Positions 1 to 64,000 of a stretch of 64,000 nucleotides of DNA are shown piece after piece; within the stretch, counting starts at the first letter, position 1, and each line of letters starts with the position of its first letter. The notes below the pieces were generated by a model. That model saw nothing but the letters and a program-made list of their open reading frames with translations, did not search any database and was not told where the DNA came from. The DNA is from Terriglobus sp. RCC_193 (GTDB lineage: Bacteria > Acidobacteriota > Terriglobia > Terriglobales > Acidobacteriaceae), in the NCBI RefSeq assembly GCF_041355105.1, contig NZ_JBFUPK010000001.1:1116001-1180000 (forward strand), read 5' to 3'. The position numbers were made by a program, and so were the translations under genes.

Positions 1-44
1 GCTGGCAAAACTGAACACAGCACCAGCAAGAAAGCGTTCTTCAC
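1..44 (-). CDS. Start of an exported protein (partial, runs off left edge)
   Basis: Only the first 14 codons are in the window. From a GTG at 44 the minus strand reads VKNAFLLVLCSVLPA, a short basic start followed by a hydrophobic core, which is how a signal peptide begins. A good ribosome binding site (TAGGAG) lies about six bases upstream of the GTG. An exported product is inferred; its function cannot be told from so little sequence. Confidence 0.45.
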   Translation of the reverse strand, partial: MKNAFLLVLCSVLP

Positions 45-151
45 TTCGCTCTCCTACCCCTGCAAAACGTGTCGTAACAGCAAAGGCCGCACCCATGCGG
101 TGTCATGACATGGATATGGCAGGAATGTAAGCCACATGAAAATTCATTGTC

Positions 152-190
152 AGCGAAGAAGAGACGGCGCTATGCCGTCCCTTCTTCGCT
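152..190. repeat. 17-bp hairpin between divergent genes
   Basis: Arms at 152-168 and 174-190 pair over 17 bp around a five-base loop. The single mismatch (A162 opposite C180 on the plus strand) becomes a G-U pair if the minus strand is the RNA. No T-run follows on either strand, so a simple terminator is unlikely. It could be a palindromic repeat copy or a structured leader of the minus-strand gene starting at 44. Confidence 0.5.
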
Positions 191-230
191 AAGCAATGTG
201 TACAATGTCCACATTAAGGAGAACGCCTTC

Positions 231-683
231 ATGGCCATCGCATCCACGCACAAAATCACACCGTTTCTCTGGTTCAACGGCAACGCAGAAGAGGCTGTCG
301 ATTTCTACATATCCGTATTCCCGGACGCTGAAAAAACAGGCGGTCTCCCCGGCCCCGGTGGCAAACCACTGACGATCTCTTTCCGCCTGGAAGACCTCTC
401 CTTCACAGCACTGAACAGCGACACCGAATTCCGCTTCACGAAAGCCATTTCTTTCCTGGTCACATGCAAGGACCAGGAAGAGATTGACTATTACTGGAAT
501 AAATTAACAGCCAACGGTGGTCAGGAAATCGCCTGCGGATGGCTGGAAGACAAGTTCGGTCTGGCGTGGCAGATCTGCCCTGAAAACATCTTCGATCTGG
601 TGAAGACACCCCAGGGATTTCAGGCCATGATGCAGATGAAAAAAATCATTGTCGCCGATCTGGAAGCCGCCGCAAAGGGATAG
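231..683 (+). CDS. VOC-fold protein, PhnB / 3-dmu-9_3-mt type
   Basis: A 150-residue protein of the vicinal oxygen chelate superfamily. The start KITPFLWFNGNAEEAVDFY and the later core with FRLEDLSFTALN, ending GWLEDKFGLAWQICP, follow the PhnB-like pattern (often labelled 3-demethylubiquinone-9 3-methyltransferase domain, although most members have no proven methyltransferase activity). The ATG at 231 is chosen because AAGGAG lies just upstream; the frame stays open further left to 105, but that stretch has no family similarity. It stands alone, with its end abutting the convergent HD-domain gene. The substrate is unknown. Confidence 0.8.
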   Translation: MAIASTHKITPFLWFNGNAEEAVDFYISVFPDAEKTGGLPGPGGKPLTISFRLEDLSFTALNSDTEFRFTKAISFLVTCKDQEEIDYYWNKLTANGGQEIACGWLEDKFGLAWQICPENIFDLVKTPQGFQAMMQMKKIIVADLEAAAKG

Positions 684-1262
684 CTACGCTCCGAAGAAGC
701 CGCGTTCTTTCGCTTCGGCAAGGCGCGGCTCCATATACTGCCACAGTGCCGGGCATCCTTCTTCAATCTGCCCGCGAATACGCTTCACCACGCGCTCATA
801 ACTGATGCCGTTTTCTTTCCAGCTCTGGCCGTTGTTATTCAGGTTCAGCAATGCAGGCATAGCGCGGTCAATCGCATTGGCAAACCTTGCCTCCGCCGTC
901 TGGCCCGCTTCAAATTCCTGCCACAACGATTCCAGTTCCGCGGCCTTATCTTTTGGTAGAAAGCCAAAGATACGCCGAATCGCCGCGAGTTCATCGCGCT
1001 TGCGTTCCGCCCATCCGCCTTCCACAAACGCCATGGTGTCGCCCGTATCAATCTCGCCGATGTCATGCACCAGCAGCATGCGGATCACATGATTCATGTT
1101 CACGGGCTCGGCTGCATACACTTCCAGCGAATACGCAAACAGGCAAAGCTGCCAGCTATGTTCTGCGGAGTTTTCATACCGCTCCAATTCCAGCGGTTTC
1201 ACCTTCCGCGTTACCGTCTTCAGCTTTTCTACTTCCAGGATGAACTCAATTGCCTGATGCAT
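684..1262 (-). CDS. HD-domain phosphohydrolase (YfbR-like)
   Basis: A 192-residue HD-superfamily protein of the small 5'-nucleotidase type (HD_3 / YfbR-like). The metal-binding residues can be placed: H35 in ENSAEHSW, H66-D67 in LLVHDIGEIDTGD, and a later Asp in FANAIDRAMPALL. Known relatives dephosphorylate deoxynucleoside 5'-monophosphates in the cytoplasm using a divalent metal. The gene ends directly against the convergent VOC gene at 683. The peroxiredoxin-like gene starts divergently on the other side, so the two may share a short promoter region. Substrate preference cannot be read from sequence. Confidence 0.8.
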   Translation of the reverse strand: MHQAIEFILEVEKLKTVTRKVKPLELERYENSAEHSWQLCLFAYSLEVYAAEPVNMNHVIRMLLVHDIGEIDTGDTMAFVEGGWAERKRDELAAIRRIFGFLPKDKAAELESLWQEFEAGQTAEARFANAIDRAMPALLNLNNNGQSWKENGISYERVVKRIRGQIEEGCPALWQYMEPRLAEAKERGFFGA

Positions 1263-1311
1263 TTATCCAGCTTAGTTGAAGCAAAGCGCCGAAACATCAG
1301 ACAATAAAGCC

Positions 1312-1980
1312 ATGGCCGCTTTGCAGGATAAGCTCGACGAGATTACACAGAACACGCGAAAGCTGGTGCAGGCCGAACGGCTCGCCATCAGCGAGCAGGC
1401 CATTGCCGAACTTTTCAGCTCTGGCATTGAAGATCACATCCTGCCCGTGGGTACTCTGGCGCCATCATTCGCGCTGGCAGACGCTGTCAGCAGCAAGATC
1501 GTTCGTTCCTCCGATCTTCTCGCGCTCGGTCCGCTCATCATCAATTTCTTCCGCGGTCGCTGGGATCCCTATTGCGTTACTGAACTCGAAGTCTGGCGCG
1601 ACCTTTATCCGCAGGTGCGCGAACGCGGTGCGTTGCTCATCGGCATCTCACCGCAGACGCTGCGCCAGAGCGACTTCACCGTGCAGCAGCACCATATCCC
1701 CTACCCTCTGCTGCAGGACGCAAACAGCGTACTGGCAGAGCAGTTCGGCATTGCCTATGCCGTATCAGCAACGCTGCAACGCTACTATCGTTCCATCCTG
1801 GTGAATATCCCGTTCATCAACAGTGGCAAGAACATCATGGCCGCACCGGATGACAGCGTATGGAAGCTGCCACTGCCTGCTACCTTTGTCATCGGTCAGG
1901 ATGGCACCATACGTTTTGCGCAGGCTCACGCCGACTTCCGTGTCCGCCCTGAACCGGAAGACGTCCTCGCCGCGCTCTAA
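1312..1980 (+). CDS. Peroxiredoxin-like AhpC/TSA-family protein with altered active site
   Basis: A thioredoxin-fold protein of about 222 residues, of the peroxiredoxin-like family whose usual signature is FYRGGWCPYC. Here the motif reads FFRGRWDPYC: the first Cys, normally the reactive one, is Asp, and only the second Cys remains. The rest of the fold is intact, including PLLQDANSVLAEQFGIAYAV and the strand PLPATFVIGQDGTIRF. Peroxidase activity is therefore doubtful, or uses the remaining Cys. ATG 1312 is chosen; a TTG at 1276 in the same frame is the alternative, and neither has a strong ribosome binding site. Confidence 0.75.
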   Translation: MAALQDKLDEITQNTRKLVQAERLAISEQAIAELFSSGIEDHILPVGTLAPSFALADAVSSKIVRSSDLLALGPLIINFFRGRWDPYCVTELEVWRDLYPQVRERGALLIGISPQTLRQSDFTVQQHHIPYPLLQDANSVLAEQFGIAYAVSATLQRYYRSILVNIPFINSGKNIMAAPDDSVWKLPLPATFVIGQDGTIRFAQAHADFRVRPEPEDVLAAL

Positions 1981-2017
1981 CAGCACACTGCTGAACGAAG
2001 CCATGCGAACGTAGTTC

Positions 2018-2060
2018 GTCATCCTGAGCGAAGTGCGAAGCACGCAGTCGAAGGACCTGC
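2018..2060. repeat. Dispersed GTCATCCTGAGC-type repeat
   Basis: The intergenic stretch contains CATCCTGAGCGAAG followed by CGAAGGACCTGC. Related copies (CATTCTGAGCAAAGCGAAG and the like) occur at 37809-37834 and twice, in opposite directions, at 41838-41890. All lie outside genes. This fits a short interspersed repeat family. Its function is unknown. Confidence 0.5.
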
Positions 2061-2085
2061 TTTCCTTTCCTAACCACGACGTAGC

Positions 2086-2137
2086 AAGAAAAAGAAAACG
2101 CAGCGACCGTTGCGGACATCGCCGCGATCGCTGCGTT
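2086..2137 (-). terminator. Rho-independent terminator of pgi
   Basis: Arms AACGCAGCGA (2097-2106) and TCGCTGCGTT (2128-2137) form a 10-bp stem with more GC pairs inside the loop. Read on the minus strand the hairpin is followed by a T-rich tract (TTTTCTTTTTCTTG), as expected for the end of the pgi transcript. Confidence 0.75.
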
Positions 2138-2154
2138 CGTTCTATGTCTTCGAG

Positions 2155-3888
2155 TTACGCCAGTGCTTCCGTGATCGCCAGCCCAAGCTGGTTCAACCCC
2201 TTCGATACATCTGCCCCCAGATGCACCCGCAGAGCACGACGTCCACGCTGCTGCAGCACAGCCAAGTCACCCGCCGCCTGCGCATCAATCACCACGCCAA
2301 ACGTGTACTTCGCATTTGGAATCGACACGTCCACCGCGTGATCCGCAGTAATCTGCAGAAACACACCCGTGTTCGGTCCGCCCTTGTAATCCTGACCGGT
2401 GGAGTGCAGGAAGCGCGGTCCAAAGCCGAGGCACGTGGCCACGGTCTTATCGTTGCGCACCAACATACGGAAGCTCTGGATCAGGTCTTCATGCTCCTGC
2501 GTCATCTCAATGTAGGCCAGCGTGGCAAAGTAATCGTGCTGCTTGATCTGCGCCAGATGTGCCTTCAGGTAATCGGTCAGCGTCTTGCCGGAAGCAGTCG
2601 TGGAGAGCGTCTGTCCATAGCTTTCATCCGCAAACAGCTTAATGCCGTCCACATCCAGAATAGGCTCATGCTCCGCCAGCTTGCCCGTCGCAGCATACTC
2701 GTCGGTCAGCTTGCGCGTCTCGATCTTCGCAGCTTCCACGTCGGGCTGGTTGAAGGTGTTAATGCCCATCACCGAACCCGCAACGGAAACCGCAATCTCC
2801 CACAGGTAGAAGATCGCCGGCAGTTCATACACATCGTCAATCGTGAAGCGAACCACGGGATGACCAGCCGCAGCCAGCGCATCTACCTTCGCGTCAAGAG
2901 CGGTGTTATCTGCGGTGCTCAGGCGAATGTAGGCGAACACACGATCGTTGCCATACACACTCGGCGCGCCAATCGTCTCGCGATCCACAGGCGTAATGCC
3001 CTTGCCCAGCTTGCCGGTCGATTCCGCAATCAACTGCTCCAGCCACGCTCCCAGATCAAAAATCTGTGGCGACGTGAAGAACGTCAGCTTGTCGCGGCCA
3101 GCGTTGTGGGCATCGCCCAGGATGATGCCCAGCAAAACACCCGGGTTCTTCGTAATCTCAGCCGTGTGCGCCGCATCCACGCCGCGCTTGGCCTGCTGCA
3201 GGAACTTCGGCACATCCAGACCAGCCACAGCAGCCGGAACAATTCCGAAATTCGACAGCGCGGAAAAGCGTCCACCAATCGTCTTATCGCCGTAGAAGAT
3301 GTGACGGAAACCATCCGCCTTCGCTACTGCTTCCATCTTGCTGCCTGGGTCGGTAATGGCGATGAAGTGCTTGCCAGCCTCAGCAGCGCCCACTTCCTTC
3401 TGCATCTCGCTGAAGAAGTAATCCTTCAGAATGTTCGGCTCCAGCGTCGAGCCGGACTTCGAAGCCACAATGCAAACCGTCTTCTTCAGGTTCACGGCGG
3501 CACGTGCCGCTGCCACCTGCGCCGGATCGGTCGAATCCACAATGTGCAGCTTCGGGAAACCTGCCTGATGACCATAGGTCAACGACAGCACTTCCGGGCA
3601 AAGCGACGATCCGCCCATGCCCAGCAGCAGCGCATGTTCAAAACCAGCAGCCTTTACGTCATCACGAAGTGCTGCAAACGACTGCAGATCGCCCAACTGG
3701 CGTTCCACAATATCCAGCCATCCCAGCCAGATCGACTCATCGTCAGAGCCCTGCCCGCTGGTCCACAGCGAAGCGTCCTTGGCAAAAAGACGGCCCAGTT
3801 TGTTGCCGTTGTGCCAATCGGCAGCGGTAGTAGCAACGGTGCTTTGCAGCGCGGAAGGAAGCGAAACCTGAAGTTCGAGCGAGCTCAT
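2155..3888 (-). CDS. pgi: Glucose-6-phosphate isomerase
   Basis: A 577-residue sugar isomerase that interconverts glucose 6-phosphate and fructose 6-phosphate in the cytoplasm. Family landmarks are present: the SIS-type phosphosugar motif ASKSGSTLEPNILK, then ITDPGSKMEAVA and GGRFSALSNFGIVPAA. It is close in style to the isomerase half of transaldolase/isomerase fusions, but no transaldolase domain is attached. The ATG at 3888 has GGAAGC just upstream. The gene ends in a clear terminator and is divergent from an IclR-type regulator; nothing in the sequence shows that the regulator acts on it. Confidence 0.9.
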   Translation of the reverse strand: MSSLELQVSLPSALQSTVATTAADWHNGNKLGRLFAKDASLWTSGQGSDDESIWLGWLDIVERQLGDLQSFAALRDDVKAAGFEHALLLGMGGSSLCPEVLSLTYGHQAGFPKLHIVDSTDPAQVAAARAAVNLKKTVCIVASKSGSTLEPNILKDYFFSEMQKEVGAAEAGKHFIAITDPGSKMEAVAKADGFRHIFYGDKTIGGRFSALSNFGIVPAAVAGLDVPKFLQQAKRGVDAAHTAEITKNPGVLLGIILGDAHNAGRDKLTFFTSPQIFDLGAWLEQLIAESTGKLGKGITPVDRETIGAPSVYGNDRVFAYIRLSTADNTALDAKVDALAAAGHPVVRFTIDDVYELPAIFYLWEIAVSVAGSVMGINTFNQPDVEAAKIETRKLTDEYAATGKLAEHEPILDVDGIKLFADESYGQTLSTTASGKTLTDYLKAHLAQIKQHDYFATLAYIEMTQEHEDLIQSFRMLVRNDKTVATCLGFGPRFLHSTGQDYKGGPNTGVFLQITADHAVDVSIPNAKYTFGVVIDAQAAGDLAVLQQRGRRALRVHLGADVSKGLNQLGLAITEALA

Positions 3889-4049
3889 AGTGCTTCCATT
3901 TTAGAGCGTGTTCCGGGTCTGCAACGTGTCGATGTTTCCTCCAGCAGACAGGCAAGGAATTGCAGCGAATCGATCTGCGGCGTTACACTGAAAGTGCGTT
4001 AATCGTCCGTCTGCGCGTTATTCGAACACTACCGCAAAGAGGTGCCTTC

Positions 4050-4913
4050 GTGTCTGACTCTGCTGTCCTTGATTCGCCTGCCGTTCTCACCGACACTCCC
4101 GCAGTGCCCCCGCCACCCGTGAAGGTCTCTCCCGCAAAGGCGCTCGAGATCTACCAGGGTGATGCCAATTTCATGACATCGCTGGCGCGCGGCCTCACGG
4201 TGCTGGAGACATTCACACAGCAAACGCCGCAGATGACCATCTCTCAGCTTGCGAACAAGACAGGTCTCAGCCGCGCGGCTGTCCGCCGCTGCCTCTACAC
4301 CCTCAACAAACTTGGCTACGTGGGTTCCGAAGACGGCCAGCGTTATTCCCTGCGGCCCAAGATGCTGTCGCTCAGCCACACTTACACCGTCAGCAACACA
4401 CTCTCCTCTGCGGCGCAGCCCATCCTCGAACGCATGAGTGAAAAGCTGAACGAGAGTTTCTCCGTGGCTACGCTGGACGGCGACGAGATCGTTTACATCG
4501 CCCGCACCCAGGTGCAGCGACTCATGAGCGTCGATCTTCACATCGGCAGCCGCCTGCCCGCCTACTGCACCAGCATGGGCCGCGTCCTCATCGCATCGCA
4601 GCCGCCGGATGAAGTTGAACGTTACCTGTCCCGTGTCGTCCTCAAGCCATTTACACCTCGAACAGTGAATACGGTCGAAAAACTTCGTATGCTCCTGCGC
4701 AATGTCCGCCGCAACGGCTACGCCGTCTGCGATCAGGAATACGAAGTCGGACTCCGTTCTATGGCCGTTCCGGTGTACGCTCCCAGCGGCAAGGTCATTG
4801 CCACCATCAACCTCAGCGGTCACGCCCCACGCATGCCCATGATGGAGATGCAGGCCAAATTTCTCCCCTATTTGCGCGCCGCAGCCAATGAATTGAGCGT
4901 TTTTCTCCGCTAG
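4050..4913 (+). CDS. IclR-family transcriptional regulator (PcaR/PcaU-like)
   Basis: A DNA-binding regulator of 287 residues. An N-terminal Pro-rich tail of about 35 residues is followed by the winged helix (FMTSLARGLTVLETF, then the recognition region LANKTGLSRAAVRRCLYTL) and the IclR effector domain (LHIGSRLPAYCTSMGRVLIA, then GYAVCDQEYEVGLRSMAVPV). This arrangement is typical of beta-ketoadipate regulators (PcaR/PcaU), but no aromatic catabolism genes are nearby, so the ligand is open. Start GTG 4050 is chosen because AAAGAGG precedes it by about seven bases; the frame is open further upstream. Confidence 0.85.
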   Translation: MSDSAVLDSPAVLTDTPAVPPPPVKVSPAKALEIYQGDANFMTSLARGLTVLETFTQQTPQMTISQLANKTGLSRAAVRRCLYTLNKLGYVGSEDGQRYSLRPKMLSLSHTYTVSNTLSSAAQPILERMSEKLNESFSVATLDGDEIVYIARTQVQRLMSVDLHIGSRLPAYCTSMGRVLIASQPPDEVERYLSRVVLKPFTPRTVNTVEKLRMLLRNVRRNGYAVCDQEYEVGLRSMAVPVYAPSGKVIATINLSGHAPRMPMMEMQAKFLPYLRAAANELSVFLR

Positions 4914-5062
4914 TCAGTTCGCATCGGAAGAAATTACCCACGCCTGAGAAGATTCCTCCCCGCCCGGGGTGTAATCCAATTTGCGCCACACGCGTCTCCC
5001 TAGAACAGCAACTGGAATCCAACTTTGTTGATTTGCAGGGGCTGTATCCGGTGGAGGCGTTT

Positions 5063-6214
5063 TTGACACCAGAACTCTGTGTCGTCGTACCAACCTTTAA
5101 CGAACGGGAGAACGTTCCACTCCTGATCCGAGAACTGTCTGCGTCTCTCGAAGGCTGGAACTGGGAGGTCGTGTTCGTTGACGACGACTCCGTCGATGGC
5201 ACTGCGGACGTTGTCTCCGTCCACGCAAAGACGAACCCTCGTGTTCGCCTCATTCATCGCATCGGGCGCCGTGGACTCTCCTCGGCCTGCCTGGAGGGCA
5301 TGTTGTCCTCGCAGGCCCCTCTGCTTGCTGTCATGGACGCCGATCTGCAGCACGACTCCAGCATCCTTCCCCGTATGGTGCAATGCCTGCAACAGGGCTC
5401 GCACGATGTGGTCGTCGGCACGCGCAACGCCGACGGCGGCAGCATGGGCGAGTTCTGCAAGTCGCGTGTCCTTCTCAGCCGCACCGGACAGCGCCTCAGC
5501 CAATGCATCTGCCGCTGCAAACTCTCTGACCCCATGAGTGGCTTCTTTCTGATCCGGCGCAGTTTCCTTATGGAAGTGGTGCGCAACGTCCGCGGAGAAG
5601 GCTTCAAGATCCTCGTGGACATGCTAAGTTCCGCCCACCGCCCGATACGACTGGCAGAGGTGGGCTATACCTTCCGCGCCCGTACCCACGGTGAAAGCAA
5701 GCTGGACGCCGCCGTTGCCATCGAATATCTCTTCCTGGTGCTGAACAAAATGCTGGGCGACGTCATCCCCGTCCAGCTCACACTGTTCATGCTGGTGGGC
5801 ACCATCGGCCTTATTCTTCATCTGTTGACGCTGCTCTATCTGGTAGATGGACGGCATGTACATTTCCTTACAGCACAGATCATCGCCACCTTCCTTGCCA
5901 TGACGGAAAACTTCGTCCTGAACAACCGGATCACCTTCCGCGACCGCCGTCTCAAAGGCAAACATCTCCTGCCGGGAATCCTGCGATTCGCCGTCACCTG
6001 CTCCTTTGGCGCATGGGCCAACTTCATCTTCACCCGCGCCCTCTGGCAATCCGGGGTGGAATGGTTGGTTGCGGGCTTCGCCGGCATTATGATCGCGTCT
6101 GTCTGGAATCTATCGGTAAGCAGTTTCGTTACGTGGCCCGTCCGTCGCCATACCGCAGACGCACGGCCAGACTATGATCCTGCGATGTCAGGCAATATCG
6201 AGGTCACGCATTGA
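5063..6214 (+). CDS. Polyprenol-phosphate glycosyltransferase fused to GtrA-like membrane domain
   Basis: A family 2 glycosyltransferase of the dolichol-phosphate mannosyltransferase type. Its catalytic half (about residues 1-235) starts LCVVVPTFNERENVPLLI and carries VFVDDDSVDGT, VMDADLQHD and DPMSGFFLIRR. The C-terminal half is a GtrA-like domain with about four membrane helices, which in relatives helps flip or use lipid-linked sugars. TTG 5063 is chosen as the start because a perfect GGAGG lies five bases upstream; GTG 5051 and TTG 5033 are in frame but have poorer sites. The stop overlaps the next gene's start, so the two membrane glycosyltransferases are translationally coupled. Confidence 0.85.
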   Translation: MTPELCVVVPTFNERENVPLLIRELSASLEGWNWEVVFVDDDSVDGTADVVSVHAKTNPRVRLIHRIGRRGLSSACLEGMLSSQAPLLAVMDADLQHDSSILPRMVQCLQQGSHDVVVGTRNADGGSMGEFCKSRVLLSRTGQRLSQCICRCKLSDPMSGFFLIRRSFLMEVVRNVRGEGFKILVDMLSSAHRPIRLAEVGYTFRARTHGESKLDAAVAIEYLFLVLNKMLGDVIPVQLTLFMLVGTIGLILHLLTLLYLVDGRHVHFLTAQIIATFLAMTENFVLNNRITFRDRRLKGKHLLPGILRFAVTCSFGAWANFIFTRALWQSGVEWLVAGFAGIMIASVWNLSVSSFVTWPVRRHTADARPDYDPAMSGNIEVTH

Positions 6215-7485
6215 GTCTTTTTGCACGACGATTCTGGAGTCTCTTGGAACGAATCCCCCTGGCCGTCCGCATCCTGTGGCTTATGGCTGCCCTGGCGCTG
6301 CCCATCTGGGCCTCGCTCGATGACACAGCCTGGGACATGCAGGTGTACAACCACGCGCTCATCAGCATGGATCGCGGCCATGACCCATACCAGGACGCCA
6401 CAGACATCCAGAAGCAGCATCACCAACAACTGGCAGCCAACGGGCGGCTGGCCAACGATCAGGCGCCGCCTTATAGCTACGTCTACGCGCCCATCACGCT
6501 GCCGCTGCTGAAAGCCCTTGGCCATCTGCCGCGCACGTTACTCATAACGCTGTACTGGCTGGTCTATTTCGCCGGTGCACTTAGCGCCATCGCGGTCTGC
6601 GCCACCTTCGCACAAGCCTCTGAAATTCCGGGGGTCCTCTACCTCGCAGGCATTGCCCTCTTCTTCCCGGGTTTGTTGGCCAACGGCGTCATCCTCAGCG
6701 GCAATATTGCTTACATCCTTTACGGAGCAATCTTCGCCACAGCCCTGCTCGGCTGGCGACGCAACCAGTGGATCCCCTTTTACGCAGTGATTCTTTTCGC
6801 CACCTGCGTGAAAGCGCCCATGCTGTCGCTGATTCTCATCGCGCCGCTCTCCAGTAAGAAGAACTGGCTTCCTACCTTCAGCGTCATCACGGCAGGTATC
6901 GGTCTATACGCACTGCAACCGATATTCATGCCATCACTCTTCCGTCACTATCTTGAGGCGGTAGAGCTACAGTTCAGCTTTAATCACGACTTTGGCTGCA
7001 GCCCTGCCGGTCTCTTCAGCAGTTTCCTCTACAAGCGCGGCATCCCTTACTCTCCCAGCTGCTACCTCTTCTTTGCGGCCTATGCACTCCCCATCTTTGC
7101 GGCTCTGCTCTATGGCGCTCGCCTATACGAACGCGGTCGCATCACGCTTCAGCAGTGGGGTCCTGTTCTTCTTGTCGGCGTGTTGCTCTTAAATCCGCGC
7201 ATCATGGAATACGACGCCGCAGCCATCACCCTGCCCCTGGCACTGATCGGCTGGCGTGTCGCACGTAGCACTACCCGCCCTGAGCTCGTCTACACGCTGA
7301 AAGTCCTTGCCTTCGTCGTCCTGAACGGATTGGCCATCTACAGTTGGCTCATCCGCAAAGCCATCGACGGCCCGCTCATCCTGCTCACCTTCGCAGCCGG
7401 ATACTGGCTGCTGATGAAAGAAGCAAAGCCAGTGCACGAAGTTCAGACCATAGAACCCCATTCCCGCGCACTGGCTTCCACCTGA
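6211..7485 (+). CDS. GT87-like integral membrane glycosyltransferase
   Basis: A polytopic membrane protein of 424 residues with about nine to ten hydrophobic helices and an early loop ASLDDTAWDMQVYNHAL. Asp residues in the first external loop are typical of GT-C enzymes that use polyprenol-phosphate sugars (GT87/DUF2029, related to mannosyltransferases). It starts at TTG 6211, overlapping the stop of the preceding gene. The pair suggests a pathway in which the first enzyme makes a polyprenol-linked sugar and this one transfers it outside the membrane. The acceptor is unknown. Family assignment rests on topology and context more than on strict motifs. Confidence 0.7.
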   Translation: MSLFARRFWSLLERIPLAVRILWLMAALALPIWASLDDTAWDMQVYNHALISMDRGHDPYQDATDIQKQHHQQLAANGRLANDQAPPYSYVYAPITLPLLKALGHLPRTLLITLYWLVYFAGALSAIAVCATFAQASEIPGVLYLAGIALFFPGLLANGVILSGNIAYILYGAIFATALLGWRRNQWIPFYAVILFATCVKAPMLSLILIAPLSSKKNWLPTFSVITAGIGLYALQPIFMPSLFRHYLEAVELQFSFNHDFGCSPAGLFSSFLYKRGIPYSPSCYLFFAAYALPIFAALLYGARLYERGRITLQQWGPVLLVGVLLLNPRIMEYDAAAITLPLALIGWRVARSTTRPELVYTLKVLAFVVLNGLAIYSWLIRKAIDGPLILLTFAAGYWLLMKEAKPVHEVQTIEPHSRALAST

Positions 7486-7499
7486 TTCTTCGTTAAGAG

Positions 7500-8279
7500 C
7501 TACCGCGAAACGCCTTCCAGCGGCGAACTCGCTGAAGCATACAGACGCCTCGGCATACGACCCGCCAGATAAGCCTGCCGTCCGGCCAGCACTGCATTCC
7601 CCATCGCCTCAGCCATCAGCACCGGCTCGCGCGCCTCAGCAATCGCCGTATTCATCAGCACTGCGTCGAACCCCATCTCCATCGCAACAGCCGCATCGCT
7701 CGCTGTGCCCACACCCGCGTCCACGATCAACGGAACTTCCGTGATCATCTCGCGAAGGATGCGAAGGTTCGCTGTGTTCTGCAAACCAAGGCCTGATCCG
7801 ATTGGCGCTCCCAGCGGCATCACGGCCGCCGCACCGGCGTCAATCAATCGTTTCGCAAACACAATATCATCAGAGGTATACGGAAGAACTGTAAAGCCTT
7901 CCTTCACCAGAACCTCAGTTGCTAACAGTGTCCCGGCAACGTCGGGATACAGCGTCCGCTTGTCGCCAATGACCTCAATCTTCACCCAGTCGGAGATACC
8001 CACCTCACGCCCCAGCCGAGCAGCACGGATCGCCTCCTCGCCGGTATAGCAACCTGCCGTATTCGGCAGCAGGAAGTACCGTTGTGGATCGATAAAATCC
8101 AGCAACGACTCCTTGGACCGGTCCAGGTTCACGCGACGCACCGCCACCGTAACCATCTCCGCGCCCGACGCCTCAATGGCATCCCGCGTCTCCGGTCCAT
8201 CCTTGTACTTTCCTGTTCCAACAATCAGCCGCGACTGAAATGCCTTGCCTGCAATGACGAGAGGTTCCATGCCTTCCAT
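7500..8279 (-). CDS. thiG: Thiazole synthase ThiG
   Basis: A TIM-barrel enzyme of about 259 residues that forms the thiazole phosphate moiety of thiamine from deoxyxylulose 5-phosphate, dehydroglycine and ThiS thiocarboxylate. Landmarks are [11 protein letters not shown] at the start, the Schiff-base Lys region [10 protein letters not shown], and the phosphate-binding end [32 protein letters not shown] 8279 and ATG 8270 are both plausible starts. It is the last gene of a minus-strand run after an Rrf2 regulator and a CMD protein. No other thi gene is in the window and I see no TPP riboswitch. Confidence 0.93.
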
Positions 8280-8347
8280 TCTATGAGCGGTTCTCACGCT
8301 TATGCAGTGTCCTGCGTCACCAGAAACGGTAAAAGGTGTCGTCCAAT

Positions 8348-8833
8348 TCAACTGCGCTTAGTCAGCCATGCCGCATTCTTCGCAAGCTGGTCGGCAGGCA
8401 CATCCTGTAGCAGGGTTACCAGCAGGTCCGACATCCGCACACTCGCCAATTTCTCCCGCCACGCCCGGTCCGCATCCCACATCACCCGTGCAATGCCGCA
8501 GGGCTTTGTGTCGCAATACCCCGGTTCGCGGCATGGATTATTCCCGCGAATCTCTGTGCAGACAAACGTGGAAGCCTTCCCCTCCACCGCCTCCACCACA
8601 TCCAGAAACGTAATCTGATCCGGCGAACGCTTCAGGCGATAACCCCCATTGGGGCCGAGTGTTCCTTCCACCAGCCCCGCCAGCGACAACGCCTGAAGCG
8701 CCTTGGCCAGATATTCCTTCGGAACCCCATGAAACTCCGCCAGCACCTTCGCAGGCAGAAAATGGCCCTCCGGCAACCCCGCCAGTATCGCGCAACAGTG
8801 TAGGGCCCATTCCACATGATTCCGAAGTTGCAT
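8348..8833 (-). CDS. Rrf2-family transcriptional regulator
   Basis: A winged-helix regulator of 161 residues. The N-terminal DNA-binding part includes the wing GPNGGYRL, and the C-terminal half holds four Cys (about 92, 101, 107 and 112, in FVC, NPC, GYC and KPC). In this family such Cys bind an iron-sulfur cluster that senses iron, redox state or nitric oxide. Its start overlaps the stop of the upstream CMD-domain gene by one base, so both are in one operon with thiG. A palindrome at 9335-9355 in front of the operon is the obvious candidate for its own operator. Confidence 0.88.
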
Positions 8834-9312
8834 TAGCTCAACCCTGCCGCCGCCAGGCCGTACACCTCATCCTGCGATCCCGGCACCGCCCGGAAAGCAA
8901 TGGAGGCACGGTTCCATCCATTAATCACCATCAAAACAAAGGTCAGGTCCGTCAATTCCTTCTCCGAAAGTTCCTTCCGAGCCGACTCGAAAATGGCGTC
9001 GCTCACGCCATGAGCATCCAGCTTCGTCACCGCCTCGGTCCACTCCAGGGCGGCGCGTTCCTTCGGGGTAAACAGGTTGCTCTCGCGCCAGATGCTCACA
9101 TGGTAAAGCCTCAACTCACGTTCCCCGGCAATCTTCGCCTGCTTCACATGCATATCCAGGCAGAAGGCGCAGCCATTCAATTGCGAAGCGCGAATCTCCA
9201 CCAAGGCCTGCAGCTTTTCGTCGATGACGCTCTTCTTCAGAGCCATGCTCATCTCCAGGTACTTGCGGAACAACTCGGGTGACTGGTGCGCGTAATCAAT
9301 ACGAAGTGACAT
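8833..9312 (-). CDS. Carboxymuconolactone decarboxylase (AhpD-like) family protein
   Basis: A 159-residue helical protein with the AhpD-type motif ASQLNGCAFCLDMHVKQAK: C48 and C51 form the redox pair and H55 follows. Relatives reduce peroxides or serve as thiol-disulfide partners in stress response. The start ATG 9312 is supported by GAGAGGGA upstream; the frame extends further left but into the operator palindrome. Being first in an operon with an Rrf2-type sensor suggests redox- or iron-controlled expression. The physiological substrate is unknown. Confidence 0.85.
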   Translation of the reverse strand: MSLRIDYAHQSPELFRKYLEMSMALKKSVIDEKLQALVEIRASQLNGCAFCLDMHVKQAKIAGERELRLYHVSIWRESNLFTPKERAALEWTEAVTKLDAHGVSDAIFESARKELSEKELTDLTFVLMVINGWNRASIAFRAVPGSQDEVYGLAAAGLS

Positions 9313-9334
9313 GAGACTATCCCTCTCTTTCTTA

Positions 9335-9355
9335 TACGGATATTTATTATCCGTA
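9335..9355 (-). promoter_or_regulatory. Palindromic operator of the CMD-Rrf2-thiG operon
   Basis: Arms TACGGATA and TATCCGTA form a perfect 8-bp inverted repeat around a 5-base A/T spacer, 22 bases in front of the first gene of the operon and overlapping the expected promoter. Rrf2-type repressors often bind short A/T-centred palindromes of this kind. Autoregulation by the Rrf2 gene of the same operon is inferred. Confidence 0.7.
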
Positions 9356-9390
9356 ATTAAGATGTTCCTTGCGAATGCTCGATGCAAGAA

Positions 9391-9441
9391 CAAAACAAAA
9401 AAGAAATGGCCCGTGCCGGATAGGCATGCGGGCCATTTCTT
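9391..9441 (-). terminator. Strong Rho-independent terminator, minus strand
   Basis: Arms 9401-9413 and 9429-9441 pair perfectly over 13 bp (AAGAAATGGCCCG with its complement); TGCC/GGCA extend the stem after a two-base bulge. Read on the minus strand the stem runs straight into TTTTTTGTTTTG. No minus-strand protein gene lies to its right, so it marks the end of some other minus-strand transcript, proposed here to be a structured RNA. Confidence 0.75.
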
Positions 9442-9600
9442 ATTTGCGGTGAACTGTTGAGATTTGACCTGAGGCGTCCACTCGTTCGGAGGGCCTCGGC
9501 GGAGTCAGCCGTGCAAAATCCCCATACTGGCGGATGTAGTGCATTGTTCGGCGAGATTGCCAGGTCTGGAGCGGAACGCTCTAGGCCTCAGTCACCTCAC
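9391..9600 (-). ncRNA. Candidate structured noncoding RNA (unassigned)
   Basis: Between two protein genes lies a stretch of about 410 bases (9394-9806) with no convincing coding frame. On the minus strand it folds well. A closing stem pairs 9585-9594 with 9465-9475 (TGAC-TGAGGC with GCCTCA-g-GTCA); inside are the small hairpin GAGCG/CGCTC and a long arm using GCCG/CGGC, TGCA/TGCA and ATCC/GGAT. The region ends in the strong terminator at 9391-9441. The size and rod shape resemble 6S-like regulatory RNAs or lineage-specific acidobacterial motifs, but I could not match conserved motifs of 6S, SRP, tmRNA or RNase P RNA. The 5' end is not defined. Confidence 0.45.
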
Positions 9601-9806
9601 GTGTTGAACCACACAAACTACTGTCACATTTCATAGGCTTGGACCATCCTCCTTTCCCGTGTAAGCGTGAGACTACGCCTGCCGAAAACCGTTAGCAAGA
9701 CCATACAAACGCCGGAATCCGCCAGTCTCAAGGCATCCCCGCCACCTTTTGCCAACGTCTCAAAAAACCGGTTGCTGAATTCAGAAAGAGAAAAGCTGGG
9801 GGTTCC

Positions 9807-10028
9807 ATGAAGGGTCTCACCATTGTTGGAGTTGTATTGGTTCTCGCGGGCATTGTGACGCTGGTTACCGGTGGATTTTCTTTCAAGGAAAAGAAGCAGG
9901 ACGCCAAACTAGGCCCCATCCAGGTCAGCCACACGGAAGAGCATTCCTTTCCGATCGGCCCTGTTGTCTCCGGCGTTCTTATCGTTGCCGGGCTCGGCCT
10001 CGCAGTAGCAGGCGCACGCAGCAAGTAA
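9807..10028 (+). CDS. Small membrane protein with two helices
   Basis: A 73-residue protein with an N-terminal membrane helix (about residues 4-25), a short polar stretch rich in Lys/Glu/His, and a second helix (about 50-68) ending in ARSK. Both ends are predicted on the same side, probably the cytoplasm. GGGGG precedes the ATG, and a good terminator follows at 10045, so it forms its own transcription unit. The function is not recognised. Confidence 0.7.
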   Translation: MKGLTIVGVVLVLAGIVTLVTGGFSFKEKKQDAKLGPIQVSHTEEHSFPIGPVVSGVLIVAGLGLAVAGARSK

Positions 10029-10044
10029 TCGCTGCAATAAGAAA

Positions 10045-10080
10045 AACCCCGGTCGCATATGCTGCCGGGGGTTCTTCGTT
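10045..10080 (+). terminator. Rho-independent terminator
   Basis: AACCCCGG (10045-10052) pairs with CCGGGG(G)TT (10065-10073), followed by the T-rich TTCTTCGTT. It ends the small membrane protein gene. AAAA before the stem means it could also stop minus-strand transcription from the 49-residue gene that follows. Confidence 0.75.
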
Positions 10081-10097
10081 TGTCTGGAGCTTCATCT

Positions 10098-10247
10098 TCA
10101 GCCGTGTTTGAAGTACTGGATTGCCCTCTCGTGCTTCTCGGCGGCTTCGCGCGAAGAAAACGTTCCCAGATTCCTGCGCTTACCCGTCTTCTCATCCACC
10201 TTGCGGGAGTAAATACGAAATTCACCGGATTTAAGTTTGCGAATCAT
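10098..10247 (-). CDS. Small basic conserved-type protein (49 aa)
   Basis: A 49-residue protein on the minus strand, starting MIRKLKSGEFRIYSRK and ending AIQYFKHG, with the middle KTGKRRNLGTFSSREAAEKH. The pattern KLKSGxxRxYSRKxDxKTGKRRNLGTF followed by EAAEKHExxxQYFK matches a short protein I recognise as recurring in many bacteria without known function. It is strongly basic and probably cytoplasmic. The upstream GGAAGG is somewhat far from the ATG. It lies between two plus-strand genes with its own terminator side at 10045-10073. Confidence 0.7.
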   Translation of the reverse strand: MIRKLKSGEFRIYSRKVDEKTGKRRNLGTFSSREAAEKHERAIQYFKHG

Positions 10248-10352
10248 GGCACATGAGACGCCTTCCAGATCGCACACAGCGAATGCCTGCGAGACGCCGT
10301 ATCGCGCCCATATTCGAACGGCTCAACAACACCCACACCTATACTGAAATTC

Positions 10353-11270
10353 GTGGCATCCCATTGGATCATTCCCGCGCTCGCAGGCATCATCGGCCTC
10401 GCGCTTGGCAGCTTTCTCAACGTCTGCATCGTACGTCTTCCTGCAGAGGAATCCATCATCTCGCCGCGCTCTCGCTGCCCCCACTGCCACGCGCAGCTAC
10501 GCTGGTATGACAACATTCCGCTGCTCAGCTATCTGTTGCTCCGTGGCCGCTGCCGCGATTGTCACGAGCGCATCTCCTGGCGTTACCCGGCGGTCGAACT
10601 CGCTGTAGCTCTCTGGTTCGTCGTCAGCTTCTGGCCGTTCACCCATCCGCTGCCCGGCGACTTCGACCCGATCACGCAGCTCACTCTCCGCTGCTTCTCC
10701 ACCGCCTGCCTTGGATGGTTCCTCATCGGCCTCGCCGTCACGGATTGGCGTGAACACATCCTGCCCAGCGACCTCACCTACGGTGGCATCTTCGTGGGAC
10801 TCGCCATCACCTGCATGCAGGCGTTCTTCCTCGACTCACAACAGGACGACGTCGTCCTCAAGCACGAGATCAACATCAACAGCGCCAACGCAGGCCGCAG
10901 CACCGGCAATGTCTTCCTCACCGGGCCAGAGTTCCACATCTTCAGCCACATCTTCGCAGCCGCAGCAGCGTTCCTTCTGCTCTACGCCATCCGCGCCATC
11001 TACAAAGCCCTCCGCAAACGCGACGGCATGGGCCTCGGCGACGCCAAACTCCTCGCCATGATTGCAGCCTTCCTCGGCTTCGCTCCAACAGTAGTCGCAC
11101 TGGCCATCGGCATCTTCCTCGCCACGCTCTACGCAGTCCTGCTTCTCGCACGAGGCAAAGGCAAAGCAACTACTCGTCTCCCCTTCGGCAGCTTCCTCGC
11201 CGTTGCGGGCCTCATTGCAGCTTTTTACGGCCAAACAATTGCAGACGCTTATTTGTCCCTCTTTCAATAA
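10353..11270 (+). CDS. pilD: Prepilin peptidase (leader peptidase / N-methyltransferase)
   Basis: A membrane aspartic protease of 305 residues (family A24) that cuts leader peptides of type IV pilins and pseudopilins and methylates the new N-terminus. The N-terminal domain has GSFLNVCIVRLP and two zinc-type pairs, CPHC and CRDC, followed by the helices. The catalytic Asp pair is in AVTDWREHILPSDL and GMGLGDAKLLAM. A hydrophilic insert of about 40 residues after the fourth helix makes it longer than E. coli-type enzymes. GTG 10353 is the start. It is unlinked to pilin genes here, but the pseudopilins at 48.3-49.2 kb are likely substrates. Confidence 0.9.
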   Translation: MASHWIIPALAGIIGLALGSFLNVCIVRLPAEESIISPRSRCPHCHAQLRWYDNIPLLSYLLLRGRCRDCHERISWRYPAVELAVALWFVVSFWPFTHPLPGDFDPITQLTLRCFSTACLGWFLIGLAVTDWREHILPSDLTYGGIFVGLAITCMQAFFLDSQQDDVVLKHEININSANAGRSTGNVFLTGPEFHIFSHIFAAAAAFLLLYAIRAIYKALRKRDGMGLGDAKLLAMIAAFLGFAPTVVALAIGIFLATLYAVLLLARGKGKATTRLPFGSFLAVAGLIAAFYGQTIADAYLSLFQ

Positions 11271-11391
11271 CTGTGGGAGCCAGCGAATATAGGACGTAAT
11301 CCGTTATTCCCCTCTTAGGCGCCGGCATTTAATATCCATAAATGGGTGGAATCAGTACTTTCGGCGCCCTCAAACGGACGGGATACGGCGC

Positions 11392-12252
11392 ATGGGAAGG
11401 GCTAGCCGCAACAAGAGAACTAAGAGGTTGGAATCGACAGCCGAAAATACACCACTACAGTATTCTGCGCCTTCTGCATCAAGAGCAATACCCCTCTCCT
11501 TTGAGTTTTGCGCGAGCATCGTCTTAACGATCTTGCTATTCCTGCTTGACAAAGGTGGCAAAGCAAACTCTTGGGTATTTGCAATTGGCCTTCTGCTGAT
11601 ATACCTGCTTACTGTCCATCCACTCCTTGGCCTGAAATGGATAGGTTCCGGAACAGATAGGGCGAGGCAGGCCAAGAAAATTTCCTGCGTCGTAGTGCCT
11701 TTCTTCTTCATTGTGCCTTTGGGAATTTGGGTGTTTCCGATCGCGACCAAAAAGCCTTCCGATAGTGGGAAGTCTCTCGGGATAGCCAGCCTGACAATGA
11801 AACAGCTATTCGATCAAGACTTCAGTGGATCATCGGTTACTCAAGATGTGCCACAAATTGTGGTGCTGAATCACAGTCGCAGAATCGACATCGTGGCAAA
11901 GATGGTGTTTTCGCTTACCGAGCAGACATTTTCTATTGCTTACTACATTCCAGCGAATGTAACCCCTGTCTTAGTAGCGAAAACGGCTGCGGAAAATTAC
12001 CAACAAGTTCTCAAAGAGAGAGATAAGTTTCGTGGGACGGAAGTGGATTATGGCGGCGGAAGACCTATGAACACAGATGACGCGACTTTTACAAACAAGG
12101 CGATTGTCTACTATGACGGCAGGCTGAGTCTTCAGGAGCAAGCTGCAATTGAAAGGGCCTTCAATAGTCAGGGCATTTCAGTGATCACGAGGGAATATGC
12201 CTATCTCATGGAAGAACTTCGCAATCGAAAAATTCAAGCCAACCCAAGGTAA
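11392..12252 (+). CDS. Unknown membrane protein in a low-GC segment
   Basis: A protein of 286 residues that I do not recognise. It starts with a basic stretch (GRASRNKRTKR), has three hydrophobic segments (about 37-55, 60-78 and 99-118) and then a soluble C-terminal domain of about 165 residues rich in Lys, Thr and Asn. Its base composition is clearly lower in GC than the flanks and its codons include many ending in A or T, which suggests horizontal transfer. The stop codon touches the decapitated Xre regulator that follows in the same frame. Confidence 0.6.
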   Translation: MGRASRNKRTKRLESTAENTPLQYSAPSASRAIPLSFEFCASIVLTILLFLLDKGGKANSWVFAIGLLLIYLLTVHPLLGLKWIGSGTDRARQAKKISCVVVPFFFIVPLGIWVFPIATKKPSDSGKSLGIASLTMKQLFDQDFSGSSVTQDVPQIVVLNHSRRIDIVAKMVFSLTEQTFSIAYYIPANVTPVLVAKTAAENYQQVLKERDKFRGTEVDYGGGRPMNTDDATFTNKAIVYYDGRLSLQEQAAIERAFNSQGISVITREYAYLMEELRNRKIQANPR

Positions 12253-12471
12253 ACATCGGGCATCATCCGCGACCTCCGCGCCACACACTCCATGACGCAA
12301 CAGGACCTGGCCGACCGCATCGGCGTCACCCGCCAGACCATCATCGCCATCCAGTCGGACAAGTATTCCCCGTCACTGGAGGTCGCCTTCCGTATCGCGA
12401 CGGTATTTGCGATTCCGCTGGAACAGGTCTTCCAGTATCAGCCGTCATCACCCGCCAAGAAAACGCGTTAA
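12253..12471 (+). pseudogene. Xre-family regulator lacking its start (truncated)
   Basis: The frame reads [19 protein letters not shown], then [19 protein letters not shown] and [22 protein letters not shown]. This is the full helix-turn-helix of the small Xre/YozG-like regulators, but it has no start codon at the expected place: the codon before it is the TAA stop of the foreign gene. The first in-frame ATG (12292) falls inside helix 1, so initiation there would lose part of the domain. Probably broken by the insertion of the low-GC segment; a short active form from 12292 is possible. Its end overlaps the convergent VOC gene by four bases. Confidence 0.65.
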
Positions 12472-12866
12472 GCCTTACGCAGTCGCATGGGCCAACCGAT
12501 CCGAACCAGCGTCTCATCGGGATCGGAGAGCGAAAACTCATACATCCCCCACGGCTTCTCTTCCGGCCGCTTGCCCTTTTCCAGAATTTCCGCGCCGAAG
12601 ACAGCAGCCAGTTCGTCCACTTTCTCCGTGTACAGGTAGAGTCCAAACGGATTCTTCCCGGGAATCAGCCAGCCCGGCACCGACGGCTGCAGATGAATCT
12701 CGCCACCCAGCTCGTCTGAAAGCATCAGGTACTCTTCATCGCCAGAGGCATTCGTGAATCCCAGTCGCGCATAAAACGCGCGGCTCCGCGCCACGTTCGT
12801 GCACGGAAGAATCGCCGTCAAAGTATGCCTGCGCTCCGTCATAACCCGAGTATGTTCCCCTGCCAT
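12468..12866 (-). CDS. VOC-fold (glyoxalase/bleomycin-resistance-like) protein
   Basis: A small vicinal oxygen chelate protein of about 132 residues: [22 protein letters not shown] opens the first beta-alpha-beta unit, and [20 protein letters not shown] closes the second with the usual Glu near the end. Such proteins bind metal or small molecules (antibiotics, methylglyoxal adducts); no specific substrate is suggested. The start is uncertain: GTG 12875, ATG 12866 and ATG 12842 are in frame. It is divergent from nuoA and its 5' end abuts the putative nuo promoter. Confidence 0.75.
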
Positions 12867-12894
12867 TTGCTTCACAACGTCTTGCGACTAGAAT
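12867..12894 (+). promoter_or_regulatory. Possible promoter of the nuo operon
   Basis: TTGCTT (12867-12872) and TAGAAT (12889-12894) are 16 bases apart and resemble sigma-70 -35 and -10 boxes; transcription would start about 28 bases before the nuoA ATG. The -10 box is good and the -35 weak. No operator is obvious. Confidence 0.35.
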
Positions 12895-12928
12895 CAGAAC
12901 TGGAACTAAAGAAAATTCAGAGGATGGC

Positions 12929-13339
12929 ATGAACACGTCACATCCCTATATCTGGAATTACCTTCCGCTGGCCTTCCAGTTGCTGGTGGCCGTCGGACTG
13001 GCTGGCGGCATGGTCGTCGGATCGTATTTCATCGGCAAGAAGCGTGCCAGCAAGGTCAAGGCAGGCGCCTACGAATGCGGTATGGAGCCCGTCGGCGACG
13101 CCCGCGGACGCTTTTCCGTGCGCTTTTACATGGTTGCCATGCTCTTCATTCTGTTCGACGTGGAAGCCGTCTTCATGCTTCCCTGGGCGGTGATCTATCG
13201 CCAGCTCCCCCACATCACCGGATCGCGCTTCTTCGGCTTCTGGGAGATGATCGTGTACCTCGGCTTTGTAGCCGTGGGCCTGTTTTACGTTTGGAAGAAG
13301 GGCGTCCTTGACTGGAGCCAGGACAAGGCGGACCTCTAA
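12929..13339 (+). CDS. nuoA: NADH-quinone oxidoreductase subunit A
   Basis: A membrane subunit of respiratory complex I, 136 residues with three membrane helices. The conserved loop YECGMEP (C50) between helices 1 and 2, and the acidic motif LFDVEAVFMLPW in helix 2, are the family marks; these sit near the quinone channel. AGAGG precedes the ATG. It is first in the nuo locus. Its stop shares one base with the nuoC start (TAATG), so nuoB, which normally comes next, has no room here. Confidence 0.95.
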   Translation: MNTSHPYIWNYLPLAFQLLVAVGLAGGMVVGSYFIGKKRASKVKAGAYECGMEPVGDARGRFSVRFYMVAMLFILFDVEAVFMLPWAVIYRQLPHITGSRFFGFWEMIVYLGFVAVGLFYVWKKGVLDWSQDKADL

Positions 13340-13821
13340 TGGCAGAAGCTCTCCTCTCCCTCGAAGCCGTTCGCGAACACATGGCCGACAACCCGGCCGT
13401 AGTCGCGCTTGCCGATCTCGCCGTAAAGGCAAAATTTGATCGCGACGAACTCACTATTTACGTCGCATCGCAGAACATCGTCGCTGCTGCAACCGCCGTG
13501 CAGAAGGCCGGTTACAACTTCCTTGAAGATGTAACCGCAGTTGACTGGTATCCCAGCGAACCACGCTTCCAGGTGACCTACCACATCGTCAGCATGAAGC
13601 TGAAGCAGCGCATCCGCCTCGCGGCACTGCTCGACGGTGAAGATCCGGTCATCGACTCCATCACCTCCGTCTGGCCCAGCGCGAATTTCTACGAGCGCGA
13701 AATATGGGACCTGTTCGGCATCCGCCTCATCGGCCACCCGAACCTGACCCGCATCATGATGCCCACCGACTGGACGGGCCATCCGTTGCGCAAGGACTAC
13801 CCCGTCGAGGGCTACCGCTAA
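13339..13821 (+). CDS. nuoC: NADH-quinone oxidoreductase subunit C
   Basis: The 30-kDa-type subunit of the peripheral arm of complex I, 160 residues. The signature near the C-terminus, YEREIWDLFGIRLIGHP followed by LTRIMMPTDW and HPLRKDYPVEGY, is complete. It is a separate protein, not fused to NuoD or NuoB as in some bacteria. It is coupled to nuoA by start-stop overlap, and nuoD follows after 70 bases. Confidence 0.95.
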   Translation: MAEALLSLEAVREHMADNPAVVALADLAVKAKFDRDELTIYVASQNIVAAATAVQKAGYNFLEDVTAVDWYPSEPRFQVTYHIVSMKLKQRIRLAALLDGEDPVIDSITSVWPSANFYEREIWDLFGIRLIGHPNLTRIMMPTDWTGHPLRKDYPVEGYR

Positions 13822-13891
13822 ACATTGCGAACATGGCGTAATCACTGCGCCCATTGCGTTCTGCTTTCAGCAACTTTTGAGGACAAGCAAC

Positions 13892-15145
13892 ATGGCACCT
13901 GTAGCCGCTCCTGACATGATCAACCCCGGTGTGGACGACGTCGTCGCAGACGCTCGCCGTCACAACCAGGACCCCTCGAACGACCACACCATGGTCCTCA
14001 ACATGGGACCGCAGCACCCGTCCACCCACGGCGTGCTCCGTCTGGTGCTTGAGATCGACGGTGAGACGGTCCTCTCCGTCGCGCCGGACATTGGTTACCT
14101 GCACACCGGCATCGAGAAGACCACCGAAGCCAAGTTTTACCAGCAGGTCGTTCCTCTCACAGACCGCATCGACTATCTCTGCCCCATGACCAACAACCTG
14201 GCCTACGTGCTGGCGGTTGAAAAGCTCCTGGGCCTTGAGATTCCGGAACGCGCAGAGACCATCCGTATCCTGCTGAACGAGCTCACGCGCATCCAGTCGC
14301 ATCTCGTCTGGCTGGGCACGCACGCCATGGATATCGGCGCGCTCACCGTCTTCCTCTACTGTTTCCGCGAGCGCGAAGAACTCCTCCGCCTCTTTGAAGC
14401 CGTCGCCGGACAGCGCATGATGACCAGCTACTTCCGCATCGGCGGCCTTTCCATGGAACCACCCATCGATTGGTTCGCCCGCGTGCAGAAGTTCCTGAAG
14501 ATCATGCCGTCGAAGATCGCCGAGTATGAAGGCCTGCTCAGCGGCAACCCCATCTGGATCAACCGCCTCAAGGGCGTCGGCTACCTCTCACCTGAGGACG
14601 CAATTGCCCTCGGCGTCACCGGCCCGCCACTCCGTGCCTCGGGTGTGGACTGGGATCTGCGCCGCGACATGCCCTACTCCGGCTACGAGAAGTACCAGTT
14701 CAAGGTACCCATCCGCACCGAAGGCGACGTCTGGGCGCGCTACGTCATCCGCCTCGAAGAAATGTACGAGTCGGTAAAGATCTGCCAGCAGGCGCTGGAC
14801 CGCATGCCGGAAGGCCCCATCGTGGCCGACGCGCCCAAGATCATCCTGCCCAACCGCGAGCAGATGAAGACCCAGATGGAATCGCTTATCCACCACTTCA
14901 AGATCGTCACCGAGGGCTTCGCAGTCCCCGCAGGCGAAGTCTTCCAGGCAGTGGAATCGCCCCGCGGCGTCATGGGCTACTACGTGGTCTCCGACGGCAC
15001 GGCAAAGCCCCTGCGCGTCCACATGCGCAATCCCAGCTATGCAACACTGCAGGCGCTGGAAACCATGTGCAAAGGCAAACTCCTGGGCGACGTCGTAGCC
15101 GTCATCGGCTCCATCGACATTGTCCTCGGCGAGATCGACCGGTAA
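13892..15145 (+). CDS. nuoD: NADH-quinone oxidoreductase subunit D
   Basis: The 49-kDa subunit of complex I, 417 residues, homologous to the large subunit of NiFe hydrogenases and lining the quinone pocket. LNMGPQHPSTHGVLRL with the quinone-site His, the helix IGYLHTGIEKTTEAK and the C-terminal IGSIDIVLGEIDR end are typical. ATG 13892 is chosen because GAGGA sits eight bases upstream; a TTG at 13877 is in frame but less likely. A hairpin after the gene (15167-15202) may end or attenuate the nuoACD transcript. Confidence 0.95.
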   Translation: MAPVAAPDMINPGVDDVVADARRHNQDPSNDHTMVLNMGPQHPSTHGVLRLVLEIDGETVLSVAPDIGYLHTGIEKTTEAKFYQQVVPLTDRIDYLCPMTNNLAYVLAVEKLLGLEIPERAETIRILLNELTRIQSHLVWLGTHAMDIGALTVFLYCFREREELLRLFEAVAGQRMMTSYFRIGGLSMEPPIDWFARVQKFLKIMPSKIAEYEGLLSGNPIWINRLKGVGYLSPEDAIALGVTGPPLRASGVDWDLRRDMPYSGYEKYQFKVPIRTEGDVWARYVIRLEEMYESVKICQQALDRMPEGPIVADAPKIILPNREQMKTQMESLIHHFKIVTEGFAVPAGEVFQAVESPRGVMGYYVVSDGTAKPLRVHMRNPSYATLQALETMCKGKLLGDVVAVIGSIDIVLGEIDR

Positions 15146-15166
15146 GTAACCCAAACCAAATGAGTA

Positions 15167-15202
15167 CCCCACATCTCGCTTCTGAGATGTGGGGTTTCTT
15201 CT
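15167..15202 (+). terminator. Palindromic repeat copy acting as terminator after nuoD
   Basis: CCCCACATCTC (15167-15177) and GAGATGTGGGG (15184-15194) form a perfect 11-bp stem around GCTTCT, then TTTCTTCTTG. Almost the same palindrome recurs between atpB and atpE (35927-35961) and inside lysS (38662-38696), so this is a member of a repeat family that here has a terminator-like T-run. Confidence 0.7.
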
Positions 15203-15236
15203 TGCGTTGAAGGTACGGAAGGAGTCAAATGACTGT

Positions 15237-15788
15237 ATGGCAACCGCCGCCCACATCCCGGTAAGCGAATACCTTCACACCGTCTATCGTCCGGATTGCG
15301 ACTACGTGGATGGTGAAGTTGAGGAGCGCAACTTGGGTGAACAGAAACACGGGCTCGTACAAACCGCGATTGCGGCCATCTTCTTCGCAAATCGTAAAGC
15401 CTGGGGCCTGCGTCCTATCACAGAGCAACGCATTCAGGTGACAGCGTCACGGTATCGAGTCCCGGATGTGTGCGTTGTGTCCTCCTCGGATCCAATCGAA
15501 CCAATTCTTTCGATTGCTCCTGTACTTTGCGTGGAAGTCCTCTCCCCGGAAGACCGTTTTCAACGCATTATCGTCCGCGCGCAGGAATTCCAGCGCATGG
15601 GGGTATCCAACATCTGGATTATCGATCCTGAAACGCGCGAAGCATGGACCATGGATTCTAATGGCGGTGCCGTTCCCATGATGGAAGATGCCTTCACCAT
15701 CCCCGGCACGCCTGTTCGCGTCGACATCGCAGATATTTTCGAAGAAATCGACAACGCTCCCAAAGCCGACAACGCTCCCAAAACATAG
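15237..15788 (+). CDS. Uma2-family (DUF820) putative restriction endonuclease-like protein
   Basis: A 183-residue protein of the Uma2 family, a PD-(D/E)XK nuclease fold that is abundant in acidobacteria and cyanobacteria. YVDGEVEERNLGEQKHG near the start supplies the family Glu, and RVPDVCVV, LCVEVLSPED and IWIIDPETREAW follow in order. The tail repeats NAPK twice. AAGGAG lies 12 bases before ATG 15237, rather far; an upstream in-frame GTG at 15189 would overlap the repeat hairpin. Its biological target is unknown; it is one of four non-nuo genes inserted between nuoD and nuoE. Confidence 0.8.
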   Translation: MATAAHIPVSEYLHTVYRPDCDYVDGEVEERNLGEQKHGLVQTAIAAIFFANRKAWGLRPITEQRIQVTASRYRVPDVCVVSSSDPIEPILSIAPVLCVEVLSPEDRFQRIIVRAQEFQRMGVSNIWIIDPETREAWTMDSNGGAVPMMEDAFTIPGTPVRVDIADIFEEIDNAPKADNAPKT

Positions 15789-15850
15789 TGCATTGGGAAG
15801 AAACACAAAATCCCCTTTTCGGCATCACATGAGTGCACACGAGGAAAACC

Positions 15851-16273
15851 ATGGCCGCCGATCTGCGTGAGAAGGAAAACCTTGACCAGCAGCTTGCGAA
15901 CAACAGCATCCGCATCAAGGAGTTGATCGATCAGCAGTACAACGTGGAAGTCACACGCTCCCTGGTCCTCTGTTTCTCCGCACCCGACGAAGAATGCGCC
16001 CGCGCACTGAACAAAGCTCTCTTCGCAAAAGGCACTCGCTCTCTTACTCGTGACCCGGAGCAGAAATCCAACGGCCGCTGGGCCATCCAGGTGGGGGTCA
16101 AGCGCAGCTTGCGCGACGTTGTCCGCGAGGAGTTCGTCGCAGACCTGGTCCATACCGCCGCTGGCATGAAGGGTACCTACGACGGCTGGAACCTCCTTGC
16201 AGACGAACCTGCGGAACAGACTCAAAAGCACCCCAGCGTACCCGATGTTCAGGGCAGGCGGGTTGCTGCCTGA
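15851..16273 (+). CDS. RraB-like protein (possible ribonuclease regulator)
   Basis: A cytoplasmic protein of 140 residues. The layout, an acidic N-terminal helix, a strand pair around VTRSLVLCFSAPDEECARAL, and the ending GMKGTYDGWNLLADEP, resembles RraB, where YDGWG is the recognisable end. In gamma-proteobacteria RraB inhibits RNase E; whether this distant version does so is unknown. ATG 15851 is chosen for GAGGA six bases upstream. Convergent with the VOC gene, with one base between them. An unrelated function remains possible. Confidence 0.55.
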   Translation: MAADLREKENLDQQLANNSIRIKELIDQQYNVEVTRSLVLCFSAPDEECARALNKALFAKGTRSLTRDPEQKSNGRWAIQVGVKRSLRDVVREEFVADLVHTAAGMKGTYDGWNLLADEPAEQTQKHPSVPDVQGRRVAA

Positions 16274-16274
16274 A

Positions 16275-16619
16275 TCATTTATCCGGCTGCATCACGGCCA
16301 GTTCATTCCCTGAGGGATCCGTGAAGTGAAACCGCCGTCCGCCGGGATACTGGAAGATCGGCTGCGTGATCGCCCCACCCGCAGCCTCTACCTGCTCCGC
16401 CACCGCTTCAATCGCATCCGTCTCAATCATCGCCAGCGGACTCTTTGACCGCCCCTCATCGCTGCCGTTGTAGCCTGCTTCCAATCCCGATCCATGCGCC
16501 GTCACGTAGTCCGGGCCCCAGTCCTGGTGTGTCCATCCAAAGACGTTTCCGTAAAACGACTTCAGTACGGCCACGTCTGTTGCCGGCAGTTCAATGTAGG
16601 AAAACTGATTCTTAGCCAT
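16275..16619 (-). CDS. VOC-fold protein (glyoxalase-like)
   Basis: A 114-residue single-module vicinal oxygen chelate protein. FSYIELPATDVAVLKSFYGNVFGW and, at the end, GGRRFHFTDPSGNELAVMQ are the typical strands; the ending Glu is a usual metal ligand. Members of this subgroup are called 'predicted enzyme related to lactoylglutathione lyase', without a known reaction. It is the only minus-strand gene inside the nuo locus, so it interrupts the operon physically between nuoD and nuoE. Confidence 0.8.
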   Translation of the reverse strand: MAKNQFSYIELPATDVAVLKSFYGNVFGWTHQDWGPDYVTAHGSGLEAGYNGSDEGRSKSPLAMIETDAIEAVAEQVEAAGGAITQPIFQYPGGRRFHFTDPSGNELAVMQPDK

Positions 16620-16774
16620 GAGTTAACCTCCGTGCTTCCCTGAGCACACTCTCGCGGATCAGCCCCCATCCACACCACGGCGAGAAGGTTTCGCAGTGCA
16701 GGTAGAGACAGCAGAAATGCCGCCTCGCGAGGAACATCCACATCCTAGCGCTCCAGATGCGATAGCGTGAAGAG

Positions 16775-17080
16775 GTGAGCGACATCACTGCACAGCTTCA
16801 TCGCGAACTCTGGACATCGTGGGCTTCCCTGCTGCGTTCTTACTCTGCCGTGCACTCGCTGGGACGCGAACTTCACGCCGTTGTTGAAGTCTCTGATGCG
16901 ACCATTCTGGTCCGCTATGGATTGCGATGGATGCAGTTCACGCATGACGAATATCGCACCAGCGAAGGCGAATCGAAGCCCTTCAAACTCACGGAAAATG
17001 GGCGTGCCATCGTTGGTGACCACGAAGATGAGATGGACCTGTTCGCAGAGCGCCTTGCATCGGCGATAATTACCGTGTGA
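16775..17080 (+). CDS. Unknown small protein upstream of nuoE
   Basis: A 101-residue soluble protein, GTG start, with no recognised domain. It has a mixed alpha/beta look: LHRELWTSWASLLRSYSAVH is a helix, HAVVEVSDATILVRYGLRWMQF probably a strand pair, and the acidic end has another helix. Its stop overlaps the nuoE start as GTGA, so translation of nuoE is likely to depend on it. That coupling points to a conserved partner of the nuoEFG unit, but no role can be assigned. Confidence 0.65.
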   Translation: MSDITAQLHRELWTSWASLLRSYSAVHSLGRELHAVVEVSDATILVRYGLRWMQFTHDEYRTSEGESKPFKLTENGRAIVGDHEDEMDLFAERLASAIITV

Positions 17081-17586
17081 GCACCGTAACCGACAGCATC
17101 TTCTCGCCGGCCACGGCCGCGCGCTTCGACAAACTTGTTACGCTGTACCCCGTCAAGCGCTCGGCTCTTGTTCCCATGCTGCTTTATGCGCAGGACGAGG
17201 TCGGCTATGTCTCCGACGCCGTCGTGGCTGAGATTGCCCAGCGTCTCGACCTTCTCGAGTTGGACGTTCGCGGCGTGCTGTCGTACTACTCCATGCTCCG
17301 CACCAAACCCGCGGGCAAGTTCAACGTACAGGTCTGCACCAACATCTCCTGCATGCTCGTCGGCGGTTACGACATTCTCGATCATTGCAAGGCAAAACTC
17401 GGTATCGGCCACAAGGAAGTCACCGCGGACGGTCTCTTCTCGCTTGAAGAAGTCGAATGCATCGGCGCATGTTGCTGGGCTCCCGCCATGCAGGTCAACT
17501 ACGACTTCCACGAAAACCTCACGCCCGCAAAAGTCGACGTCATCCTCGAAGATTACGCAGCAGGCCGCGGAAAGGACGTGAAGTAA
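17077..17586 (+). CDS. nuoE: NADH-quinone oxidoreductase subunit E
   Basis: The 24-kDa-type subunit of the NADH dehydrogenase module, 169 residues, thioredoxin-like fold. The four ligands of the 2Fe-2S cluster N1a are visible: C87 and C92 in VCTNISCMLVGG, C128 and C132 in ECIGACCWAP. It begins at GTG 17077 inside the stop of the preceding small gene, and nuoF follows after a single base. NuoE, F and G form the NADH-oxidising tip of complex I. Confidence 0.95.
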   Translation: MSTVTDSIFSPATAARFDKLVTLYPVKRSALVPMLLYAQDEVGYVSDAVVAEIAQRLDLLELDVRGVLSYYSMLRTKPAGKFNVQVCTNISCMLVGGYDILDHCKAKLGIGHKEVTADGLFSLEEVECIGACCWAPAMQVNYDFHENLTPAKVDVILEDYAAGRGKDVK

Positions 17587-17587
17587 C

Positions 17588-18910
17588 ATGCCCGTTCTCG
17601 TCTCACATCCCGATGAAGTCAAAGTCCTCTCCCGCCGCTTCGGCGCAGGCGCGGCAGACATCGACAAGTACCTCGAACTCGATGGCTACAAGGCCGTACA
17701 GAAAGCCATTGAGAGCGGCCCGGAATGGGTCATCAACGAGATGAAGGCCAGCGGCCTTCGCGGTCGTGGTGGCGCAGGCTTCCCCACCGGCCTCAAGTGG
17801 TCGTTCGTCCCCAAGGTCAGCGACAAGCCGAAATACGTTCTCGTGAACGGCGACGAATCCGAACCCGGCACCTGCAAAGATCACGTCATCTTCCTGCACG
17901 ACCCACACGCCGTCATCGAAGGCACCATGATCGCGGGCCTCGCCATCGGTGCAAAGACGGGCTTTATCTATCTGCGTGGTGAGTATCGCTACCTGCTCAA
18001 GATCGTCGAAAAGGCCGTTGCCGACGCATATGCCAAGGGCTTCCTCGGCAAGAACATCTTCGGCAAGGAAGGCGTGGATTTCGACATCGTCACGCAGTCC
18101 GGTGCTGGCGCATATGAGGTTGGTGAAGAGTCGGCGCTGATGGAATCGCTGGAAGGCAAGCGCGGCGTTCCGCGCATCAAGCCACCGTTCCCCGCTGTCG
18201 TGGGCCTCTACGGTGGTCCCACCGTTATCAATAACGCAGAGACGATCGCCTCCGCACCGCACATCCTGCTGATGGGTGGCGAGGCATACGCCAAGCTCGG
18301 TTCCGAGCGCAACGGCGGCACCCGCCTCTTCGGCATCAGCGGCATGGTGGAGCGTCCCGGCGTGTACGAGCTGCCCATGGGCTACAACCTGAAGAAGGCC
18401 ATCTACGACGTTGCAGGCGGCGTCAAGGGCGGACGCAAGCTGAAGGCCGTCGTCCCCGGCGGATCATCCTGCCCAGTCCTTCTGCCCGATGAAATCGACG
18501 TGGGCCTCGACTTTGACCAGATGGGCAAAGCCGGCACCATGCTCGGCTCTGGCGGCATCGTTGTTCTTGACGAAACGGTCTCCATCGTGGAGTTTGCCCT
18601 GCGAACCATCAAGTTCTACCAGCATGAATCCTGCGGCTGGTGCATTCCCTGCCGCGAAGGCACGGACTGGCTCAAGAAGACCCTCACACGCTTCTACAAC
18701 GGAGCGGGCAACGTGAAGGACATTAACAACATTCAGTACCTCGCCGAAAACATGATGGGCCGCACCTTCTGCCCACTCGGCGATGCAGCAGCGATGCCCA
18801 CGCTCGGCTTCATTAAGAAGTTCCGCGGCGAGTTTGAAGAGTATCTGAAGGGCCATCGCACCGAAAAGGCCTTCATCACCACCGATGAACTCATCGGCGC
18901 TTCGCACTAA
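17588..18910 (+). CDS. nuoF: NADH-quinone oxidoreductase subunit F (NADH-binding)
   Basis: The 51-kDa-type subunit, 440 residues, which binds NADH and FMN and holds the 4Fe-4S cluster N3. The NADH/FMN site GLRGRGGAGFPTGLKW is followed by NGDESEPGTCKD, and the cluster motif ESCGWCIPCREG lies near residue 345, with the fourth Cys in TFCPLGDAAA. Length and order are normal. The toxin-antitoxin genes hicAB start five bases after its stop, which puts them in the same transcript. Confidence 0.95.
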   Translation: MPVLVSHPDEVKVLSRRFGAGAADIDKYLELDGYKAVQKAIESGPEWVINEMKASGLRGRGGAGFPTGLKWSFVPKVSDKPKYVLVNGDESEPGTCKDHVIFLHDPHAVIEGTMIAGLAIGAKTGFIYLRGEYRYLLKIVEKAVADAYAKGFLGKNIFGKEGVDFDIVTQSGAGAYEVGEESALMESLEGKRGVPRIKPPFPAVVGLYGGPTVINNAETIASAPHILLMGGEAYAKLGSERNGGTRLFGISGMVERPGVYELPMGYNLKKAIYDVAGGVKGGRKLKAVVPGGSSCPVLLPDEIDVGLDFDQMGKAGTMLGSGGIVVLDETVSIVEFALRTIKFYQHESCGWCIPCREGTDWLKKTLTRFYNGAGNVKDINNIQYLAENMMGRTFCPLGDAAAMPTLGFIKKFRGEFEEYLKGHRTEKAFITTDELIGASH

Positions 18911-18915
18911 CGATC

Positions 18916-19101
18916 GTGAAATTTCGTGAACTGAGGAAATTGGTCGAACAGGACGGATGGTTCCATGACAGTCAAAAAGGCAGTCATGCACACTACGAAC
19001 ATCCGACAAAGAAGGGCAAAGTTACCATTGCCGGCCACCCCAACGACGACGTCCCTCCGGGACTCTTAAACGCGATTCTGAAACAGACAGGGTTGAAATG
19101 A
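18916..19101 (+). CDS. hicA: HicA-type mRNA interferase toxin
   Basis: A 61-residue toxin of the HicA family with a double-stranded RNA-binding-like fold. GSHAHYEHPTKKGKVTIAGH holds the catalytic His of the family (GSH), and the last helix LLNAILKQTGL is intact. HicA cleaves mRNA and tmRNA without ribosomes when not bound by HicB. GTG 18916 is the start, five bases after nuoF. Its stop overlaps the hicB start (ATGA), the usual toxin-first coupling. Nothing suggests it is broken. Confidence 0.88.
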   Translation: MKFRELRKLVEQDGWFHDSQKGSHAHYEHPTKKGKVTIAGHPNDDVPPGLLNAILKQTGLK

Positions 19102-19391
19102 GAGAAAAGTATCTCGTCATCTTTGAAAAGGGACCTACAAGTTTCGGCGCGATGTCGCCGGAGATTCCCGGGTGCTTTGCGGTTGGTCAGAACCTTGAAG
19201 AAGCCAAGGAACGTTTCATTGGCGCAGCAGAGGCTCATCTGCGCTGGCTCGCTGAATCGGGCGATCCTGTCCCTCATCCCGGCATCACCAGCATTGATGT
19301 TCCTACGGATGAACCGGCGGATGAGTCTGTCTATATCCTGGAACGCATCGCTCTCTCTTTACCGACACCGGCTCACGCCACCGCAGCATAA
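19098..19391 (+). CDS. hicB: HicB-type antitoxin
   Basis: A 97-residue antitoxin with the HicB partial RNase-H fold: YLVIFEKGPTSFGAMSPEIPG is the core, and CFAVGQNLEEAKERFIGAAEAHL the typical helix. No C-terminal helix-turn-helix or ribbon-helix-helix domain is present; the protein ends in a Pro/Ala-rich tail, so it probably cannot autoregulate by itself. It is coupled to hicA and followed after nine bases by nuoG. The pair could silence toxin only if the nuo transcript is made. Confidence 0.85.
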   Translation: MREKYLVIFEKGPTSFGAMSPEIPGCFAVGQNLEEAKERFIGAAEAHLRWLAESGDPVPHPGITSIDVPTDEPADESVYILERIALSLPTPAHATAA

Positions 19392-19400
19392 GGAAGCAGA

Positions 19401-21767
19401 ATGCCAGACGTAACCTTTACCGTAGACGGCCAGCAGCTAACCGCACCCGCGGGCACGCTGCTCATCGACGCCTGCAAGGCCGCGGGCATCCAGATCCCGG
19501 CCTTCTGCTACTACCCCGGCCTGTCGCTCCAGGCGGCCTGCCGCATGTGCGTTGTCCGCATTGAAAAAATGCCCAAGCTGCAGACGGCCTGCACCACGCC
19601 CGTCGCTGAAGGCATGATCGTTGCGACCGAGACACCGGAGATTGCGCAGGCCCGCAAGGCCACGCTGGAACTCCTCCTCGGCAACCACCCGCTCGACTGT
19701 CCCGTCTGCGACGCAGGCGGCCAGTGCGAACTGCAGGACATGACCTTTAAGTACGGCGCGGCAGAGTCCTTCTACACCGAACCGAAGAACCACCGCGAAG
19801 AACAGAAATGGTCGCCCACGGTCTACTTTGACCGTCCGCGTTGCATCCTCTGCTACCGCTGCGTCCGTATGTGCGGCGAAGGCATGGACGTTTACGCTCT
19901 CGGTATCCAGAACCGCGGCTCCTCCGCCGTCATCGCGCCGAACATCCCCGCATCGCAAACCGAAGACGGCCTTGCCAAGCTCGACTGCGAAGAGTGCGGC
20001 ATGTGCATTGACGTTTGCCCGGTCGGCGCGCTCACCAGCGACACCTATCGCTACAAGACGCGCCCGTGGGAGATGAACCACGTCGCCACCATCTGCACGC
20101 ACTGCGGCGATGGCTGCAAGACCACGCTCGGCGTGCGCTCCACCACCGACGGCAGCGAGATCATGCGCGGTGACAACCGTGACAAGTCCGGCCTGAACGG
20201 CGACTTCCTCTGCAACAAGGGCCGCTACGGCTTCGACTTTGCCAACTCGCCCCAGCGCATCACCGAACCGATGCTCCGTCAGCCCAACGGCGAGTTCAAG
20301 ACCGTCACCTGGGACGAAGCACTCGCCTTCACCGGCAAGCGCCTTCGCGAAATCCGCGACGCTGGCAAGCAGACCGCCGTCATCGGCGGCAACCGCCTCA
20401 CGAACGAAGAGGCCTACCTGCTGCAGAAGTTCGCACGCACGGTCCTCGGCACCAACAACATCGATCACCACCGCACGGCCGACTACGTCACGCTGGCCGC
20501 AGCCCTCGCAGGCCATCGCGATCGCTTCGCCTCGCAGCATGACAATGAGAAGGCTCCGGCGATCCTCCTTGTCGGCGGCGACCCCACCAACGAGGCTCCG
20601 CTGACCGCATGGAATCTGCGTACCAACGTGCGCCTGAACAACGCCAAGCTGTTCATCGTAAATCACCGCACTATTAAGCTCCGTCGCCAGGCGAAGAACT
20701 TCGCTCAGATCGACGAACTCGGCTACGGCGCAGCCATCGACGCGCTGGTAAATGGCACAGGCGACAATGCGCTCAACACCCTGCGCGATGCCGTGAAGGC
20801 AGAGCAGTCGCTCGTCATTCTCATCGGCGACGAACTGCGCGGCGAAGCCCTCAAGCGCCTCATCGACTTCGGCCTGTCGTTGCCCAACACGAAGTTCGCG
20901 CTCCTCGGCGACTACGTGAATGCACACGGCGCCGCAGACATGGGCCTGCTGCCCGACATGTTGCCCGGCTACCAGCCAGTCAATGGCCAGCACGGCTTCG
21001 CAGCCGAGTACGGCGAGCGCTTCAATGCAACGCCCGGCCTCGACCTCGTCGGCATCTTCGATGCGGCCAACGCAGGCAATCTCGGCGCGCTGTACATCGT
21101 CAACGCAAACCCGGTCAGCCGCTACTCTATCGGAGAGTCCTATCTCGCAAACACCTTCACGGTTGTCCACGAGATGTTCCTCACGGAAACCGCCAAGCTC
21201 GCAGACGTCATCCTGCCTTGCGCCAACCTATACGAGAAATCCGGTTCCGTCACCAACAGCTACGGCGACCTGCAACTCGTACAGAAGGCCAGCGACCGCG
21301 CCGGTGTCCGCACCGACCTGGAATTGATCGTCCGCGTGGCCGATGCTATGGGCGCAAACATCCGCGAGCTGGTTCCCTTCGGCAAGAAGTCCACCGGACT
21401 CCGCGCCGACCTGGGCCAGACCCGAGGCGCACAAGCCGGCGAGGCCGACCGTCACGCCGTATGGCTCACCAGCAACAACCTTGAGCCGAAGCTCTCGCCG
21501 TTCGATCCTTTCGCGGTGCTCGATGAAATCCAGCGCCTCGTCCCGGGTTACGATCTGCTCCGTCTGCAGCTTCTCAGCGGCAACGACCAGCACCTGTCGC
21601 CCGCAGCTCCGGCAGACCTCATCCAGATCGCACCGGCGCGCCGCGACCTCGTCCTGCCCGCCGACGATACGCTCTTCACCTCCGGCACGCTGGGCCGCTA
21701 CTCGCCCAAGCTGACCGAACTGGCTGACAAGTACGCAGTAGAACCCGCCGGCATCCCGGCTGACTGA
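19401..21767 (+). CDS. nuoG: NADH-quinone oxidoreductase subunit G
   Basis: The 75-kDa-type iron-sulfur subunit of complex I, 788 residues. Its N-terminal ferredoxin domain has CYYPGLSLQAACRMC, then CPVCDAGGQCELQD with the His-bearing segment upstream of FKYGAAESF, two 4Fe-4S motifs (CILCYRCVRMC and CEECGMCIDVCPVGA), and the molybdopterin-oxidoreductase-like domain starts at CTHCGDGCKTTLG, which carries an extra Cys set (N7-type) before C-terminal residues without molybdenum. Start ATG 19401 has AGGAAG upstream. Subunit length fits other acidobacterial versions. Confidence 0.95.
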   Translation: MPDVTFTVDGQQLTAPAGTLLIDACKAAGIQIPAFCYYPGLSLQAACRMCVVRIEKMPKLQTACTTPVAEGMIVATETPEIAQARKATLELLLGNHPLDCPVCDAGGQCELQDMTFKYGAAESFYTEPKNHREEQKWSPTVYFDRPRCILCYRCVRMCGEGMDVYALGIQNRGSSAVIAPNIPASQTEDGLAKLDCEECGMCIDVCPVGALTSDTYRYKTRPWEMNHVATICTHCGDGCKTTLGVRSTTDGSEIMRGDNRDKSGLNGDFLCNKGRYGFDFANSPQRITEPMLRQPNGEFKTVTWDEALAFTGKRLREIRDAGKQTAVIGGNRLTNEEAYLLQKFARTVLGTNNIDHHRTADYVTLAAALAGHRDRFASQHDNEKAPAILLVGGDPTNEAPLTAWNLRTNVRLNNAKLFIVNHRTIKLRRQAKNFAQIDELGYGAAIDALVNGTGDNALNTLRDAVKAEQSLVILIGDELRGEALKRLIDFGLSLPNTKFALLGDYVNAHGAADMGLLPDMLPGYQPVNGQHGFAAEYGERFNATPGLDLVGIFDAANAGNLGALYIVNANPVSRYSIGESYLANTFTVVHEMFLTETAKLADVILPCANLYEKSGSVTNSYGDLQLVQKASDRAGVRTDLELIVRVADAMGANIRELVPFGKKSTGLRADLGQTRGAQAGEADRHAVWLTSNNLEPKLSPFDPFAVLDEIQRLVPGYDLLRLQLLSGNDQHLSPAAPADLIQIAPARRDLVLPADDTLFTSGTLGRYSPKLTELADKYAVEPAGIPAD

Positions 21768-21788
21768 TAAGGACATAAGACAGCCGCG

Positions 21789-22841
21789 ATGCATCTGACA
21801 GACACGCAAATCTTCATCCTGCTCACGATCCTCAAAATCGTGGTGGTCCTCGTCATCACGCTCACCTCGGTGGCGTACACGGTTCTGCTCGAACGCAAGC
21901 TGATCGGACTCATCCAGAACCGCTGGGGACCCAGCCGCGTTGGCCCTTTCGGCCTCTTCCAGCCACTGGCCGACGGCATCAAGCTCTTCCTCAAGGAAGA
22001 CCTTATGCCCTTCGCGGTGGAGCGTCCGCTCTTCGTACTCGCCCCGATCATCGCGCTCGGCTGCGCACTGGTTTCCATCGCCGTCGTTCCCTTCGGCAAC
22101 ATGTTCGTCTACCACGGCGTGGACCTCTTCCAGATCTCCGACATCAACATCGGCCTTCTGGTCGTCCTCGGTATCACCTCCATCGGCGTTTACGGCATCG
22201 CGCTCTCCGGCTGGTCGTCGAACAACAAGTATTCGCTGCTCGGCTCCCTGCGCGCCTCTGCCCAGGTCATCAGCTACGAACTTGCACTCGGCCTCTCACT
22301 CGTCGGCGTCGTCCTGCGCTCCGGTTCACTCCGCCTGCGCGACATCGTGGACACCCAGGCCACGCATGGCCTGCTGAGCTGGAACATCTGGCCGCAGCTT
22401 CTTGGCTTCTTCGTGTACCTGATGGCGGCCTACGCGGAAACCAACCGCGCTCCGTTCGATCTTCCGGAAGCGGAATCGGAGCTCGTCGCCGGATATCACA
22501 CCGAGTATTCGTCCATGAAGTTCGCCATGTTCTTCATGGCGGAATACGCGAACATGATTACGGTGTCCTGCGTGGCCACGCTCCTCTTCTTCGGTGGCGC
22601 ATCTTCCCCGCTTGGACACCTCCTGCCGGACAACTTCGGCGGCCCGATCCTTTCGCACCTCTTCCCGGTGCTCTGGTTCGTCTTCAAGGTCTTCTGCTTC
22701 CTGTTCCTTTACATCTGGGTGCGCTCCACATTGCCGCGCTTCCGTTACGACCAACTCATGAGCTTCGGCTGGAAGTGGCTGCTGCCGCTCTCCATGCTCA
22801 ACATCGTAGGCACCGCGCTCGTCCTGGCTTTCAAGGGGTAA
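21789..22841 (+). CDS. nuoH: NADH-quinone oxidoreductase subunit H
   Basis: The membrane subunit that connects the peripheral arm with the proton-pumping arm and forms much of the quinone tunnel, 350 residues, about eight helices. ERKLIGLIQNRWGPSRVGPFG, the acidic loop ETNRAPFDLPEAESELVAGYH and EYANM are classic. The stop precedes the trehalase start by six bases; the end of nuoH supplies the AAGGGG binding site of the next gene. In most bacteria nuoI follows here, but not in this locus. Confidence 0.95.
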   Translation: MHLTDTQIFILLTILKIVVVLVITLTSVAYTVLLERKLIGLIQNRWGPSRVGPFGLFQPLADGIKLFLKEDLMPFAVERPLFVLAPIIALGCALVSIAVVPFGNMFVYHGVDLFQISDINIGLLVVLGITSIGVYGIALSGWSSNNKYSLLGSLRASAQVISYELALGLSLVGVVLRSGSLRLRDIVDTQATHGLLSWNIWPQLLGFFVYLMAAYAETNRAPFDLPEAESELVAGYHTEYSSMKFAMFFMAEYANMITVSCVATLLFFGGASSPLGHLLPDNFGGPILSHLFPVLWFVFKVFCFLFLYIWVRSTLPRFRYDQLMSFGWKWLLPLSMLNIVGTALVLAFKG

Positions 22842-22847
22842 CCACCA

Positions 22848-24482
22848 TTGCGTAAGACAAGCCATCGCCGCTGCAATCGACTCACAACAGTCGCCACTGC
22901 AGCGGCGATGCTGCTTTGCGGATCTCTATCCGCACAGCAAACCGAACGCGAACCCATCCGCCAGTACATCGCCAAAACCTGGGACACACTCACCCGCTCC
23001 ACCACCGACTGCAACTCCCTCATCGACCCCAAGGTCACCACCGAGCCAATCCTCTACCTACCCGCCGACATCCCCGAACCCGCTGACATAGCGAAGCTCA
23101 AACGGAACTGCAGGGTCGACGTCCGTCGTCTCCCGCGAGCGATCCACTCCGAAGGCGACGTGCGCCCGGAAGAACTCAAGGCCCCCGGCCTCCTCTACCT
23201 GCCGCATCCCTATGTGGTTCCCGGTGGTCGCTTCAACGAGCAATACGGTTGGGATAGCTACTTCATCATCCTCGGCCTCATCAGCGACGGCCGCCTCGAA
23301 CTCGCTCGCGGCATCGTCGACAACTTCCTCTTTGAAATCGAGCACTACGGCGCGCTCCTGAACGCCAACCGCACCTACTACCTCACACGTTCGCAGCCAC
23401 CATTACTTGGCGAAATGATCCGCGAAGTAGATGCTGCATCTCCAAAGAGCCCCGAGGAAAAAGCGTGGCTGCAGCACGCCTACATCGCCGCCAAACGCGA
23501 CTACGCCCTCTGGCGCACTACCGAACACAAAGCCGGTGACACCGGCCTCGCGCGCTACTTCGACATTGGCGAAGGCCCCGTCATCGAAATGGCCGACGAC
23601 AGCACCTACTACCCCGACGCCATCCGCTGGATGCTTGCCCACCCCACCGAAGGCAAGCGGTACCTCGTACCAGCCTCCGCGCCCGACAAGGCAAGCTGCA
23701 ACAAGGCTGAGAGCAAGGTCTGTGCCGCAGCCCAGGTCAAAGGCATGCGCCTGTCCCGCGACTTTTATAAAGGCGACCGCGCCATGCGTGAGAGCGGTTT
23801 TGACACCAGCTTCCGCTTCGGCGCTTTCAGCGGATCAACCCACCACTTCGCGCCCGTCTGTCTGAATAGCCTGCTCTACCGCTACGAAACCGATATGGCG
23901 ACGTTCGCCACTGAACTGGGTCGCAAAGAAGAGTCCAATACCTGGACGCAGTACGCAGAAGCCCGCAAAATTGCAATCAACAAATATCTCTGGGATCAGA
24001 AGCAGGGTGGCTTCTACGACTACGACTTCATCGCGGCAAAGCGGTCAACCTACACCTATGCCTCTGCGTTCTATCCGTTGTGGGCAGGCATAGCAACGCC
24101 ACAGCAACAGACCGCAACCATCACCACGATCATGCCGAAGCTAATGGAATCCCACGGTCTTGCCATGAGCGACCAGCCCACAGGGATACAGTGGGATCTT
24201 CCCTATATGTGGGCGCCAACTGTCTACTTTGCCGCCATCGGCTTACAAACCACCGGCCATACCGCCGCAGCCAACGGAATCGCAGAACACTACCTGCAAA
24301 CCGTCGAAGCAAACTACAACCGCGAAGGAACCATTCGCGAAAAATACAACGCCGAAACCGGCACCACCGACACGCCTCTCGCAGCCGGTTATCGCAGCAA
24401 CAACGCAGGCTTTGGCTGGACCAACGGCGTTTATCTCCGCCTGCTGCCCTTTGAATCTCCTGAGGTGCGCCCCAAACAATAA
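22848..24482 (+). CDS. treA: Periplasmic trehalase (glycoside hydrolase family 37)
   Basis: Hydrolyses trehalose to two glucose molecules. It begins with a signal peptide (RKTSHRRCNRLTTVATAAA onward, cutting after about SLSAQ), so it acts in the periplasm. The two trehalase signatures are present: PGGRFNEQYGWDSYF and QWDLPYMWAP. The catalytic Asp lies in ESGFDTSFRFG and the catalytic Glu in REKYNAETG (about residue 497); the usual Gly-rich loop is replaced by AAGYRSNNAGFGWTNGV. TTG 22848 is the start, with AAGGGG nine bases upstream inside nuoH. It sits where nuoI would be expected. Confidence 0.92.
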   Translation: MRKTSHRRCNRLTTVATAAAMLLCGSLSAQQTEREPIRQYIAKTWDTLTRSTTDCNSLIDPKVTTEPILYLPADIPEPADIAKLKRNCRVDVRRLPRAIHSEGDVRPEELKAPGLLYLPHPYVVPGGRFNEQYGWDSYFIILGLISDGRLELARGIVDNFLFEIEHYGALLNANRTYYLTRSQPPLLGEMIREVDAASPKSPEEKAWLQHAYIAAKRDYALWRTTEHKAGDTGLARYFDIGEGPVIEMADDSTYYPDAIRWMLAHPTEGKRYLVPASAPDKASCNKAESKVCAAAQVKGMRLSRDFYKGDRAMRESGFDTSFRFGAFSGSTHHFAPVCLNSLLYRYETDMATFATELGRKEESNTWTQYAEARKIAINKYLWDQKQGGFYDYDFIAAKRSTYTYASAFYPLWAGIATPQQQTATITTIMPKLMESHGLAMSDQPTGIQWDLPYMWAPTVYFAAIGLQTTGHTAAANGIAEHYLQTVEANYNREGTIREKYNAETGTTDTPLAAGYRSNNAGFGWTNGVYLRLLPFESPEVRPKQ

Positions 24483-24577
24483 CTCCGTCGTTCCCGTCGT
24501 TTACAATCAACAGGAACGGATACCCGCAAACAGCCTCAAAACCGCTTCTTGCAACAGACGAAGGACTTGCCGGAACG

Positions 24578-25084
24578 ATGCAACTCGCGCTTTTCATCAT
24601 CTTCGCGGTGCTCTGTGTGGCCGGTGCGCTGAATTTTTTATTTCAGCGTCACCCCATCAACTCCGCACTCTCGCTCATCGTCGTCATGATGTCGCTCGCC
24701 GTCATCTATTGGACGCTGGGCGCGGAATTTCTCGCCGCCGCTCAGGTCATCGTCTACTCCGGCGCCATCATGGTGCTGTTCACCTTCGTCATCATGCTTT
24801 TGAATGCAGGTGAAGAAGATCGGACACGGGGCTCAAAGGCTGCCTACTTCGCCGGCATTCCCGGAGCCATCGGCGTCATCGCGCTGCTGGGCTATACCTT
24901 CTTTCATGAGAAGGACATCCTGGGTTCGGTGAATCTCGGTGGCCATCTGAACAACGGCGTGAACAACATGGTGGAGATCAGCAAGACGCTGTTCACTGAC
25001 CTGCTGCTACCCTTCGAAGTCACCTCGATCCTGATCCTCGTTGCCATCCTTGGCGCGGTGGTTCTCGCACGGAAGGAGCACTAA
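24578..25084 (+). CDS. nuoJ: NADH-quinone oxidoreductase subunit J
   Basis: A membrane-arm subunit of complex I, 168 residues with five helices. The third helix [22 protein letters not shown] is the conserved pi-bulge helix that moves during coupling. The N-terminus with [16 protein letters not shown] is typical. The 95 bases after the trehalase hold no terminator, so readthrough from upstream is likely, though an internal promoter cannot be excluded. nuoK follows after four bases. Confidence 0.93.
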
Positions 25085-25088
25085 ACAC

Positions 25089-25391
25089 ATGGTGCCCATC
25101 TACGCCTACCTGGTTCTTGCCGCGGTGCTCTTCACCATCGGCATTGCTTCGTTCCTTATTAAGCGCAACATCATCACCGTCTTCATGTCGATCGAGCTCA
25201 TGCTCAACGCTGTGAACCTGACGTTTGTTGCGTTCTCGCACGTGCATCACTCCGTGCATGGACAGATCTTCGTCTTCTTCGTCATGGTGGTTGCCGCCGC
25301 AGAAGCTGCCGTGGGTCTTGCCATCATCATCGCCATCTTCCGTACCCGCCAGACGCTGGACGTGGACCGCATCAACCTGCTCAAGAACTAA
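25089..25391 (+). CDS. nuoK: NADH-quinone oxidoreductase subunit K
   Basis: A 100-residue, three-helix proton-channel subunit homologous to MrpC. The two conserved Glu residues lie in helix 2 ([18 protein letters not shown]) and helix 3 ([19 protein letters not shown]). ATG 25089 follows the nuoJ stop by four bases; a longer in-frame reading from 25041 overlaps nuoJ and has no family similarity. Confidence 0.93.
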
Positions 25392-25412
25392 GCGGAGACG
25401 AGATACATACCG

Positions 25413-27461
<2,049 letters not shown>

Positions 27462-27479
27462 GGAGACGCGCGAGGACCT

Positions 27480-29105
27480 ATGACACTCAACGACCTCATC
27501 CTGACGCTGATTCTCCTCACGCCGCTGGCCGGAGTTGCAATCCTTGCACTTCTGCCGCAGCGCGGTAAATCGCACCAATGGGTAGCGCTCATTATCACGC
27601 TGCTCACCTTTGTCTTCACGCTGCACCTGCCCACGTACTTCCATCAGGCGCAGTCTGTAATTGCCCCGGGCAGCCGCGTTCTCAACTTCGCCTTCGAATT
27701 CGACCGCATCTGGATTCCCTCGCCGGTCATTCACTACCACGTCGGCGTGGACGGTCTTTCCATGTGGCTGATCGTCCTCAGCGGTTTACTTGCACCGCTC
27801 GGCGTGCTTGCCTCCTGGAACAGCATCACCCACCGCCAGAAGCTTTTTTACTCGCTGTTCCTGCTGCAGCAGGTCGCCATCTTCGGCGTCTTCATGTCGC
27901 TGGACCTCTTCCTGTTCTATGCATTCTTTGAACTGGCGCTGGTCCCCATGACGCTGCTGATCGCCATCTATGGCCGCAGCAATAACCGCCAGAAGGCCGC
28001 GATGAAGTACTTCCTGTACAACTTCATCCCCTCGGCCATCCTTCTCGTGGGTGTCATCTGGATCTACGCCAAGACCGGCACTTTCCAGATTCCACACCTG
28101 ATCACGCTTGCCGCAAATCACGGCATCAACGGCTCATCAGCAGCCCTGTGGTTGGCTTCCCTGGCCTTCCTGGTCGCCTTTGCGGTCAAGATTCCGGTCT
28201 TCCCGCTGCACGGCTGGCTCTCTGACGCCGTCAGCGAAGCGCCCACCGCCGCCGTCATGATCCTCGCCGGTAAGGTAGGCCTCTACTCCGTGCTGCGCTT
28301 CTCCTTCGGTATCTTTCCGGAACAGTCGCACCGCATCGCTCCGCTGATGATCGCTCTCGGCGCCATCGGCATCGTCTACGGTGCCTGCGTCGCTCTCATC
28401 CAGGACGACCTGAAGCGCCTCGCCGCCTTCTCCACCCTCGGCCACCTGTCGTTCATTACGTTGGGCATCTTCACCTTCACCGTGAACGGCCTTGACGGCG
28501 GCATGTACCAGATCCTGAATCACGGCATCTCCGGCGGCGCACTCTTCCTGCTGATGGGCTTCCTGTACGAGCGGTACGGCACCTACGACATGCGCGAACT
28601 CGGCGGCATCGCCGGCAAGCTCCCGTGGATGGTCACGCTCTTCGTCATCACGGCGCTATCCAACGTCGGTCTGCCCATGCTGAACAGCTTCGTCGGTGAA
28701 TTCCTCATCCTCTCCGGCACCGCAGGCAACACGTTGACCGCATGTCCGTGGCTCTGGACCACCATCGCCACCACCGGCGTCATCTTCGCCGCGGCATACC
28801 TGCTCACCATGATCCAGCGCGTCTTCTACGCAAACCTCGGGTCCACTACCGCGGAAAAGCCCGGCTGGGACATCACGCCGCGCGAACACCTCGCACTGTG
28901 GCCGCTGGTCGCGCTGTTCCTCTTCATGGGCCTCTCTTCGCCCACCTTCACCCGTTCGCTTGATCCGCTCGGCGTCCACTACTCCGGCTACACACCCGCT
29001 CCCGCGGACTCCACTCGCAAAGTGGAAGCCGAGACCTACTCGCAGAGCCTCCCCGCCAACACCACTGCCGTTGCTTCGGCCATTCGCACAGGAGACGCAC
29101 GCTAA
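27480..29105 (+). CDS. nuoM: NADH-quinone oxidoreductase subunit M
   Basis: The middle antiporter-like subunit, 541 residues, 14 helices. FFELALVPMTLLIAIYG carries the conserved Glu of helix 5; FAVKIPVFPLHGWLSDAVSEAPTA carries the Lys and loop of helix 7-8; LGHLSFITLGIF follows. Length is slightly above E. coli NuoM because of a longer polar C-terminal tail of about 45 residues (TPAPADSTRKVEAETYSQ...). nuoN begins one base after its stop. Confidence 0.95.
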   Translation: MTLNDLILTLILLTPLAGVAILALLPQRGKSHQWVALIITLLTFVFTLHLPTYFHQAQSVIAPGSRVLNFAFEFDRIWIPSPVIHYHVGVDGLSMWLIVLSGLLAPLGVLASWNSITHRQKLFYSLFLLQQVAIFGVFMSLDLFLFYAFFELALVPMTLLIAIYGRSNNRQKAAMKYFLYNFIPSAILLVGVIWIYAKTGTFQIPHLITLAANHGINGSSAALWLASLAFLVAFAVKIPVFPLHGWLSDAVSEAPTAAVMILAGKVGLYSVLRFSFGIFPEQSHRIAPLMIALGAIGIVYGACVALIQDDLKRLAAFSTLGHLSFITLGIFTFTVNGLDGGMYQILNHGISGGALFLLMGFLYERYGTYDMRELGGIAGKLPWMVTLFVITALSNVGLPMLNSFVGEFLILSGTAGNTLTACPWLWTTIATTGVIFAAAYLLTMIQRVFYANLGSTTAEKPGWDITPREHLALWPLVALFLFMGLSSPTFTRSLDPLGVHYSGYTPAPADSTRKVEAETYSQSLPANTTAVASAIRTGDAR

Positions 29106-29106
29106 G

Positions 29107-30657
29107 ATGCTCGAATCGCTCTCCAACAACGTCCTGGCCCTTCTGCCGGAGTATGTCCTCACCCTCTTCGGCGTGATCATCATGCTGGTGGAGCCTCTGC
29201 TGCCTGCTGGCAAGTCCCGCCGCTCGCTCGGCTGGTTCGCCGTACTCGGCACACTTATCACCACCGGCATCACGCTCTGGCAGCTCCACCTGGGCATCAT
29301 GAATGCCTTCAGCGACTCCATCCGCGTGGACGCTTATTCGGTCTTCTTCCAGGTCATCATCTGCTTCGTGGTCGTGCTCTCTCTGCTGTCCTCGCTGGAC
29401 TTCCTCGATGGCAACAACAGCCATGCGGGCGAATACTACGCACTTACCTGCTTCGCCTCCGTCGGCATGATGCTCATGTGCTGCTCCACAGAGCTGCTCA
29501 TGGTCTTCATCGGTCTGGAGATTTCGTCCATCTCGACCTACATCATGGCGGGCTACCGCAAGACGGAAGCCACTGCGACCGAAAGCTCGCTGAAGTACTT
29601 CCTACTCGGTTCCTTCGCCACGGCGTTCTTCCTGTACGGCATTGCGCTGACCTTCGGTGCCACCGGCTCCACCAACATCAACACGGTCGCCACGGTCATT
29701 ACCAACACCAACACCCCCATGCTGGCCATCGTCGCCGTTGCCATGATCATCATCGGCATCGGCTTCAAGGTCTCCGCAGCGCCCTTCCACGTCTGGACCC
29801 CGGACGTTTATCAGGGAGCACCGCCACCGGTCGTTGGCATGATGTCCACCGCGCCCAAGGCCGCAGCCTTCGCCGTCCTGCTGCGCATCCTCTTCTCGGG
29901 CTACGCCATCTTCCAGCCACGCTGGGCCATCCTCATGGCCGTCATCGCGACGCTGTCCATGTGCATCGGCAATCTCGGCGCCCTGCTGCAGCGCGACGTC
30001 AAGCGTATGCTGGCATACTCCTCGATTGCACATGCCGGATATCTCATCTGCGCGTTCACGGCGCTGCCCACCGACGGCATTGCAGCGGCCGCGCTGTACT
30101 CCGCTGCCTACGCCGCCATGAACGTCGGTGCCTTCACCGTCATCACGCTCATCTCCGGCTATAAGGAAACCGTCCGCACCGGCGAAGACTACACCGGCAT
30201 GGCGCTCCGCCACCCCGTTCTCGGTGCGGCTCTCAGCTTCTTCCTGCTGTCCATGATCGGTATTCCCTTCACCGGCGGCTTCTTCGCCAAGTTCTACGTG
30301 TTCACCGGCGTCCTGCACGCGGGCCACGTGAATCTCGCCATCATTGGTCTCGCCAACTCCGGCGTCGCCTGCTACTACTACCTGCGCCTGATCATCCGCC
30401 TGTACAGCACGCCGCAGCCCAACGAACCCACCTCCGGCAGCTTCACCTCCGCAGGCCGCCCGGCAACGCTGTTCACGCACGAAGACGGTCGCCGCCTCCC
30501 CGGCTACATCGCACTGGCTGCCGCCGTCATCGCCACCCTGGCGCTCGGCGTATGGCCCGGACGTTTCGTCGCCACCGCACGCACTGCAGCCATTGCAACA
30601 GCACCCGCGGGAGACGCCACACAGAACACCGTGAACGATCCCGCTGCCCTGCGCTAA
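29107..30657 (+). CDS. nuoN: NADH-quinone oxidoreductase subunit N
   Basis: The antiporter-like subunit next to NuoK, 516 residues, 14 helices. FIGLEISSISTYIMAGYRK has the helix 5 Glu, and GFKVSAAPFHVWTPDVYQGAPPPVVGMM the helix 7 Lys and broken helix. ATG 29107 is chosen directly after nuoM; the frame upstream belongs to nuoM in another phase. It is the last nuo gene and is followed by a strong terminator at 30679. Confidence 0.95.
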   Translation: MLESLSNNVLALLPEYVLTLFGVIIMLVEPLLPAGKSRRSLGWFAVLGTLITTGITLWQLHLGIMNAFSDSIRVDAYSVFFQVIICFVVVLSLLSSLDFLDGNNSHAGEYYALTCFASVGMMLMCCSTELLMVFIGLEISSISTYIMAGYRKTEATATESSLKYFLLGSFATAFFLYGIALTFGATGSTNINTVATVITNTNTPMLAIVAVAMIIIGIGFKVSAAPFHVWTPDVYQGAPPPVVGMMSTAPKAAAFAVLLRILFSGYAIFQPRWAILMAVIATLSMCIGNLGALLQRDVKRMLAYSSIAHAGYLICAFTALPTDGIAAAALYSAAYAAMNVGAFTVITLISGYKETVRTGEDYTGMALRHPVLGAALSFFLLSMIGIPFTGGFFAKFYVFTGVLHAGHVNLAIIGLANSGVACYYYLRLIIRLYSTPQPNEPTSGSFTSAGRPATLFTHEDGRRLPGYIALAAAVIATLALGVWPGRFVATARTAAIATAPAGDATQNTVNDPAALR

Positions 30658-30678
30658 ACAACACGGACATATCGACCA

Positions 30679-30711
30679 GATGGGGTGCTTCGGCGCCCCA
30701 TCTTCATTTTG
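30679..30711 (+). terminator. Terminator of the nuo operon
   Basis: GATGGGGTGC and GCGCCCCATC form a 10-bp stem with a TTCG tetraloop, followed by TTCATTTTG. It lies 21 bases after the nuoN stop. Confidence 0.85.
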
Positions 30712-30843
30712 TAATCCAGATATGAGAACGACTGATCGCGCTACGGCACAGAACCAGCCGTTGATCGGCTCAGCCCATATCGGATAAGCGGGTCTGACGA
30801 ATAATGTTTAATTGTGCGAGATGTTCATCGCAAGGAGAAACCG

Positions 30844-31671
30844 GTGCGCTCGGTGACAAGACCCATGCTCATCGTCCTTCTCATGGTTTTCTCGTTTTCC
30901 GTCACCGTGCCCGCCCAATCAAACACGACGTCGCAGCTTCCACCGATGCCTTCCAATGCAGTTCCATCGTTCGATGTCGCCGTCATTAAGCCAAGCGATA
31001 CTTCCGCTCCGCATGGCACCGGTATTCGAAACAATGGACGCCATATCGTCGCATTCAATTTTCCTATCGGCGAACTAATCGCCTTTTCGTATGGCCTGCA
31101 CCAGAAGCAGATCGTTAGTGGCACATCGTCGATTCTTGACATGCCTTTTGACCTGGATGGTGTGCCCGACATCATAGGCCGTCCCAATCTGGCGCAGTCG
31201 CGGCTGATGTTTCAGAAGCTGCTCGTCTCTCGTTTCAAGTTCGCGTTCCACTACGAGTCTCGTGAACTTTCGGCCTATGCCATCCAAATTGCCAAAGGTG
31301 GTCCAAAACTCACACGAAGCACACGCAAAGCCGGCGATAGCACAGGGTTTTCTTACAACTGCCAGATCGTTCTCACCGTTCGAAATGCTTCCCTTGCAGA
31401 CGTTGCCAAAGGCATGCAAGAGGCATTTCTGGACAAGCCCGTGGTCGATCAAACTGGTTTGCAGGATCGATACGATTTCGATCTCAAATGGCTACCCGAT
31501 GAATCGCAGAGCTACTGTCCCGTGGATGTAACGCACTCTCATTCTGAGAGTGACTCGCCGCCGGGTCTTTACACCGCGATGCAAGAGCAGATCGGACTGA
31601 AGCTCGTTCCGACCAAGACTTCGGTTCAAGTCATGGTCATTGATCACATCGAAACGCCGTCCGAAAACTAA
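30844..31671 (+). CDS. TIGR03435-family exported protein
   Basis: A 275-residue protein of a family found almost only in soil acidobacteria, usually in many copies per genome. A signal peptide (RSVTRPMLIVLLMVFSFSVTVPAQS) is followed by the hallmark SFDVAVIKPSD, the central FPIGELIAFSYGLHQKQIV, and FKFAFHYESRELSAYAIQIAKGGPKL. The C-terminal part has PVVDQTGLQDRYDFDLKW and the end VMVIDHIETPSEN, as usual. GTG 30844 is supported by AAGGAG six bases upstream. The biological role of the family is unknown. Confidence 0.88.
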   Translation: MRSVTRPMLIVLLMVFSFSVTVPAQSNTTSQLPPMPSNAVPSFDVAVIKPSDTSAPHGTGIRNNGRHIVAFNFPIGELIAFSYGLHQKQIVSGTSSILDMPFDLDGVPDIIGRPNLAQSRLMFQKLLVSRFKFAFHYESRELSAYAIQIAKGGPKLTRSTRKAGDSTGFSYNCQIVLTVRNASLADVAKGMQEAFLDKPVVDQTGLQDRYDFDLKWLPDESQSYCPVDVTHSHSESDSPPGLYTAMQEQIGLKLVPTKTSVQVMVIDHIETPSEN

Positions 31672-31762
31672 GCGCCTTTATGGGGCCGGCTTCCATTCGA
31701 AAGTCCGCTGAGCTGGAGCGAACAATTTAAAGGCCGACTGACGGATAACGGTTCGACGCGAA

Positions 31763-31810
31763 TGAGACGAGACACGACTCCCAGAACATCAGGAGCCGCG
31801 TCCCGTCTCA
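31763..31810 (-). repeat. 19-bp hairpin at the 3' end of the permease gene
   Basis: Arms 31763-31781 and 31792-31810 around a ten-base loop. On the plus strand three positions are A-C mismatches; read on the minus strand the same three are G-U pairs, so a continuous 19-bp stem forms only in minus-strand RNA. It lies just downstream of the permease gene stop. No T-run follows, so it may protect a 3' end or be a repeat copy. Confidence 0.5.
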
Positions 31811-31823
31811 AATTGCAACAAAC

Positions 31824-34370
31824 CTACTCCATCCGAAGCGCCTCCATCGGTTCCACATTTGCCGCCTTTGCCGCGGGCACCGCACTCGCCACCAGCGCAC
31901 TCACGATCATCACGCCACACGCCATCAGCAATGCGTTCACGTTGATCCCCTTCACCTCATACAGCTGCGATTGCAGAAAATGCCCAGCCAGCAGCGCCAG
32001 CGGAATCCCCACAGCGACACCAATCGCCGTCTGAATCGCCGCACCCCGCAGAATCAGCCGAACCACATTGCTGCGATCCGCACCCAGTGCCATCCGCACA
32101 CCAATCTCCGGAATCCGACGCTCCACACCATACGCTGTCACGCCATACAGCCCAATCGAAGCCAATAACAGCGCCAGCGTCCCAAAGATCGTCGTCAACC
32201 GCACTACCAGCTTCTGCTGCGTGAAGTAGTTACTCACCTGGTCGTCATACGTTGTCAGCCTTGTCACCGCGATATCGGGATTGATCTGGCCCACGATCCG
32301 CCGTATCGTCGCTGTCGCGATCGAAGGATCGCCGTCGTAACGCGCAATCAGGTTCGTCGCAAAGTGTTTGTACTGCTCGCCCTTCACTGCCTGCTCCAGC
32401 ACCGCCGCCGGAGCGTTGATATTGCTGTAGTCCGACGTCTGGCTCATCGGCGTGAAGAACATCGGTCGCGTCTCCCTCGAAGGATTGCCGTACTTCGAAT
32501 CGTCCACCACGCCCACAATCTGAAACTCACCGCTCATTCTGCGGTCTTGGCCGAACCGTTTGCCAATCGGATATCCACCCTTCAGAACCTTCTTCACAAA
32601 CTGCTGGTTCACCACAGCCACATGCGTGCTGGTGGGGGAATCATGTTCCGTAAATGTCCTGCCCAGCATCAGCTTTTGCCCCACGGCATCGAAGAAGTGA
32701 GGACTCACCGCGGTATAACTCACATTCAACTTGTCATCAGGATTGCCGCCTTCCACCGCAACATTCGTACCCCAGTTGTTGAATGCCATCGGTCCATAGG
32801 TCGCGTAAGAAACATCATGCAAACCCGGAAGCCCTGCGAACGCCTGATCGACCTGCCGATACAGCCCATCGAGTTGTTCGTACTTGTATCCCGCCGCCGC
32901 CAGGTCGATAAAGGCAATCACTCTGCCCTTGGTTTCAAAGCGGAAGTTCTGAGACTCCAGCTTGTTCAGGCTCATGATCAGCAGACCGGCTGTGCTCAAC
33001 AGAGCCACAGACAACGCAGCCTGCAATATGACCAACGTTTTCTGCATGCCGCCGCTATGTCCGGTAGTACGATTCGCACCACGCAGCGCCTCCGCGGGAT
33101 TTGTACGTGAAGCAATCAGCGCCGGCGCAATTCCAAACAGCACACCCGTCACCGTCGATAGCACCAGCGCAAATCCCAGTACCGGCAGAGAAGGTGAAGC
33201 ACTCACAGGAACTATCTCTGCGCCACGCATGGCCAGCGCCAGGATGCCTTTCACACCCACATACGCCACCACCAGGCCCAGCGCTCCGCCTGTCACTGCC
33301 AGCAGGACAGACTCCACCAGCATCTCGCGGATTAGCCGACTCCGGCTCGCGCCCAGCGCGGATCGCACACTCAACTCCTGACGCCGTGCCACACCGCGCA
33401 CCAGCATCAGGTTCGCCAGGTTCGCGCACGCAATCAGCAGAACAAAGCCCGCAATCATCTGCAGCATCGTCAGGCTCTTCTGATAGTCGTCGCGCAGGTC
33501 GTTGATGCCACCACTCGCGGGTGCCAGTTCCGTGGTCTGCTTCCGTATCTGTTCCACCGTATCGCGCGACTGAGGATCGCGATTCGCCAGCAGCCACTGC
33601 ACCAGCGTCCCTCTCATCGCATTCTGAATCTGTGGCACTTTCGATGCGTCCGGAACACGCATCAGCAAATCCATCCAGTGCGAAGCTGGCTGCTTCGAAA
33701 GGTTGCGAACCGAAAACAGAGGTTCCTGTGTCACCGGGATCCATACACCCACCGGATCAGCGGAATTACGGTCGCCCATAAATCCGTCTGCCGTGATGCC
33801 GACCACGGTGATTGGATGCCCCGTCAGAATCAGCGTCTGTCCCACGAGGCTGGGATCGCCGTGAAACTTCGTCTGCCACACCGGATAGCTCAACACCGCA
33901 ACCGGCGCCGCTCCTTCGTGATCATCATCGGGATGAATCAGGCGCCCCGCGTACGGATGCACACGCAACACGTCAAAATAATTCCCGGAAATCATCCGGA
34001 CTTCTACCGGCTGCGTGGCTGTCTCGTTCGCACGATGCGCTGAAACCGTAATCGACCCGGCCTGTACTGCCGCCATATCCTGCGCATTCGGCACATGGTC
34101 GCGGAAGGTGCGATACAGATCGTAGGAGAAGATGCGCCAGTCATCCTGCAGGCCACCATCCACGCAGCACTCAATCTCTTTCCCCACCTTGTAAATCTGT
34201 TCCGGATGTTCCACCGGCATGGAACGAAGAATGACCTGATAGATCAGCGTGAAGATGGCCGTAGTAGCGCCGATGCCCAATGCCAGCGTAAGCAAAGCGG
34301 TCGCTGCAAATCCCGGCGAACGCCGCAATCTTCTGATTCCATAACGCACATCATCTGCAAAAGCAGCCAT
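31824..34370 (-). CDS. MacB-like ABC transporter permease, acidobacterial orphan type (ADOP)
   Basis: A large permease of 848 residues of the acidobacterial 'duplicated orphan permease' type (TIGR03434-like). It has two MacB/FtsX units: a first membrane helix after DDVRYGIRRLRRSPGFAATALLTLALGIGA, a periplasmic MacB_PCD domain (about 50-250), three helices, a second periplasmic domain (about 450-700) and three final helices with GVTAYGVERRIPEIGVRMALGA. The usual ABC ATPase partner is not next to it, as is common for this group. The substrate is unknown. No padR-type regulator lies upstream, although such genes often accompany ADOPs. Confidence 0.88.
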   Translation of the reverse strand: MAAFADDVRYGIRRLRRSPGFAATALLTLALGIGATTAIFTLIYQVILRSMPVEHPEQIYKVGKEIECCVDGGLQDDWRIFSYDLYRTFRDHVPNAQDMAAVQAGSITVSAHRANETATQPVEVRMISGNYFDVLRVHPYAGRLIHPDDDHEGAAPVAVLSYPVWQTKFHGDPSLVGQTLILTGHPITVVGITADGFMGDRNSADPVGVWIPVTQEPLFSVRNLSKQPASHWMDLLMRVPDASKVPQIQNAMRGTLVQWLLANRDPQSRDTVEQIRKQTTELAPASGGINDLRDDYQKSLTMLQMIAGFVLLIACANLANLMLVRGVARRQELSVRSALGASRSRLIREMLVESVLLAVTGGALGLVVAYVGVKGILALAMRGAEIVPVSASPSLPVLGFALVLSTVTGVLFGIAPALIASRTNPAEALRGANRTTGHSGGMQKTLVILQAALSVALLSTAGLLIMSLNKLESQNFRFETKGRVIAFIDLAAAGYKYEQLDGLYRQVDQAFAGLPGLHDVSYATYGPMAFNNWGTNVAVEGGNPDDKLNVSYTAVSPHFFDAVGQKLMLGRTFTEHDSPTSTHVAVVNQQFVKKVLKGGYPIGKRFGQDRRMSGEFQIVGVVDDSKYGNPSRETRPMFFTPMSQTSDYSNINAPAAVLEQAVKGEQYKHFATNLIARYDGDPSIATATIRRIVGQINPDIAVTRLTTYDDQVSNYFTQQKLVVRLTTIFGTLALLLASIGLYGVTAYGVERRIPEIGVRMALGADRSNVVRLILRGAAIQTAIGVAVGIPLALLAGHFLQSQLYEVKGINVNALLMACGVMIVSALVASAVPAAKAANVEPMEALRME

Positions 34371-34542
34371 TCATCACTCTCCCGTTCGAGTGTTGCTACG
34401 TAAACTTACGCCACCTGGTGCGACGCCAAATTACGCCACACATTTTCTCTACTCAGTGTTTCCGGAGGTAACTGTATATCGGCACAAGCCATATCTTTAG
34501 CATTCAGCAAGGATTAAGGTTCATTTAGGCAATCTGGATTCC

Positions 34543-35415
34543 GTGATTGCAAAAGCATTCGTCTCCCCTTCTTTTCGAGAAAAGGAAATTACCCCTGCCT
34601 TCCTTGCCCTAACCCTGCTTCTTACTTTTTCGGCCACGGCCCACGGACAAGCCAGCACGGCAATCCCAGACGCGCCTTCCTACTCTGCAGCGCAGTTACC
34701 ACAGCACGGGCAAACGCCCGAACATATCCCCCTCGAAGACCAGCCCCACCCTGAGGTCACCCTCCTTGGTCTCCCGAAAAGCATGGCTTCCGACGCCGTC
34801 CATATCTTCATCTCCCCCGCATACCTGCGCCCCCGCGACCTGACATGGCTGCTCCCGCTTGCAGGCGCCTCCGGCGCAGCCTTCGCCACTGACACGCATA
34901 CCATGCGCGATGTGGTCAGCCGCAACCCAGGCTTCAATCAAACCGCCACCAATGTATCCGACGGTCTGCTGTACACCTCCATCGCCACACCTATAGGCAT
35001 GTACGCATGGGGCAGGATCAAAAGCGACGAGCGCTCCCGCGAAACAGGCATCCTCGGCTCACAGGCTTTGGTGGAGGCGTATGCCGTGGGTGAACTCGTC
35101 AAGGTTGCCACCTTCCGTGAACGCCCAAACGTCGACAACGCAAGAGGCGACTTCTTCTCCTCCACCTCCAAACTGGATTCGTCCTTCGTCTCCGGTCACA
35201 GCCTCATCGCATGGTCCTCCGCTGCCGTCATCGCAGGCGAATACCACAATCCCTGGGCACAACTTGGTGTTTACACAGCAGCAACCGGCGTCAGTCTCAC
35301 CCGCGTGCTGGGCCAGCAACACTTCCCATCCGACGTTCTGATTGGTTCCAGTGTGGGTTGGCTGATCGGCCATTACGTCTATCGCGCTCACCACCATGTT
35401 CCTCGCACAAAGTAA
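34543..35415 (+). CDS. PAP2-family phosphatase, exported
   Basis: A phosphatidic-acid-phosphatase-type enzyme of 290 residues. It starts with a signal peptide (about 1-36). The three phosphatase motifs are readable: KVATFRERPN (K-x6-RP), SFVSGHSLIAWS (PSGH variant with S for P) and SLTRVLGQQHFPSDVLIG (SR-x5-H-x3-D with T for S before R). Relatives dephosphorylate lipid or undecaprenyl phosphates at the outer face of a membrane. GTG 34543 is the start. It is followed by a terminator shared with the convergent atpE gene. Confidence 0.82.
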   Translation: MIAKAFVSPSFREKEITPAFLALTLLLTFSATAHGQASTAIPDAPSYSAAQLPQHGQTPEHIPLEDQPHPEVTLLGLPKSMASDAVHIFISPAYLRPRDLTWLLPLAGASGAAFATDTHTMRDVVSRNPGFNQTATNVSDGLLYTSIATPIGMYAWGRIKSDERSRETGILGSQALVEAYAVGELVKVATFRERPNVDNARGDFFSSTSKLDSSFVSGHSLIAWSSAAVIAGEYHNPWAQLGVYTAATGVSLTRVLGQQHFPSDVLIGSSVGWLIGHYVYRAHHHVPRTK

Positions 35416-35431
35416 CCGTCCTCCAAAACAG

Positions 35432-35458
35432 AAAGCCCTCGCCGAAGCGAGGGCTTTT
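35432..35458. terminator. Bidirectional terminator between PAP2 gene and atpE
   Basis: AAAGCCCTCGC (35432-35442) and GCGAGGGCTTT (35447-35457) form an 11-bp stem with a CGAA loop and T-runs on both strands. It serves convergent genes. Confidence 0.85.
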
Positions 35459-35485
35459 CTGAAAACTGCGATCATCGCAGACTGC

Positions 35486-35791
35486 TTACTGAACCTTGAG
35501 GAAGATGATCACGAACGTGAACAGAGCCAGCGATTCAATGAAGGCCAGGCCCAGGATGAGGAACGTGAAGATCGCCGGACGTGCGCCGGGATTGCGTGCA
35601 ACAGCCTCAGCCGCCGAAGCGGTCGCCTTGCCCTGTGCCAGGCCGCAAAGACCAGCAGCCAGAGCCATGCCGATACCGGCAGCAATGTAGAGCAGGCCCT
35701 TCGACGATGCATCAGCACCCGTCTGCGCGAACACTGGCGATGCGATCAGCAACGTGGCCAGCGTCATAAATACATACTTCATAACCTTCAT
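35486..35791 (-). CDS. atpE: F0F1 ATP synthase subunit c with N-terminal extension
   Basis: The rotor-ring subunit, 101 residues, longer than the usual 70-90 because of an N-terminal segment (MKYVFMTLATLLIASPVFAQ) that looks like a cleavable signal peptide. Helix 1 is KGLLYIAAGIGMALAAGLCG with Q53, the loop ARNPGARP follows, and helix 2 has the ion-binding E86 followed by S87 (FIESLALF). Q-plus-ES is part of the sodium-binding pattern, but the Thr and Tyr of true sodium rings are Leu and Phe, so proton use is more likely. Last gene of the F0 cluster. Confidence 0.92.
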   Translation of the reverse strand: MKVMKYVFMTLATLLIASPVFAQTGADASSKGLLYIAAGIGMALAAGLCGLAQGKATASAAEAVARNPGARPAIFTFLILGLAFIESLALFTFVIIFLKVQ

Positions 35792-35926
35792 GGTCGTACT
35801 CCAATGCCCCCAAAATGCCAGAACAGTAGGTGGTTGAGGTTCACCGTGCTGACCCCCTCACACTCTTCTGGTTGCTGCGCCTTGAACAGCAGAGGCATCG
35901 CTGTCCAAGTCAAACTTCCCGCCGAA

Positions 35927-35961
35927 GCGGGTGCCCCACATCTCGCTTCTGAGATGTGGGA
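35927..35961. repeat. Palindromic repeat copy between atpB and atpE
   Basis: GCGGGTGCCCCAC followed by ATCTCGCTTCTGAGATGTGGGA: a 10-bp stem that is nearly identical to the copy after nuoD and close to the one inside lysS, which shares the GCGGGTGCCCCAC lead. In this position it could adjust the ratio of subunit c to a by attenuating or stabilising the transcript. Confidence 0.65.
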
Positions 35962-35969
35962 ACAGAATC

Positions 35970-36701
35970 CTAGTGCTCGTGGCTGACAGCCAGACTCAGG
36001 TAAATCGTCGACAGCAGCATGAACACATACGCCTGAATGATCGACACGCCAAGGTGAAGTCCCAGGAACACCAGCGGCACACCGATCGGCACCAGCGAGA
36101 AGAACGCCAGCGTCACCAGGTCACCCGCAAACATGTTCGCGTAGAGACGAACTGTCAGCGAAAGCACACGTGCGCAGTGCGAAACGATCTCGATGATGAA
36201 CATCAGCGGAGCCAGCCACCACACCGGTCCCAGGAACTGCTTGATGTAGCCAGCGCCGTTCGAGCGGATGCCGTGGTAGTGATAGTAAATAAATGTCACC
36301 AGCGCAATGCCAAGCGGCACCACCGGGTTCGACGTCGGCGACATCAGCCCCGGAATCAGTCCCAGCAGGTTCATCACCAGGATGAACAGCAACAGCACCG
36401 ACAGGTAGCCCACAAACTTTTCGTAGCCGTGGCCCACAATGCTCTCAGCCTGTCCGGAGACAAACTCGTGCACCATCTCAGCCGAATGAGCAATGCCATT
36501 CGGCTTGTCCACGCTCAGGCTTGCCCGAACCGCCACAAAGTATGCAATCAGCAGCAGACCAACGATGATCTCCATCGCGACTGCGTTTGAAATCGGGGCC
36601 TCGGGGAAGACCACCTTCACGTGCAGAGCACGCAGCAGCGCATCCACCGGACCGGCGAAATGCGCATTCAAAAATCGAGTGAAAACGAGCTGTTCCGGCA
36701 T
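35970..36701 (-). CDS. atpB: F0F1 ATP synthase subunit a
   Basis: The stator channel subunit, 243 residues with five to six helices. The essential Arg that faces the c-ring Glu is in LSLTVRLYANMFAGD, and the last helix IIQAYVFMLLSTIYLSLA has the conserved Gln and Tyr. It lies between an AtpI-like gene and atpE with a repeat element in the 178-base gap before atpE. Genes for b, delta and F1 are not in the window. Confidence 0.93.
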   Translation of the reverse strand: MPEQLVFTRFLNAHFAGPVDALLRALHVKVVFPEAPISNAVAMEIIVGLLLIAYFVAVRASLSVDKPNGIAHSAEMVHEFVSGQAESIVGHGYEKFVGYLSVLLLFILVMNLLGLIPGLMSPTSNPVVPLGIALVTFIYYHYHGIRSNGAGYIKQFLGPVWWLAPLMFIIEIVSHCARVLSLTVRLYANMFAGDLVTLAFFSLVPIGVPLVFLGLHLGVSIIQAYVFMLLSTIYLSLAVSHEH

Positions 36702-36750
36702 GATTCTTTCTTGTCGGCCTGGGCCTTTGAAAACTTGTCTGAAAACCTCG

Positions 36751-37191
36751 TTAGATCGTGCCGCTTCGCAGCAACCTCAAGCCTTCGATCGTCAGTGCAA
36801 TCACACCCATCGCAAGACCCGCTGCAAGTGCCAGCGCAGAGCCATTCAGATACTTAAGGCTAACATATAGGACGGCAACAACGGCGCATAAACGGAGAAA
36901 GAAGCCCACCAGTGCGAACCCGATCGAAGGCCTCCGTGCACCCACAATATGCTCGCCCGGCAGCGGCTCCATCTTCGCCGTCAACGCGGCCATCAGCCGC
37001 CGCCACTCCCACAATCCGCTGCCCGCAATCGCTGCGCCAATCAGTAACAATACCGCCGATTTCCAGCCGCCCTTGATCCACGCCGGCACCACACCAATGA
37101 CCGCCAGCACGGCCACGATCTTCACACTCCGCGCGATCACCGCGCGCGCATCCGCGTCCGTAAAGCTCGCGGGAATCTCTGTTGGTTCCAC
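36751..37191 (-). CDS. AtpI-like small membrane protein
   Basis: A 146-residue protein with about four hydrophobic segments (residues 23-41, 44-60, 88-108 and 118-136) in the slot where AtpI, a small assembly or Mg2+-linked helper, sits in other ATP synthase operons. Sequence similarity to AtpI is weak; the position decides the name. GTG 37191 follows the upstream stop by no gap (TAAGTG), so it is translationally coupled to the AtpZ-like gene. Confidence 0.65.
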   Translation of the reverse strand: MEPTEIPASFTDADARAVIARSVKIVAVLAVIGVVPAWIKGGWKSAVLLLIGAAIAGSGLWEWRRLMAALTAKMEPLPGEHIVGARRPSIGFALVGFFLRLCAVVAVLYVSLKYLNGSALALAAGLAMGVIALTIEGLRLLRSGTI

Positions 37192-37440
37192 TTAGTTGTT
37201 GTCCTTCATGTACTTCTGCGCGGTCTGGAAAATCTTGATAAACCCGCCAACGGCTCCAATCAGAATGCCGATTATGCCGCCATACCGCGTGCCATAGTGA
37301 TGGTCCACCAGCGATCCCAGCAGCCAACCCACCACGCACCCAATCGGCAGCGCCAGCGCAAGCTGAATCATCGTCTCAGCCTTCACCAGATCGCCCAGCG
37401 CGCCCTTCGGTTTGCCCGGAATGTTGCCGTCTCCGCTCAT
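37192..37440 (-). CDS. AtpZ/AtpI-type F0F1 assembly protein
   Basis: An 82-residue protein with two helices in a hairpin (about 24-44 and 51-70): ETMIQLALALPIGCVVGWLLG and YGGIIGILIGAVGGFIKIFQT. This matches the putative F0F1-ATPase subunit family AtpZ/AtpI, which supports c-ring assembly or Mg2+/Ca2+ transport. ATG 37440 is chosen for GGAGG five bases upstream; the longer reading from 37479 is unlikely. It is the first gene of the F0 cluster. Confidence 0.8.
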   Translation of the reverse strand: MSGDGNIPGKPKGALGDLVKAETMIQLALALPIGCVVGWLLGSLVDHHYGTRYGGIIGILIGAVGGFIKIFQTAQKYMKDNN

Positions 37441-37584
37441 CGCGACCTCCATTACATCACGCCATCGCGCTATCTCCACGACTTCAACAGCGGCTTTTGC
37501 CGAGCAGAAGGCGTGTACTTAAAATCCCAAAAGTCCTGGCGTCATGCGTTGCACACCGCTTCGTACGCCGCTACCATGTTTTCC

Positions 37585-37788
37585 ATGAGTACTGACACAC
37601 CAAAACCCACCGCACCCCGCGTCACCGGCCTCGGCCCCAAGGCGCAGAAGCTGCAGGCCCTCCGCGAAAAGCTGGAAGCCCAGAAGAACGGCGGCGGCAA
37701 GCAGAACTTCAACCTCGGCGCCACGGGCGGCGGCAAGTCCACATCTGCTGGCTTCAAGAAGACCAACTTCCAGCGCAAAGCGACTTAA
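37585..37788 (+). CDS. Small basic Gly/Lys-rich protein (67 aa)
   Basis: A 67-residue protein without hydrophobic segments: a Pro/Thr-rich start, a helix KAQKLQALREKLEAQKNGGG and a basic Gly-rich end (GGGKSTSAGFKKTNFQRKAT). The composition suggests binding to nucleic acid, but no domain is recognised. ATG 37585 or 37576 can start it. It is divergent from the F0 cluster and lies before lysS. Confidence 0.5.
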   Translation: MSTDTPKPTAPRVTGLGPKAQKLQALREKLEAQKNGGGKQNFNLGATGGGKSTSAGFKKTNFQRKAT

Positions 37789-37808
37789 CTTTTGCTCATC
37801 CGCACCTT

Positions 37809-37834
37809 GTCATTCTGAGCAAAGCGAAGAATCC
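37809..37834. repeat. Dispersed GTCATTCTGAGC-type repeat
   Basis: GTCATTCTGAGCAAAGCGAAGAATCC, a copy of the short repeat family also seen at 2018-2060 and twice at 41838-41890. It is in the gap between the small basic protein gene and lysS. Confidence 0.5.
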
Positions 37835-37971
37835 CGACGCACTCTCAACATCCACGAGTGCGTCGCGCTTTCATCCACAGCCCCAACGAACCTCAAACGC
37901 GCAGCGTTTCAAGAACGGTACGAAGTACCCGCGAAACTTTATACTGAACCTCGATAGAAAGAGGCTCACCG

Positions 37972-39957
37972 TTGTTGTTCGCATCCGACTTTGAAGAGCG
38001 CCTGTTCAAAGAGCGCCAGGAAAAACTCGACAAGATCGCCGAATTAGGCGCACAGGCAGGCTTGTCAAGGCTCGAAGCCACCTACCCCAACAGCTTCGCC
38101 TTCACCCACACCGCGCCGCAGATCATCGGCACCTACGCCGACACCACCGGCGAACTCCTCGAAGCCGACAAACCACACGTCGCCGTCGCAGGCCGCGTCA
38201 TGGCTCATCGCCGCCAGGGCAAGGCAGGCTTCGCCGTGCTGCAGAACAACGGCGCTCGCATCCAGATCTACGTCCGCAAAGACGACGTCGGCGAACCCGC
38301 CTTCGAGCTCTACAAGCTCCTCGATCTCGGCGACCACATCGGCGTCACCGGCTTCCTCTTCCGCACGCGCACCGGCGAACTCACTGTGCATGTCGAATCG
38401 CTGACGTTCCTGTCGAAAGCAATGGTCGCGCTCCCCGACAAGTTCCACGGCCTCACCGACATCGAACTCCGCTACCGCCAGCGCTACGTCGACCTCTTCA
38501 TGGACACCGGCGAAGACGCCGCCGAGCCTCCAATCAACGCAAACGAAACCACGGAACCGGGTGCCCCAGGTTCGCCGCAAGCTAACCTGGGTAATCGCGC
38601 ACAGCGCGATCCGCTTTCGGAAGGGACGAACTTCAGCCCGTCCGTCAACGACCTGCCGGGTGCGGGTGCCCCACGTCTCGATTCTGAGACATGGGATTCC
38701 ACCAACCCCGAAGCCATCGCAGCAGCCACAGCGCCCATGAAGCGCCTCCCCGCCCGCGAAGTCTTCGTCAAGCGCGCCCAGATCCTCAAGGCCCTGCGCA
38801 CCTTCTTCGATAGCCGCGGCTACATCGAAGTGGAAACACCCATGATGCAGCCTGTAGCGGGCGGCGCAGCAGCACGTCCCTTCGTCACGCATCACAACGC
38901 GCTCGACTTAGACCTCTTCCTGCGCATTGCGCCAGAGCTTTATCTGAAGCGCCTCGTCGTCGGCGGCATGGACCGCGTCTACGAGATCAATCGCAACTTC
39001 CGCAACGAAGGCATCAGCACCCAGCACAACCCCGAATTCACCATGCTGGAGTTCTACCAGGCCTACGCCAACTACCACGACCTGATGGACCTCACCGAAG
39101 AGATCATCACCTTCGTCGCGAACGAAGTGAACGGCACAACGCTCATCAACTTCCCTTTGCCAAAGGGACCCGATGCAGGCAAAGAAGTCCAGATCGACCT
39201 CGGCAAGTGGACCCGACTCTCGATGAAGGAAGCCATTGTGCGCTTTTGGGATGATCTTTTAGGTCCAGCACCAATGCTGTCCGATTTTGCATCAGAATCG
39301 GCTTTCAGAGCTTGGTACGAACGGTTCAAGTCAGACGAAACAACTCCTAATGATAAAGAGTCGCGCGATCTCCTCTTCCAAGCGTTAGCACAGCTCAAAG
39401 AGACGCAAAAAGAGCAGAATGATTGGGAACCTTCCGCATCTGAACTATCTGATCAACATGCTCGTTACACGAAGAAGTTCCAGATTGTCCTCGCAGCATC
39501 CGAAGACGTTCCATGGGGTAAAGGTGTATCCGAGGTCTTCGAAGCAGTGGCTGAGCAACACCTCATCCAGCCAACGATCATCTACGACTTCCCCCTAGCC
39601 GTCAGCCCGTTGAGCAAGGTGAAACCCAACGAACCAGACTGGACCGAGCGCTTCGAGTTCTACATCGGCGGCTTCGAAATCGGCAACGCCTTCTCCGAGT
39701 TGAACGATTCCGAAGACCAGCTCGCGCGTTTCGAAGACCAGATGGCCCAGAAGAACGCAGGTGATGACGAAGCCAACGACATGGACGAGGACTACGTTCG
39801 CGCCCTCCGCTACGGCTTGCCGCCCACCGGCGGCGAAGGCATCGGCATTGACCGCCTCACCATGCTCCTCACCGGCTCGCGCTCCATCCGCGATGTCATC
39901 CTCTTCCCCCTCCTGCGACCCGCGAAAAAAACGCAGGACAAAGAAGAAGCCAAGTAA
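37972..39957 (+). CDS. lysS: Lysyl-tRNA synthetase, enlarged by internal insertions
   Basis: Class II lysyl-tRNA synthetase, 661 residues against about 500 usually. The OB-fold anticodon domain (about 50-170) and the catalytic core are intact: motif 2 RVYEINRNFRNEG and motif 3 GEGIGIDRLTMLLTGSRSIRD. Two extra stretches stand out. One (about 180-260) splits YRQRYVDLFM from REVFVKRAQI and is encoded by palindromic repeats. The other (about 423-505) lies after KWTRLSMKEAI and is low in GC. Both stay in frame. TTG 37972 is the start, with AGAGG upstream. It is followed by a terminator. Confidence 0.92.
   Translation: MLFASDFEERLFKERQEKLDKIAELGAQAGLSRLEATYPNSFAFTHTAPQIIGTYADTTGELLEADKPHVAVAGRVMAHRRQGKAGFAVLQNNGARIQIYVRKDDVGEPAFELYKLLDLGDHIGVTGFLFRTRTGELTVHVESLTFLSKAMVALPDKFHGLTDIELRYRQRYVDLFMDTGEDAAEPPINANETTEPGAPGSPQANLGNRAQRDPLSEGTNFSPSVNDLPGAGAPRLDSETWDSTNPEAIAAATAPMKRLPAREVFVKRAQILKALRTFFDSRGYIEVETPMMQPVAGGAAARPFVTHHNALDLDLFLRIAPELYLKRLVVGGMDRVYEINRNFRNEGISTQHNPEFTMLEFYQAYANYHDLMDLTEEIITFVANEVNGTTLINFPLPKGPDAGKEVQIDLGKWTRLSMKEAIVRFWDDLLGPAPMLSDFASESAFRAWYERFKSDETTPNDKESRDLLFQALAQLKETQKEQNDWEPSASELSDQHARYTKKFQIVLAASEDVPWGKGVSEVFEAVAEQHLIQPTIIYDFPLAVSPLSKVKPNEPDWTERFEFYIGGFEIGNAFSELNDSEDQLARFEDQMAQKNAGDDEANDMDEDYVRALRYGLPPTGGEGIGIDRLTMLLTGSRSIRDVILFPLLRPAKKTQDKEEAK
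38508..38755 (+). repeat. In-frame repeat insertion inside lysS
   Basis: Two repeat elements are embedded in the coding sequence. 38551-38625 (GGAACCGGGTGCCCCAGG..., with CCAGGTT/AACCTGG arms) matches, in reverse direction, the intergenic copy at 41716-41789. 38662-38696 (GCGGGTGCCCCAC..., arms around GATTCT) matches the copies at 35927-35961 and 15167-15194. Together they encode about 80 extra residues of Pro/Gly/Asn-rich, probably loop-forming sequence. Confidence 0.75.
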
Positions 39958-39970
39958 CCAGCCCCAAAAC

Positions 39971-40000
39971 GAAACGGCCTCACAAGAGGCCGTTTCCTGT
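39971..40000 (+). terminator. Terminator of lysS
   Basis: GAAACGGCCTC (39971-39981) and GAGGCCGTTTC (39986-39996) form an 11-bp stem with an ACAA loop, followed by CTGTTT. It lies 13 bases after the lysS stop; the A-run before it could also serve minus-strand transcripts ending cobA. Confidence 0.8.
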
Positions 40001-40090
40001 TTCCAATTCGCAGATGGAACTCATGCCACGTTCTATTCGCGAAGCGTCGAAGCGGAAGAATCTCAACACTTCACTTGACCAAAGCTTCAC

Positions 40091-40891
40091 TTAGGACGAC
40101 GGCGTTTGCGCGAGTGTCGATACCGCCGTGTCGAGTAGGCGTCGTGACTCGGGGTCCTGTTTACCTTGCAGCATCGGGCTCATAGCTCGACCAATGAGGA
40201 TAAGCAGCGGGGCGTGGCCCGGTTGCAGGTTGCCGAAATCTCCGAGGGTTGCCGCAACGGCCGTTTGCTGCGATGTGGCGGCCGAAGAGATTGCCACACA
40301 TGGCATGTCCGCGGGGACGCCGTGCTTGCTCAGGTCTTCAGCAAGGGTTTTCAGATTGCGACCCGGCATATAGATGGCCAGCGTTGCGTCCTCTGGCAAT
40401 GGGCCTTGCCACATGGGCGGCGGATTCGTCTTGTCTGCCGCGTGCGAACCGCTGATCAGGATCAGTTTGGAGGCGCTGCGGCGGTCTGTCAGCGGGAGTT
40501 GCAGTGTGGCTCCTGCAGCGAAGACTGCGGAGACTCCGGGGATGACTTCTACCGGGATGTTCGCTTCGCGGAGCGCGTTCAGTTCTTCTGCGGCGCGACC
40601 AAAGACAAGCGGGTCCCCACTCTTGAGACGCACGACGCTGAGGTTGCGGCGTGCGGAGTCGATCATGAGTTCGTGAATGCCTGCCTGCGTGATACGGGGA
40701 CGTCCGCAGCGCTTGCCAACGCTGGTGATGAGCGCGCTCGGGTGGGCGAGGGCGACGATGGCTTCGGGGACGAGGTCGTCGTGGAGGACAACATCCGCGG
40801 TGGCGAGAAGGCGTGCCGCTTTGAGCGTGAGAAGATCGGGGTCGCCCGGGCCTGCTCCTACGAGATAGACTGTTCCCTTTTGTGCGCTCAT
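40091..40891 (-). CDS. cobA: Uroporphyrinogen-III C-methyltransferase
   Basis: SAM-dependent enzyme of 266 residues that methylates uroporphyrinogen III twice to precorrin-2, the branch point to siroheme and B12. GTVYLVGAGPGDPDLLTLKA is the family start; VVRLKSGDPLVFGRAAEEL and VIPGVSAVFAAGATLQLPLTDR follow. ATG 40891 overlaps the stop of the upstream dehydrogenase gene (ATGA), so the two form the split equivalent of CysG. The frame further upstream is the other gene's shadow. The product feeds the siroheme reductase encoded next upstream. Confidence 0.93.
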   Translation of the reverse strand: MSAQKGTVYLVGAGPGDPDLLTLKAARLLATADVVLHDDLVPEAIVALAHPSALITSVGKRCGRPRITQAGIHELMIDSARRNLSVVRLKSGDPLVFGRAAEELNALREANIPVEVIPGVSAVFAAGATLQLPLTDRRSASKLILISGSHAADKTNPPPMWQGPLPEDATLAIYMPGRNLKTLAEDLSKHGVPADMPCVAISSAATSQQTAVAATLGDFGNLQPGHAPLLILIGRAMSPMLQGKQDPESRRLLDTAVSTLAQTPSS

Positions 40892-41529
40892 CGGGATGCC
40901 TCTGCAGGGTAATGTTCGCGGGCGTGCTGTCTTGCGATCTGGCGGGAGGGGCAGGCTTCGGCTCCGCAGACTTCGCGCTGTGCAAGCTGATGCAGAAGTT
41001 GTTTGCGCGGTTCGCCGAGAGGCTCCATCTGCAGGACTTCGCGGCGCAAGCGTCCGAGTTCTTCCAGCCACGGGCCAATATCGTGCGGCAGCGCTTCGTT
41101 CAATGCTTTGCGAAGCTGCATGGCATACGCGGGGCTTTCCCCCGCGGTGGAGATGGCGATCTGGAGATCGCCTCGGCGCACGATGGATGGAAAGAAGAAG
41201 TCGCAGTAGGGTGGGTCGTCGACCGCGTTGACGAGGATGCCGCGGGCTTGTGCTCCGGCGAAGACAGCGCGGTTGACCTCAGGGACGTCGGTTCCGGCTA
41301 CGGCCAGGTACATGCCTTCGAGATCGTTGTCTTCGAAGGGGCGAAGGTGGAGGGTGATTTCTCCGGATTCGGCCTGTTGCTGGACCTTGGATGAGGCTCG
41401 GGTGGCAACGACGGTGACTTGGGCCTCGGCGTCGAGGAGGGATTGGATTTTGGATTCCGCAATCGATCCTGCGCCGACGACGAGGCATGGGCGGTTGGTG
41501 AGTTTCAGGAAGATTGGGAAGAGTGACAT
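40888..41529 (-). CDS. Precorrin-2 dehydrogenase / sirohydrochlorin ferrochelatase
   Basis: A 213-residue protein equivalent to the N-terminal part of CysG (or Met8/SirC): it oxidises precorrin-2 with NAD and may insert iron to make siroheme. FPIFLKLTNRPCLVVGAGSIAESKIQSLL is the Rossmann dinucleotide site (here G-A-G-S-I-A), with NAVDDPPYCDFFFPSIVRRGDLQIAISTAGESPA in the middle. The last 25 residues are rich in Cys/His and not typical. It overlaps cobA by four bases. Confidence 0.9.
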   Translation of the reverse strand: MSLFPIFLKLTNRPCLVVGAGSIAESKIQSLLDAEAQVTVVATRASSKVQQQAESGEITLHLRPFEDNDLEGMYLAVAGTDVPEVNRAVFAGAQARGILVNAVDDPPYCDFFFPSIVRRGDLQIAISTAGESPAYAMQLRKALNEALPHDIGPWLEELGRLRREVLQMEPLGEPRKQLLHQLAQREVCGAEACPSRQIARQHAREHYPAEASR

Positions 41530-41909
41530 GAGTGGTTTCCTTGGGCCTGTCGAGCGGGCTTTCAGCCCTCTGGTGGCTGTTGGGACCGGAACCTGGGCCT
41601 TCGGCCTGGGCTAAGATGTCGGCGCGCCTTTGGCGCTTAATGCTTTCGGCAAGGCTACTGCCCTGCCTTTCCTTTTAGAGTTCCATCTACTGAGCGCTCC
41701 ATCTTCGCCAGAGCCTACCGCTTCGAAAATGGTTCGTGCTTTGCGCGAATGCCCAGGCTAGCTTCGCGAACCTTGGCACCCCGGTTCCGTTCCTGACCCC
41801 AGAGCAGTCGTAGGTTTCAGAGCTCTTCGGGGTTCTTCGCTTTGCTCAGAATGACGGCTCACCTGAACCAGTCATCCTGAGCAAAGCAACACAACTTCCT
41901 GAGACAACG
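41530..41909. repeat. Intergenic stretch packed with short palindromes
   Basis: No gene is seen in these 380 bases. They contain AGCGGGCTTTCAGCCCT, GGGCCTTCGGCCTGGG and GCGCCTTTGGCGC palindromes; an inverted copy of the CCAGGTT/AACCTGG element (41716-41789) that also occurs in lysS; and two facing copies of the CATTCTGAGC-type repeat (41838-41890). The gap separates the reductase gene from the siroheme genes on the same strand. Confidence 0.65.
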
Positions 41910-43661
41910 TTACATCTTCGCAGGTGGGCGACCGCTGCGCTTGTCGCGTTCGGCGGCGGCGACTACTGCGCCTGCAAGTTGGCCGCGCAGCTCTTCGTCA
42001 GAGAAGCGGGCAAAGTATTGGCGGAGGTTTTCGTTCGGCGTCCGGTGGCTAAGATAGGTTTTCAGCAGACGCTCCATAGCAACCGGAACCTCCGTTGCCG
42101 GGGCACGGTAGCCGATGGCGCGCGCAAAGCCGGCGTGTTCGCCGAGGGCACCCCCCAGGCAGAAGTAGAATGCATCGACCATCTGGCCTTCATGCTTGAC
42201 CTTCTTGCCTTCGAGACCGATGTCGGCGATCCACGCCTGGCCGCAGTTGTTGGGGCAGCCGGTGACATTGATGCGGAGCTGCTGGTCGAAGTTGGGGACA
42301 CGCTCCTCCATCTCGTCGACTAGCCAGCGGGAGAAGCTCTTGGTTTCTGCAATGGCGAGTTTGCAGAACTCCGTGCCGGTGCACGCGACGGTGCCACGCC
42401 AGAAGTTGGTGGCTTCGACATGCAGTCCGAGTGCATTGATTTTCTCAACCAATGCTTGAATTTTTTCATTGGAAACGCTGGTAATAATGGCGTTCTGCTG
42501 AATCGTCAGGCTGAGTTTGCCGTCGCCGTATGCATCAGCGAGGTCAGCCAGGGCATGAAGCTGGGCAGCATCCATACGGCCACGAAGAACTGTGATGCCG
42601 ACAGAGGAGAGGCCCGGCTGCTGTTGCGGGATGACGCCGGTGTGATCGCGGTAGATGTCGGATGGGACGACTTCCGCGGGCGCCGGGTCCAGCTTATAGC
42701 CGAGTTTGCGCTCCAGTTCCGCGAGGAAGGTTTCGGCGGTCCAGCCGTCCTTCATGAACATGTACTTCAGGCGGGCGGTCATGCGGTTTTCGCGCAGAGT
42801 CCCCTGCTGGTCGCGGTAGATCTCGGCGATCTTGTAGCAGACGTCTTCCGCCTGATCGGGCTTGACGAAGGCGTTGAGGCGTAGGGCGAGATGCGGCTCC
42901 TTGGAGAGGCCACCGCCAACACGCACGGCGTAACCGACTTCACGGACGCCGTTGATGGTGCGCTCGACGCCGGTGAGGCCAATGTCGTTGATCTCCGGGT
43001 AAGAGCACCATTCGGGGCAGCCCGTGACAGTGATCTTGAACTTGCGCGGCAGGTTGACGAAATCCGGGTGGCCAGTGAGGAAGGCAGCGACCTTCTTTGC
43101 CAACGGTGCGGCGTCAATGAGCTCGTGCTTGTGCAGGCCTGCGAGGGGGCAGCCAGTGACGTTACGGACGACGTCGCCGCAGGCTCCCTTGGGTGAGAGG
43201 CCGACCTTGGCAAGCGCATCGACGATGATGGGCAGCGACTCGATGGTGAGCCAGTGATACTGAATGTTCTGGCGGGTGGTGATGTCAGCAAGGTCGCGAC
43301 CGTGATCGCGCGCGAGGTCGGCGAGGACACGAGTCTGTTCGCTGGTGAGAATGCCGTTAGGAATGCCAACGCGCATCATGAAGAATTCCGTGGCCTTGCC
43401 TTCGCCACCCACGCCGCCTACGGCACCAATGCCGTCGCCCTGCGTGTAAATGCCCCACCACTTGAAGTAAGCGCCAGCCCAGTCGGGCACGACGGATTCA
43501 CGGCCTTCTTTCGCGAAGGCGACAACCTCATCCCAGTGCTCCCAGGGGTTCTTTTCAACCTTGAGGCGCTCCATCTTCTGCGCCTTCGTCTCTTTCTTTT
43601 CGACGGCGGGCTTTGCTGGGGCTACGGTCTGCGTGGTGTTGCTCTGGACTTCGTCTACCAT
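41910..43661 (-). CDS. Siroheme nitrite/sulfite reductase (ferredoxin-type)
   Basis: A 583-residue hemoprotein that reduces sulfite to sulfide or nitrite to ammonia with six electrons. Two ferredoxin-like half domains and two 4Fe-4S/siroheme domains are present. The cluster ligands lie in ACTGTEFCKLA (C-x5-C, near residue 425) and NVTGCPNNCGQAW (C-x3-C); the first half repeats the pattern as NVTGCPLAGL and VTGCPEWCSYPE. An N-terminal Lys/Ala-rich tail of about 35 residues is extra. Siroheme genes follow downstream on the same strand. Sulfite versus nitrite cannot be decided from sequence alone. Confidence 0.9.
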   Translation of the reverse strand: MVDEVQSNTTQTVAPAKPAVEKKETKAQKMERLKVEKNPWEHWDEVVAFAKEGRESVVPDWAGAYFKWWGIYTQGDGIGAVGGVGGEGKATEFFMMRVGIPNGILTSEQTRVLADLARDHGRDLADITTRQNIQYHWLTIESLPIIVDALAKVGLSPKGACGDVVRNVTGCPLAGLHKHELIDAAPLAKKVAAFLTGHPDFVNLPRKFKITVTGCPEWCSYPEINDIGLTGVERTINGVREVGYAVRVGGGLSKEPHLALRLNAFVKPDQAEDVCYKIAEIYRDQQGTLRENRMTARLKYMFMKDGWTAETFLAELERKLGYKLDPAPAEVVPSDIYRDHTGVIPQQQPGLSSVGITVLRGRMDAAQLHALADLADAYGDGKLSLTIQQNAIITSVSNEKIQALVEKINALGLHVEATNFWRGTVACTGTEFCKLAIAETKSFSRWLVDEMEERVPNFDQQLRINVTGCPNNCGQAWIADIGLEGKKVKHEGQMVDAFYFCLGGALGEHAGFARAIGYRAPATEVPVAMERLLKTYLSHRTPNENLRQYFARFSDEELRGQLAGAVVAAAERDKRSGRPPAKM

Positions 43662-43670
43662 GATTCCCTT

Positions 43671-44360
43671 CTACTGCGCCGCGGCTGCGGCAATGTCGTT
43701 GTGGCGCACGTCAGAACCTCGCACCCAGAAGATGACATCTTCGGCGATGTTGGTGGCGTGGTCGGCGCTGCGTTCCAGGTTGCGCGCCACGATGATGGAG
43801 TTAAGTGCGTTCTCCGTGATCTCCGGGCGGCGTGCCATCTCGTCGCGGAGGGCAGCCTGCGTTTCGTGATTGAGGCGATCCATCTCGTCATCCATGGCAA
43901 GGACTTTTTCTGCGAGAACCGGGTCGCCTTCGAGCAAGGAACGGATGGCGCGGCGGATCATTTTGACGGAGAGCGCGCCCATTGCGGCAAGGTGACCGGG
44001 AAGATTTTCGGGACCCGCGTCGGGGTTTGTCTTCTGCAACTCTGCACAACGTTTGACGATGGCGGCAGCCTGATCGCCTACGCGTTCCAAATCGCCATTA
44101 ATTTTGATGACGGCCATGAGGAAACGGAGATCCATCGCCATGGGCTGCTCCTTGGCCAGAAGCTCATACGCCATTTCGTCCACACCACGCTCGGCGGCGT
44201 TGATGGCCTGCTCAATGTCATCGACGTGAGTGCAGAGACCGGCGTCACGCTGCAGATAGGCCTCCACGGACAGCTCCAGCGCCTGCTGTGACAGCGCTGC
44301 CATAGCCAACAGCTTGTCCTTGAGCATAGCGAGTTGTTGCTGGAAATGAATACGCGGCAT
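43671..44360 (-). CDS. phoU: Phosphate-specific transport regulator PhoU
   Basis: A cytoplasmic three-helix-bundle duplicate of 229 residues that links the Pst phosphate transporter to the PhoR/PhoB system. The metal-site motifs are MAVIKINGDLERVGDQA in the first half and IIVARNLERSADHATNIAED in the second. ATG 44360 (PRIHFQQQLAMLKDKL) is the start. The reductase gene follows after nine bases, which suggests cotranscription. No pst or pho genes are in the window. Confidence 0.93.
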   Translation of the reverse strand: MPRIHFQQQLAMLKDKLLAMAALSQQALELSVEAYLQRDAGLCTHVDDIEQAINAAERGVDEMAYELLAKEQPMAMDLRFLMAVIKINGDLERVGDQAAAIVKRCAELQKTNPDAGPENLPGHLAAMGALSVKMIRRAIRSLLEGDPVLAEKVLAMDDEMDRLNHETQAALRDEMARRPEITENALNSIIVARNLERSADHATNIAEDVIFWVRGSDVRHNDIAAAAAQ

Positions 44361-44510
44361 GGTTAGGGGTTCCCTATGCTCTATTGTCGCGGAAAATTGA
44401 TTTCCGTGCCAACTTTTCACAAAAAATGGGCTAAAACTTGAGATTACGACTCGCAGTGGTAGGACCAGTTCTCATTTTAAATACTGACGCGAGAGGACTT
44501 TCGGTAGCGC

Positions 44511-45779
44511 TTAGGCGGGTATGTCCTCCACGGAGGACATACTTTGCCCCTTGGCTTCCCTGCCCAGCCCCGCAAGGAGAGCCACGGCAACCGCGACGAT
44601 CGCGACCGTCCAAGCGAGGACGGGGGTCAGATCGCCGTGAAAGTACTTGCGGGCGAGAGTTGTCTGGAACTTCGCGTTGCGCGAGGAGAGCAGATTGCCA
44701 AGCTGGTAAGCCAGTCCCGGAAAGGTGGCGCGGACAGCGGCGGGAGACAGTTCGTTGAGATGCGCCGGAACGATGCCCCAGGCACCCTGCACCATGAACT
44801 GCATCAGGAAGCCACCGGCGGCCACGAGGACAGCTTCGCGGGTGAAGGCCCAAAGGTAAATCATGGGGATGGCGAGCAGCGCTGCGATGACGATGGAACG
44901 GCGTCGGCCCCAACGCTCAGACAAGGTGCCAAAGGTAATGCCGCCGAGGAGTGCACCGATATGTCCGACGTCACTGACCCAGCCGACCCGCGCCGGGGCA
45001 AAGCCCTTCGCCTTCTGCAGGAAGGTGGGATACAGATCCTGCGAGCCATGACTGAAGGAAGTGAAGGCCGTCATGAGGATGACAAGAAAGAGGAATGTGG
45101 GCAGGTAATGTGCGATGTCGCCCAGGTTGATGGTGGGCTTGACGGCTTTGGCCTGCCCGCTCCGATAGGCCGGTGATTCCTCGACTTTGCTGCGGATATA
45201 AAAGACGAGGATGGATGGCAGGGCGCCGATGAAGAACATGACGCGCCAGTTGACCAGCAGGCCAGTGCCGTGAAGATGCGGGAACACTAGGCCGTAGACT
45301 GTTGCCGCGAGCAGGTTACCGACAACATAACCTTCCTGCAGCAAACCGGAGAAGAAGCCACGGCCTTTTTCCGGCAACGTTTCAAAGGCAAGCGCTGCAC
45401 CCACACCCCATTCGCCGCCCATCGCAATGCCGAAGAGGGCGCGGAAGACGAGCAGCCAGCCCAGGGTGGGGGCCAGGCCTGAGGCCACTTCAAAGACGCA
45501 GAAACTGATGATGTTGACCATCAGCGTGGGCCGTCGTCCAAATTTCTCTGCCATGGCGCCGAAGATCAGCGCGCCGACGGGACGCATGACCAGCGTCCAG
45601 AAGAGGGCTTCCGTCACCGTTTCGACGGTGGTGTGAAAGTCACCCGCGATGGCCGTGATGCAGTAGGTGAGGATGAAAAAGTCAAACGCGTCCAGCGCCC
45701 ACCCAAGGAAGCAGGCGATAAAAGCATTCTTCTGCGGCGACGTGAGCCCACGCCACTGTTGCACGATTCCGGAAGCCAT
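44511..45779 (-). CDS. MFS transporter (metabolite:H+ symporter type)
   Basis: A 12-helix major facilitator of 422 residues, close to the sugar-acid/lactate (ShiA/ProP/JEN-like) group. WALDAFDFFILTYC carries the acidic residues of helix 1, GAMAEKFGRRPTLM is the loop 2-3 signature, GGEWGVGAALAFETLP helix 5, and TLSERWGRRRSIVI the loop 8-9 signature. The start may be ATG 45779 or GTG 45809; neither has a clear binding site. The substrate, probably a small organic acid, is a guess from subgroup features. Confidence 0.85.
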   Translation of the reverse strand: MASGIVQQWRGLTSPQKNAFIACFLGWALDAFDFFILTYCITAIAGDFHTTVETVTEALFWTLVMRPVGALIFGAMAEKFGRRPTLMVNIISFCVFEVASGLAPTLGWLLVFRALFGIAMGGEWGVGAALAFETLPEKGRGFFSGLLQEGYVVGNLLAATVYGLVFPHLHGTGLLVNWRVMFFIGALPSILVFYIRSKVEESPAYRSGQAKAVKPTINLGDIAHYLPTFLFLVILMTAFTSFSHGSQDLYPTFLQKAKGFAPARVGWVSDVGHIGALLGGITFGTLSERWGRRRSIVIAALLAIPMIYLWAFTREAVLVAAGGFLMQFMVQGAWGIVPAHLNELSPAAVRATFPGLAYQLGNLLSSRNAKFQTTLARKYFHGDLTPVLAWTVAIVAVAVALLAGLGREAKGQSMSSVEDIPA

Positions 45780-45827
45780 GTGTGAAAGGAATGGTACCGG
45801 CTTGGGCACACAGGTCGCCAGCGAAAT

Positions 45828-46550
45828 CTACGGAACTTGTTGTTCCTGCGGATAATCCTTCAGCAACTGGTGGTGCATGCAGTAAAGCGCCAGTTCCAGG
45901 CGGTCGCTGACGCCGAGCTTGTCATAGATCTTGCGCAGGTAATTTTTGATGACCTGTTCGGTCGTGCCAACGTGGTACGCGATCTCTTTGTTGCGCATGC
46001 CGCGTGTGATGCAGGAGATGATCTGCACTTCCTTCGGCGACAGATGCGGCTTGTTGCGCGGGCTCATGATGGCGGCGGCCTGCGCGCGATAAGCCTCAAT
46101 GACCCAGGAGACAGACTGATTGTCGATCCAGGTTTCGCCTGCGGAGATTTTACGAACGCACTTTACAAGAAGGTCAGGCGAAATGGCACGCGGCACCACG
46201 CCGCGTACACCGCGGCGGTAGAGTTCCACCGTGGTGGCCTCGTTCGACTCGGTTACCTGAACGATAATTTTTGCCTGCGGAGCACGACGAATGAGTTCCG
46301 GAATGGCGTCAACCACGCCTGCAATCAGGTTGCCTTCCAGGATGACCACATCGGCGGGAAAGCGCTGCAACGCCGAGTATAGGTTGGACAATGTCTCTGC
46401 CTGTGCCACGACGCGGATGTCGTCCTCAAGCGCGAAGACTTTGCGAATGCCGACGCGGTAGATCGCCTGCGAATCGGCAAGGATGACGCGGATTCCTTCG
46501 TTAGGAATGTGATCTTCTTCAAAACCATCCTGTAGAGAGCGATCTTTCAC
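45828..46550 (-). CDS. LuxR/NarL-type regulator with degenerate receiver domain
   Basis: A DNA-binding regulator of 240 residues: receiver-like domain (about 20-140) and a LuxR-type helix-turn-helix (about 165-230, HLSPKEVQIISCITRGMRNKEIAYHVG...). The receiver lacks key residues. The Asp that accepts phosphate is Glu (E72 in VVILEGN), the acidic pair is ADS at 25-27, and the Lys before the last loop is Arg (GVVPRAISP). It is probably not phosphorylated normally and may be permanently active or respond to another signal. GTG 46550 overlaps the end of the PilZ gene. Confidence 0.85.
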   Translation of the reverse strand: MKDRSLQDGFEEDHIPNEGIRVILADSQAIYRVGIRKVFALEDDIRVVAQAETLSNLYSALQRFPADVVILEGNLIAGVVDAIPELIRRAPQAKIIVQVTESNEATTVELYRRGVRGVVPRAISPDLLVKCVRKISAGETWIDNQSVSWVIEAYRAQAAAIMSPRNKPHLSPKEVQIISCITRGMRNKEIAYHVGTTEQVIKNYLRKIYDKLGVSDRLELALYCMHHQLLKDYPQEQQVP

Positions 46551-46897
46551 TTGGCTCCCCCTGCGATGCGGTAGCTATCAATGACCGCACCTACCTGCTG
46601 ACCACCTTGCCCCGAATTTCTCCAGATGACACGGCCGATACAGTGGACCACCGTGTCGGTAGGAGTTCCCATGGTGTCGCGCGGCAACACCATCGTCCAT
46701 GAAAGCTGCGCATTAATGGCAGGAGCTTCTGCCTGCGTGCGAAAGAGCACGCCGCTTGCCGAAACGTCTTCCGTCTCCGCATCGAAGGTTCCCTGTTCTG
46801 TCTCCACGCGAACCTTCAGCCTGAGAGGAAAACGTACACCGTTCCGCATGGGATCAGCAGGGCTTCCAGATTGTTCTTTCTGTATTTCAGAAGCCAT
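46547..46897 (-). CDS. PilZ-domain protein (c-di-GMP receptor)
   Basis: A single PilZ domain of 116 residues. Both c-di-GMP-binding motifs are complete: RNGVR (R-x3-R) and DVSASG (D/N-x-S-x2-G), so binding of c-di-GMP is likely. The gene comes first and its stop overlaps the start of the LuxR-type regulator (GTGA), so the two are coupled and may form one signalling unit. The start is ATG 46897 or GTG 46915. Confidence 0.85.
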   Translation of the reverse strand: MASEIQKEQSGSPADPMRNGVRFPLRLKVRVETEQGTFDAETEDVSASGVLFRTQAEAPAINAQLSWTMVLPRDTMGTPTDTVVHCIGRVIWRNSGQGGQQVGAVIDSYRIAGGAK

Positions 46898-47050
46898 GTA
46901 AGTTACTGTCGTCACCAGTTACTGTAGTGTAAACCCTTTTCTGACGCTCAATGGCGTAACAAAAACACCAATTTCCGGTGGCCCCAATTGTAGGTTCCGA
47001 AACGGAACTATGTGCTGCGTCATGGAGCTATGGCTTTACACTCAGGAACG

Positions 47051-47677
47051 ATGAAGCTGAATGCACAGTTCCTGCTGTCGGCGTTTGCGCCGGAACATTT
47101 CCCCAACAACACACGCACGGGTGGCGCACCCGAGGTAGCGTTTCTCGGCCGCTCCAACGTGGGTAAATCCAGCCTGATTAATGCGTTGCTGGGGGCGGGG
47201 ATGGCGAAGGTATCGTCCACGCCAGGGCGGACGCGGTCGATCAACTTCTTCGGGCTGTACCCGGTGAGTCCCGGCGGACAGCAAAAGCCACTACCAGCAC
47301 TGGTGTTTGCCGACCTGCCGGGCTATGGCTACGCGAAGGTTTCAAAGTCTATCTCTGCGGAATGGTCAGGATTTATTGATCCGTATCTGACGGAGCGTGA
47401 ACAACTGGCGCTGTGCTGCTGCCTGGTGGATACGAACATTCCACCGCAGCCAAGCGATACGCGGTTGATGGATTTTCTACGGCATGAACAACGGCCATTT
47501 GTGGTGATTGGGACGAAGAGTGATCGGTTGAGCAATAACACGCTGTCCAAGTCCATTGCCGCGCTGAAGCAGGAGCATGGTGTGGATGAAGTGATTGCAG
47601 TTTCCGTGGAGCGCGGGAAAAGCGACAAGGGGCTGCGCGCTTTGTGGGAGCGGCTGGAGTCGGTGATTCCTGCTTAA
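47051..47677 (+). CDS. engB: Ribosome biogenesis GTPase EngB (YsxC/YihA)
   Basis: A small essential GTPase of 208 residues that helps assemble the 50S subunit. G1 is FLGRSNVGKSSL, switch I contains STPGRTRSINFF, G3 is DLPGYGYAKV, G4 is GTKSD, and the end GLRALWERL is typical. ATG 47051 has AGGA upstream; ATG 47030 is an in-frame alternative. It ends three to four bases into the convergent unknown gene. Confidence 0.93.
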   Translation: MKLNAQFLLSAFAPEHFPNNTRTGGAPEVAFLGRSNVGKSSLINALLGAGMAKVSSTPGRTRSINFFGLYPVSPGGQQKPLPALVFADLPGYGYAKVSKSISAEWSGFIDPYLTEREQLALCCCLVDTNIPPQPSDTRLMDFLRHEQRPFVVIGTKSDRLSNNTLSKSIAALKQEHGVDEVIAVSVERGKSDKGLRALWERLESVIPA

Positions 47678-48306
47678 CGAGCGATCCAGTACGCCCGGCT
47701 CAGGGAGCGAGGAAAGAGCGTTGGTGCGGTGTCGAACCAGCGTTTCTGCAACGGATGCGGTAGCTCTCGCAACAGATGATTGCGAAGTTCGCAGTCGCGG
47801 GCACGGCGTTCCTGCAAGGTAGCGGCTGTGTCTTCCGTGATGCGCAGCGGCAAGGAATCAAGCTGCAGTGTTGCTATAGGAAGCGGGAGGCTGCCCCACT
47901 GCTGCAATGTCTGCAGCCATGCCGTTTCTTCTTCGGCAGGCTTCTCCGACGCGAGGACGGCGTATGGCAGAAAACCCCGTTCGACCATCTCACGCAGCCA
48001 TTGCGCGGGATCGCCTGCCAGGCCAACGGTGATGCCTCTACCCTGCCGGATTTCGTTTTTCAGTGCACGCAGAGCTTCATCGAGCGTAGTGACAGCAAAG
48101 GTAAGGCAGCCTTGATGATTGGCTTCACGGAGTTGTTTTGCATCCGCTTCCAGAAAGAGTGAGGCTGCCCCTGCTGCGAGTGATGCCAGTGCCCGTGTGC
48201 GGCCTGTTTCATCCAGACCAAGGCCGAGGAGAAGCTTCCCAGACCAATCCGCAGTGTGGAGCTGCAGCGCAGTGAAGAAGCGAAGGGTTTCGGTCTGCGA
48301 GAACAT
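47674..48306 (-). CDS. Unknown protein at the end of the secretin/pseudopilin operon
   Basis: A 210-residue soluble protein, Leu- and Ala-rich, without membrane helix or signal peptide. No domain is recognised with confidence. The stretch GRGITVGLAGDPAQWLREMVERGFLPYAV faintly resembles the Rossmann segment of urocanase, but no urocanase active-site motif is visible. It starts (ATG 48306) 11 bases after the second pseudopilin gene, so it is probably cotranscribed with the secretion genes and could be a cytoplasmic partner of them. Confidence 0.6.
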   Translation of the reverse strand: MFSQTETLRFFTALQLHTADWSGKLLLGLGLDETGRTRALASLAAGAASLFLEADAKQLREANHQGCLTFAVTTLDEALRALKNEIRQGRGITVGLAGDPAQWLREMVERGFLPYAVLASEKPAEEETAWLQTLQQWGSLPLPIATLQLDSLPLRITEDTAATLQERRARDCELRNHLLRELPHPLQKRWFDTAPTLFPRSLSRAYWIAR

Positions 48307-48316
48307 GACCGCTGCC

Positions 48317-48718
48317 TTACCAGGTGGAGTAGAGTGAGCCGTCAAGAGAGGCAGCCTGTGCTCCGCTGTGGACGTCGTTAATGCCGGTCTGCGTTTCGTC
48401 CACGGAGTTGTAGCTGTCTGTGCGATCGCCCATCCAGGAATCCTTGCGGCTGGTGATGGGGTCCACGGGCAGGGCTTTCAGATAGCCCGCGGTAACGAGA
48501 TCATCCAGTGTTTGCGGGGCTTTCTGCTTGTCCACCGTATAGCTGTCAATGGCTTCGCGCATGGTGTGCAGATCCTGCTTGAGGACTGCTTCCTTTGCAG
48601 CGCGAAGATGGCGCGTGTAGGCAGGCACGGCCATGGCAGCCAGCACGCCGATGATGACCATGACGAAGAGAAGCTCCAGTAGCGTGAAGCCTTCGTTGTT
48701 GTTTCGTCTTTGCATCAT
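48317..48718 (-). CDS. Type II secretion-like major pseudopilin (GspG type), second copy
   Basis: A pseudopilin of 133 residues. The prepilin cleavage/methylation site is RRNNNEGFTLLELLFVMVIIG: cut after Gly, methylated Phe, and Glu at position 5 of the mature protein. The C-terminal domain has the GspG calcium-loop region (LPVDPITSRKDSW). ATG 48718 or 48715 starts it, three bases after the stop of the first pseudopilin gene. A prepilin peptidase in the window at 10.4 kb could process it. Confidence 0.87.
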   Translation of the reverse strand: MMQRRNNNEGFTLLELLFVMVIIGVLAAMAVPAYTRHLRAAKEAVLKQDLHTMREAIDSYTVDKQKAPQTLDDLVTAGYLKALPVDPITSRKDSWMGDRTDSYNSVDETQTGINDVHSGAQAASLDGSLYSTW

Positions 48719-48720
48719 GG

Positions 48721-49185
48721 CTACCATTCTGAATACTTTGTCCCGTCCAGTGCGGTGCCCTGGCTCTTGGAATGCACATCGAAGACGTTCTGGCCGCCCC
48801 AGCCTGTGGTGTCCGGTTCGTCCTGCATGGAGCGGAGTTGCCAATCGGTATCGCCGGTCATGGGGTCCTTCGGGATACCCCGTAAAAACTTCACCTTCTT
48901 GGTTTGAACGTCCACGCCATCGACCAGTGTTTCCAGATCCGGCGGATAGTTGAAACTGTCCAGTTTGGTCTGGAAGGCGCCGCGGTCGGCAGCATCCTTG
49001 TACCTGTCAATGGCGGCACGCATTTGCCACAGTGCGGACCGCAGTTCCCTTTCCTTGGTCCGTTTCACCTGCCAACGAGTAACCGGGATCGCCGCTCCTG
49101 CAAGGATTGCGAGGATACCAACCACCACAATAAGTTCAACAAGGGTGAAACCGTTGTCGCCGGATTTCGCCGTTCGCATGCGCAT
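48721..49185 (-). CDS. Type II secretion-like major pseudopilin (GspG type), first copy
   Basis: A 154-residue pseudopilin: TAKSGDNGFTLVELIVVVGI has the cleavage site (G/F) and mature Glu5. The C-terminal domain has FLRGIPKDPMTGDTDWQL, the GspG-type loop with calcium ligands, and the tail TALDGTKYSEW, paralleled by SLDGSLYSTW in the second copy, so the two probably arose by duplication. GGGAG precedes ATG 49185. It lies 15 bases after the secretin gene. Confidence 0.88.
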   Translation of the reverse strand: MRMRTAKSGDNGFTLVELIVVVGILAILAGAAIPVTRWQVKRTKERELRSALWQMRAAIDRYKDAADRGAFQTKLDSFNYPPDLETLVDGVDVQTKKVKFLRGIPKDPMTGDTDWQLRSMQDEPDTTGWGGQNVFDVHSKSQGTALDGTKYSEW

Positions 49186-49200
49186 GGCGGTCTCCCCCTG

Positions 49201-51642
49201 TTACTTCACGTGGACCGTAGCCTGCGAACCAACCGCGGGCAGGTTGACCTGGGTGCTGTTCTTCGCGCCAACCTTGCTGAGCGAAACGGTCGAGTCGCCT
49301 GCGGCGTTCGCCTTGAAGGTGAGGACGCACACCGATCCCTGACCATCGACACCGCGTACCGCGGGCGGACGCGAAATGGAGATGGTGGTGGTGCCATTGC
49401 CTTCGTCGCGATGAACCACTGCGACGGACTGGCCGTCACGCGAGAGGAACTCACCCGAATCGACGTTGACCAGCGAGAGCACTGCGGGGTTGAACTGCAC
49501 CTGCAACGGCACAGAGTACAGGTCCTTCGCGCCAGAGGCGATCACCGCCATCTGGAAGGTGCTGCCGACTGCCTGCGTTGCCTGTCCCGGAGCGACGGAG
49601 AAACTTACCGGTTGCGCAGCCGCTGGCTGGGCAGCGGGTGATGTAATCGGTTGCGAATTCTGTTTCAGAGCTGCCGCAGCGGCCTGCGCGGCGGGCGTGT
49701 TTTCGTTGCCAATCTGGCCAATCATGGCGGATGCGGCCTGCGCTGCCGTAATGGGAGCCGAGGGTGGCAGGTTCTGTGCGCGCTGCTGCTGGAAAGCGCC
49801 TGTGGTCATGCTGGCGGAGGTATCGCCTGCAAGCGCTTCCGCTACCACTTCACGCCGGAGTTCAATCGCTGAGCCGGAGCCCGTGTCGATGGCACGCGTG
49901 TTCAACCGCGTGATAAGTGGCTCACGCACAATGTGCGGGATCAGCAGGAAGACAACTTCATCCTGTGAGCGATCACGGTTGTGCGTGCTGAAGATGTTTT
50001 TAAGGATCGGGATTTCCGACAGGCCGGGAGTGCCGGAAAGCGAATCTGTTTCCTGGCGCGTGAGGATGCCAGCAAGAATGCTGGGCTCGCCTTCCTTGAG
50101 CTGGATGACCTGTTCTACGGTGCGTTGACCAATGACCGGCTCCGTCACGCCAGAGATGGTGACATCGCTGGCGTGCGTGGAGATTTCCAGCTTCATCTTG
50201 AGTGTGACTTCGCGGTCCTGATGCACGGTCGGCGTGAGGTCGATGTTGACGCCGATATCCATGTAGGTGAACTGAGTGTTCACTAGCGATGAAACGATGG
50301 CCGTAGACGCACCGGAAGAGTATGAGCCAGTGGCTACCGGGATCTTCTGACCAATCTTCAATTGCGCACGCTGGCCATCAGTGGCGCGGATGCGCGGGTT
50401 CTGCAGGATGCGTGTGTCGCTATCTGACAGCAGTGCTGCCACCGTTGCATTGCCTACGCTAACGGCAAAGTTGCTGGCAGTCAGATTCGCGAAGGTGTTC
50501 AGCGTGGGTGTCGTTGTGGTGCTCGTTGTGCTGCTGGACGAACTCGAAGAGGATGATGTGGTGCTGTTAGCAACCTGCGGCGTGATGGTGACGCTCTGCG
50601 GCAGCGTAAGGCCTAGGTTGCGCGAATGATCGCGATTGACTTCGAGCACGGCGACATCCACCACGACTTCGCTATGCGGACGGTCGAGGTTATTAAGCAG
50701 CTCCTGCGTCAGAAGGAGCTGGTCGGGCGTGCCGCGTTCCACGATGGCGTTCTGGCTGGGCACGAGGAAGATTTTGACATCCTGCTCCAGCACGTTGCGC
50801 AGCGCAGTCAGCAGTTCGTTCTGGTCAGACTGAGTGGCAGCGTTGGAGAGATAAAAGGTCTGTACCGCACGCGTTTGTAGATCCTGACGCTTCTGCTGCG
50901 TATTCTGCGCGATGAAGATCGTGTTTGACGTTACTGGCTTATAAAACGTGCCGGACTGCGTGCCGAGGATGCGCAGCCCGTCAGACAGAGAAACGTTATT
51001 CAGATCGAGCTGGATGCGGCGAGAAGTGTAGTCGGGATCAAAGATAACGTTCAGGCCTGCGGCTTTACCGATGGCCTGATAGAGCACCTTGGTGTCTTCC
51101 ACCATGTGCAGCGTCAATGGGTCCGACGAAACGGGCTTCAGCCGCAGCGGCTCGCCCAGGCTGGCAAGCTCGGGTGCGGGCGCCGTGGAGGCAGGCAGAT
51201 CCAGATTACTGGTCGGCGTATTCGCGAGTATCCGCTCGGTGACAGTGATTTCCTGCTGCGCGGACTGATTGCCGCCGTCAATGGCGAGGGCGCGCTCAAA
51301 CTCCGTCAGGGCGCCGTGGATGTCGCCGCTCTGGCGCAGGACGCGACCACGGTCGACATGAGCGGCAGCAGCAGAAAATCGCGCGCGCTCAAAGTGCGTT
51401 TTATAGCGGAGGTCGTTCGGTTTCAGCAGATGAGCCTGGCGATACGCCTCAAACGCTGCGTCCCAGTCTTCGCGAGACTCGGCGTCTGCGCCACGTTTGG
51501 ACCATGCCGAAGCTGACTGTGCCTGTGCCGGCGGTGCGGTGAAAGCAGCGGTACTGATAAGCAATGCGGCGGCAGCGCCCGCGTGGAATAGGCTGCGGCC
51601 CAACGTCGTACATGCGCCTCTGCCCGGTTTCTGAATCGTCAA
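49201..51642 (-). CDS. Secretin with N-terminal TPRs and C-terminal cohesin-like domain
   Basis: An outer-membrane secretin of about 813 residues. A signal peptide (ends AQA near residue 41) is followed by TPR-like helices (about 45-150), STN/N-domains (about 200-330), and the secretin core with VEVDVAVLEVNRD-like strand, TPTVHQDREVTLKM and VFLLIPHIV. A Ser/Thr stretch lies near 360-385. The last about 140 residues form a cohesin-type domain (FSVAPGQATQAVGSTFQM..., LQVQFNPAVLSLVNV, VLTFKANAAGDSTV). TTG 51642 is chosen for GGAAG six bases upstream; ATG 51810 lacks one. Pseudopilins follow. Confidence 0.88.
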   Translation of the reverse strand: MTIQKPGRGACTTLGRSLFHAGAAAALLISTAAFTAPPAQAQSASAWSKRGADAESREDWDAAFEAYRQAHLLKPNDLRYKTHFERARFSAAAAHVDRGRVLRQSGDIHGALTEFERALAIDGGNQSAQQEITVTERILANTPTSNLDLPASTAPAPELASLGEPLRLKPVSSDPLTLHMVEDTKVLYQAIGKAAGLNVIFDPDYTSRRIQLDLNNVSLSDGLRILGTQSGTFYKPVTSNTIFIAQNTQQKRQDLQTRAVQTFYLSNAATQSDQNELLTALRNVLEQDVKIFLVPSQNAIVERGTPDQLLLTQELLNNLDRPHSEVVVDVAVLEVNRDHSRNLGLTLPQSVTITPQVANSTTSSSSSSSSSTTSTTTTPTLNTFANLTASNFAVSVGNATVAALLSDSDTRILQNPRIRATDGQRAQLKIGQKIPVATGSYSSGASTAIVSSLVNTQFTYMDIGVNIDLTPTVHQDREVTLKMKLEISTHASDVTISGVTEPVIGQRTVEQVIQLKEGEPSILAGILTRQETDSLSGTPGLSEIPILKNIFSTHNRDRSQDEVVFLLIPHIVREPLITRLNTRAIDTGSGSAIELRREVVAEALAGDTSASMTTGAFQQQRAQNLPPSAPITAAQAASAMIGQIGNENTPAAQAAAAALKQNSQPITSPAAQPAAAQPVSFSVAPGQATQAVGSTFQMAVIASGAKDLYSVPLQVQFNPAVLSLVNVDSGEFLSRDGQSVAVVHRDEGNGTTTISISRPPAVRGVDGQGSVCVLTFKANAAGDSTVSLSKVGAKNSTQVNLPAVGSQATVHVK

Positions 51643-51821
51643 CTTCCGCTTCCGCCTCTCAGGTGATGATCTGCCTCCTAGTTGGACGAATGTAAGCAAA
51701 AACCGCTCACAGAAAGCCCAGCACGGAGACGCAGAATCTGCCTGTTTTGTGTGAGAAGTGTAACATCGTGAGAAGGACGCTGGATGCTTCCCCATGGGAG
51801 CTCCACGCATCAGAAAGAACC

Positions 51822-52349
51822 ATGCCGCATTCTCCCGCCGTATTTCAGCAAAACCCCTCCAAAAAGCCAGCGCAGCGCGACCCGGTTGCGATGGGCCAGC
51901 GGGATGCTGCCGTAAACCGGTCAGCTAGCCATAACTACTTTCTGACGGACCGTTTTGAGTGCGGCATTGCGCTGCGTGGCACCGAAGTAAAGAGCATCCG
52001 CGAAGGTAAGGCGCAGTTGAAAGACGCCTATGGGCTGATCAACAACGGCGAGGCGTTTTTGCTGAATGCACACATTGGCGCGTTTTCGCACGGGAACGTT
52101 ATGAACCACGAAGAGACGCGGACCCGCAAACTGCTGCTGCACAAAGAAGAGTTGCGTAAGCTGACAGCCCGGACGAAGGAAAGGGGATTCACGCTGATCC
52201 CAACGCGTTTCTATTTCAAGAACGGTCGCGTGAAGTGCGAACTGGCGCTGGCACGCGGTAAGCAGGACTGGGACAAGCGCGAGACGGAGCGCAACCGCGA
52301 GGCCGATCGCGAAGCACGCGCCGCTGTTGCACGCAGTCAGCGTCGATAG
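51822..52349 (+). CDS. smpB: SsrA-binding protein SmpB
   Basis: A beta-barrel RNA-binding protein of 175 residues (about 130 conserved plus a 40-residue N-terminal tail) needed for trans-translation with tmRNA. NYFLTDRFECGIALRGTEVKSIREGKAQLKDAY and LIPTRFYFKNGRVKCELALARGKQDWDKRE are the family core. The true start may be ATG 51822 or ATG 51891 further in. tmRNA itself is not in the window. pepA follows after 51 bases. Confidence 0.93.
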   Translation: MPHSPAVFQQNPSKKPAQRDPVAMGQRDAAVNRSASHNYFLTDRFECGIALRGTEVKSIREGKAQLKDAYGLINNGEAFLLNAHIGAFSHGNVMNHEETRTRKLLLHKEELRKLTARTKERGFTLIPTRFYFKNGRVKCELALARGKQDWDKRETERNREADREARAAVARSQRR

Positions 52350-52400
52350 CTCTCTTCGCGCTGCGATTTTCTTCCCTTGGCGGAGCTACACTGTTGGGGC

Positions 52401-53906
52401 ATGAATGCCTCACTTCAGTTCTCAAACGCCGCCGAATTCGTAACGCCCTTGCTGACCGTGTTTGCTGTCGATACCGCCAGTAAACCTGATGTTCCTTCCC
52501 TTTCTCTTCTGACAACAGAGGAAACAATCCTTGCAGCCGCTGCACCTTTCCTGAACTCCGGTGAGTTCAAAGCGGAAGCGGGTGGGACACTGCTGCTGCA
52601 CGCACCTGCGGGATTAAAGGCACAGCGGTTGTTGATTGTGGGCGTGGGCAAGTCTGAAAAACTCTCCACAGCGGAACTGCGCAAGGCTGCTGGAGCGGCC
52701 ATCCGTACGGCAAAAACGAAGAGCATTCTCGATGCTGCGATTGTGTTTCCGAAGCTGGACGAAAATTTGGACGTAGTCGCTGCATCGCGTGCGTTGACGG
52801 AAGGTATTCTGCTGGCGGATTACGATGCGGATACCTATCGCAGCGAGCGTGAAGATCGCAGTATGCAGAACATTGCTCTGCTTGGCGATACATCATTACG
52901 TGCCGAACTCGAGAGTGGATTCCACGAAGGTGAAGTCTTTGCTGCTGCGCAGAACTTCGCGCGGTCGCTGGTGAATGAGCCAGGCAATGTGCTCACTCCT
53001 GCGGAGTTGGGAAAGCGCGCTGCCGCGATGTGCGAAGCCAATGGCCTGTCCTGCGAAGTCCACAGCACGGAGAAGCTGAAGGAACTGGGTATGGGCGCGT
53101 TCCTCGGCGTGGCGCAGGGTTCCGTGCAACCGCCCGCGCTCATCGTCATGCGCTATAAACCTGCAAAGGTCGCGAACAATAACGTTGTAGCGCTAGTGGG
53201 TAAAGGCATCACGTTCGACACGGGTGGTATCTCCATTAAGCCCGCCGATGGCATGGACAAGATGAAGTACGACATGGCTGGTGCCGCTGCCATGATTGGG
53301 GCGATGCAGGCGATTGCTGCGTTGAAGCCTGCAGTTGCGGTGATTAGCGTTATCTGCTCTGCGGAGAACATGCCGAGTGGTTCTGCATACAAGCCGGGCG
53401 ATGTATTGACCGCGATGAGCGGCAAAACCATTGAAGTGATGAACACGGATGCTGAGGGCCGTCTTGTTTTGGCCGACGGTCTGCACTATGCGAAGACGCT
53501 GGGCGCAACACACCTGATCAATGCGGCCACGCTGACAGGTGCATGCGTTGTCGCGCTGGGCAAGTTGAACAGCGGTCTGTTCTCCAACGATGATGCAGCG
53601 GTTGCATTGTTTCGCAACGCTGCGAATACGACGAACGAAAGTTTCTGGCAACTTCCCTGCACCGACGACTATCGTGAACTGATCAAGAGCGACATTGCCG
53701 ACATCAGAAATACAGGCATGGATCGCTGGGGTGGTGCGATCACCGCTGCAATGTTCCTGAAGGAATTTGTGGGCGAGACGCCGTGGGTTCACCTGGACAT
53801 TGCAGGACAGGCCTGGATCGACGATGCGCGTTCCTATATTGCCAAGGGGCCGAGCGGCGTTGCCGTGCGCTCGATCGTGGAATGGGTACGGGTACTGGCG
53901 CAATGA
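52401..53906 (+). CDS. pepA: Leucyl aminopeptidase
   Basis: A cytosolic M17 metallo-aminopeptidase of 501 residues that trims N-terminal amino acids. The N-terminal macro-like domain is followed by the catalytic domain with GKGITFDTGGISIKP (metal Lys/Asp), the signature NTDAEGRLVLADGL and GKLNSGLFSNDD. The C-terminal stop overlaps the start of a response regulator (ATGA), so both are in one transcript, most likely with smpB. Confidence 0.93.
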   Translation: MNASLQFSNAAEFVTPLLTVFAVDTASKPDVPSLSLLTTEETILAAAAPFLNSGEFKAEAGGTLLLHAPAGLKAQRLLIVGVGKSEKLSTAELRKAAGAAIRTAKTKSILDAAIVFPKLDENLDVVAASRALTEGILLADYDADTYRSEREDRSMQNIALLGDTSLRAELESGFHEGEVFAAAQNFARSLVNEPGNVLTPAELGKRAAAMCEANGLSCEVHSTEKLKELGMGAFLGVAQGSVQPPALIVMRYKPAKVANNNVVALVGKGITFDTGGISIKPADGMDKMKYDMAGAAAMIGAMQAIAALKPAVAVISVICSAENMPSGSAYKPGDVLTAMSGKTIEVMNTDAEGRLVLADGLHYAKTLGATHLINAATLTGACVVALGKLNSGLFSNDDAAVALFRNAANTTNESFWQLPCTDDYRELIKSDIADIRNTGMDRWGGAITAAMFLKEFVGETPWVHLDIAGQAWIDDARSYIAKGPSGVAVRSIVEWVRVLAQ

Positions 53907-54289
53907 CCTTGGCGGAGAGCACCGTCCTTGTGGTGGACGACGAACCCGTTTTGCGAATGACCTTCTCTGCTCTGCTGCAGCGCATGGGAGCGCGGGTGCT
54001 CGTAGCCTGCGATGGTATTGAAGCATTGCAGATGCAGGACTCACAACGCGTTGACCTGATCCTGACCGACAAGCAGATGCCGAACATGGATGGGATGACG
54101 CTGTTGGACAGACTGCGCAAACGCGGCATTCTTACGCCTGCCATTGTGTTTGTGAATAGCGTGCAGCCGGATGATCCGAAGGAGATGGAGCGGCTGGGTG
54201 TGGCCCGAACCGTCACCAAGCCGATCCATCCGCAGGATCTGGTACATATGCTGGATGAGGTGTTGGCTTCGATAGCGTCTGTGCGGTAA
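53903..54289 (+). CDS. Single-domain response regulator (CheY-like)
   Basis: A free receiver domain of 128 residues. The acidic pair is VVDDE (D12-D13), the phospho-acceptor D56 is in LILTDKQMPNMDG, and K106 is in TVTKPIHP, so phosphorylation should work. No output domain is attached; it may signal by binding to a partner. ATG 53903 overlaps the pepA stop. No histidine kinase is nearby. Confidence 0.88.
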   Translation: MTLAESTVLVVDDEPVLRMTFSALLQRMGARVLVACDGIEALQMQDSQRVDLILTDKQMPNMDGMTLLDRLRKRGILTPAIVFVNSVQPDDPKEMERLGVARTVTKPIHPQDLVHMLDEVLASIASVR

Positions 54290-54334
54290 GAACGCCCCCC
54301 ACCCGCAAAACTCAGGATGACGAGATTGATGATG

Positions 54335-54376
54335 CGAGAGGTCAACGCAGTTGTTGGATGCTGCGTTGACCTCTCG
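54335..54376. repeat. 16-bp perfect inverted repeat between convergent genes
   Basis: CGAGAGGTCAACGCAG (54335-54350) and its exact complement (54361-54376) around a ten-base loop. It lies four bases after the argS stop and 45 bases after the response regulator stop. No T-run follows on either side, so it is at most an atypical terminator; mRNA end protection is possible. Confidence 0.55.
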
Positions 54377-54380
54377 TCCG

Positions 54381-56366
54381 TTACATCGACAACGGCACAT
54401 CGATACCGAGCCATCCGAGAACGCGTGTGAGTTCACGCGAGGCAACCGCGGCAGTGGCAAGCAACAGCTTCTTCCTGGCGGGATCGGTTTCGTTCAGCAC
54501 ATGGTTGCGGTGGTAGAAGTTGTTGAACTCCTGCGCGAGTTGGAAGGCGAATCGCGCAACAATGGCGGGTTCTGCCGCAGCAATCGCCTGCTCCACAATC
54601 GTTGTCACACGCGACAGGATCAACCACATGGCCCACAGGCTGTCGCCCGTTTCGCCTTCAAAGTAAGGCGCGAGATCAACGTCGGCAAGGTCGTTGATGG
54701 CGTGGTGTTCCGTGACACCCGCCTTCTTCAGGATGTTCGCGGCACGCACGGCAGAATACTGCACGTAGGGGCCGGTTTCACCTTCGAAGGAAAGCGCATC
54801 ACGAAAATCAAACGCGATGATAGTGTTGCGTGTGTACTTCAGCATGAAGTAACGCAGAGCACCCACTGCGATCTGTTCTGCAGAACGCTGACGCTGCGAC
54901 TCGGGGTCTTCCGGATGGCGTGCATCGACTTCTGACTTCGCTGCTGCGATCAGGCGATCGAGAAGATCGTCGGCCTTCACACCGAAGCCTTTGCGACCGC
55001 TGACTTCGAGATGCGGCTTTTCCTTGTCGGCATCACTGAGCGCATAACCAAGGTCAATCGCGCAACGCGGTGTAAGCGTGACCATGGCGTAGTTGATATG
55101 GGTATAGTTCGCTGCAGCTTCGGTGTAACCCAGCGCGCGCAGACTCTCCACCACGTTGGCCTGCGGATCATTCTGGCGTGAGTCGATCACGTTGTAGATG
55201 GCAGCAGCCTGGCCGTAGTGCGGATGCGGAGTTTCGCCGTGCATGGTGCTGATCCAACAGGGATGCGTTTCGTATTCGCGGAAAATTTTGTAGCCGAAAT
55301 CACGACCGGGTAGAAGGCCAAACTTCCATAGGTGATAGGCAATATCTTTGCCCACATAGGTCACGGTACCGTTGGAACGGATGATGACCTTCGCATCTTC
55401 GACCAGGCCTTCGACAACTTCTGCGCTTGGACGACGCATGACCCAGCAGCCCTTGTTCTTGCCTTCTGTTTCCAGATAAAGAACACCGCGCTCCACCATC
55501 AACTGACGTGCTGCTTCCCAAAAATGCAGATGCAGGATTTCGCTTTCGCGCGGCAGAAAGTCGTACTCAATGCTGAGACGCTCCATGGTTTCCAGGTGAC
55601 GCTCCAGAACCGCGGTAGCGACGAGGTCGGCAACCTTTGCGATTTCGTTGTTGCCTTCTTCAATGTGATGGAGCGTGTCCAGGCGCAGCTTCTTGCGTGC
55701 TTCTTTCTGATCGGCATCGCTGTCGTACCACTGTGAGACACGCGCATAAAGATCCCACAGGTAATAGTCGACACGTTCGCCGCGCGCGATCAGATCACCG
55801 ACGAGTGCATCCACATCCGCAGGCGACTTCCCTTCCAGATGCAGCAGACCCACGACGACATCAGCCACCTGCACACCGGTGTTGTCGATGTAGTTCTGCA
55901 CCACCGTGGGATAGCCAGACTTGTAGGCATCCTTGCGTAGAAGACGCGCGAAGCTGTCTCCCAGAATCGCATTGCGCAGATGACCCACGTGCGCGGCCTT
56001 ATTCGGGTTGATGCTGGTGTGCTCGACAAGACGAAGGCCTTCGCCGCCAATGTCGGAATGCTCGCCCTTGGCAATGCGCTTCGTAATGGCAGAGCGATCA
56101 AGTTTCACGTTGAGGTAACCGGCACCGGCAACCTCGACCGTGGCAACACCGTCGATGCCATTGAGTTCACCGGCGAGTTCTGCGGCGATCATCTTCGGTG
56201 CTTTGCGCAGACGCTTCGCCAGTTCAAAGGCAACAGGCGTGGCGATTTCGCCCAGCGCAATGTTCGGCGGCAGTTCCGTGGCGATATTTGCGCCAGTAAC
56301 TTCGTATTTTGTTTGCAGCACGTGTGCCGTAGTTTCCAGCAGTGCCTGTTTCAGTTTGCGATACAT
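54381..56366 (-). CDS. argS: Arginyl-tRNA synthetase
   Basis: Class I synthetase of 661 residues. The HIGH-like motif is SINPNKAAHVGHLRNAILGD; the KMSK-like loop is degenerate (SGRKGFGVKADDLLD), as in many ArgRS. The N-terminal Add1 domain (about 1-110) and the C-terminal anticodon-binding domain (DALSFEGETGPYVQYSAVRAANIL onward) are complete. ATG 56366 is the start. It is longer than E. coli ArgS by about 80 residues, spread over several loops. Confidence 0.95.
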   Translation of the reverse strand: MYRKLKQALLETTAHVLQTKYEVTGANIATELPPNIALGEIATPVAFELAKRLRKAPKMIAAELAGELNGIDGVATVEVAGAGYLNVKLDRSAITKRIAKGEHSDIGGEGLRLVEHTSINPNKAAHVGHLRNAILGDSFARLLRKDAYKSGYPTVVQNYIDNTGVQVADVVVGLLHLEGKSPADVDALVGDLIARGERVDYYLWDLYARVSQWYDSDADQKEARKKLRLDTLHHIEEGNNEIAKVADLVATAVLERHLETMERLSIEYDFLPRESEILHLHFWEAARQLMVERGVLYLETEGKNKGCWVMRRPSAEVVEGLVEDAKVIIRSNGTVTYVGKDIAYHLWKFGLLPGRDFGYKIFREYETHPCWISTMHGETPHPHYGQAAAIYNVIDSRQNDPQANVVESLRALGYTEAAANYTHINYAMVTLTPRCAIDLGYALSDADKEKPHLEVSGRKGFGVKADDLLDRLIAAAKSEVDARHPEDPESQRQRSAEQIAVGALRYFMLKYTRNTIIAFDFRDALSFEGETGPYVQYSAVRAANILKKAGVTEHHAINDLADVDLAPYFEGETGDSLWAMWLILSRVTTIVEQAIAAAEPAIVARFAFQLAQEFNNFYHRNHVLNETDPARKKLLLATAAVASRELTRVLGWLGIDVPLSM

Positions 56367-56418
56367 AGTTCGTTCTTTCTACTTGGGCTGCACGTACGCA
56401 GCAGTTCTTCTGACTTGC

Positions 56419-57459
56419 TTACAGGACATCGGCCTCAGGAGGGAGTGATTCAATTTCCTGCGAGAGCGTTTTACCGCCATGCTCTTTGCGGTTGATCAGG
56501 AAGCCGATACCGCCGACGATGTTGACGATCATAAAGATAACGAAGTGCACAAAGAGCGCATACAGGATGGCCAACGAGGTGGGCACGCCCTGCGACTCCA
56601 TAGCAAGCTTGCCAAATGCTTCAAAGGGGCCGATGCCACCAGGCGCGCTGGGCAGCATAAAGCTCAGGTTGCTGAGAATGGACGCGAGCATGGAGCCGTG
56701 GAAGGTGTTGAGGCCCAGAAGCTGCGCGGTGGAATAAAAGACCATGCCTTCACAGAGCCAGACGAAAGCCGTAAGCAGCACCAGCAGAAAACGCACCGGA
56801 AACGGGATATGCACGATGGCATCAAACAACTGCTCAGCCCACTCTCCGAACTTGCGTGTGCGTGGGTGATTACCGAAACGTGCCACCAGTTTCTGTACAA
56901 GGATGTGCAGAATGTGCGTACCGAAAAGAAGCAGGCACAGGCAGAACACCAGAATCACAAGCGCCAGGCGAACCGTCTGTGCGATGCCATAGCCGTGGAA
57001 CGAGAACGCACCGAAGCTGTTCTCAAGACCGGAGGCTGCCACTGCAAAGAAACCAAGAAGCATCACTGTATCCAGCAGGCGTTCCAACACCACGGTGCTA
57101 AGCACAGCGGACGAGGATGCGTTTACATCCGGGGCATAGGCAAAAATGCGTAGAAAATCACCAATGCGGAAGGGCAGGATATTGTTTGCAGCCAGGCTGG
57201 TCAACAGGACGCGGAAGCATGAGGTGAGGCGCGCGTTATACCGGCGCAACATGAGCCACCAGCGATAGCTGCGGAGGCCGTAATCCACGGAGATGAAGCC
57301 CAGGACGCCCAGAATCCATACGGGATGACCGAAGTGCACATCGCGCAGCTCATCCAGGTGGAATCCACGCAGTGTCCGCCAAAGGAAAAACGCAGAAATA
57401 AGAAGTCCTGGGATGAGTTTCCAGTAGCGGCTTGCGTTGCTGGACGGCTTTTCGCTCAA
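56419..57459 (-). CDS. Flippase-like integral membrane protein (LPG_synthase_TM / UPF0104)
   Basis: A 346-residue membrane protein with about eight helices. VDYGLRSYRWWLMLRRYNARLTSCFRVLL, then NNILPFRIGDFLRIFAYA, LERLLDTVMLL and the late SNLSFMLPSAPGGIGPFEAF, are characteristic of the family that includes the transmembrane part of MprF and glycolipid flippase-like proteins. TTG 57459 is chosen because AGGAG lies seven bases upstream. It is followed by argS. The cargo lipid is unknown. Confidence 0.85.
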   Translation of the reverse strand: MSEKPSSNASRYWKLIPGLLISAFFLWRTLRGFHLDELRDVHFGHPVWILGVLGFISVDYGLRSYRWWLMLRRYNARLTSCFRVLLTSLAANNILPFRIGDFLRIFAYAPDVNASSSAVLSTVVLERLLDTVMLLGFFAVAASGLENSFGAFSFHGYGIAQTVRLALVILVFCLCLLLFGTHILHILVQKLVARFGNHPRTRKFGEWAEQLFDAIVHIPFPVRFLLVLLTAFVWLCEGMVFYSTAQLLGLNTFHGSMLASILSNLSFMLPSAPGGIGPFEAFGKLAMESQGVPTSLAILYALFVHFVIFMIVNIVGGIGFLINRKEHGGKTLSQEIESLPPEADVL

Positions 57460-57638
57460 ACAATGGCTCCTGCTTTGCGGGGATACGGGCGGGAATGAAA
57501 TTGGGACATGCCTCACCGATTATACGAAGATTGGCAGAAGACGCCGCTGCGCGCGGAGTACTCTGCGCGTTAGTCTTAGGTGCTCACACCCACTGCATGG
57601 CAACGGTTTCGATTCTTACAGAAGCGCGTTCGCGCTCG

Positions 57639-59138
57639 ATGAATACAACTGCAGACAGCAAGCGGACAACGCTGCTGTTTCTGGCGGGTCTGTCGCTAAT
57701 CGCCGCAGCACTACTGGGATACCACCCCTATGCAGAAGACGGCGGCATTTATGCATCAGCATTAGCACTGCGGTTGAATCCGGCGCTCTTTCCTGCGTTT
57801 CGAGCGTTTGCCGTGGCGCATACCGGCAAGAGCCTCTTCATTCCCATGGTGGCAGAAATGGTGCAGCGGAGCCATCTGTCGCAGGAAGTCGTCCTGCTCG
57901 GGCTATATCTGCTATCCATTGGCAGCTCCCTGGCCGCAGCGTACGGGATGGCATGCGTGCTGTTTCCTGAACGTCGGCAGCAGCTTTGCTCCACGCTGCT
58001 GTTCGCTTTGGCAATGGGCATGCCCGTGGGCGGAACATCGCTTTATATTGCGGATCCGTATCTGACTTCTCGTTCGCTTTCCACGCCGCTCATCCTACTG
58101 GGGCTGACTGCCATCCTGCGCCGAAAATATGGCTACGCGGCCGTGTGTGGAGGCATCGCGTTTGCTGTTCATCCGCTGATGACGCTATGGGCGTTGCTGC
58201 CTGCGGCTTTTCTGCTGCTCTGGCAAATATCGGCGCGTCGCATAAGGGCCATCATTCTGCTGTCGCTTGCCGTCATTGGCGTCATGGTGACGATACAGAT
58301 CGTGTCCTCTGCTGATTCCGATGCTGTGCGTGCAGCCTCGCTGTCGCGCAGCTACTGGTTCCCGTCGCAATGGCAGTGGTACGAGTGGATCGGTCTCGTG
58401 GCGCCTGTATTGATGCTGCTGGCCACCGCCAGTCTTTCGGGCAAAAACAAAGCGATGTCTTCTGCGGCGCAGGCCATGGCTGCTGCGATGGCCACTTCCA
58501 TTGCGACGGTGACAATAGGCGCACTGCTGCTGATTCACACGAGCAACACAGCTTTTCTGCTGGCGCGCCTGCAACCGTTGCGACTGTTGCATCCGGTGTC
58601 CATCATTTTTGTACTGATGCTGGGTGGATGGCTGGCTGCCCCGGATGGAAGAGCATGGCGGCGCGGTGTGTTGTTGCTGCTTACACTGGGTGCTGTTGCA
58701 GGAATGCTATTCCTACAGCGATCGACCTATCCCCACTCTTCCCATTGGGAAAAACCCTGGGGACAAAGCGGCAATGAATATGAGGCGGCCGCCCTGTGGC
58801 TTCGACAGAACACTCCGGTTGATGCGCTGATTGCTGTCGACGCGCATTACACGACCATGCATGGCGAAGATGCGCAGATGGTGCGGGCCATCGGGCAAAG
58901 AAGCACCATTCCCGATGCCGCGAAAGATGGTGGCATTGCCTCCGTGGTCCCAGCACTGGCGGATACGTGGTGGACTGGGAGTCAAGCGCAGGAAGGGCTA
59001 GCTGTATTGCCAGATGCTCAGCGTATCCAGCGATTACAGCCCTTTGGCGCTGCGTGGGTCTTGTTGCCCGCAGCTGCTGAAACGGCATTTCCCTGCCCCT
59101 ATCGCAATACGGATGCAAAGGTGTGTCGCCTGCCCTGA
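57639..59138 (+). CDS. Polytopic membrane protein, possibly a GT-C-like transferase
   Basis: About 499 residues with around ten to eleven hydrophobic helices and a soluble C-terminal domain of about 110 residues (from NEYEAAALWLRQNTPVDALIAV). An early external loop has YHPYAEDGGIYASALALR with acidic residues, as in GT-C enzymes; the C-terminal domain resembles the end of membrane proteins that build surface glycans. No family can be named with confidence. The start is uncertain: ATG 57639, or ATG 57597 in frame; neither has a good site. It is divergent from the flippase-like gene. Confidence 0.7.
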   Translation: MNTTADSKRTTLLFLAGLSLIAAALLGYHPYAEDGGIYASALALRLNPALFPAFRAFAVAHTGKSLFIPMVAEMVQRSHLSQEVVLLGLYLLSIGSSLAAAYGMACVLFPERRQQLCSTLLFALAMGMPVGGTSLYIADPYLTSRSLSTPLILLGLTAILRRKYGYAAVCGGIAFAVHPLMTLWALLPAAFLLLWQISARRIRAIILLSLAVIGVMVTIQIVSSADSDAVRAASLSRSYWFPSQWQWYEWIGLVAPVLMLLATASLSGKNKAMSSAAQAMAAAMATSIATVTIGALLLIHTSNTAFLLARLQPLRLLHPVSIIFVLMLGGWLAAPDGRAWRRGVLLLLTLGAVAGMLFLQRSTYPHSSHWEKPWGQSGNEYEAAALWLRQNTPVDALIAVDAHYTTMHGEDAQMVRAIGQRSTIPDAAKDGGIASVVPALADTWWTGSQAQEGLAVLPDAQRIQRLQPFGAAWVLLPAAAETAFPCPYRNTDAKVCRLP

Positions 59139-59150
59139 GGCGCTACAGAA

Positions 59151-59178
59151 AAAGACACAGCCGAAGCTGTGTCTTTGC
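59151..59178. terminator. Bidirectional terminator
   Basis: AAAGACACAGC (59151-59161) and GCTGTGTCTTT (59166-59176) form an 11-bp stem with a CGAA loop; A- and T-runs flank it on both strands. It separates the polytopic protein gene from the convergent bcsC gene. Confidence 0.85.
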
Positions 59179-59201
59179 TTTCAATGGATATTTCCAGGTG
59201 G

Positions 59202-62200
59202 CTATGGAACGCGTAGCGGACGGAACCCTTCCATAGGGAACAGCCCCGTCGGGTAGTCGTCTGTGGGGTACTGCGCCTTGAAGAGATAGCGTGCGAAGAA
59301 AGTGGGCTGCACCATCGTGTAGTTGTTGGTGTTATTCGCAGCCAGCGCTCCACCCACGTACCAGTGTTCGGCTACGTGATAGCTGAATTCGCCGCCGATG
59401 TTGAAGTTGGCTCCGGTGGAGGTGCTGCGCGCGGCGTAGGCCGTGGCGCAGGTCTTCTGGGCAATCTCAATCAACGAGCAGCCGGAGAGCGAACCGTTAA
59501 ACAGCGCAATGCTGCCGGAATCGGACATTGGGTAGTACTTGGCCGTGTCCTGCACAAACGTCTGCACGCCGATGGCGCCCGCAATGGTGTAGTGCCATTT
59601 ATCGCGATAGTGGCCGTTCCAGGTGATGGGCAACGAACCCAGGAAGTAGACCTCCGGGCTGAAGTAGCCGCCATTGCCATAGGTCAGCGGGAGTTCATTA
59701 TGGGCGTAGTGCATGCCGAAGAAGCTGCCGCCCACATTCAGCGAACCATATTGCGGCACCTGCCAGACACGGAAGTACGCGCCCATAGTGCCTTCGAACT
59801 TCTGGTTATCCAGCACCTTGTAACCGTTAACGGTACCGCCGTCACCACTGACGTAGAAGCCCGATTTCTCATCGCCGAAATCGACACGGGCACCCACCGT
59901 GGTGGAGACGACACCGCCCCAGATATTGCCTGAGAAGACCGGAGTAACGGATCCCGGGTCGCGCAGGCCGGCGTAGGAAAGCTGCGTATCCTTTACCGAA
60001 TCACGCTCGCCGAAGAGCGTGAGGTGATTGAAAAAACGCGCACGTGCGCGACCGGTGATGTTATTCACCAGGAACTGATACGGCGTGTATCCCACGGCCA
60101 GACCAAAATTCGTGGTGCTCATCTGTAGTTCACCACCGACGCCGGAAGCATACTGCGGCGCAGGAGAGTTAATGGCCGTGGCGGGCAATGTACCCAGCAA
60201 CGGTGTCGCTGTGGTTGCGCCCAGCGTCCCTAGATCGAGTGTTCCGCTGTTCAGGAAGACCGCCTTGGGAATAACGGAGAAACGCACGCGGTTCCCCACC
60301 ACAAAGGTGGCTTCCATCGGAGCTTCGTAATCGAAGAGGCGGTTGACACCCGGGGTGCCGCTGCGGAAACGTACCCAACCGCTGCCACCTACCCAGCCGG
60401 AGTAGCTGGATTCCAGCGTGGCAAGATCCAGTTCCGTCTGCTGCCGCTCGTTGAGCGGCGGTGCGACTTTCTCGTTCGGATCGTAATAACCACGCAGAGG
60501 AGGAACGCTGCGCGCCACCAGGTCGCCATCCGTGGGAATGCGATTGTTCCCGTTGTATGGCGGCAGATCCGGGTACGGCTGCGTGGAAAGCTCGTTGGGT
60601 GCCGCCGGATAGAAGATGGGCGCGGAGGCCTGCCCAACGCCGGAAATCGAGGTGGCAGAACGCGAACGCGTGGTGCGGTGCGCCGTCGTGGATCCACTGA
60701 TTACAGGGCGTGTGGGCTGCGGATATTGCTGGCCATAGCTGTTGCCTCCGCTTTGAATCCCATACGTGTTGTACGAACGGCCAGACTGAGCCGTGGTGCT
60801 CGTGTCATAGGGCAACGTATTGGTGGGCGCTGTTGCAGGCAACGACGATGGCTGGCCCGCCTGTCCTGGTGCTGGCGTCAGCGTGTACTGCGTGTTGCGC
60901 GGCGTCCCATCGGCAATCTCATCCGGCGGGCTGCTCTGTCCCATCATGCTGCGCGGATCAGATTGGCGGCGGCGCTGTGCTGCTGCTTCCGCTGCCGCAA
61001 CTTCAGGATGCACCGTCTTTCCTCCGCGCTTGCTGTTGCTGACCGCGCGGGTCGGAACATGCACTTCGCTGGGCGAGTACGTCACCATCGGCGTCGCGTT
61101 TTGTTGTGTCGGCGGAAGGTAAGGCACATATGGGCCATAGACTTCGCCATTGAACTGGCCCGTCTGCGCACCTTCCCTATGCGATCCCGCGAGGTAAAGC
61201 GGTTCTGTCGAAGTGTTCGTTGACTGGGCCTGCTCGGTCGAACGGCGAACCTGCTCGTGCTGATACGTCAGCGAGGCGTCCGGCGCGCTTCCCGGAAGAT
61301 CCATGGCCGAGGAAAGTGGCTGCACGCTCGCGGTAAGCGGAGCCTCTTGCGAATGGCCCGTTACGTCCGGCACGGCGTAATTTTCCGAGATACCGGGATA
61401 CACAATTGCCCCCGCAGCAGGAAGTGTGCCGGAATTCGGCACATAGTCTCGCAGACGCTGCGTGGAGGGCTGCTGGCGCACCGTGGAATTGGGGTTTGCC
61501 ATGTACGACGGCACCGCTGGCTGAGCGGCGTTGCCGTTGTACGGCAGCGCGTACCCGGAACCCGGCAGCGGTGCCTGCGTGCCAATCTGCACCGGAGCCT
61601 GCCCGTAGGCATTCGACGCATTGGGCAAGTACGGATGCGCCGGAGGCTGCGTCATGGGCGTGCCGTCCGGGTTGCGGTCTTCCTGTCCGGGAGCCAGAAG
61701 CTGCGCTAGGCCTTCTGCCTGCGTGGGACTGGGCAACTGGCGTGGGTTCAGCGGCGAAGGCTGATTGAGGATGTACGCTAGTTCCGAACCGGGGTCGGGC
61801 TGCGGCTGTGCGGCGAGTGATGCGCGGTAGTAATCGGCAGCACGGGTGCTGTCGCCACGGGCCTGCTCGAAACGCGCGGCAAGATTGAGAATCTGACCGT
61901 CGCGGGGATACTGATCCAGCGCATAACGCAGCCAGTTTTCGGCGTCCTTGAGATCATTAGCGGCAAGCGCGGAACCGACGGCAGCCTTGTAATCCGCAGC
62001 GGAGCCAGTACTCATGTCCTGCGCCTTGAAGATGGCGACAGCCTGCTTCGGCAATCCGGCGCGCAGGTATCCGCCAGCCAGCGCCTTGATGACTCCAGGG
62101 TTATCCGGGAAAGCCCTTGCTGTGGCATTCAGGATGGCGAGCGACCGCTTCTCGTTGTTGGCAGCGGCAGACTGGTTCGCCTTGCGGACGGCCCAGTTGG

Positions 62201-64000
62201 CCCAGATGACCTGTACCGTGCGGCGCTGTTCGTCGGAAAGGTCCTGACGGCTGCCAAGCACCAGCAACTGGCGATAAAGGCCGACATCGTTCTGCCCATT
62301 GAAGAGCAGCCATGCATTCTGAATGTCAATGTCAGCCGGGGCGACCGTGTGCTGGCTGGCATAACGCTGCTGCACGCGATTCAGGAAAAGCATGGCCTGC
62401 GAAGGCTGACCGAGGCCGTTGTAGATGTTGCCAACCGTCTGGAGATATTCGACGTCGCCTTCGAGCGTCTTGCGCGTGGACACTGGAATCTGCTGAACCT
62501 GCGCCAGAGCCTCGCGGTCGCGGCCTGCGGTATGCAGCGCGGTCAGCAGGCCTTTCCACGCATCCACGCGATCCGGATTTTCGCTCAGGATGCGCTGATA
62601 GATGGGAAAAGCATGTGCCGCGTCGTTGCGCTGCAGATAGAGCCCCGCCAGTTGCACCTGCAGTGGCACGGGGATGCGCTGACCGGTGGTGTTCTGCTGC
62701 GCGATGGCGCGCTCCAACAGGCTTTGCGCAATGTCGTACTTATTCTGCGACTGGTAGATGGCCGCCGCAGTTCCAAGGAAGCCGGGGTCCCGGAGCGCCT
62801 GGTCGTAGACCACAGGCGGCATGCTCTCCAGGGTCTGAATCGCGCCCGCATCGTCATGCATGGTGTGCAGGGTGTTAACTAATCCCTGCCATGCGAGCGC
62901 GTTCGTAGGGTCCGCGGCAAGTACCTGCCGGTACAGGCCGGAAGCCTGATCAAGATGGTTCGCCTGCAGCAGCAGGCTGGCGTACTGAAGCTGCGTATCT
63001 GCCTTTAAACCCTGCGCTCCCGCAGGAAAAGGCAGATCGAGCGCGGAACGCAAAACACGCTGCGCATCCGCATCGCGGCCAACGGCGGAATAAGCCGATG
63101 CCAGCGAGCGGAGGTAATCCGGATCACGCATAAGTTGCGTACGGATAGACTGCGGCGTGCGGCGCTCTGTGTCGAGTGCGGCCGCGGCATGGCCCGCCTG
63201 ATACTGCGCCATGAACAGACCGCGCCAGCCTTCGATGGCCTGCGGCTTCAGGCGGATATATTCCTGATACGCGGACACGGCCGGTTCCGGCTGTTGCGCT
63301 TTCGCAAGCGTTCCCGCGAGTCCGAGCAGCGCTTCCGGGCCATTGGGCCGGATGGCAAGCGCCTGCCGGTACTGCTGCTCCGCCGTGGTCAGATCATTCT
63401 CATTGAGGGCGATGCCGCCCTCCTGAATGGTGTAAAAGTAACGCGCAGAGGTCAGGTTCGCGTCCAGCCCCTTGTCCGTAGCGCCCTCCTGCTTCGCCTG
63501 TTCCAGGAAGGAAATGGAACCGCCAAAGTTCTGCTGATTCATGCGGACGTATCCCATGCCGGCAAGTGCGCGGGCATCATTGGGATTCTTGGCCAGCAAT
63601 GTCTTGAAGCGCTCTTCCGCCTCAGTAAACCGCTTCGCATTCAGAGCAGCATAAGCGGCGGCCTGTTCCGCGTTGTACTGGCGGAGTGCAGCGTTCTCTG
63701 GCGGTTCGACATAAGGCGCAGCGGATGATCCTGTTTTGCGACTCTTCGCCGCGGCGCGCTGGTTCGCCTCCGTAGTACGTAGAGCATCCTGCAACTGCGG
63801 ATCACGATGTTTCGCGAGATAGTTGCGGATATCACCTGCGGAAGCCGGATTCTGCGCGTCCCACACCAGCGACTGCTTCAGTGCCTCTGCCGCCTGCGGA
63901 TCGTTGGGGTGACGCTCCAGCAGCCTGCGGCCTTCTGCGCGCGTCTTTGGGTTGTACGTAAGGATGCGGCCCAGGGCCACCTGATAGCGCGAATCCGCCG
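59202..64000 (-). CDS. bcsC: BcsC-like cellulose export protein (partial, 5' end off right edge)
   Basis: About 1600 residues are visible; the frame is open to the window edge (ADSRYQVALGR...), so the N-terminus is missing. The first part has some 18 TPR-like repeats in the periplasm (for example ALAIRPNGPEALLGLAGTLAKA). A Pro/Gln/Ser-rich linker of about 350-400 residues follows (about residues 790-1170), then the BcsC C-terminal beta-barrel with TELDLATLESSYSGWVGGSGW, GGYFSPEVYFLGSLPITW and the end GFRPLRVP. BcsC-type proteins lead cellulose through the outer membrane; synthase genes would lie upstream, outside the window. Confidence 0.85.
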   Translation of the reverse strand, partial: ADSRYQVALGRILTYNPKTRAEGRRLLERHPNDPQAAEALKQSLVWDAQNPASAGDIRNYLAKHRDPQLQDALRTTEANQRAAAKSRKTGSSAAPYVEPPENAALRQYNAEQAAAYAALNAKRFTEAEERFKTLLAKNPNDARALAGMGYVRMNQQNFGGSISFLEQAKQEGATDKGLDANLTSARYFYTIQEGGIALNENDLTTAEQQYRQALAIRPNGPEALLGLAGTLAKAQQPEPAVSAYQEYIRLKPQAIEGWRGLFMAQYQAGHAAAALDTERRTPQSIRTQLMRDPDYLRSLASAYSAVGRDADAQRVLRSALDLPFPAGAQGLKADTQLQYASLLLQANHLDQASGLYRQVLAADPTNALAWQGLVNTLHTMHDDAGAIQTLESMPPVVYDQALRDPGFLGTAAAIYQSQNKYDIAQSLLERAIAQQNTTGQRIPVPLQVQLAGLYLQRNDAAHAFPIYQRILSENPDRVDAWKGLLTALHTAGRDREALAQVQQIPVSTRKTLEGDVEYLQTVGNIYNGLGQPSQAMLFLNRVQQRYASQHTVAPADIDIQNAWLLFNGQNDVGLYRQLLVLGSRQDLSDEQRRTVQVIWANWAVRKANQSAAANNEKRSLAILNATARAFPDNPGVIKALAGGYLRAGLPKQAVAIFKAQDMSTGSAADYKAAVGSALAANDLKDAENWLRYALDQYPRDGQILNLAARFEQARGDSTRAADYYRASLAAQPQPDPGSELAYILNQPSPLNPRQLPSPTQAEGLAQLLAPGQEDRNPDGTPMTQPPAHPYLPNASNAYGQAPVQIGTQAPLPGSGYALPYNGNAAQPAVPSYMANPNSTVRQQPSTQRLRDYVPNSGTLPAAGAIVYPGISENYAVPDVTGHSQEAPLTASVQPLSSAMDLPGSAPDASLTYQHEQVRRSTEQAQSTNTSTEPLYLAGSHREGAQTGQFNGEVYGPYVPYLPPTQQNATPMVTYSPSEVHVPTRAVSNSKRGGKTVHPEVAAAEAAAQRRRQSDPRSMMGQSSPPDEIADGTPRNTQYTLTPAPGQAGQPSSLPATAPTNTLPYDTSTTAQSGRSYNTYGIQSGGNSYGQQYPQPTRPVISGSTTAHRTTRSRSATSISGVGQASAPIFYPAAPNELSTQPYPDLPPYNGNNRIPTDGDLVARSVPPLRGYYDPNEKVAPPLNERQQTELDLATLESSYSGWVGGSGWVRFRSGTPGVNRLFDYEAPMEATFVVGNRVRFSVIPKAVFLNSGTLDLGTLGATTATPLLGTLPATAINSPAPQYASGVGGELQMSTTNFGLAVGYTPYQFLVNNITGRARARFFNHLTLFGERDSVKDTQLSYAGLRDPGSVTPVFSGNIWGGVVSTTVGARVDFGDEKSGFYVSGDGGTVNGYKVLDNQKFEGTMGAYFRVWQVPQYGSLNVGGSFFGMHYAHNELPLTYGNGGYFSPEVYFLGSLPITWNGHYRDKWHYTIAGAIGVQTFVQDTAKYYPMSDSGSIALFNGSLSGCSLIEIAQKTCATAYAARSTSTGANFNIGGEFSYHVAEHWYVGGALAANNTNNYTMVQPTFFARYLFKAQYPTDDYPTGLFPMEGFRPLRVP

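What the first reader, a model, noticed from the sequence alone, without database searches (positions are those of the whole stretch)
38508..38755. Palindromic repeat elements captured in frame inside lysS
lysS is about 160 residues too long. One extra stretch, between YRQRYVDLFM and REVFVKRAQI, is made of two repeats that elsewhere in the window are intergenic: the GCGGGTGCCCCAC element (copies at 35927-35961 and, without the lead, 15167-15194) and the CCAGGTT/AACCTGG element (inverted copy at 41716-41789). They keep frame and leave both catalytic motifs intact. This resembles Rickettsia palindromic elements that enter essential genes, which I do not know to be described for acidobacteria.
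Basis: partly seen in the sequence, partly recalled or inferred. Interest (0 to 1): 0.78.

Follow-up and report, generated by a model that had tools for sequence, protein, structure and literature searches.

The report
Mobile palindromes translated inside bacterial enzymes
In this soil bacterium and its sister species, small hairpin-forming DNA repeats that normally lie between genes have repeatedly landed inside genes for housekeeping enzymes without breaking the reading frame, so the enzymes probably carry extra stretches copied from mobile DNA.

Summary
LysS (window 37972-39957) has an 89-residue linker where its nearest relatives have 41 and 63 of 68 other loci have 9. The 48 new codons are a mosaic of four intergenic palindromes: type A, two further hairpins, type B. 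At least 33 type B and about 130 type A copies lie in this genome. Type B and the third hairpin each flank a Y1 (RAYT-like) transposase gene in inverted pairs. So these are REP-like elements captured in frame.

lysS is not alone. In-frame copies also lie in PolA, GlmS, HisC, HisB, QueA and RimO of this genome, and in MnmG, PolA, GlmS, PcrA, MurF, RNase R, ClpB and UbiE of sister species. Sisters often carry another element, or none, in the same loop: recurrent capture. Of 144 type B copies examined, 14 are internal and in frame, in 2 of 5 open frames: 11 sense, 3 antisense.

The Rickettsia comparison fits how it works, not kinship. Intragenic REPs are already described in other bacteria (PMC3733652), so this is a new member of a known kind. 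Translation is inferred, not shown.

The parts
37972..39957 (+). lysS, lysine--tRNA ligase, 661 aa, TTG start
   Evidence: TIGR00499 587 bits, cut-off 427.6
38503..38763 (+). variable linker after RYRQRYVDLFM up to the REV of REVFVKRAQ; 89 residues counted from FMD to REV here, 41 in G003, G004, G005, G006, G008, 9 in most other loci
   Evidence: boundaries approximate
38535..38703 (+). captured mosaic (about 168 nt in place of about 24 nt of older linker; net +144 nt, 48 codons); begins with an intergenic-type leader CAACGCAAACGAAACCACGGAACC shared with L126
   Evidence: (L126 90% over query 11-85); exact ends inferred by eye
38556..38592 (+). type A palindrome, stem CCCAGGTT 38565-38572 / AACCTGGG 38584-38591; carries 2 extra nt in the loop that move TAA out of frame
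38594..38610 (+). hairpin 2, ATCGCGC-ACA-GCGCGAT
   Evidence: (follows type A elsewhere), read by eye
38615..38645 (+). hairpin 3 (TTTCGGAAGGG...CCCGTCC family), short stem GGACG/CGTCC
   Evidence: family flanks Y1 gene L157
38663..38698 (+). type B palindrome, stem CCCACGTCTC 38670-38679 / GAGACATGGG 38686-38695, 9 of 10 pairs counting G-T; read as GAPRLDSETWD
35928..35963 (+). intergenic type B copy between two minus-strand ATP synthase-like genes
   Evidence: gene names recalled from sequence
15164..15193 (+). type B copy with changed lead (GAGTACCCCAC)
41751..41785 (-). intergenic type A copy, diverged, followed by hairpin 2-like sequence

Best explanation
The lysS insert is a block of REP-like intergenic palindromes, captured in frame after this lineage split from G005/G008. 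It entered an already length-variable acidic linker between the anticodon-binding part and the first catalytic helix of LysRS. The elements are non-autonomous; type B, and separately the hairpin 3 family, bracket Y1/RAYT-like transposase genes that probably mobilise them as single strands. Copies that land in a tolerant loop with no stop and a length divisible by three persist; other gene hits are lost. The same filter explains the copies in PolA, GlmS, HisC, HisB, QueA, RimO, MnmG, PcrA, MurF, RNase R, ClpB and UbiE. Shown: repeat identity, copy number, palindromes, Y1 flanking, absence in sisters, frame preservation. Inferred: mobilisation by these transposases, translation, neutrality, disorder.
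For: Copy number 33 (B) and 131 matches (A) in the own genome (lower bounds, 150 of 2177 and 150 of 2795 candidates scored; at least one of the 131 is a B cross-hit). Stems covary. Inverted B pair around a Y1 gene, hairpin 3 family around a second. LysS: 89 aa in G000, 41 in its sisters G005 and G008 (tree). Ortholog alignments in 18-19 genomes show different elements or none at the same loop of HisC, GlmS, PolA and HisB. Coding-potential survey: 14 of 144 B copies internal and in frame. Family models match on both sides. In the frame of lysS the type A consensus meets TAA; the lysS copy alone of 42 copies read has a 2-nt loop insertion that avoids it. E. coli LysU has 3 residues at the site.
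Against: No transcript or peptide data. The piece in lysS carries an intergenic leader, so it may have been copied as a longer stretch by recombination rather than moved as one REP. No Y1 gene was found flanked by type A. The GT(A/G)G head reported for RAYT REPs is absent. No target-site duplication was established. Only one genome carries the lysS insert, so error in this assembly is not formally excluded. Three of 14 copies are antisense. The AlphaFold model is weak: residues 158-240 are below pLDDT 50, but so are conserved residues before the insert and at 290-319 and 342-355.
Confidence: 0.85

Rival explanations
1. Entry by copying, not transposition: a stretch of intergenic repeat mosaic was pasted into the linker by recombination or template switching at shared palindromes; the transposase only made the intergenic population.
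For: The insert has a leader (CAACGCAAA..GAAACCACGGAACC) shared with an intergenic copy, 90% over query 11-85 (L126), and several unrelated palindromes in the order in which most of them follow one another between genes. About 24 nt of old linker seem replaced.
Against: No donor with all four modules in this order was found among the 52 matches (40 of 166 candidates scored). Many other in-gene copies are single B elements.
Confidence: 0.4
2. The stretch is a functional LysS domain kept by selection and its likeness to repeats is secondary.
For: It sits in a linker that is lengthened and acidic throughout this part of the genus.
Against: Absent from the 16 other same-genus LysS measured and 68 other loci; DNA is that of intergenic repeats.
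Confidence: 0.06
3. The insert is present in DNA but not in protein: removed at RNA or protein level or bypassed by the ribosome.
For: Strong hairpins; bypassed hairpin elements inside genes are known elsewhere (recalled, no call).
Against: Stops are avoided and frame is kept in each ortholog insert inspected, and the lysS type A copy is altered so as to lose an in-frame TAA, which bypass or splicing would not require. No intein or intron was found; Rfam gave no match at 35500-42500.
Confidence: 0.04
4. The palindrome is kept in genes for an RNA or DNA function (mRNA structure, protein binding), with the peptide tolerated.
For: 12 of 14 in-gene B copies inspected keep 10 of 10 stem pairs, 2 keep 9; HisC of G013 shows a two-sided stem change that also alters two residues (GAPRIDSDTW).
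Against: Young insertions or repeated conversion by other copies would look the same; intergenic copies are as well paired; presence varies between sisters.
Confidence: 0.1

Closest known systems
Intragenic REPs of the GTAG and CGTC superfamilies (Opitutus terrae, Rickettsia conorii, Thauera, Xanthomonas and others; PMC3733652, section 15 and passages read)
   Same: Short RAYT-associated palindromes inside ORFs of housekeeping proteins, DNA polymerase I and tRNA synthetases among them; clusters encoding 43-82 residues; different REPs near the same site of recB in two Xanthomonas species.
   Different: Other sequences and another phylum; lead GGTG instead of GTAG/CGTC; unrelated palindrome families joined in one in-frame block; insert presence mapped on a species tree of one genus; restriction to 2 of 5 open frames, which I did not see mentioned in the passages read.
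Rickettsia palindromic elements, RPE (passages of PMC10969869 and PMC2229807; original papers not held)
   Same: Palindromes inserted in frame in conserved genes as well as between genes.
   Different: RPEs are reported as about 105-150 bp and Rickettsia-specific; here units are about 36 nt and combine. No sequence comparison with RPEs was run.
REPINs/BIMEs with RAYT transposases (passages of PMC2817692, PMC6006769)
   Same: REPs in inverted pairs around a Y1 transposase gene; mosaics of REPs.
   Different: Those mosaics are mainly described outside genes; A and B in lysS lie in the same orientation.

Membership tests
REP in the general sense (definition in passages of PMC12306157) | short, palindromic, similar, multi-copy | tested here: met
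   36-nt type B, 33 copies; 35-nt type A, 131 matches; stems intact
REP in the general sense (definition in passages of PMC12306157) | mostly extragenic | tested here: met
   own genome: 6 of 31 B copies lie in genes, 2 of 128 A copies are internal plus the lysS copy; several further N-terminal calls are uncertain
RAYT-associated REP | inverted copies flank a Y1 transposase gene | tested here: met
   B around C2:1662422; hairpin 3 family around C2:17557. For type A: no flanked gene among the 5 Y1 genes
GTAG or CGTC REP superfamily | GTAG/GT(A/G)G or CGTC tetranucleotide at one end | tested here: not met
   lead is GGGTGCCCC; so not filed there
Rickettsia palindromic element | palindrome inserted in frame in conserved genes | tested here: met
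Rickettsia palindromic element | RPE sequence, 105-150 bp, Rickettsia-specific | tested here: not met
   unit about 36 nt; host in a genus whose nearest named LysS loci are Acidobacteriaceae; sequence similarity to RPEs not tested
Active mobile element | transposition by the linked Y1 protein | not testable with these tools
   needs an experiment

The most novel reading that the evidence does not exclude
In this genus REP capture is a standing engine of protein change: the palindromes have come to carry a double code, a hairpin for the transposase and a benign peptide (GAPRLDSETW in sense, SHVSESRRGAP in antisense), so that they use genes as a refuge and keep remodelling the same loops of replication, translation and wall-synthesis enzymes.
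Probability: 0.15. Interest if true: 0.85.

Novelty: new member of a known kind. Interest (0 to 1): 0.58.

Why it matters
In-frame capture of palindromes was a Rickettsia curiosity and then a list of cases. Here one genus gives a time series: closely related species differ in which loop of which enzyme holds which element. That makes it possible to measure how often captures occur, how long they last, whether frames are chosen by selection, and whether the extra peptides matter, in free-living soil bacteria. It also warns that such inserts can be mistaken for functional domains.

Tried and rejected
Element as phage-derived: no match of 38530-38705 in 'phages'. Known RNA family: none at gathering score in 35500-42500. 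Model R2 had its stem out of register by my error; it was rebuilt as R3 and not used. A first regex scan missed copies and was replaced by a mismatch scan.

Coding-potential survey: the first, stricter rule found 2 of 31 own B copies and missed lysS and hisC, because composite inserts adjoin the copies; I then loosened the rule, a post hoc change. One search gave 9 of 9 internal B copies in one sense frame; adding G013, G016 and more of G017 brought 3 antisense cases, so that claim was withdrawn for 11 + 3 of 14. The rule finds in-frame copies only; frame-breaking hits were not counted. The survey used 144 copies, taken from the best-scoring listed ones: G000 31 of 33, G004 41 of 72, G006 14 of 29, G013 33 of 51, G016 10 of 39, G017 7 of 20, G005 3 of 5, G008 2 of 6, G018 3 of 14 (for totals). 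N- and C-terminal cases were not counted as internal, among them a C-terminal copy in YbeY of G006 in another sense frame (RVPHVSTLRRG) and an uncertain antisense N-terminal one in L354. The comparison of in-gene fractions of B and A (p = 0.0019) is uneven, since N-terminal B copies were counted and N-terminal A calls were not; I do not rely on it.

Replication-strand bias as the cause of the sense orientation: bias exists in G004 but points against it if genes run with the fork, and is absent in G006; rejected as the explanation.

Full report
1. The observation. LysS runs from 37972 to 39957 (661 aa, TTG start) and matches the bacterial LysS family well above its cut-off. Between RYRQRYVDL and FVKRAQ it has 89 residues. 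I measured this segment in 17 of 19 genomes of the genus (no LysS ortholog was found in G013 and G015) and in 68 of 80 other loci (12 lacked an anchor). It is 41 residues in G003, G004, G005, G006 and G008, 24-67 in most of the other genus members, 9 in one (G010), and 9 in 63 of the 68 other loci; the exceptions are L045, L046, L050, L051 and L089. E. coli LysU has 3 residues between the two aligned stretches.

2. Anatomy. From 38535 to 38703 lie, in order: a leader CAACGCAAACGAAACCACGGAACC that an intergenic locus shares (L126, 90% over query 11-85); type A (38556-38592); hairpin 2 (38594-38610); a hairpin 3 relative (38615-38645); type B (38663-38698). A and B share the lead GGGTGCCCCA. The same modules follow one another between genes elsewhere, but no donor with all four in this order was among the 52 matches (40 of 166 candidates scored).

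3. The elements. A covariance model of type B finds 33 copies in the own genome at E <= 0.001 and at least one in each of 19 genomes of the genus (1 to 72). Type A gives 131 matches at E <= 0.01, at least one of which is a B copy. Both are lower bounds because only 150 candidates were scored. In a sample of 100 genomes of the family, 32 (25 of 71 genera) have B at E <= 1e-6. Stems are near perfect and vary by paired changes. Loop subtypes differ by species: GATTCT is commonest in G000 (15 of 31), GCTTCT in G004 (25 of 46 scanned, some loci overlapping).

4. Mobiliser. The own genome has five Y1_Tnp genes. One, at C2:1662422, stands between an inverted pair of B copies (L013 931-962 and 1502-1533) and encodes an HIH motif and YLHRNP. 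A second (C2:17557) stands between inverted hairpin 3 family elements; a third (C1:619855) has a related element on both sides; a fourth (C1:1548259) has another palindrome (CCTAGGCC..); for the fifth I saw none (read by eye). None is flanked by type A. RAYT is my label, from the flanking REPs and the recalled motif.

5. lysS is one of many. Among 31 B copies in the own genome six are in genes: lysS, polA (between the exonuclease domains), glmS, hisC twice, hisB. Three of these are in the his genes, where five B copies lie within 4 kb (C3:129173-133118). By the coding-potential rule two type A copies are internal besides lysS: QueA, and RimO, whose insert of about 150 residues combines several repeats. 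Gene names rest on NCBIfam; HisC, PcrA, RNase R and the TesA-like protein score below their best family's cut-off, PcrA and RNase R being cut by the ends of the stretch fetched.

6. Recurrence. A tree of LysS, PolA, GlmS and HisC gives ((G016,G017),((G000,(G005,G008)),(G013,(G004,G006)))) with support of at least 0.99. On it: the lysS, polA, glmS, hisC-middle and hisB inserts of G000 are missing from G005 and G008. The HisC middle loop holds family C plus B in G000, another palindrome (GAPYTREAGVW) in G006, family C in G013, G016 and G017, and none in G005, G008 and ten or so others. The GlmS loop holds B in G000 and G017, hairpin 3 material in G006, several repeats in G016. PolA has B at different places in G000, G004 and G013. 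The N-terminal B copy of HisC is in G000, G004, G006, G013, G016 and G017 but not in G005 and G008, so it was either lost there or gained more than once; this case I cannot resolve.

7. Frames. Five of six frames of B are open (one sense frame has TGA). Of 144 copies examined in nine genomes, 14 are internal and in frame: 11 in the sense frame GAP[HR]LxSE[TM]W (LysS, PolA, GlmS, HisC in G000; MnmG and PolA in G004; PolA in G013; MurF in G016; GlmS, PcrA and a TesA-like protein in G017) and 3 in the antisense frame SHVSE..GAP (UbiE in G013; RNase R and ClpB in G016). If frames were equally likely and events independent, 11 or more of 14 in one frame has p <= 2.0e-5; independence is doubtful for the two GlmS and three PolA cases. 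A smaller survey had given 9 of 9 sense; the larger one corrects it.

8. Was it selected for translation? In the frame of lysS, consensus type A would meet TAA (GGT GCC CCA GGT TCG CGA AGC TAA). The lysS copy has CGCCGCAAGC where the other 41 copies read have no 2-nt insertion, and so stays open. This favours translation over bypass or splicing.

9. Structure. AlphaFold2 on a 33-row alignment gives mean pLDDT 72; residues 158-240 are below 50. That includes the insert (about 189-244) but also conserved residues in front of it, and 290-319 and 342-355 are low too, so disorder of the insert is plausible, not proven.

10. Strand. In G004 (dnaA at the start of the contig) strong B copies are 6 plus and 17 minus in the first half, 13 plus and 1 minus in the second (37 copies after dropping two that lie in an apparent duplication; p = 1.1e-4); all 68: p = 0.0013. 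Type A on contig 2 of G000: p = 0.011. G006: p = 0.46. This fits insertion into one template strand at the fork, as reported for IS200/IS605 (passages of PMC6006769), but it is not seen in each genome.

11. Known or new. In-frame REPs are in print for other bacteria (PMC3733652, section 15 and passages), and RPEs are reviewed in PMC10969869 and PMC2229807 (passages). PMC12306157 lists Granulicella aggregans in a REP table but the searched terms found no intragenic case (passages). Eight searches of the open library showed no report for this phylum; subscription papers and supplements were not searched. I file it as a new member of a known kind: REP-like palindromes inside genes. What I did not find described is the joining of unrelated families in one in-frame block, the restriction to two frames, and the turnover at the same loops among sister species.

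Noticed in passing
37809-37848, 41816-41855, 41871-41887: A third repeat family (GTCATTCTGAGC..GAAGAATC, family C) in the window; its translations (RPERSEVEGP, GHSERSQESP, VILSEAKDP) appear in frame in HisC, PolA and GlmS of several genus members.
   Followed up: partly
L206 (C3:126500-136000): Five type B copies within 4 kb around the his genes; three are in frame in hisC and hisB.
   Followed up: partly
L205:2928-4838: RimO of the own genome has about 150 extra residues that combine family C, type A and hairpin 3 material.
   Followed up: partly
G004 contig 1, 2.48-2.73 Mb and 2.94-3.19 Mb: Pairs of B copies spaced by the same 460 kb suggest a large duplication or an assembly artefact.
   Followed up: no
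G004 contig 1; G000 contig 2: REP-like copies prefer one strand relative to the replication origin in G004 and, for type A, in G000, not in G006.
   Followed up: partly
L215, L216, L327: A further palindrome read as GAPYTREAGVW or GAPYIRKADVW sits in frame in HisC of G006 and in HisB and MnmG of G004.
   Followed up: no
39247-39585: Second long variable stretch of LysS (109 residues between MKEAI and IQPT); 50-61 in many other loci, up to 129 in L047.
   Followed up: partly
L211 HisC N-terminus (G013): Stem change CTC/GAG to ATC/GAT on both sides, giving GAPRIDSDTW: pairing kept while the peptide changed.
   Followed up: no
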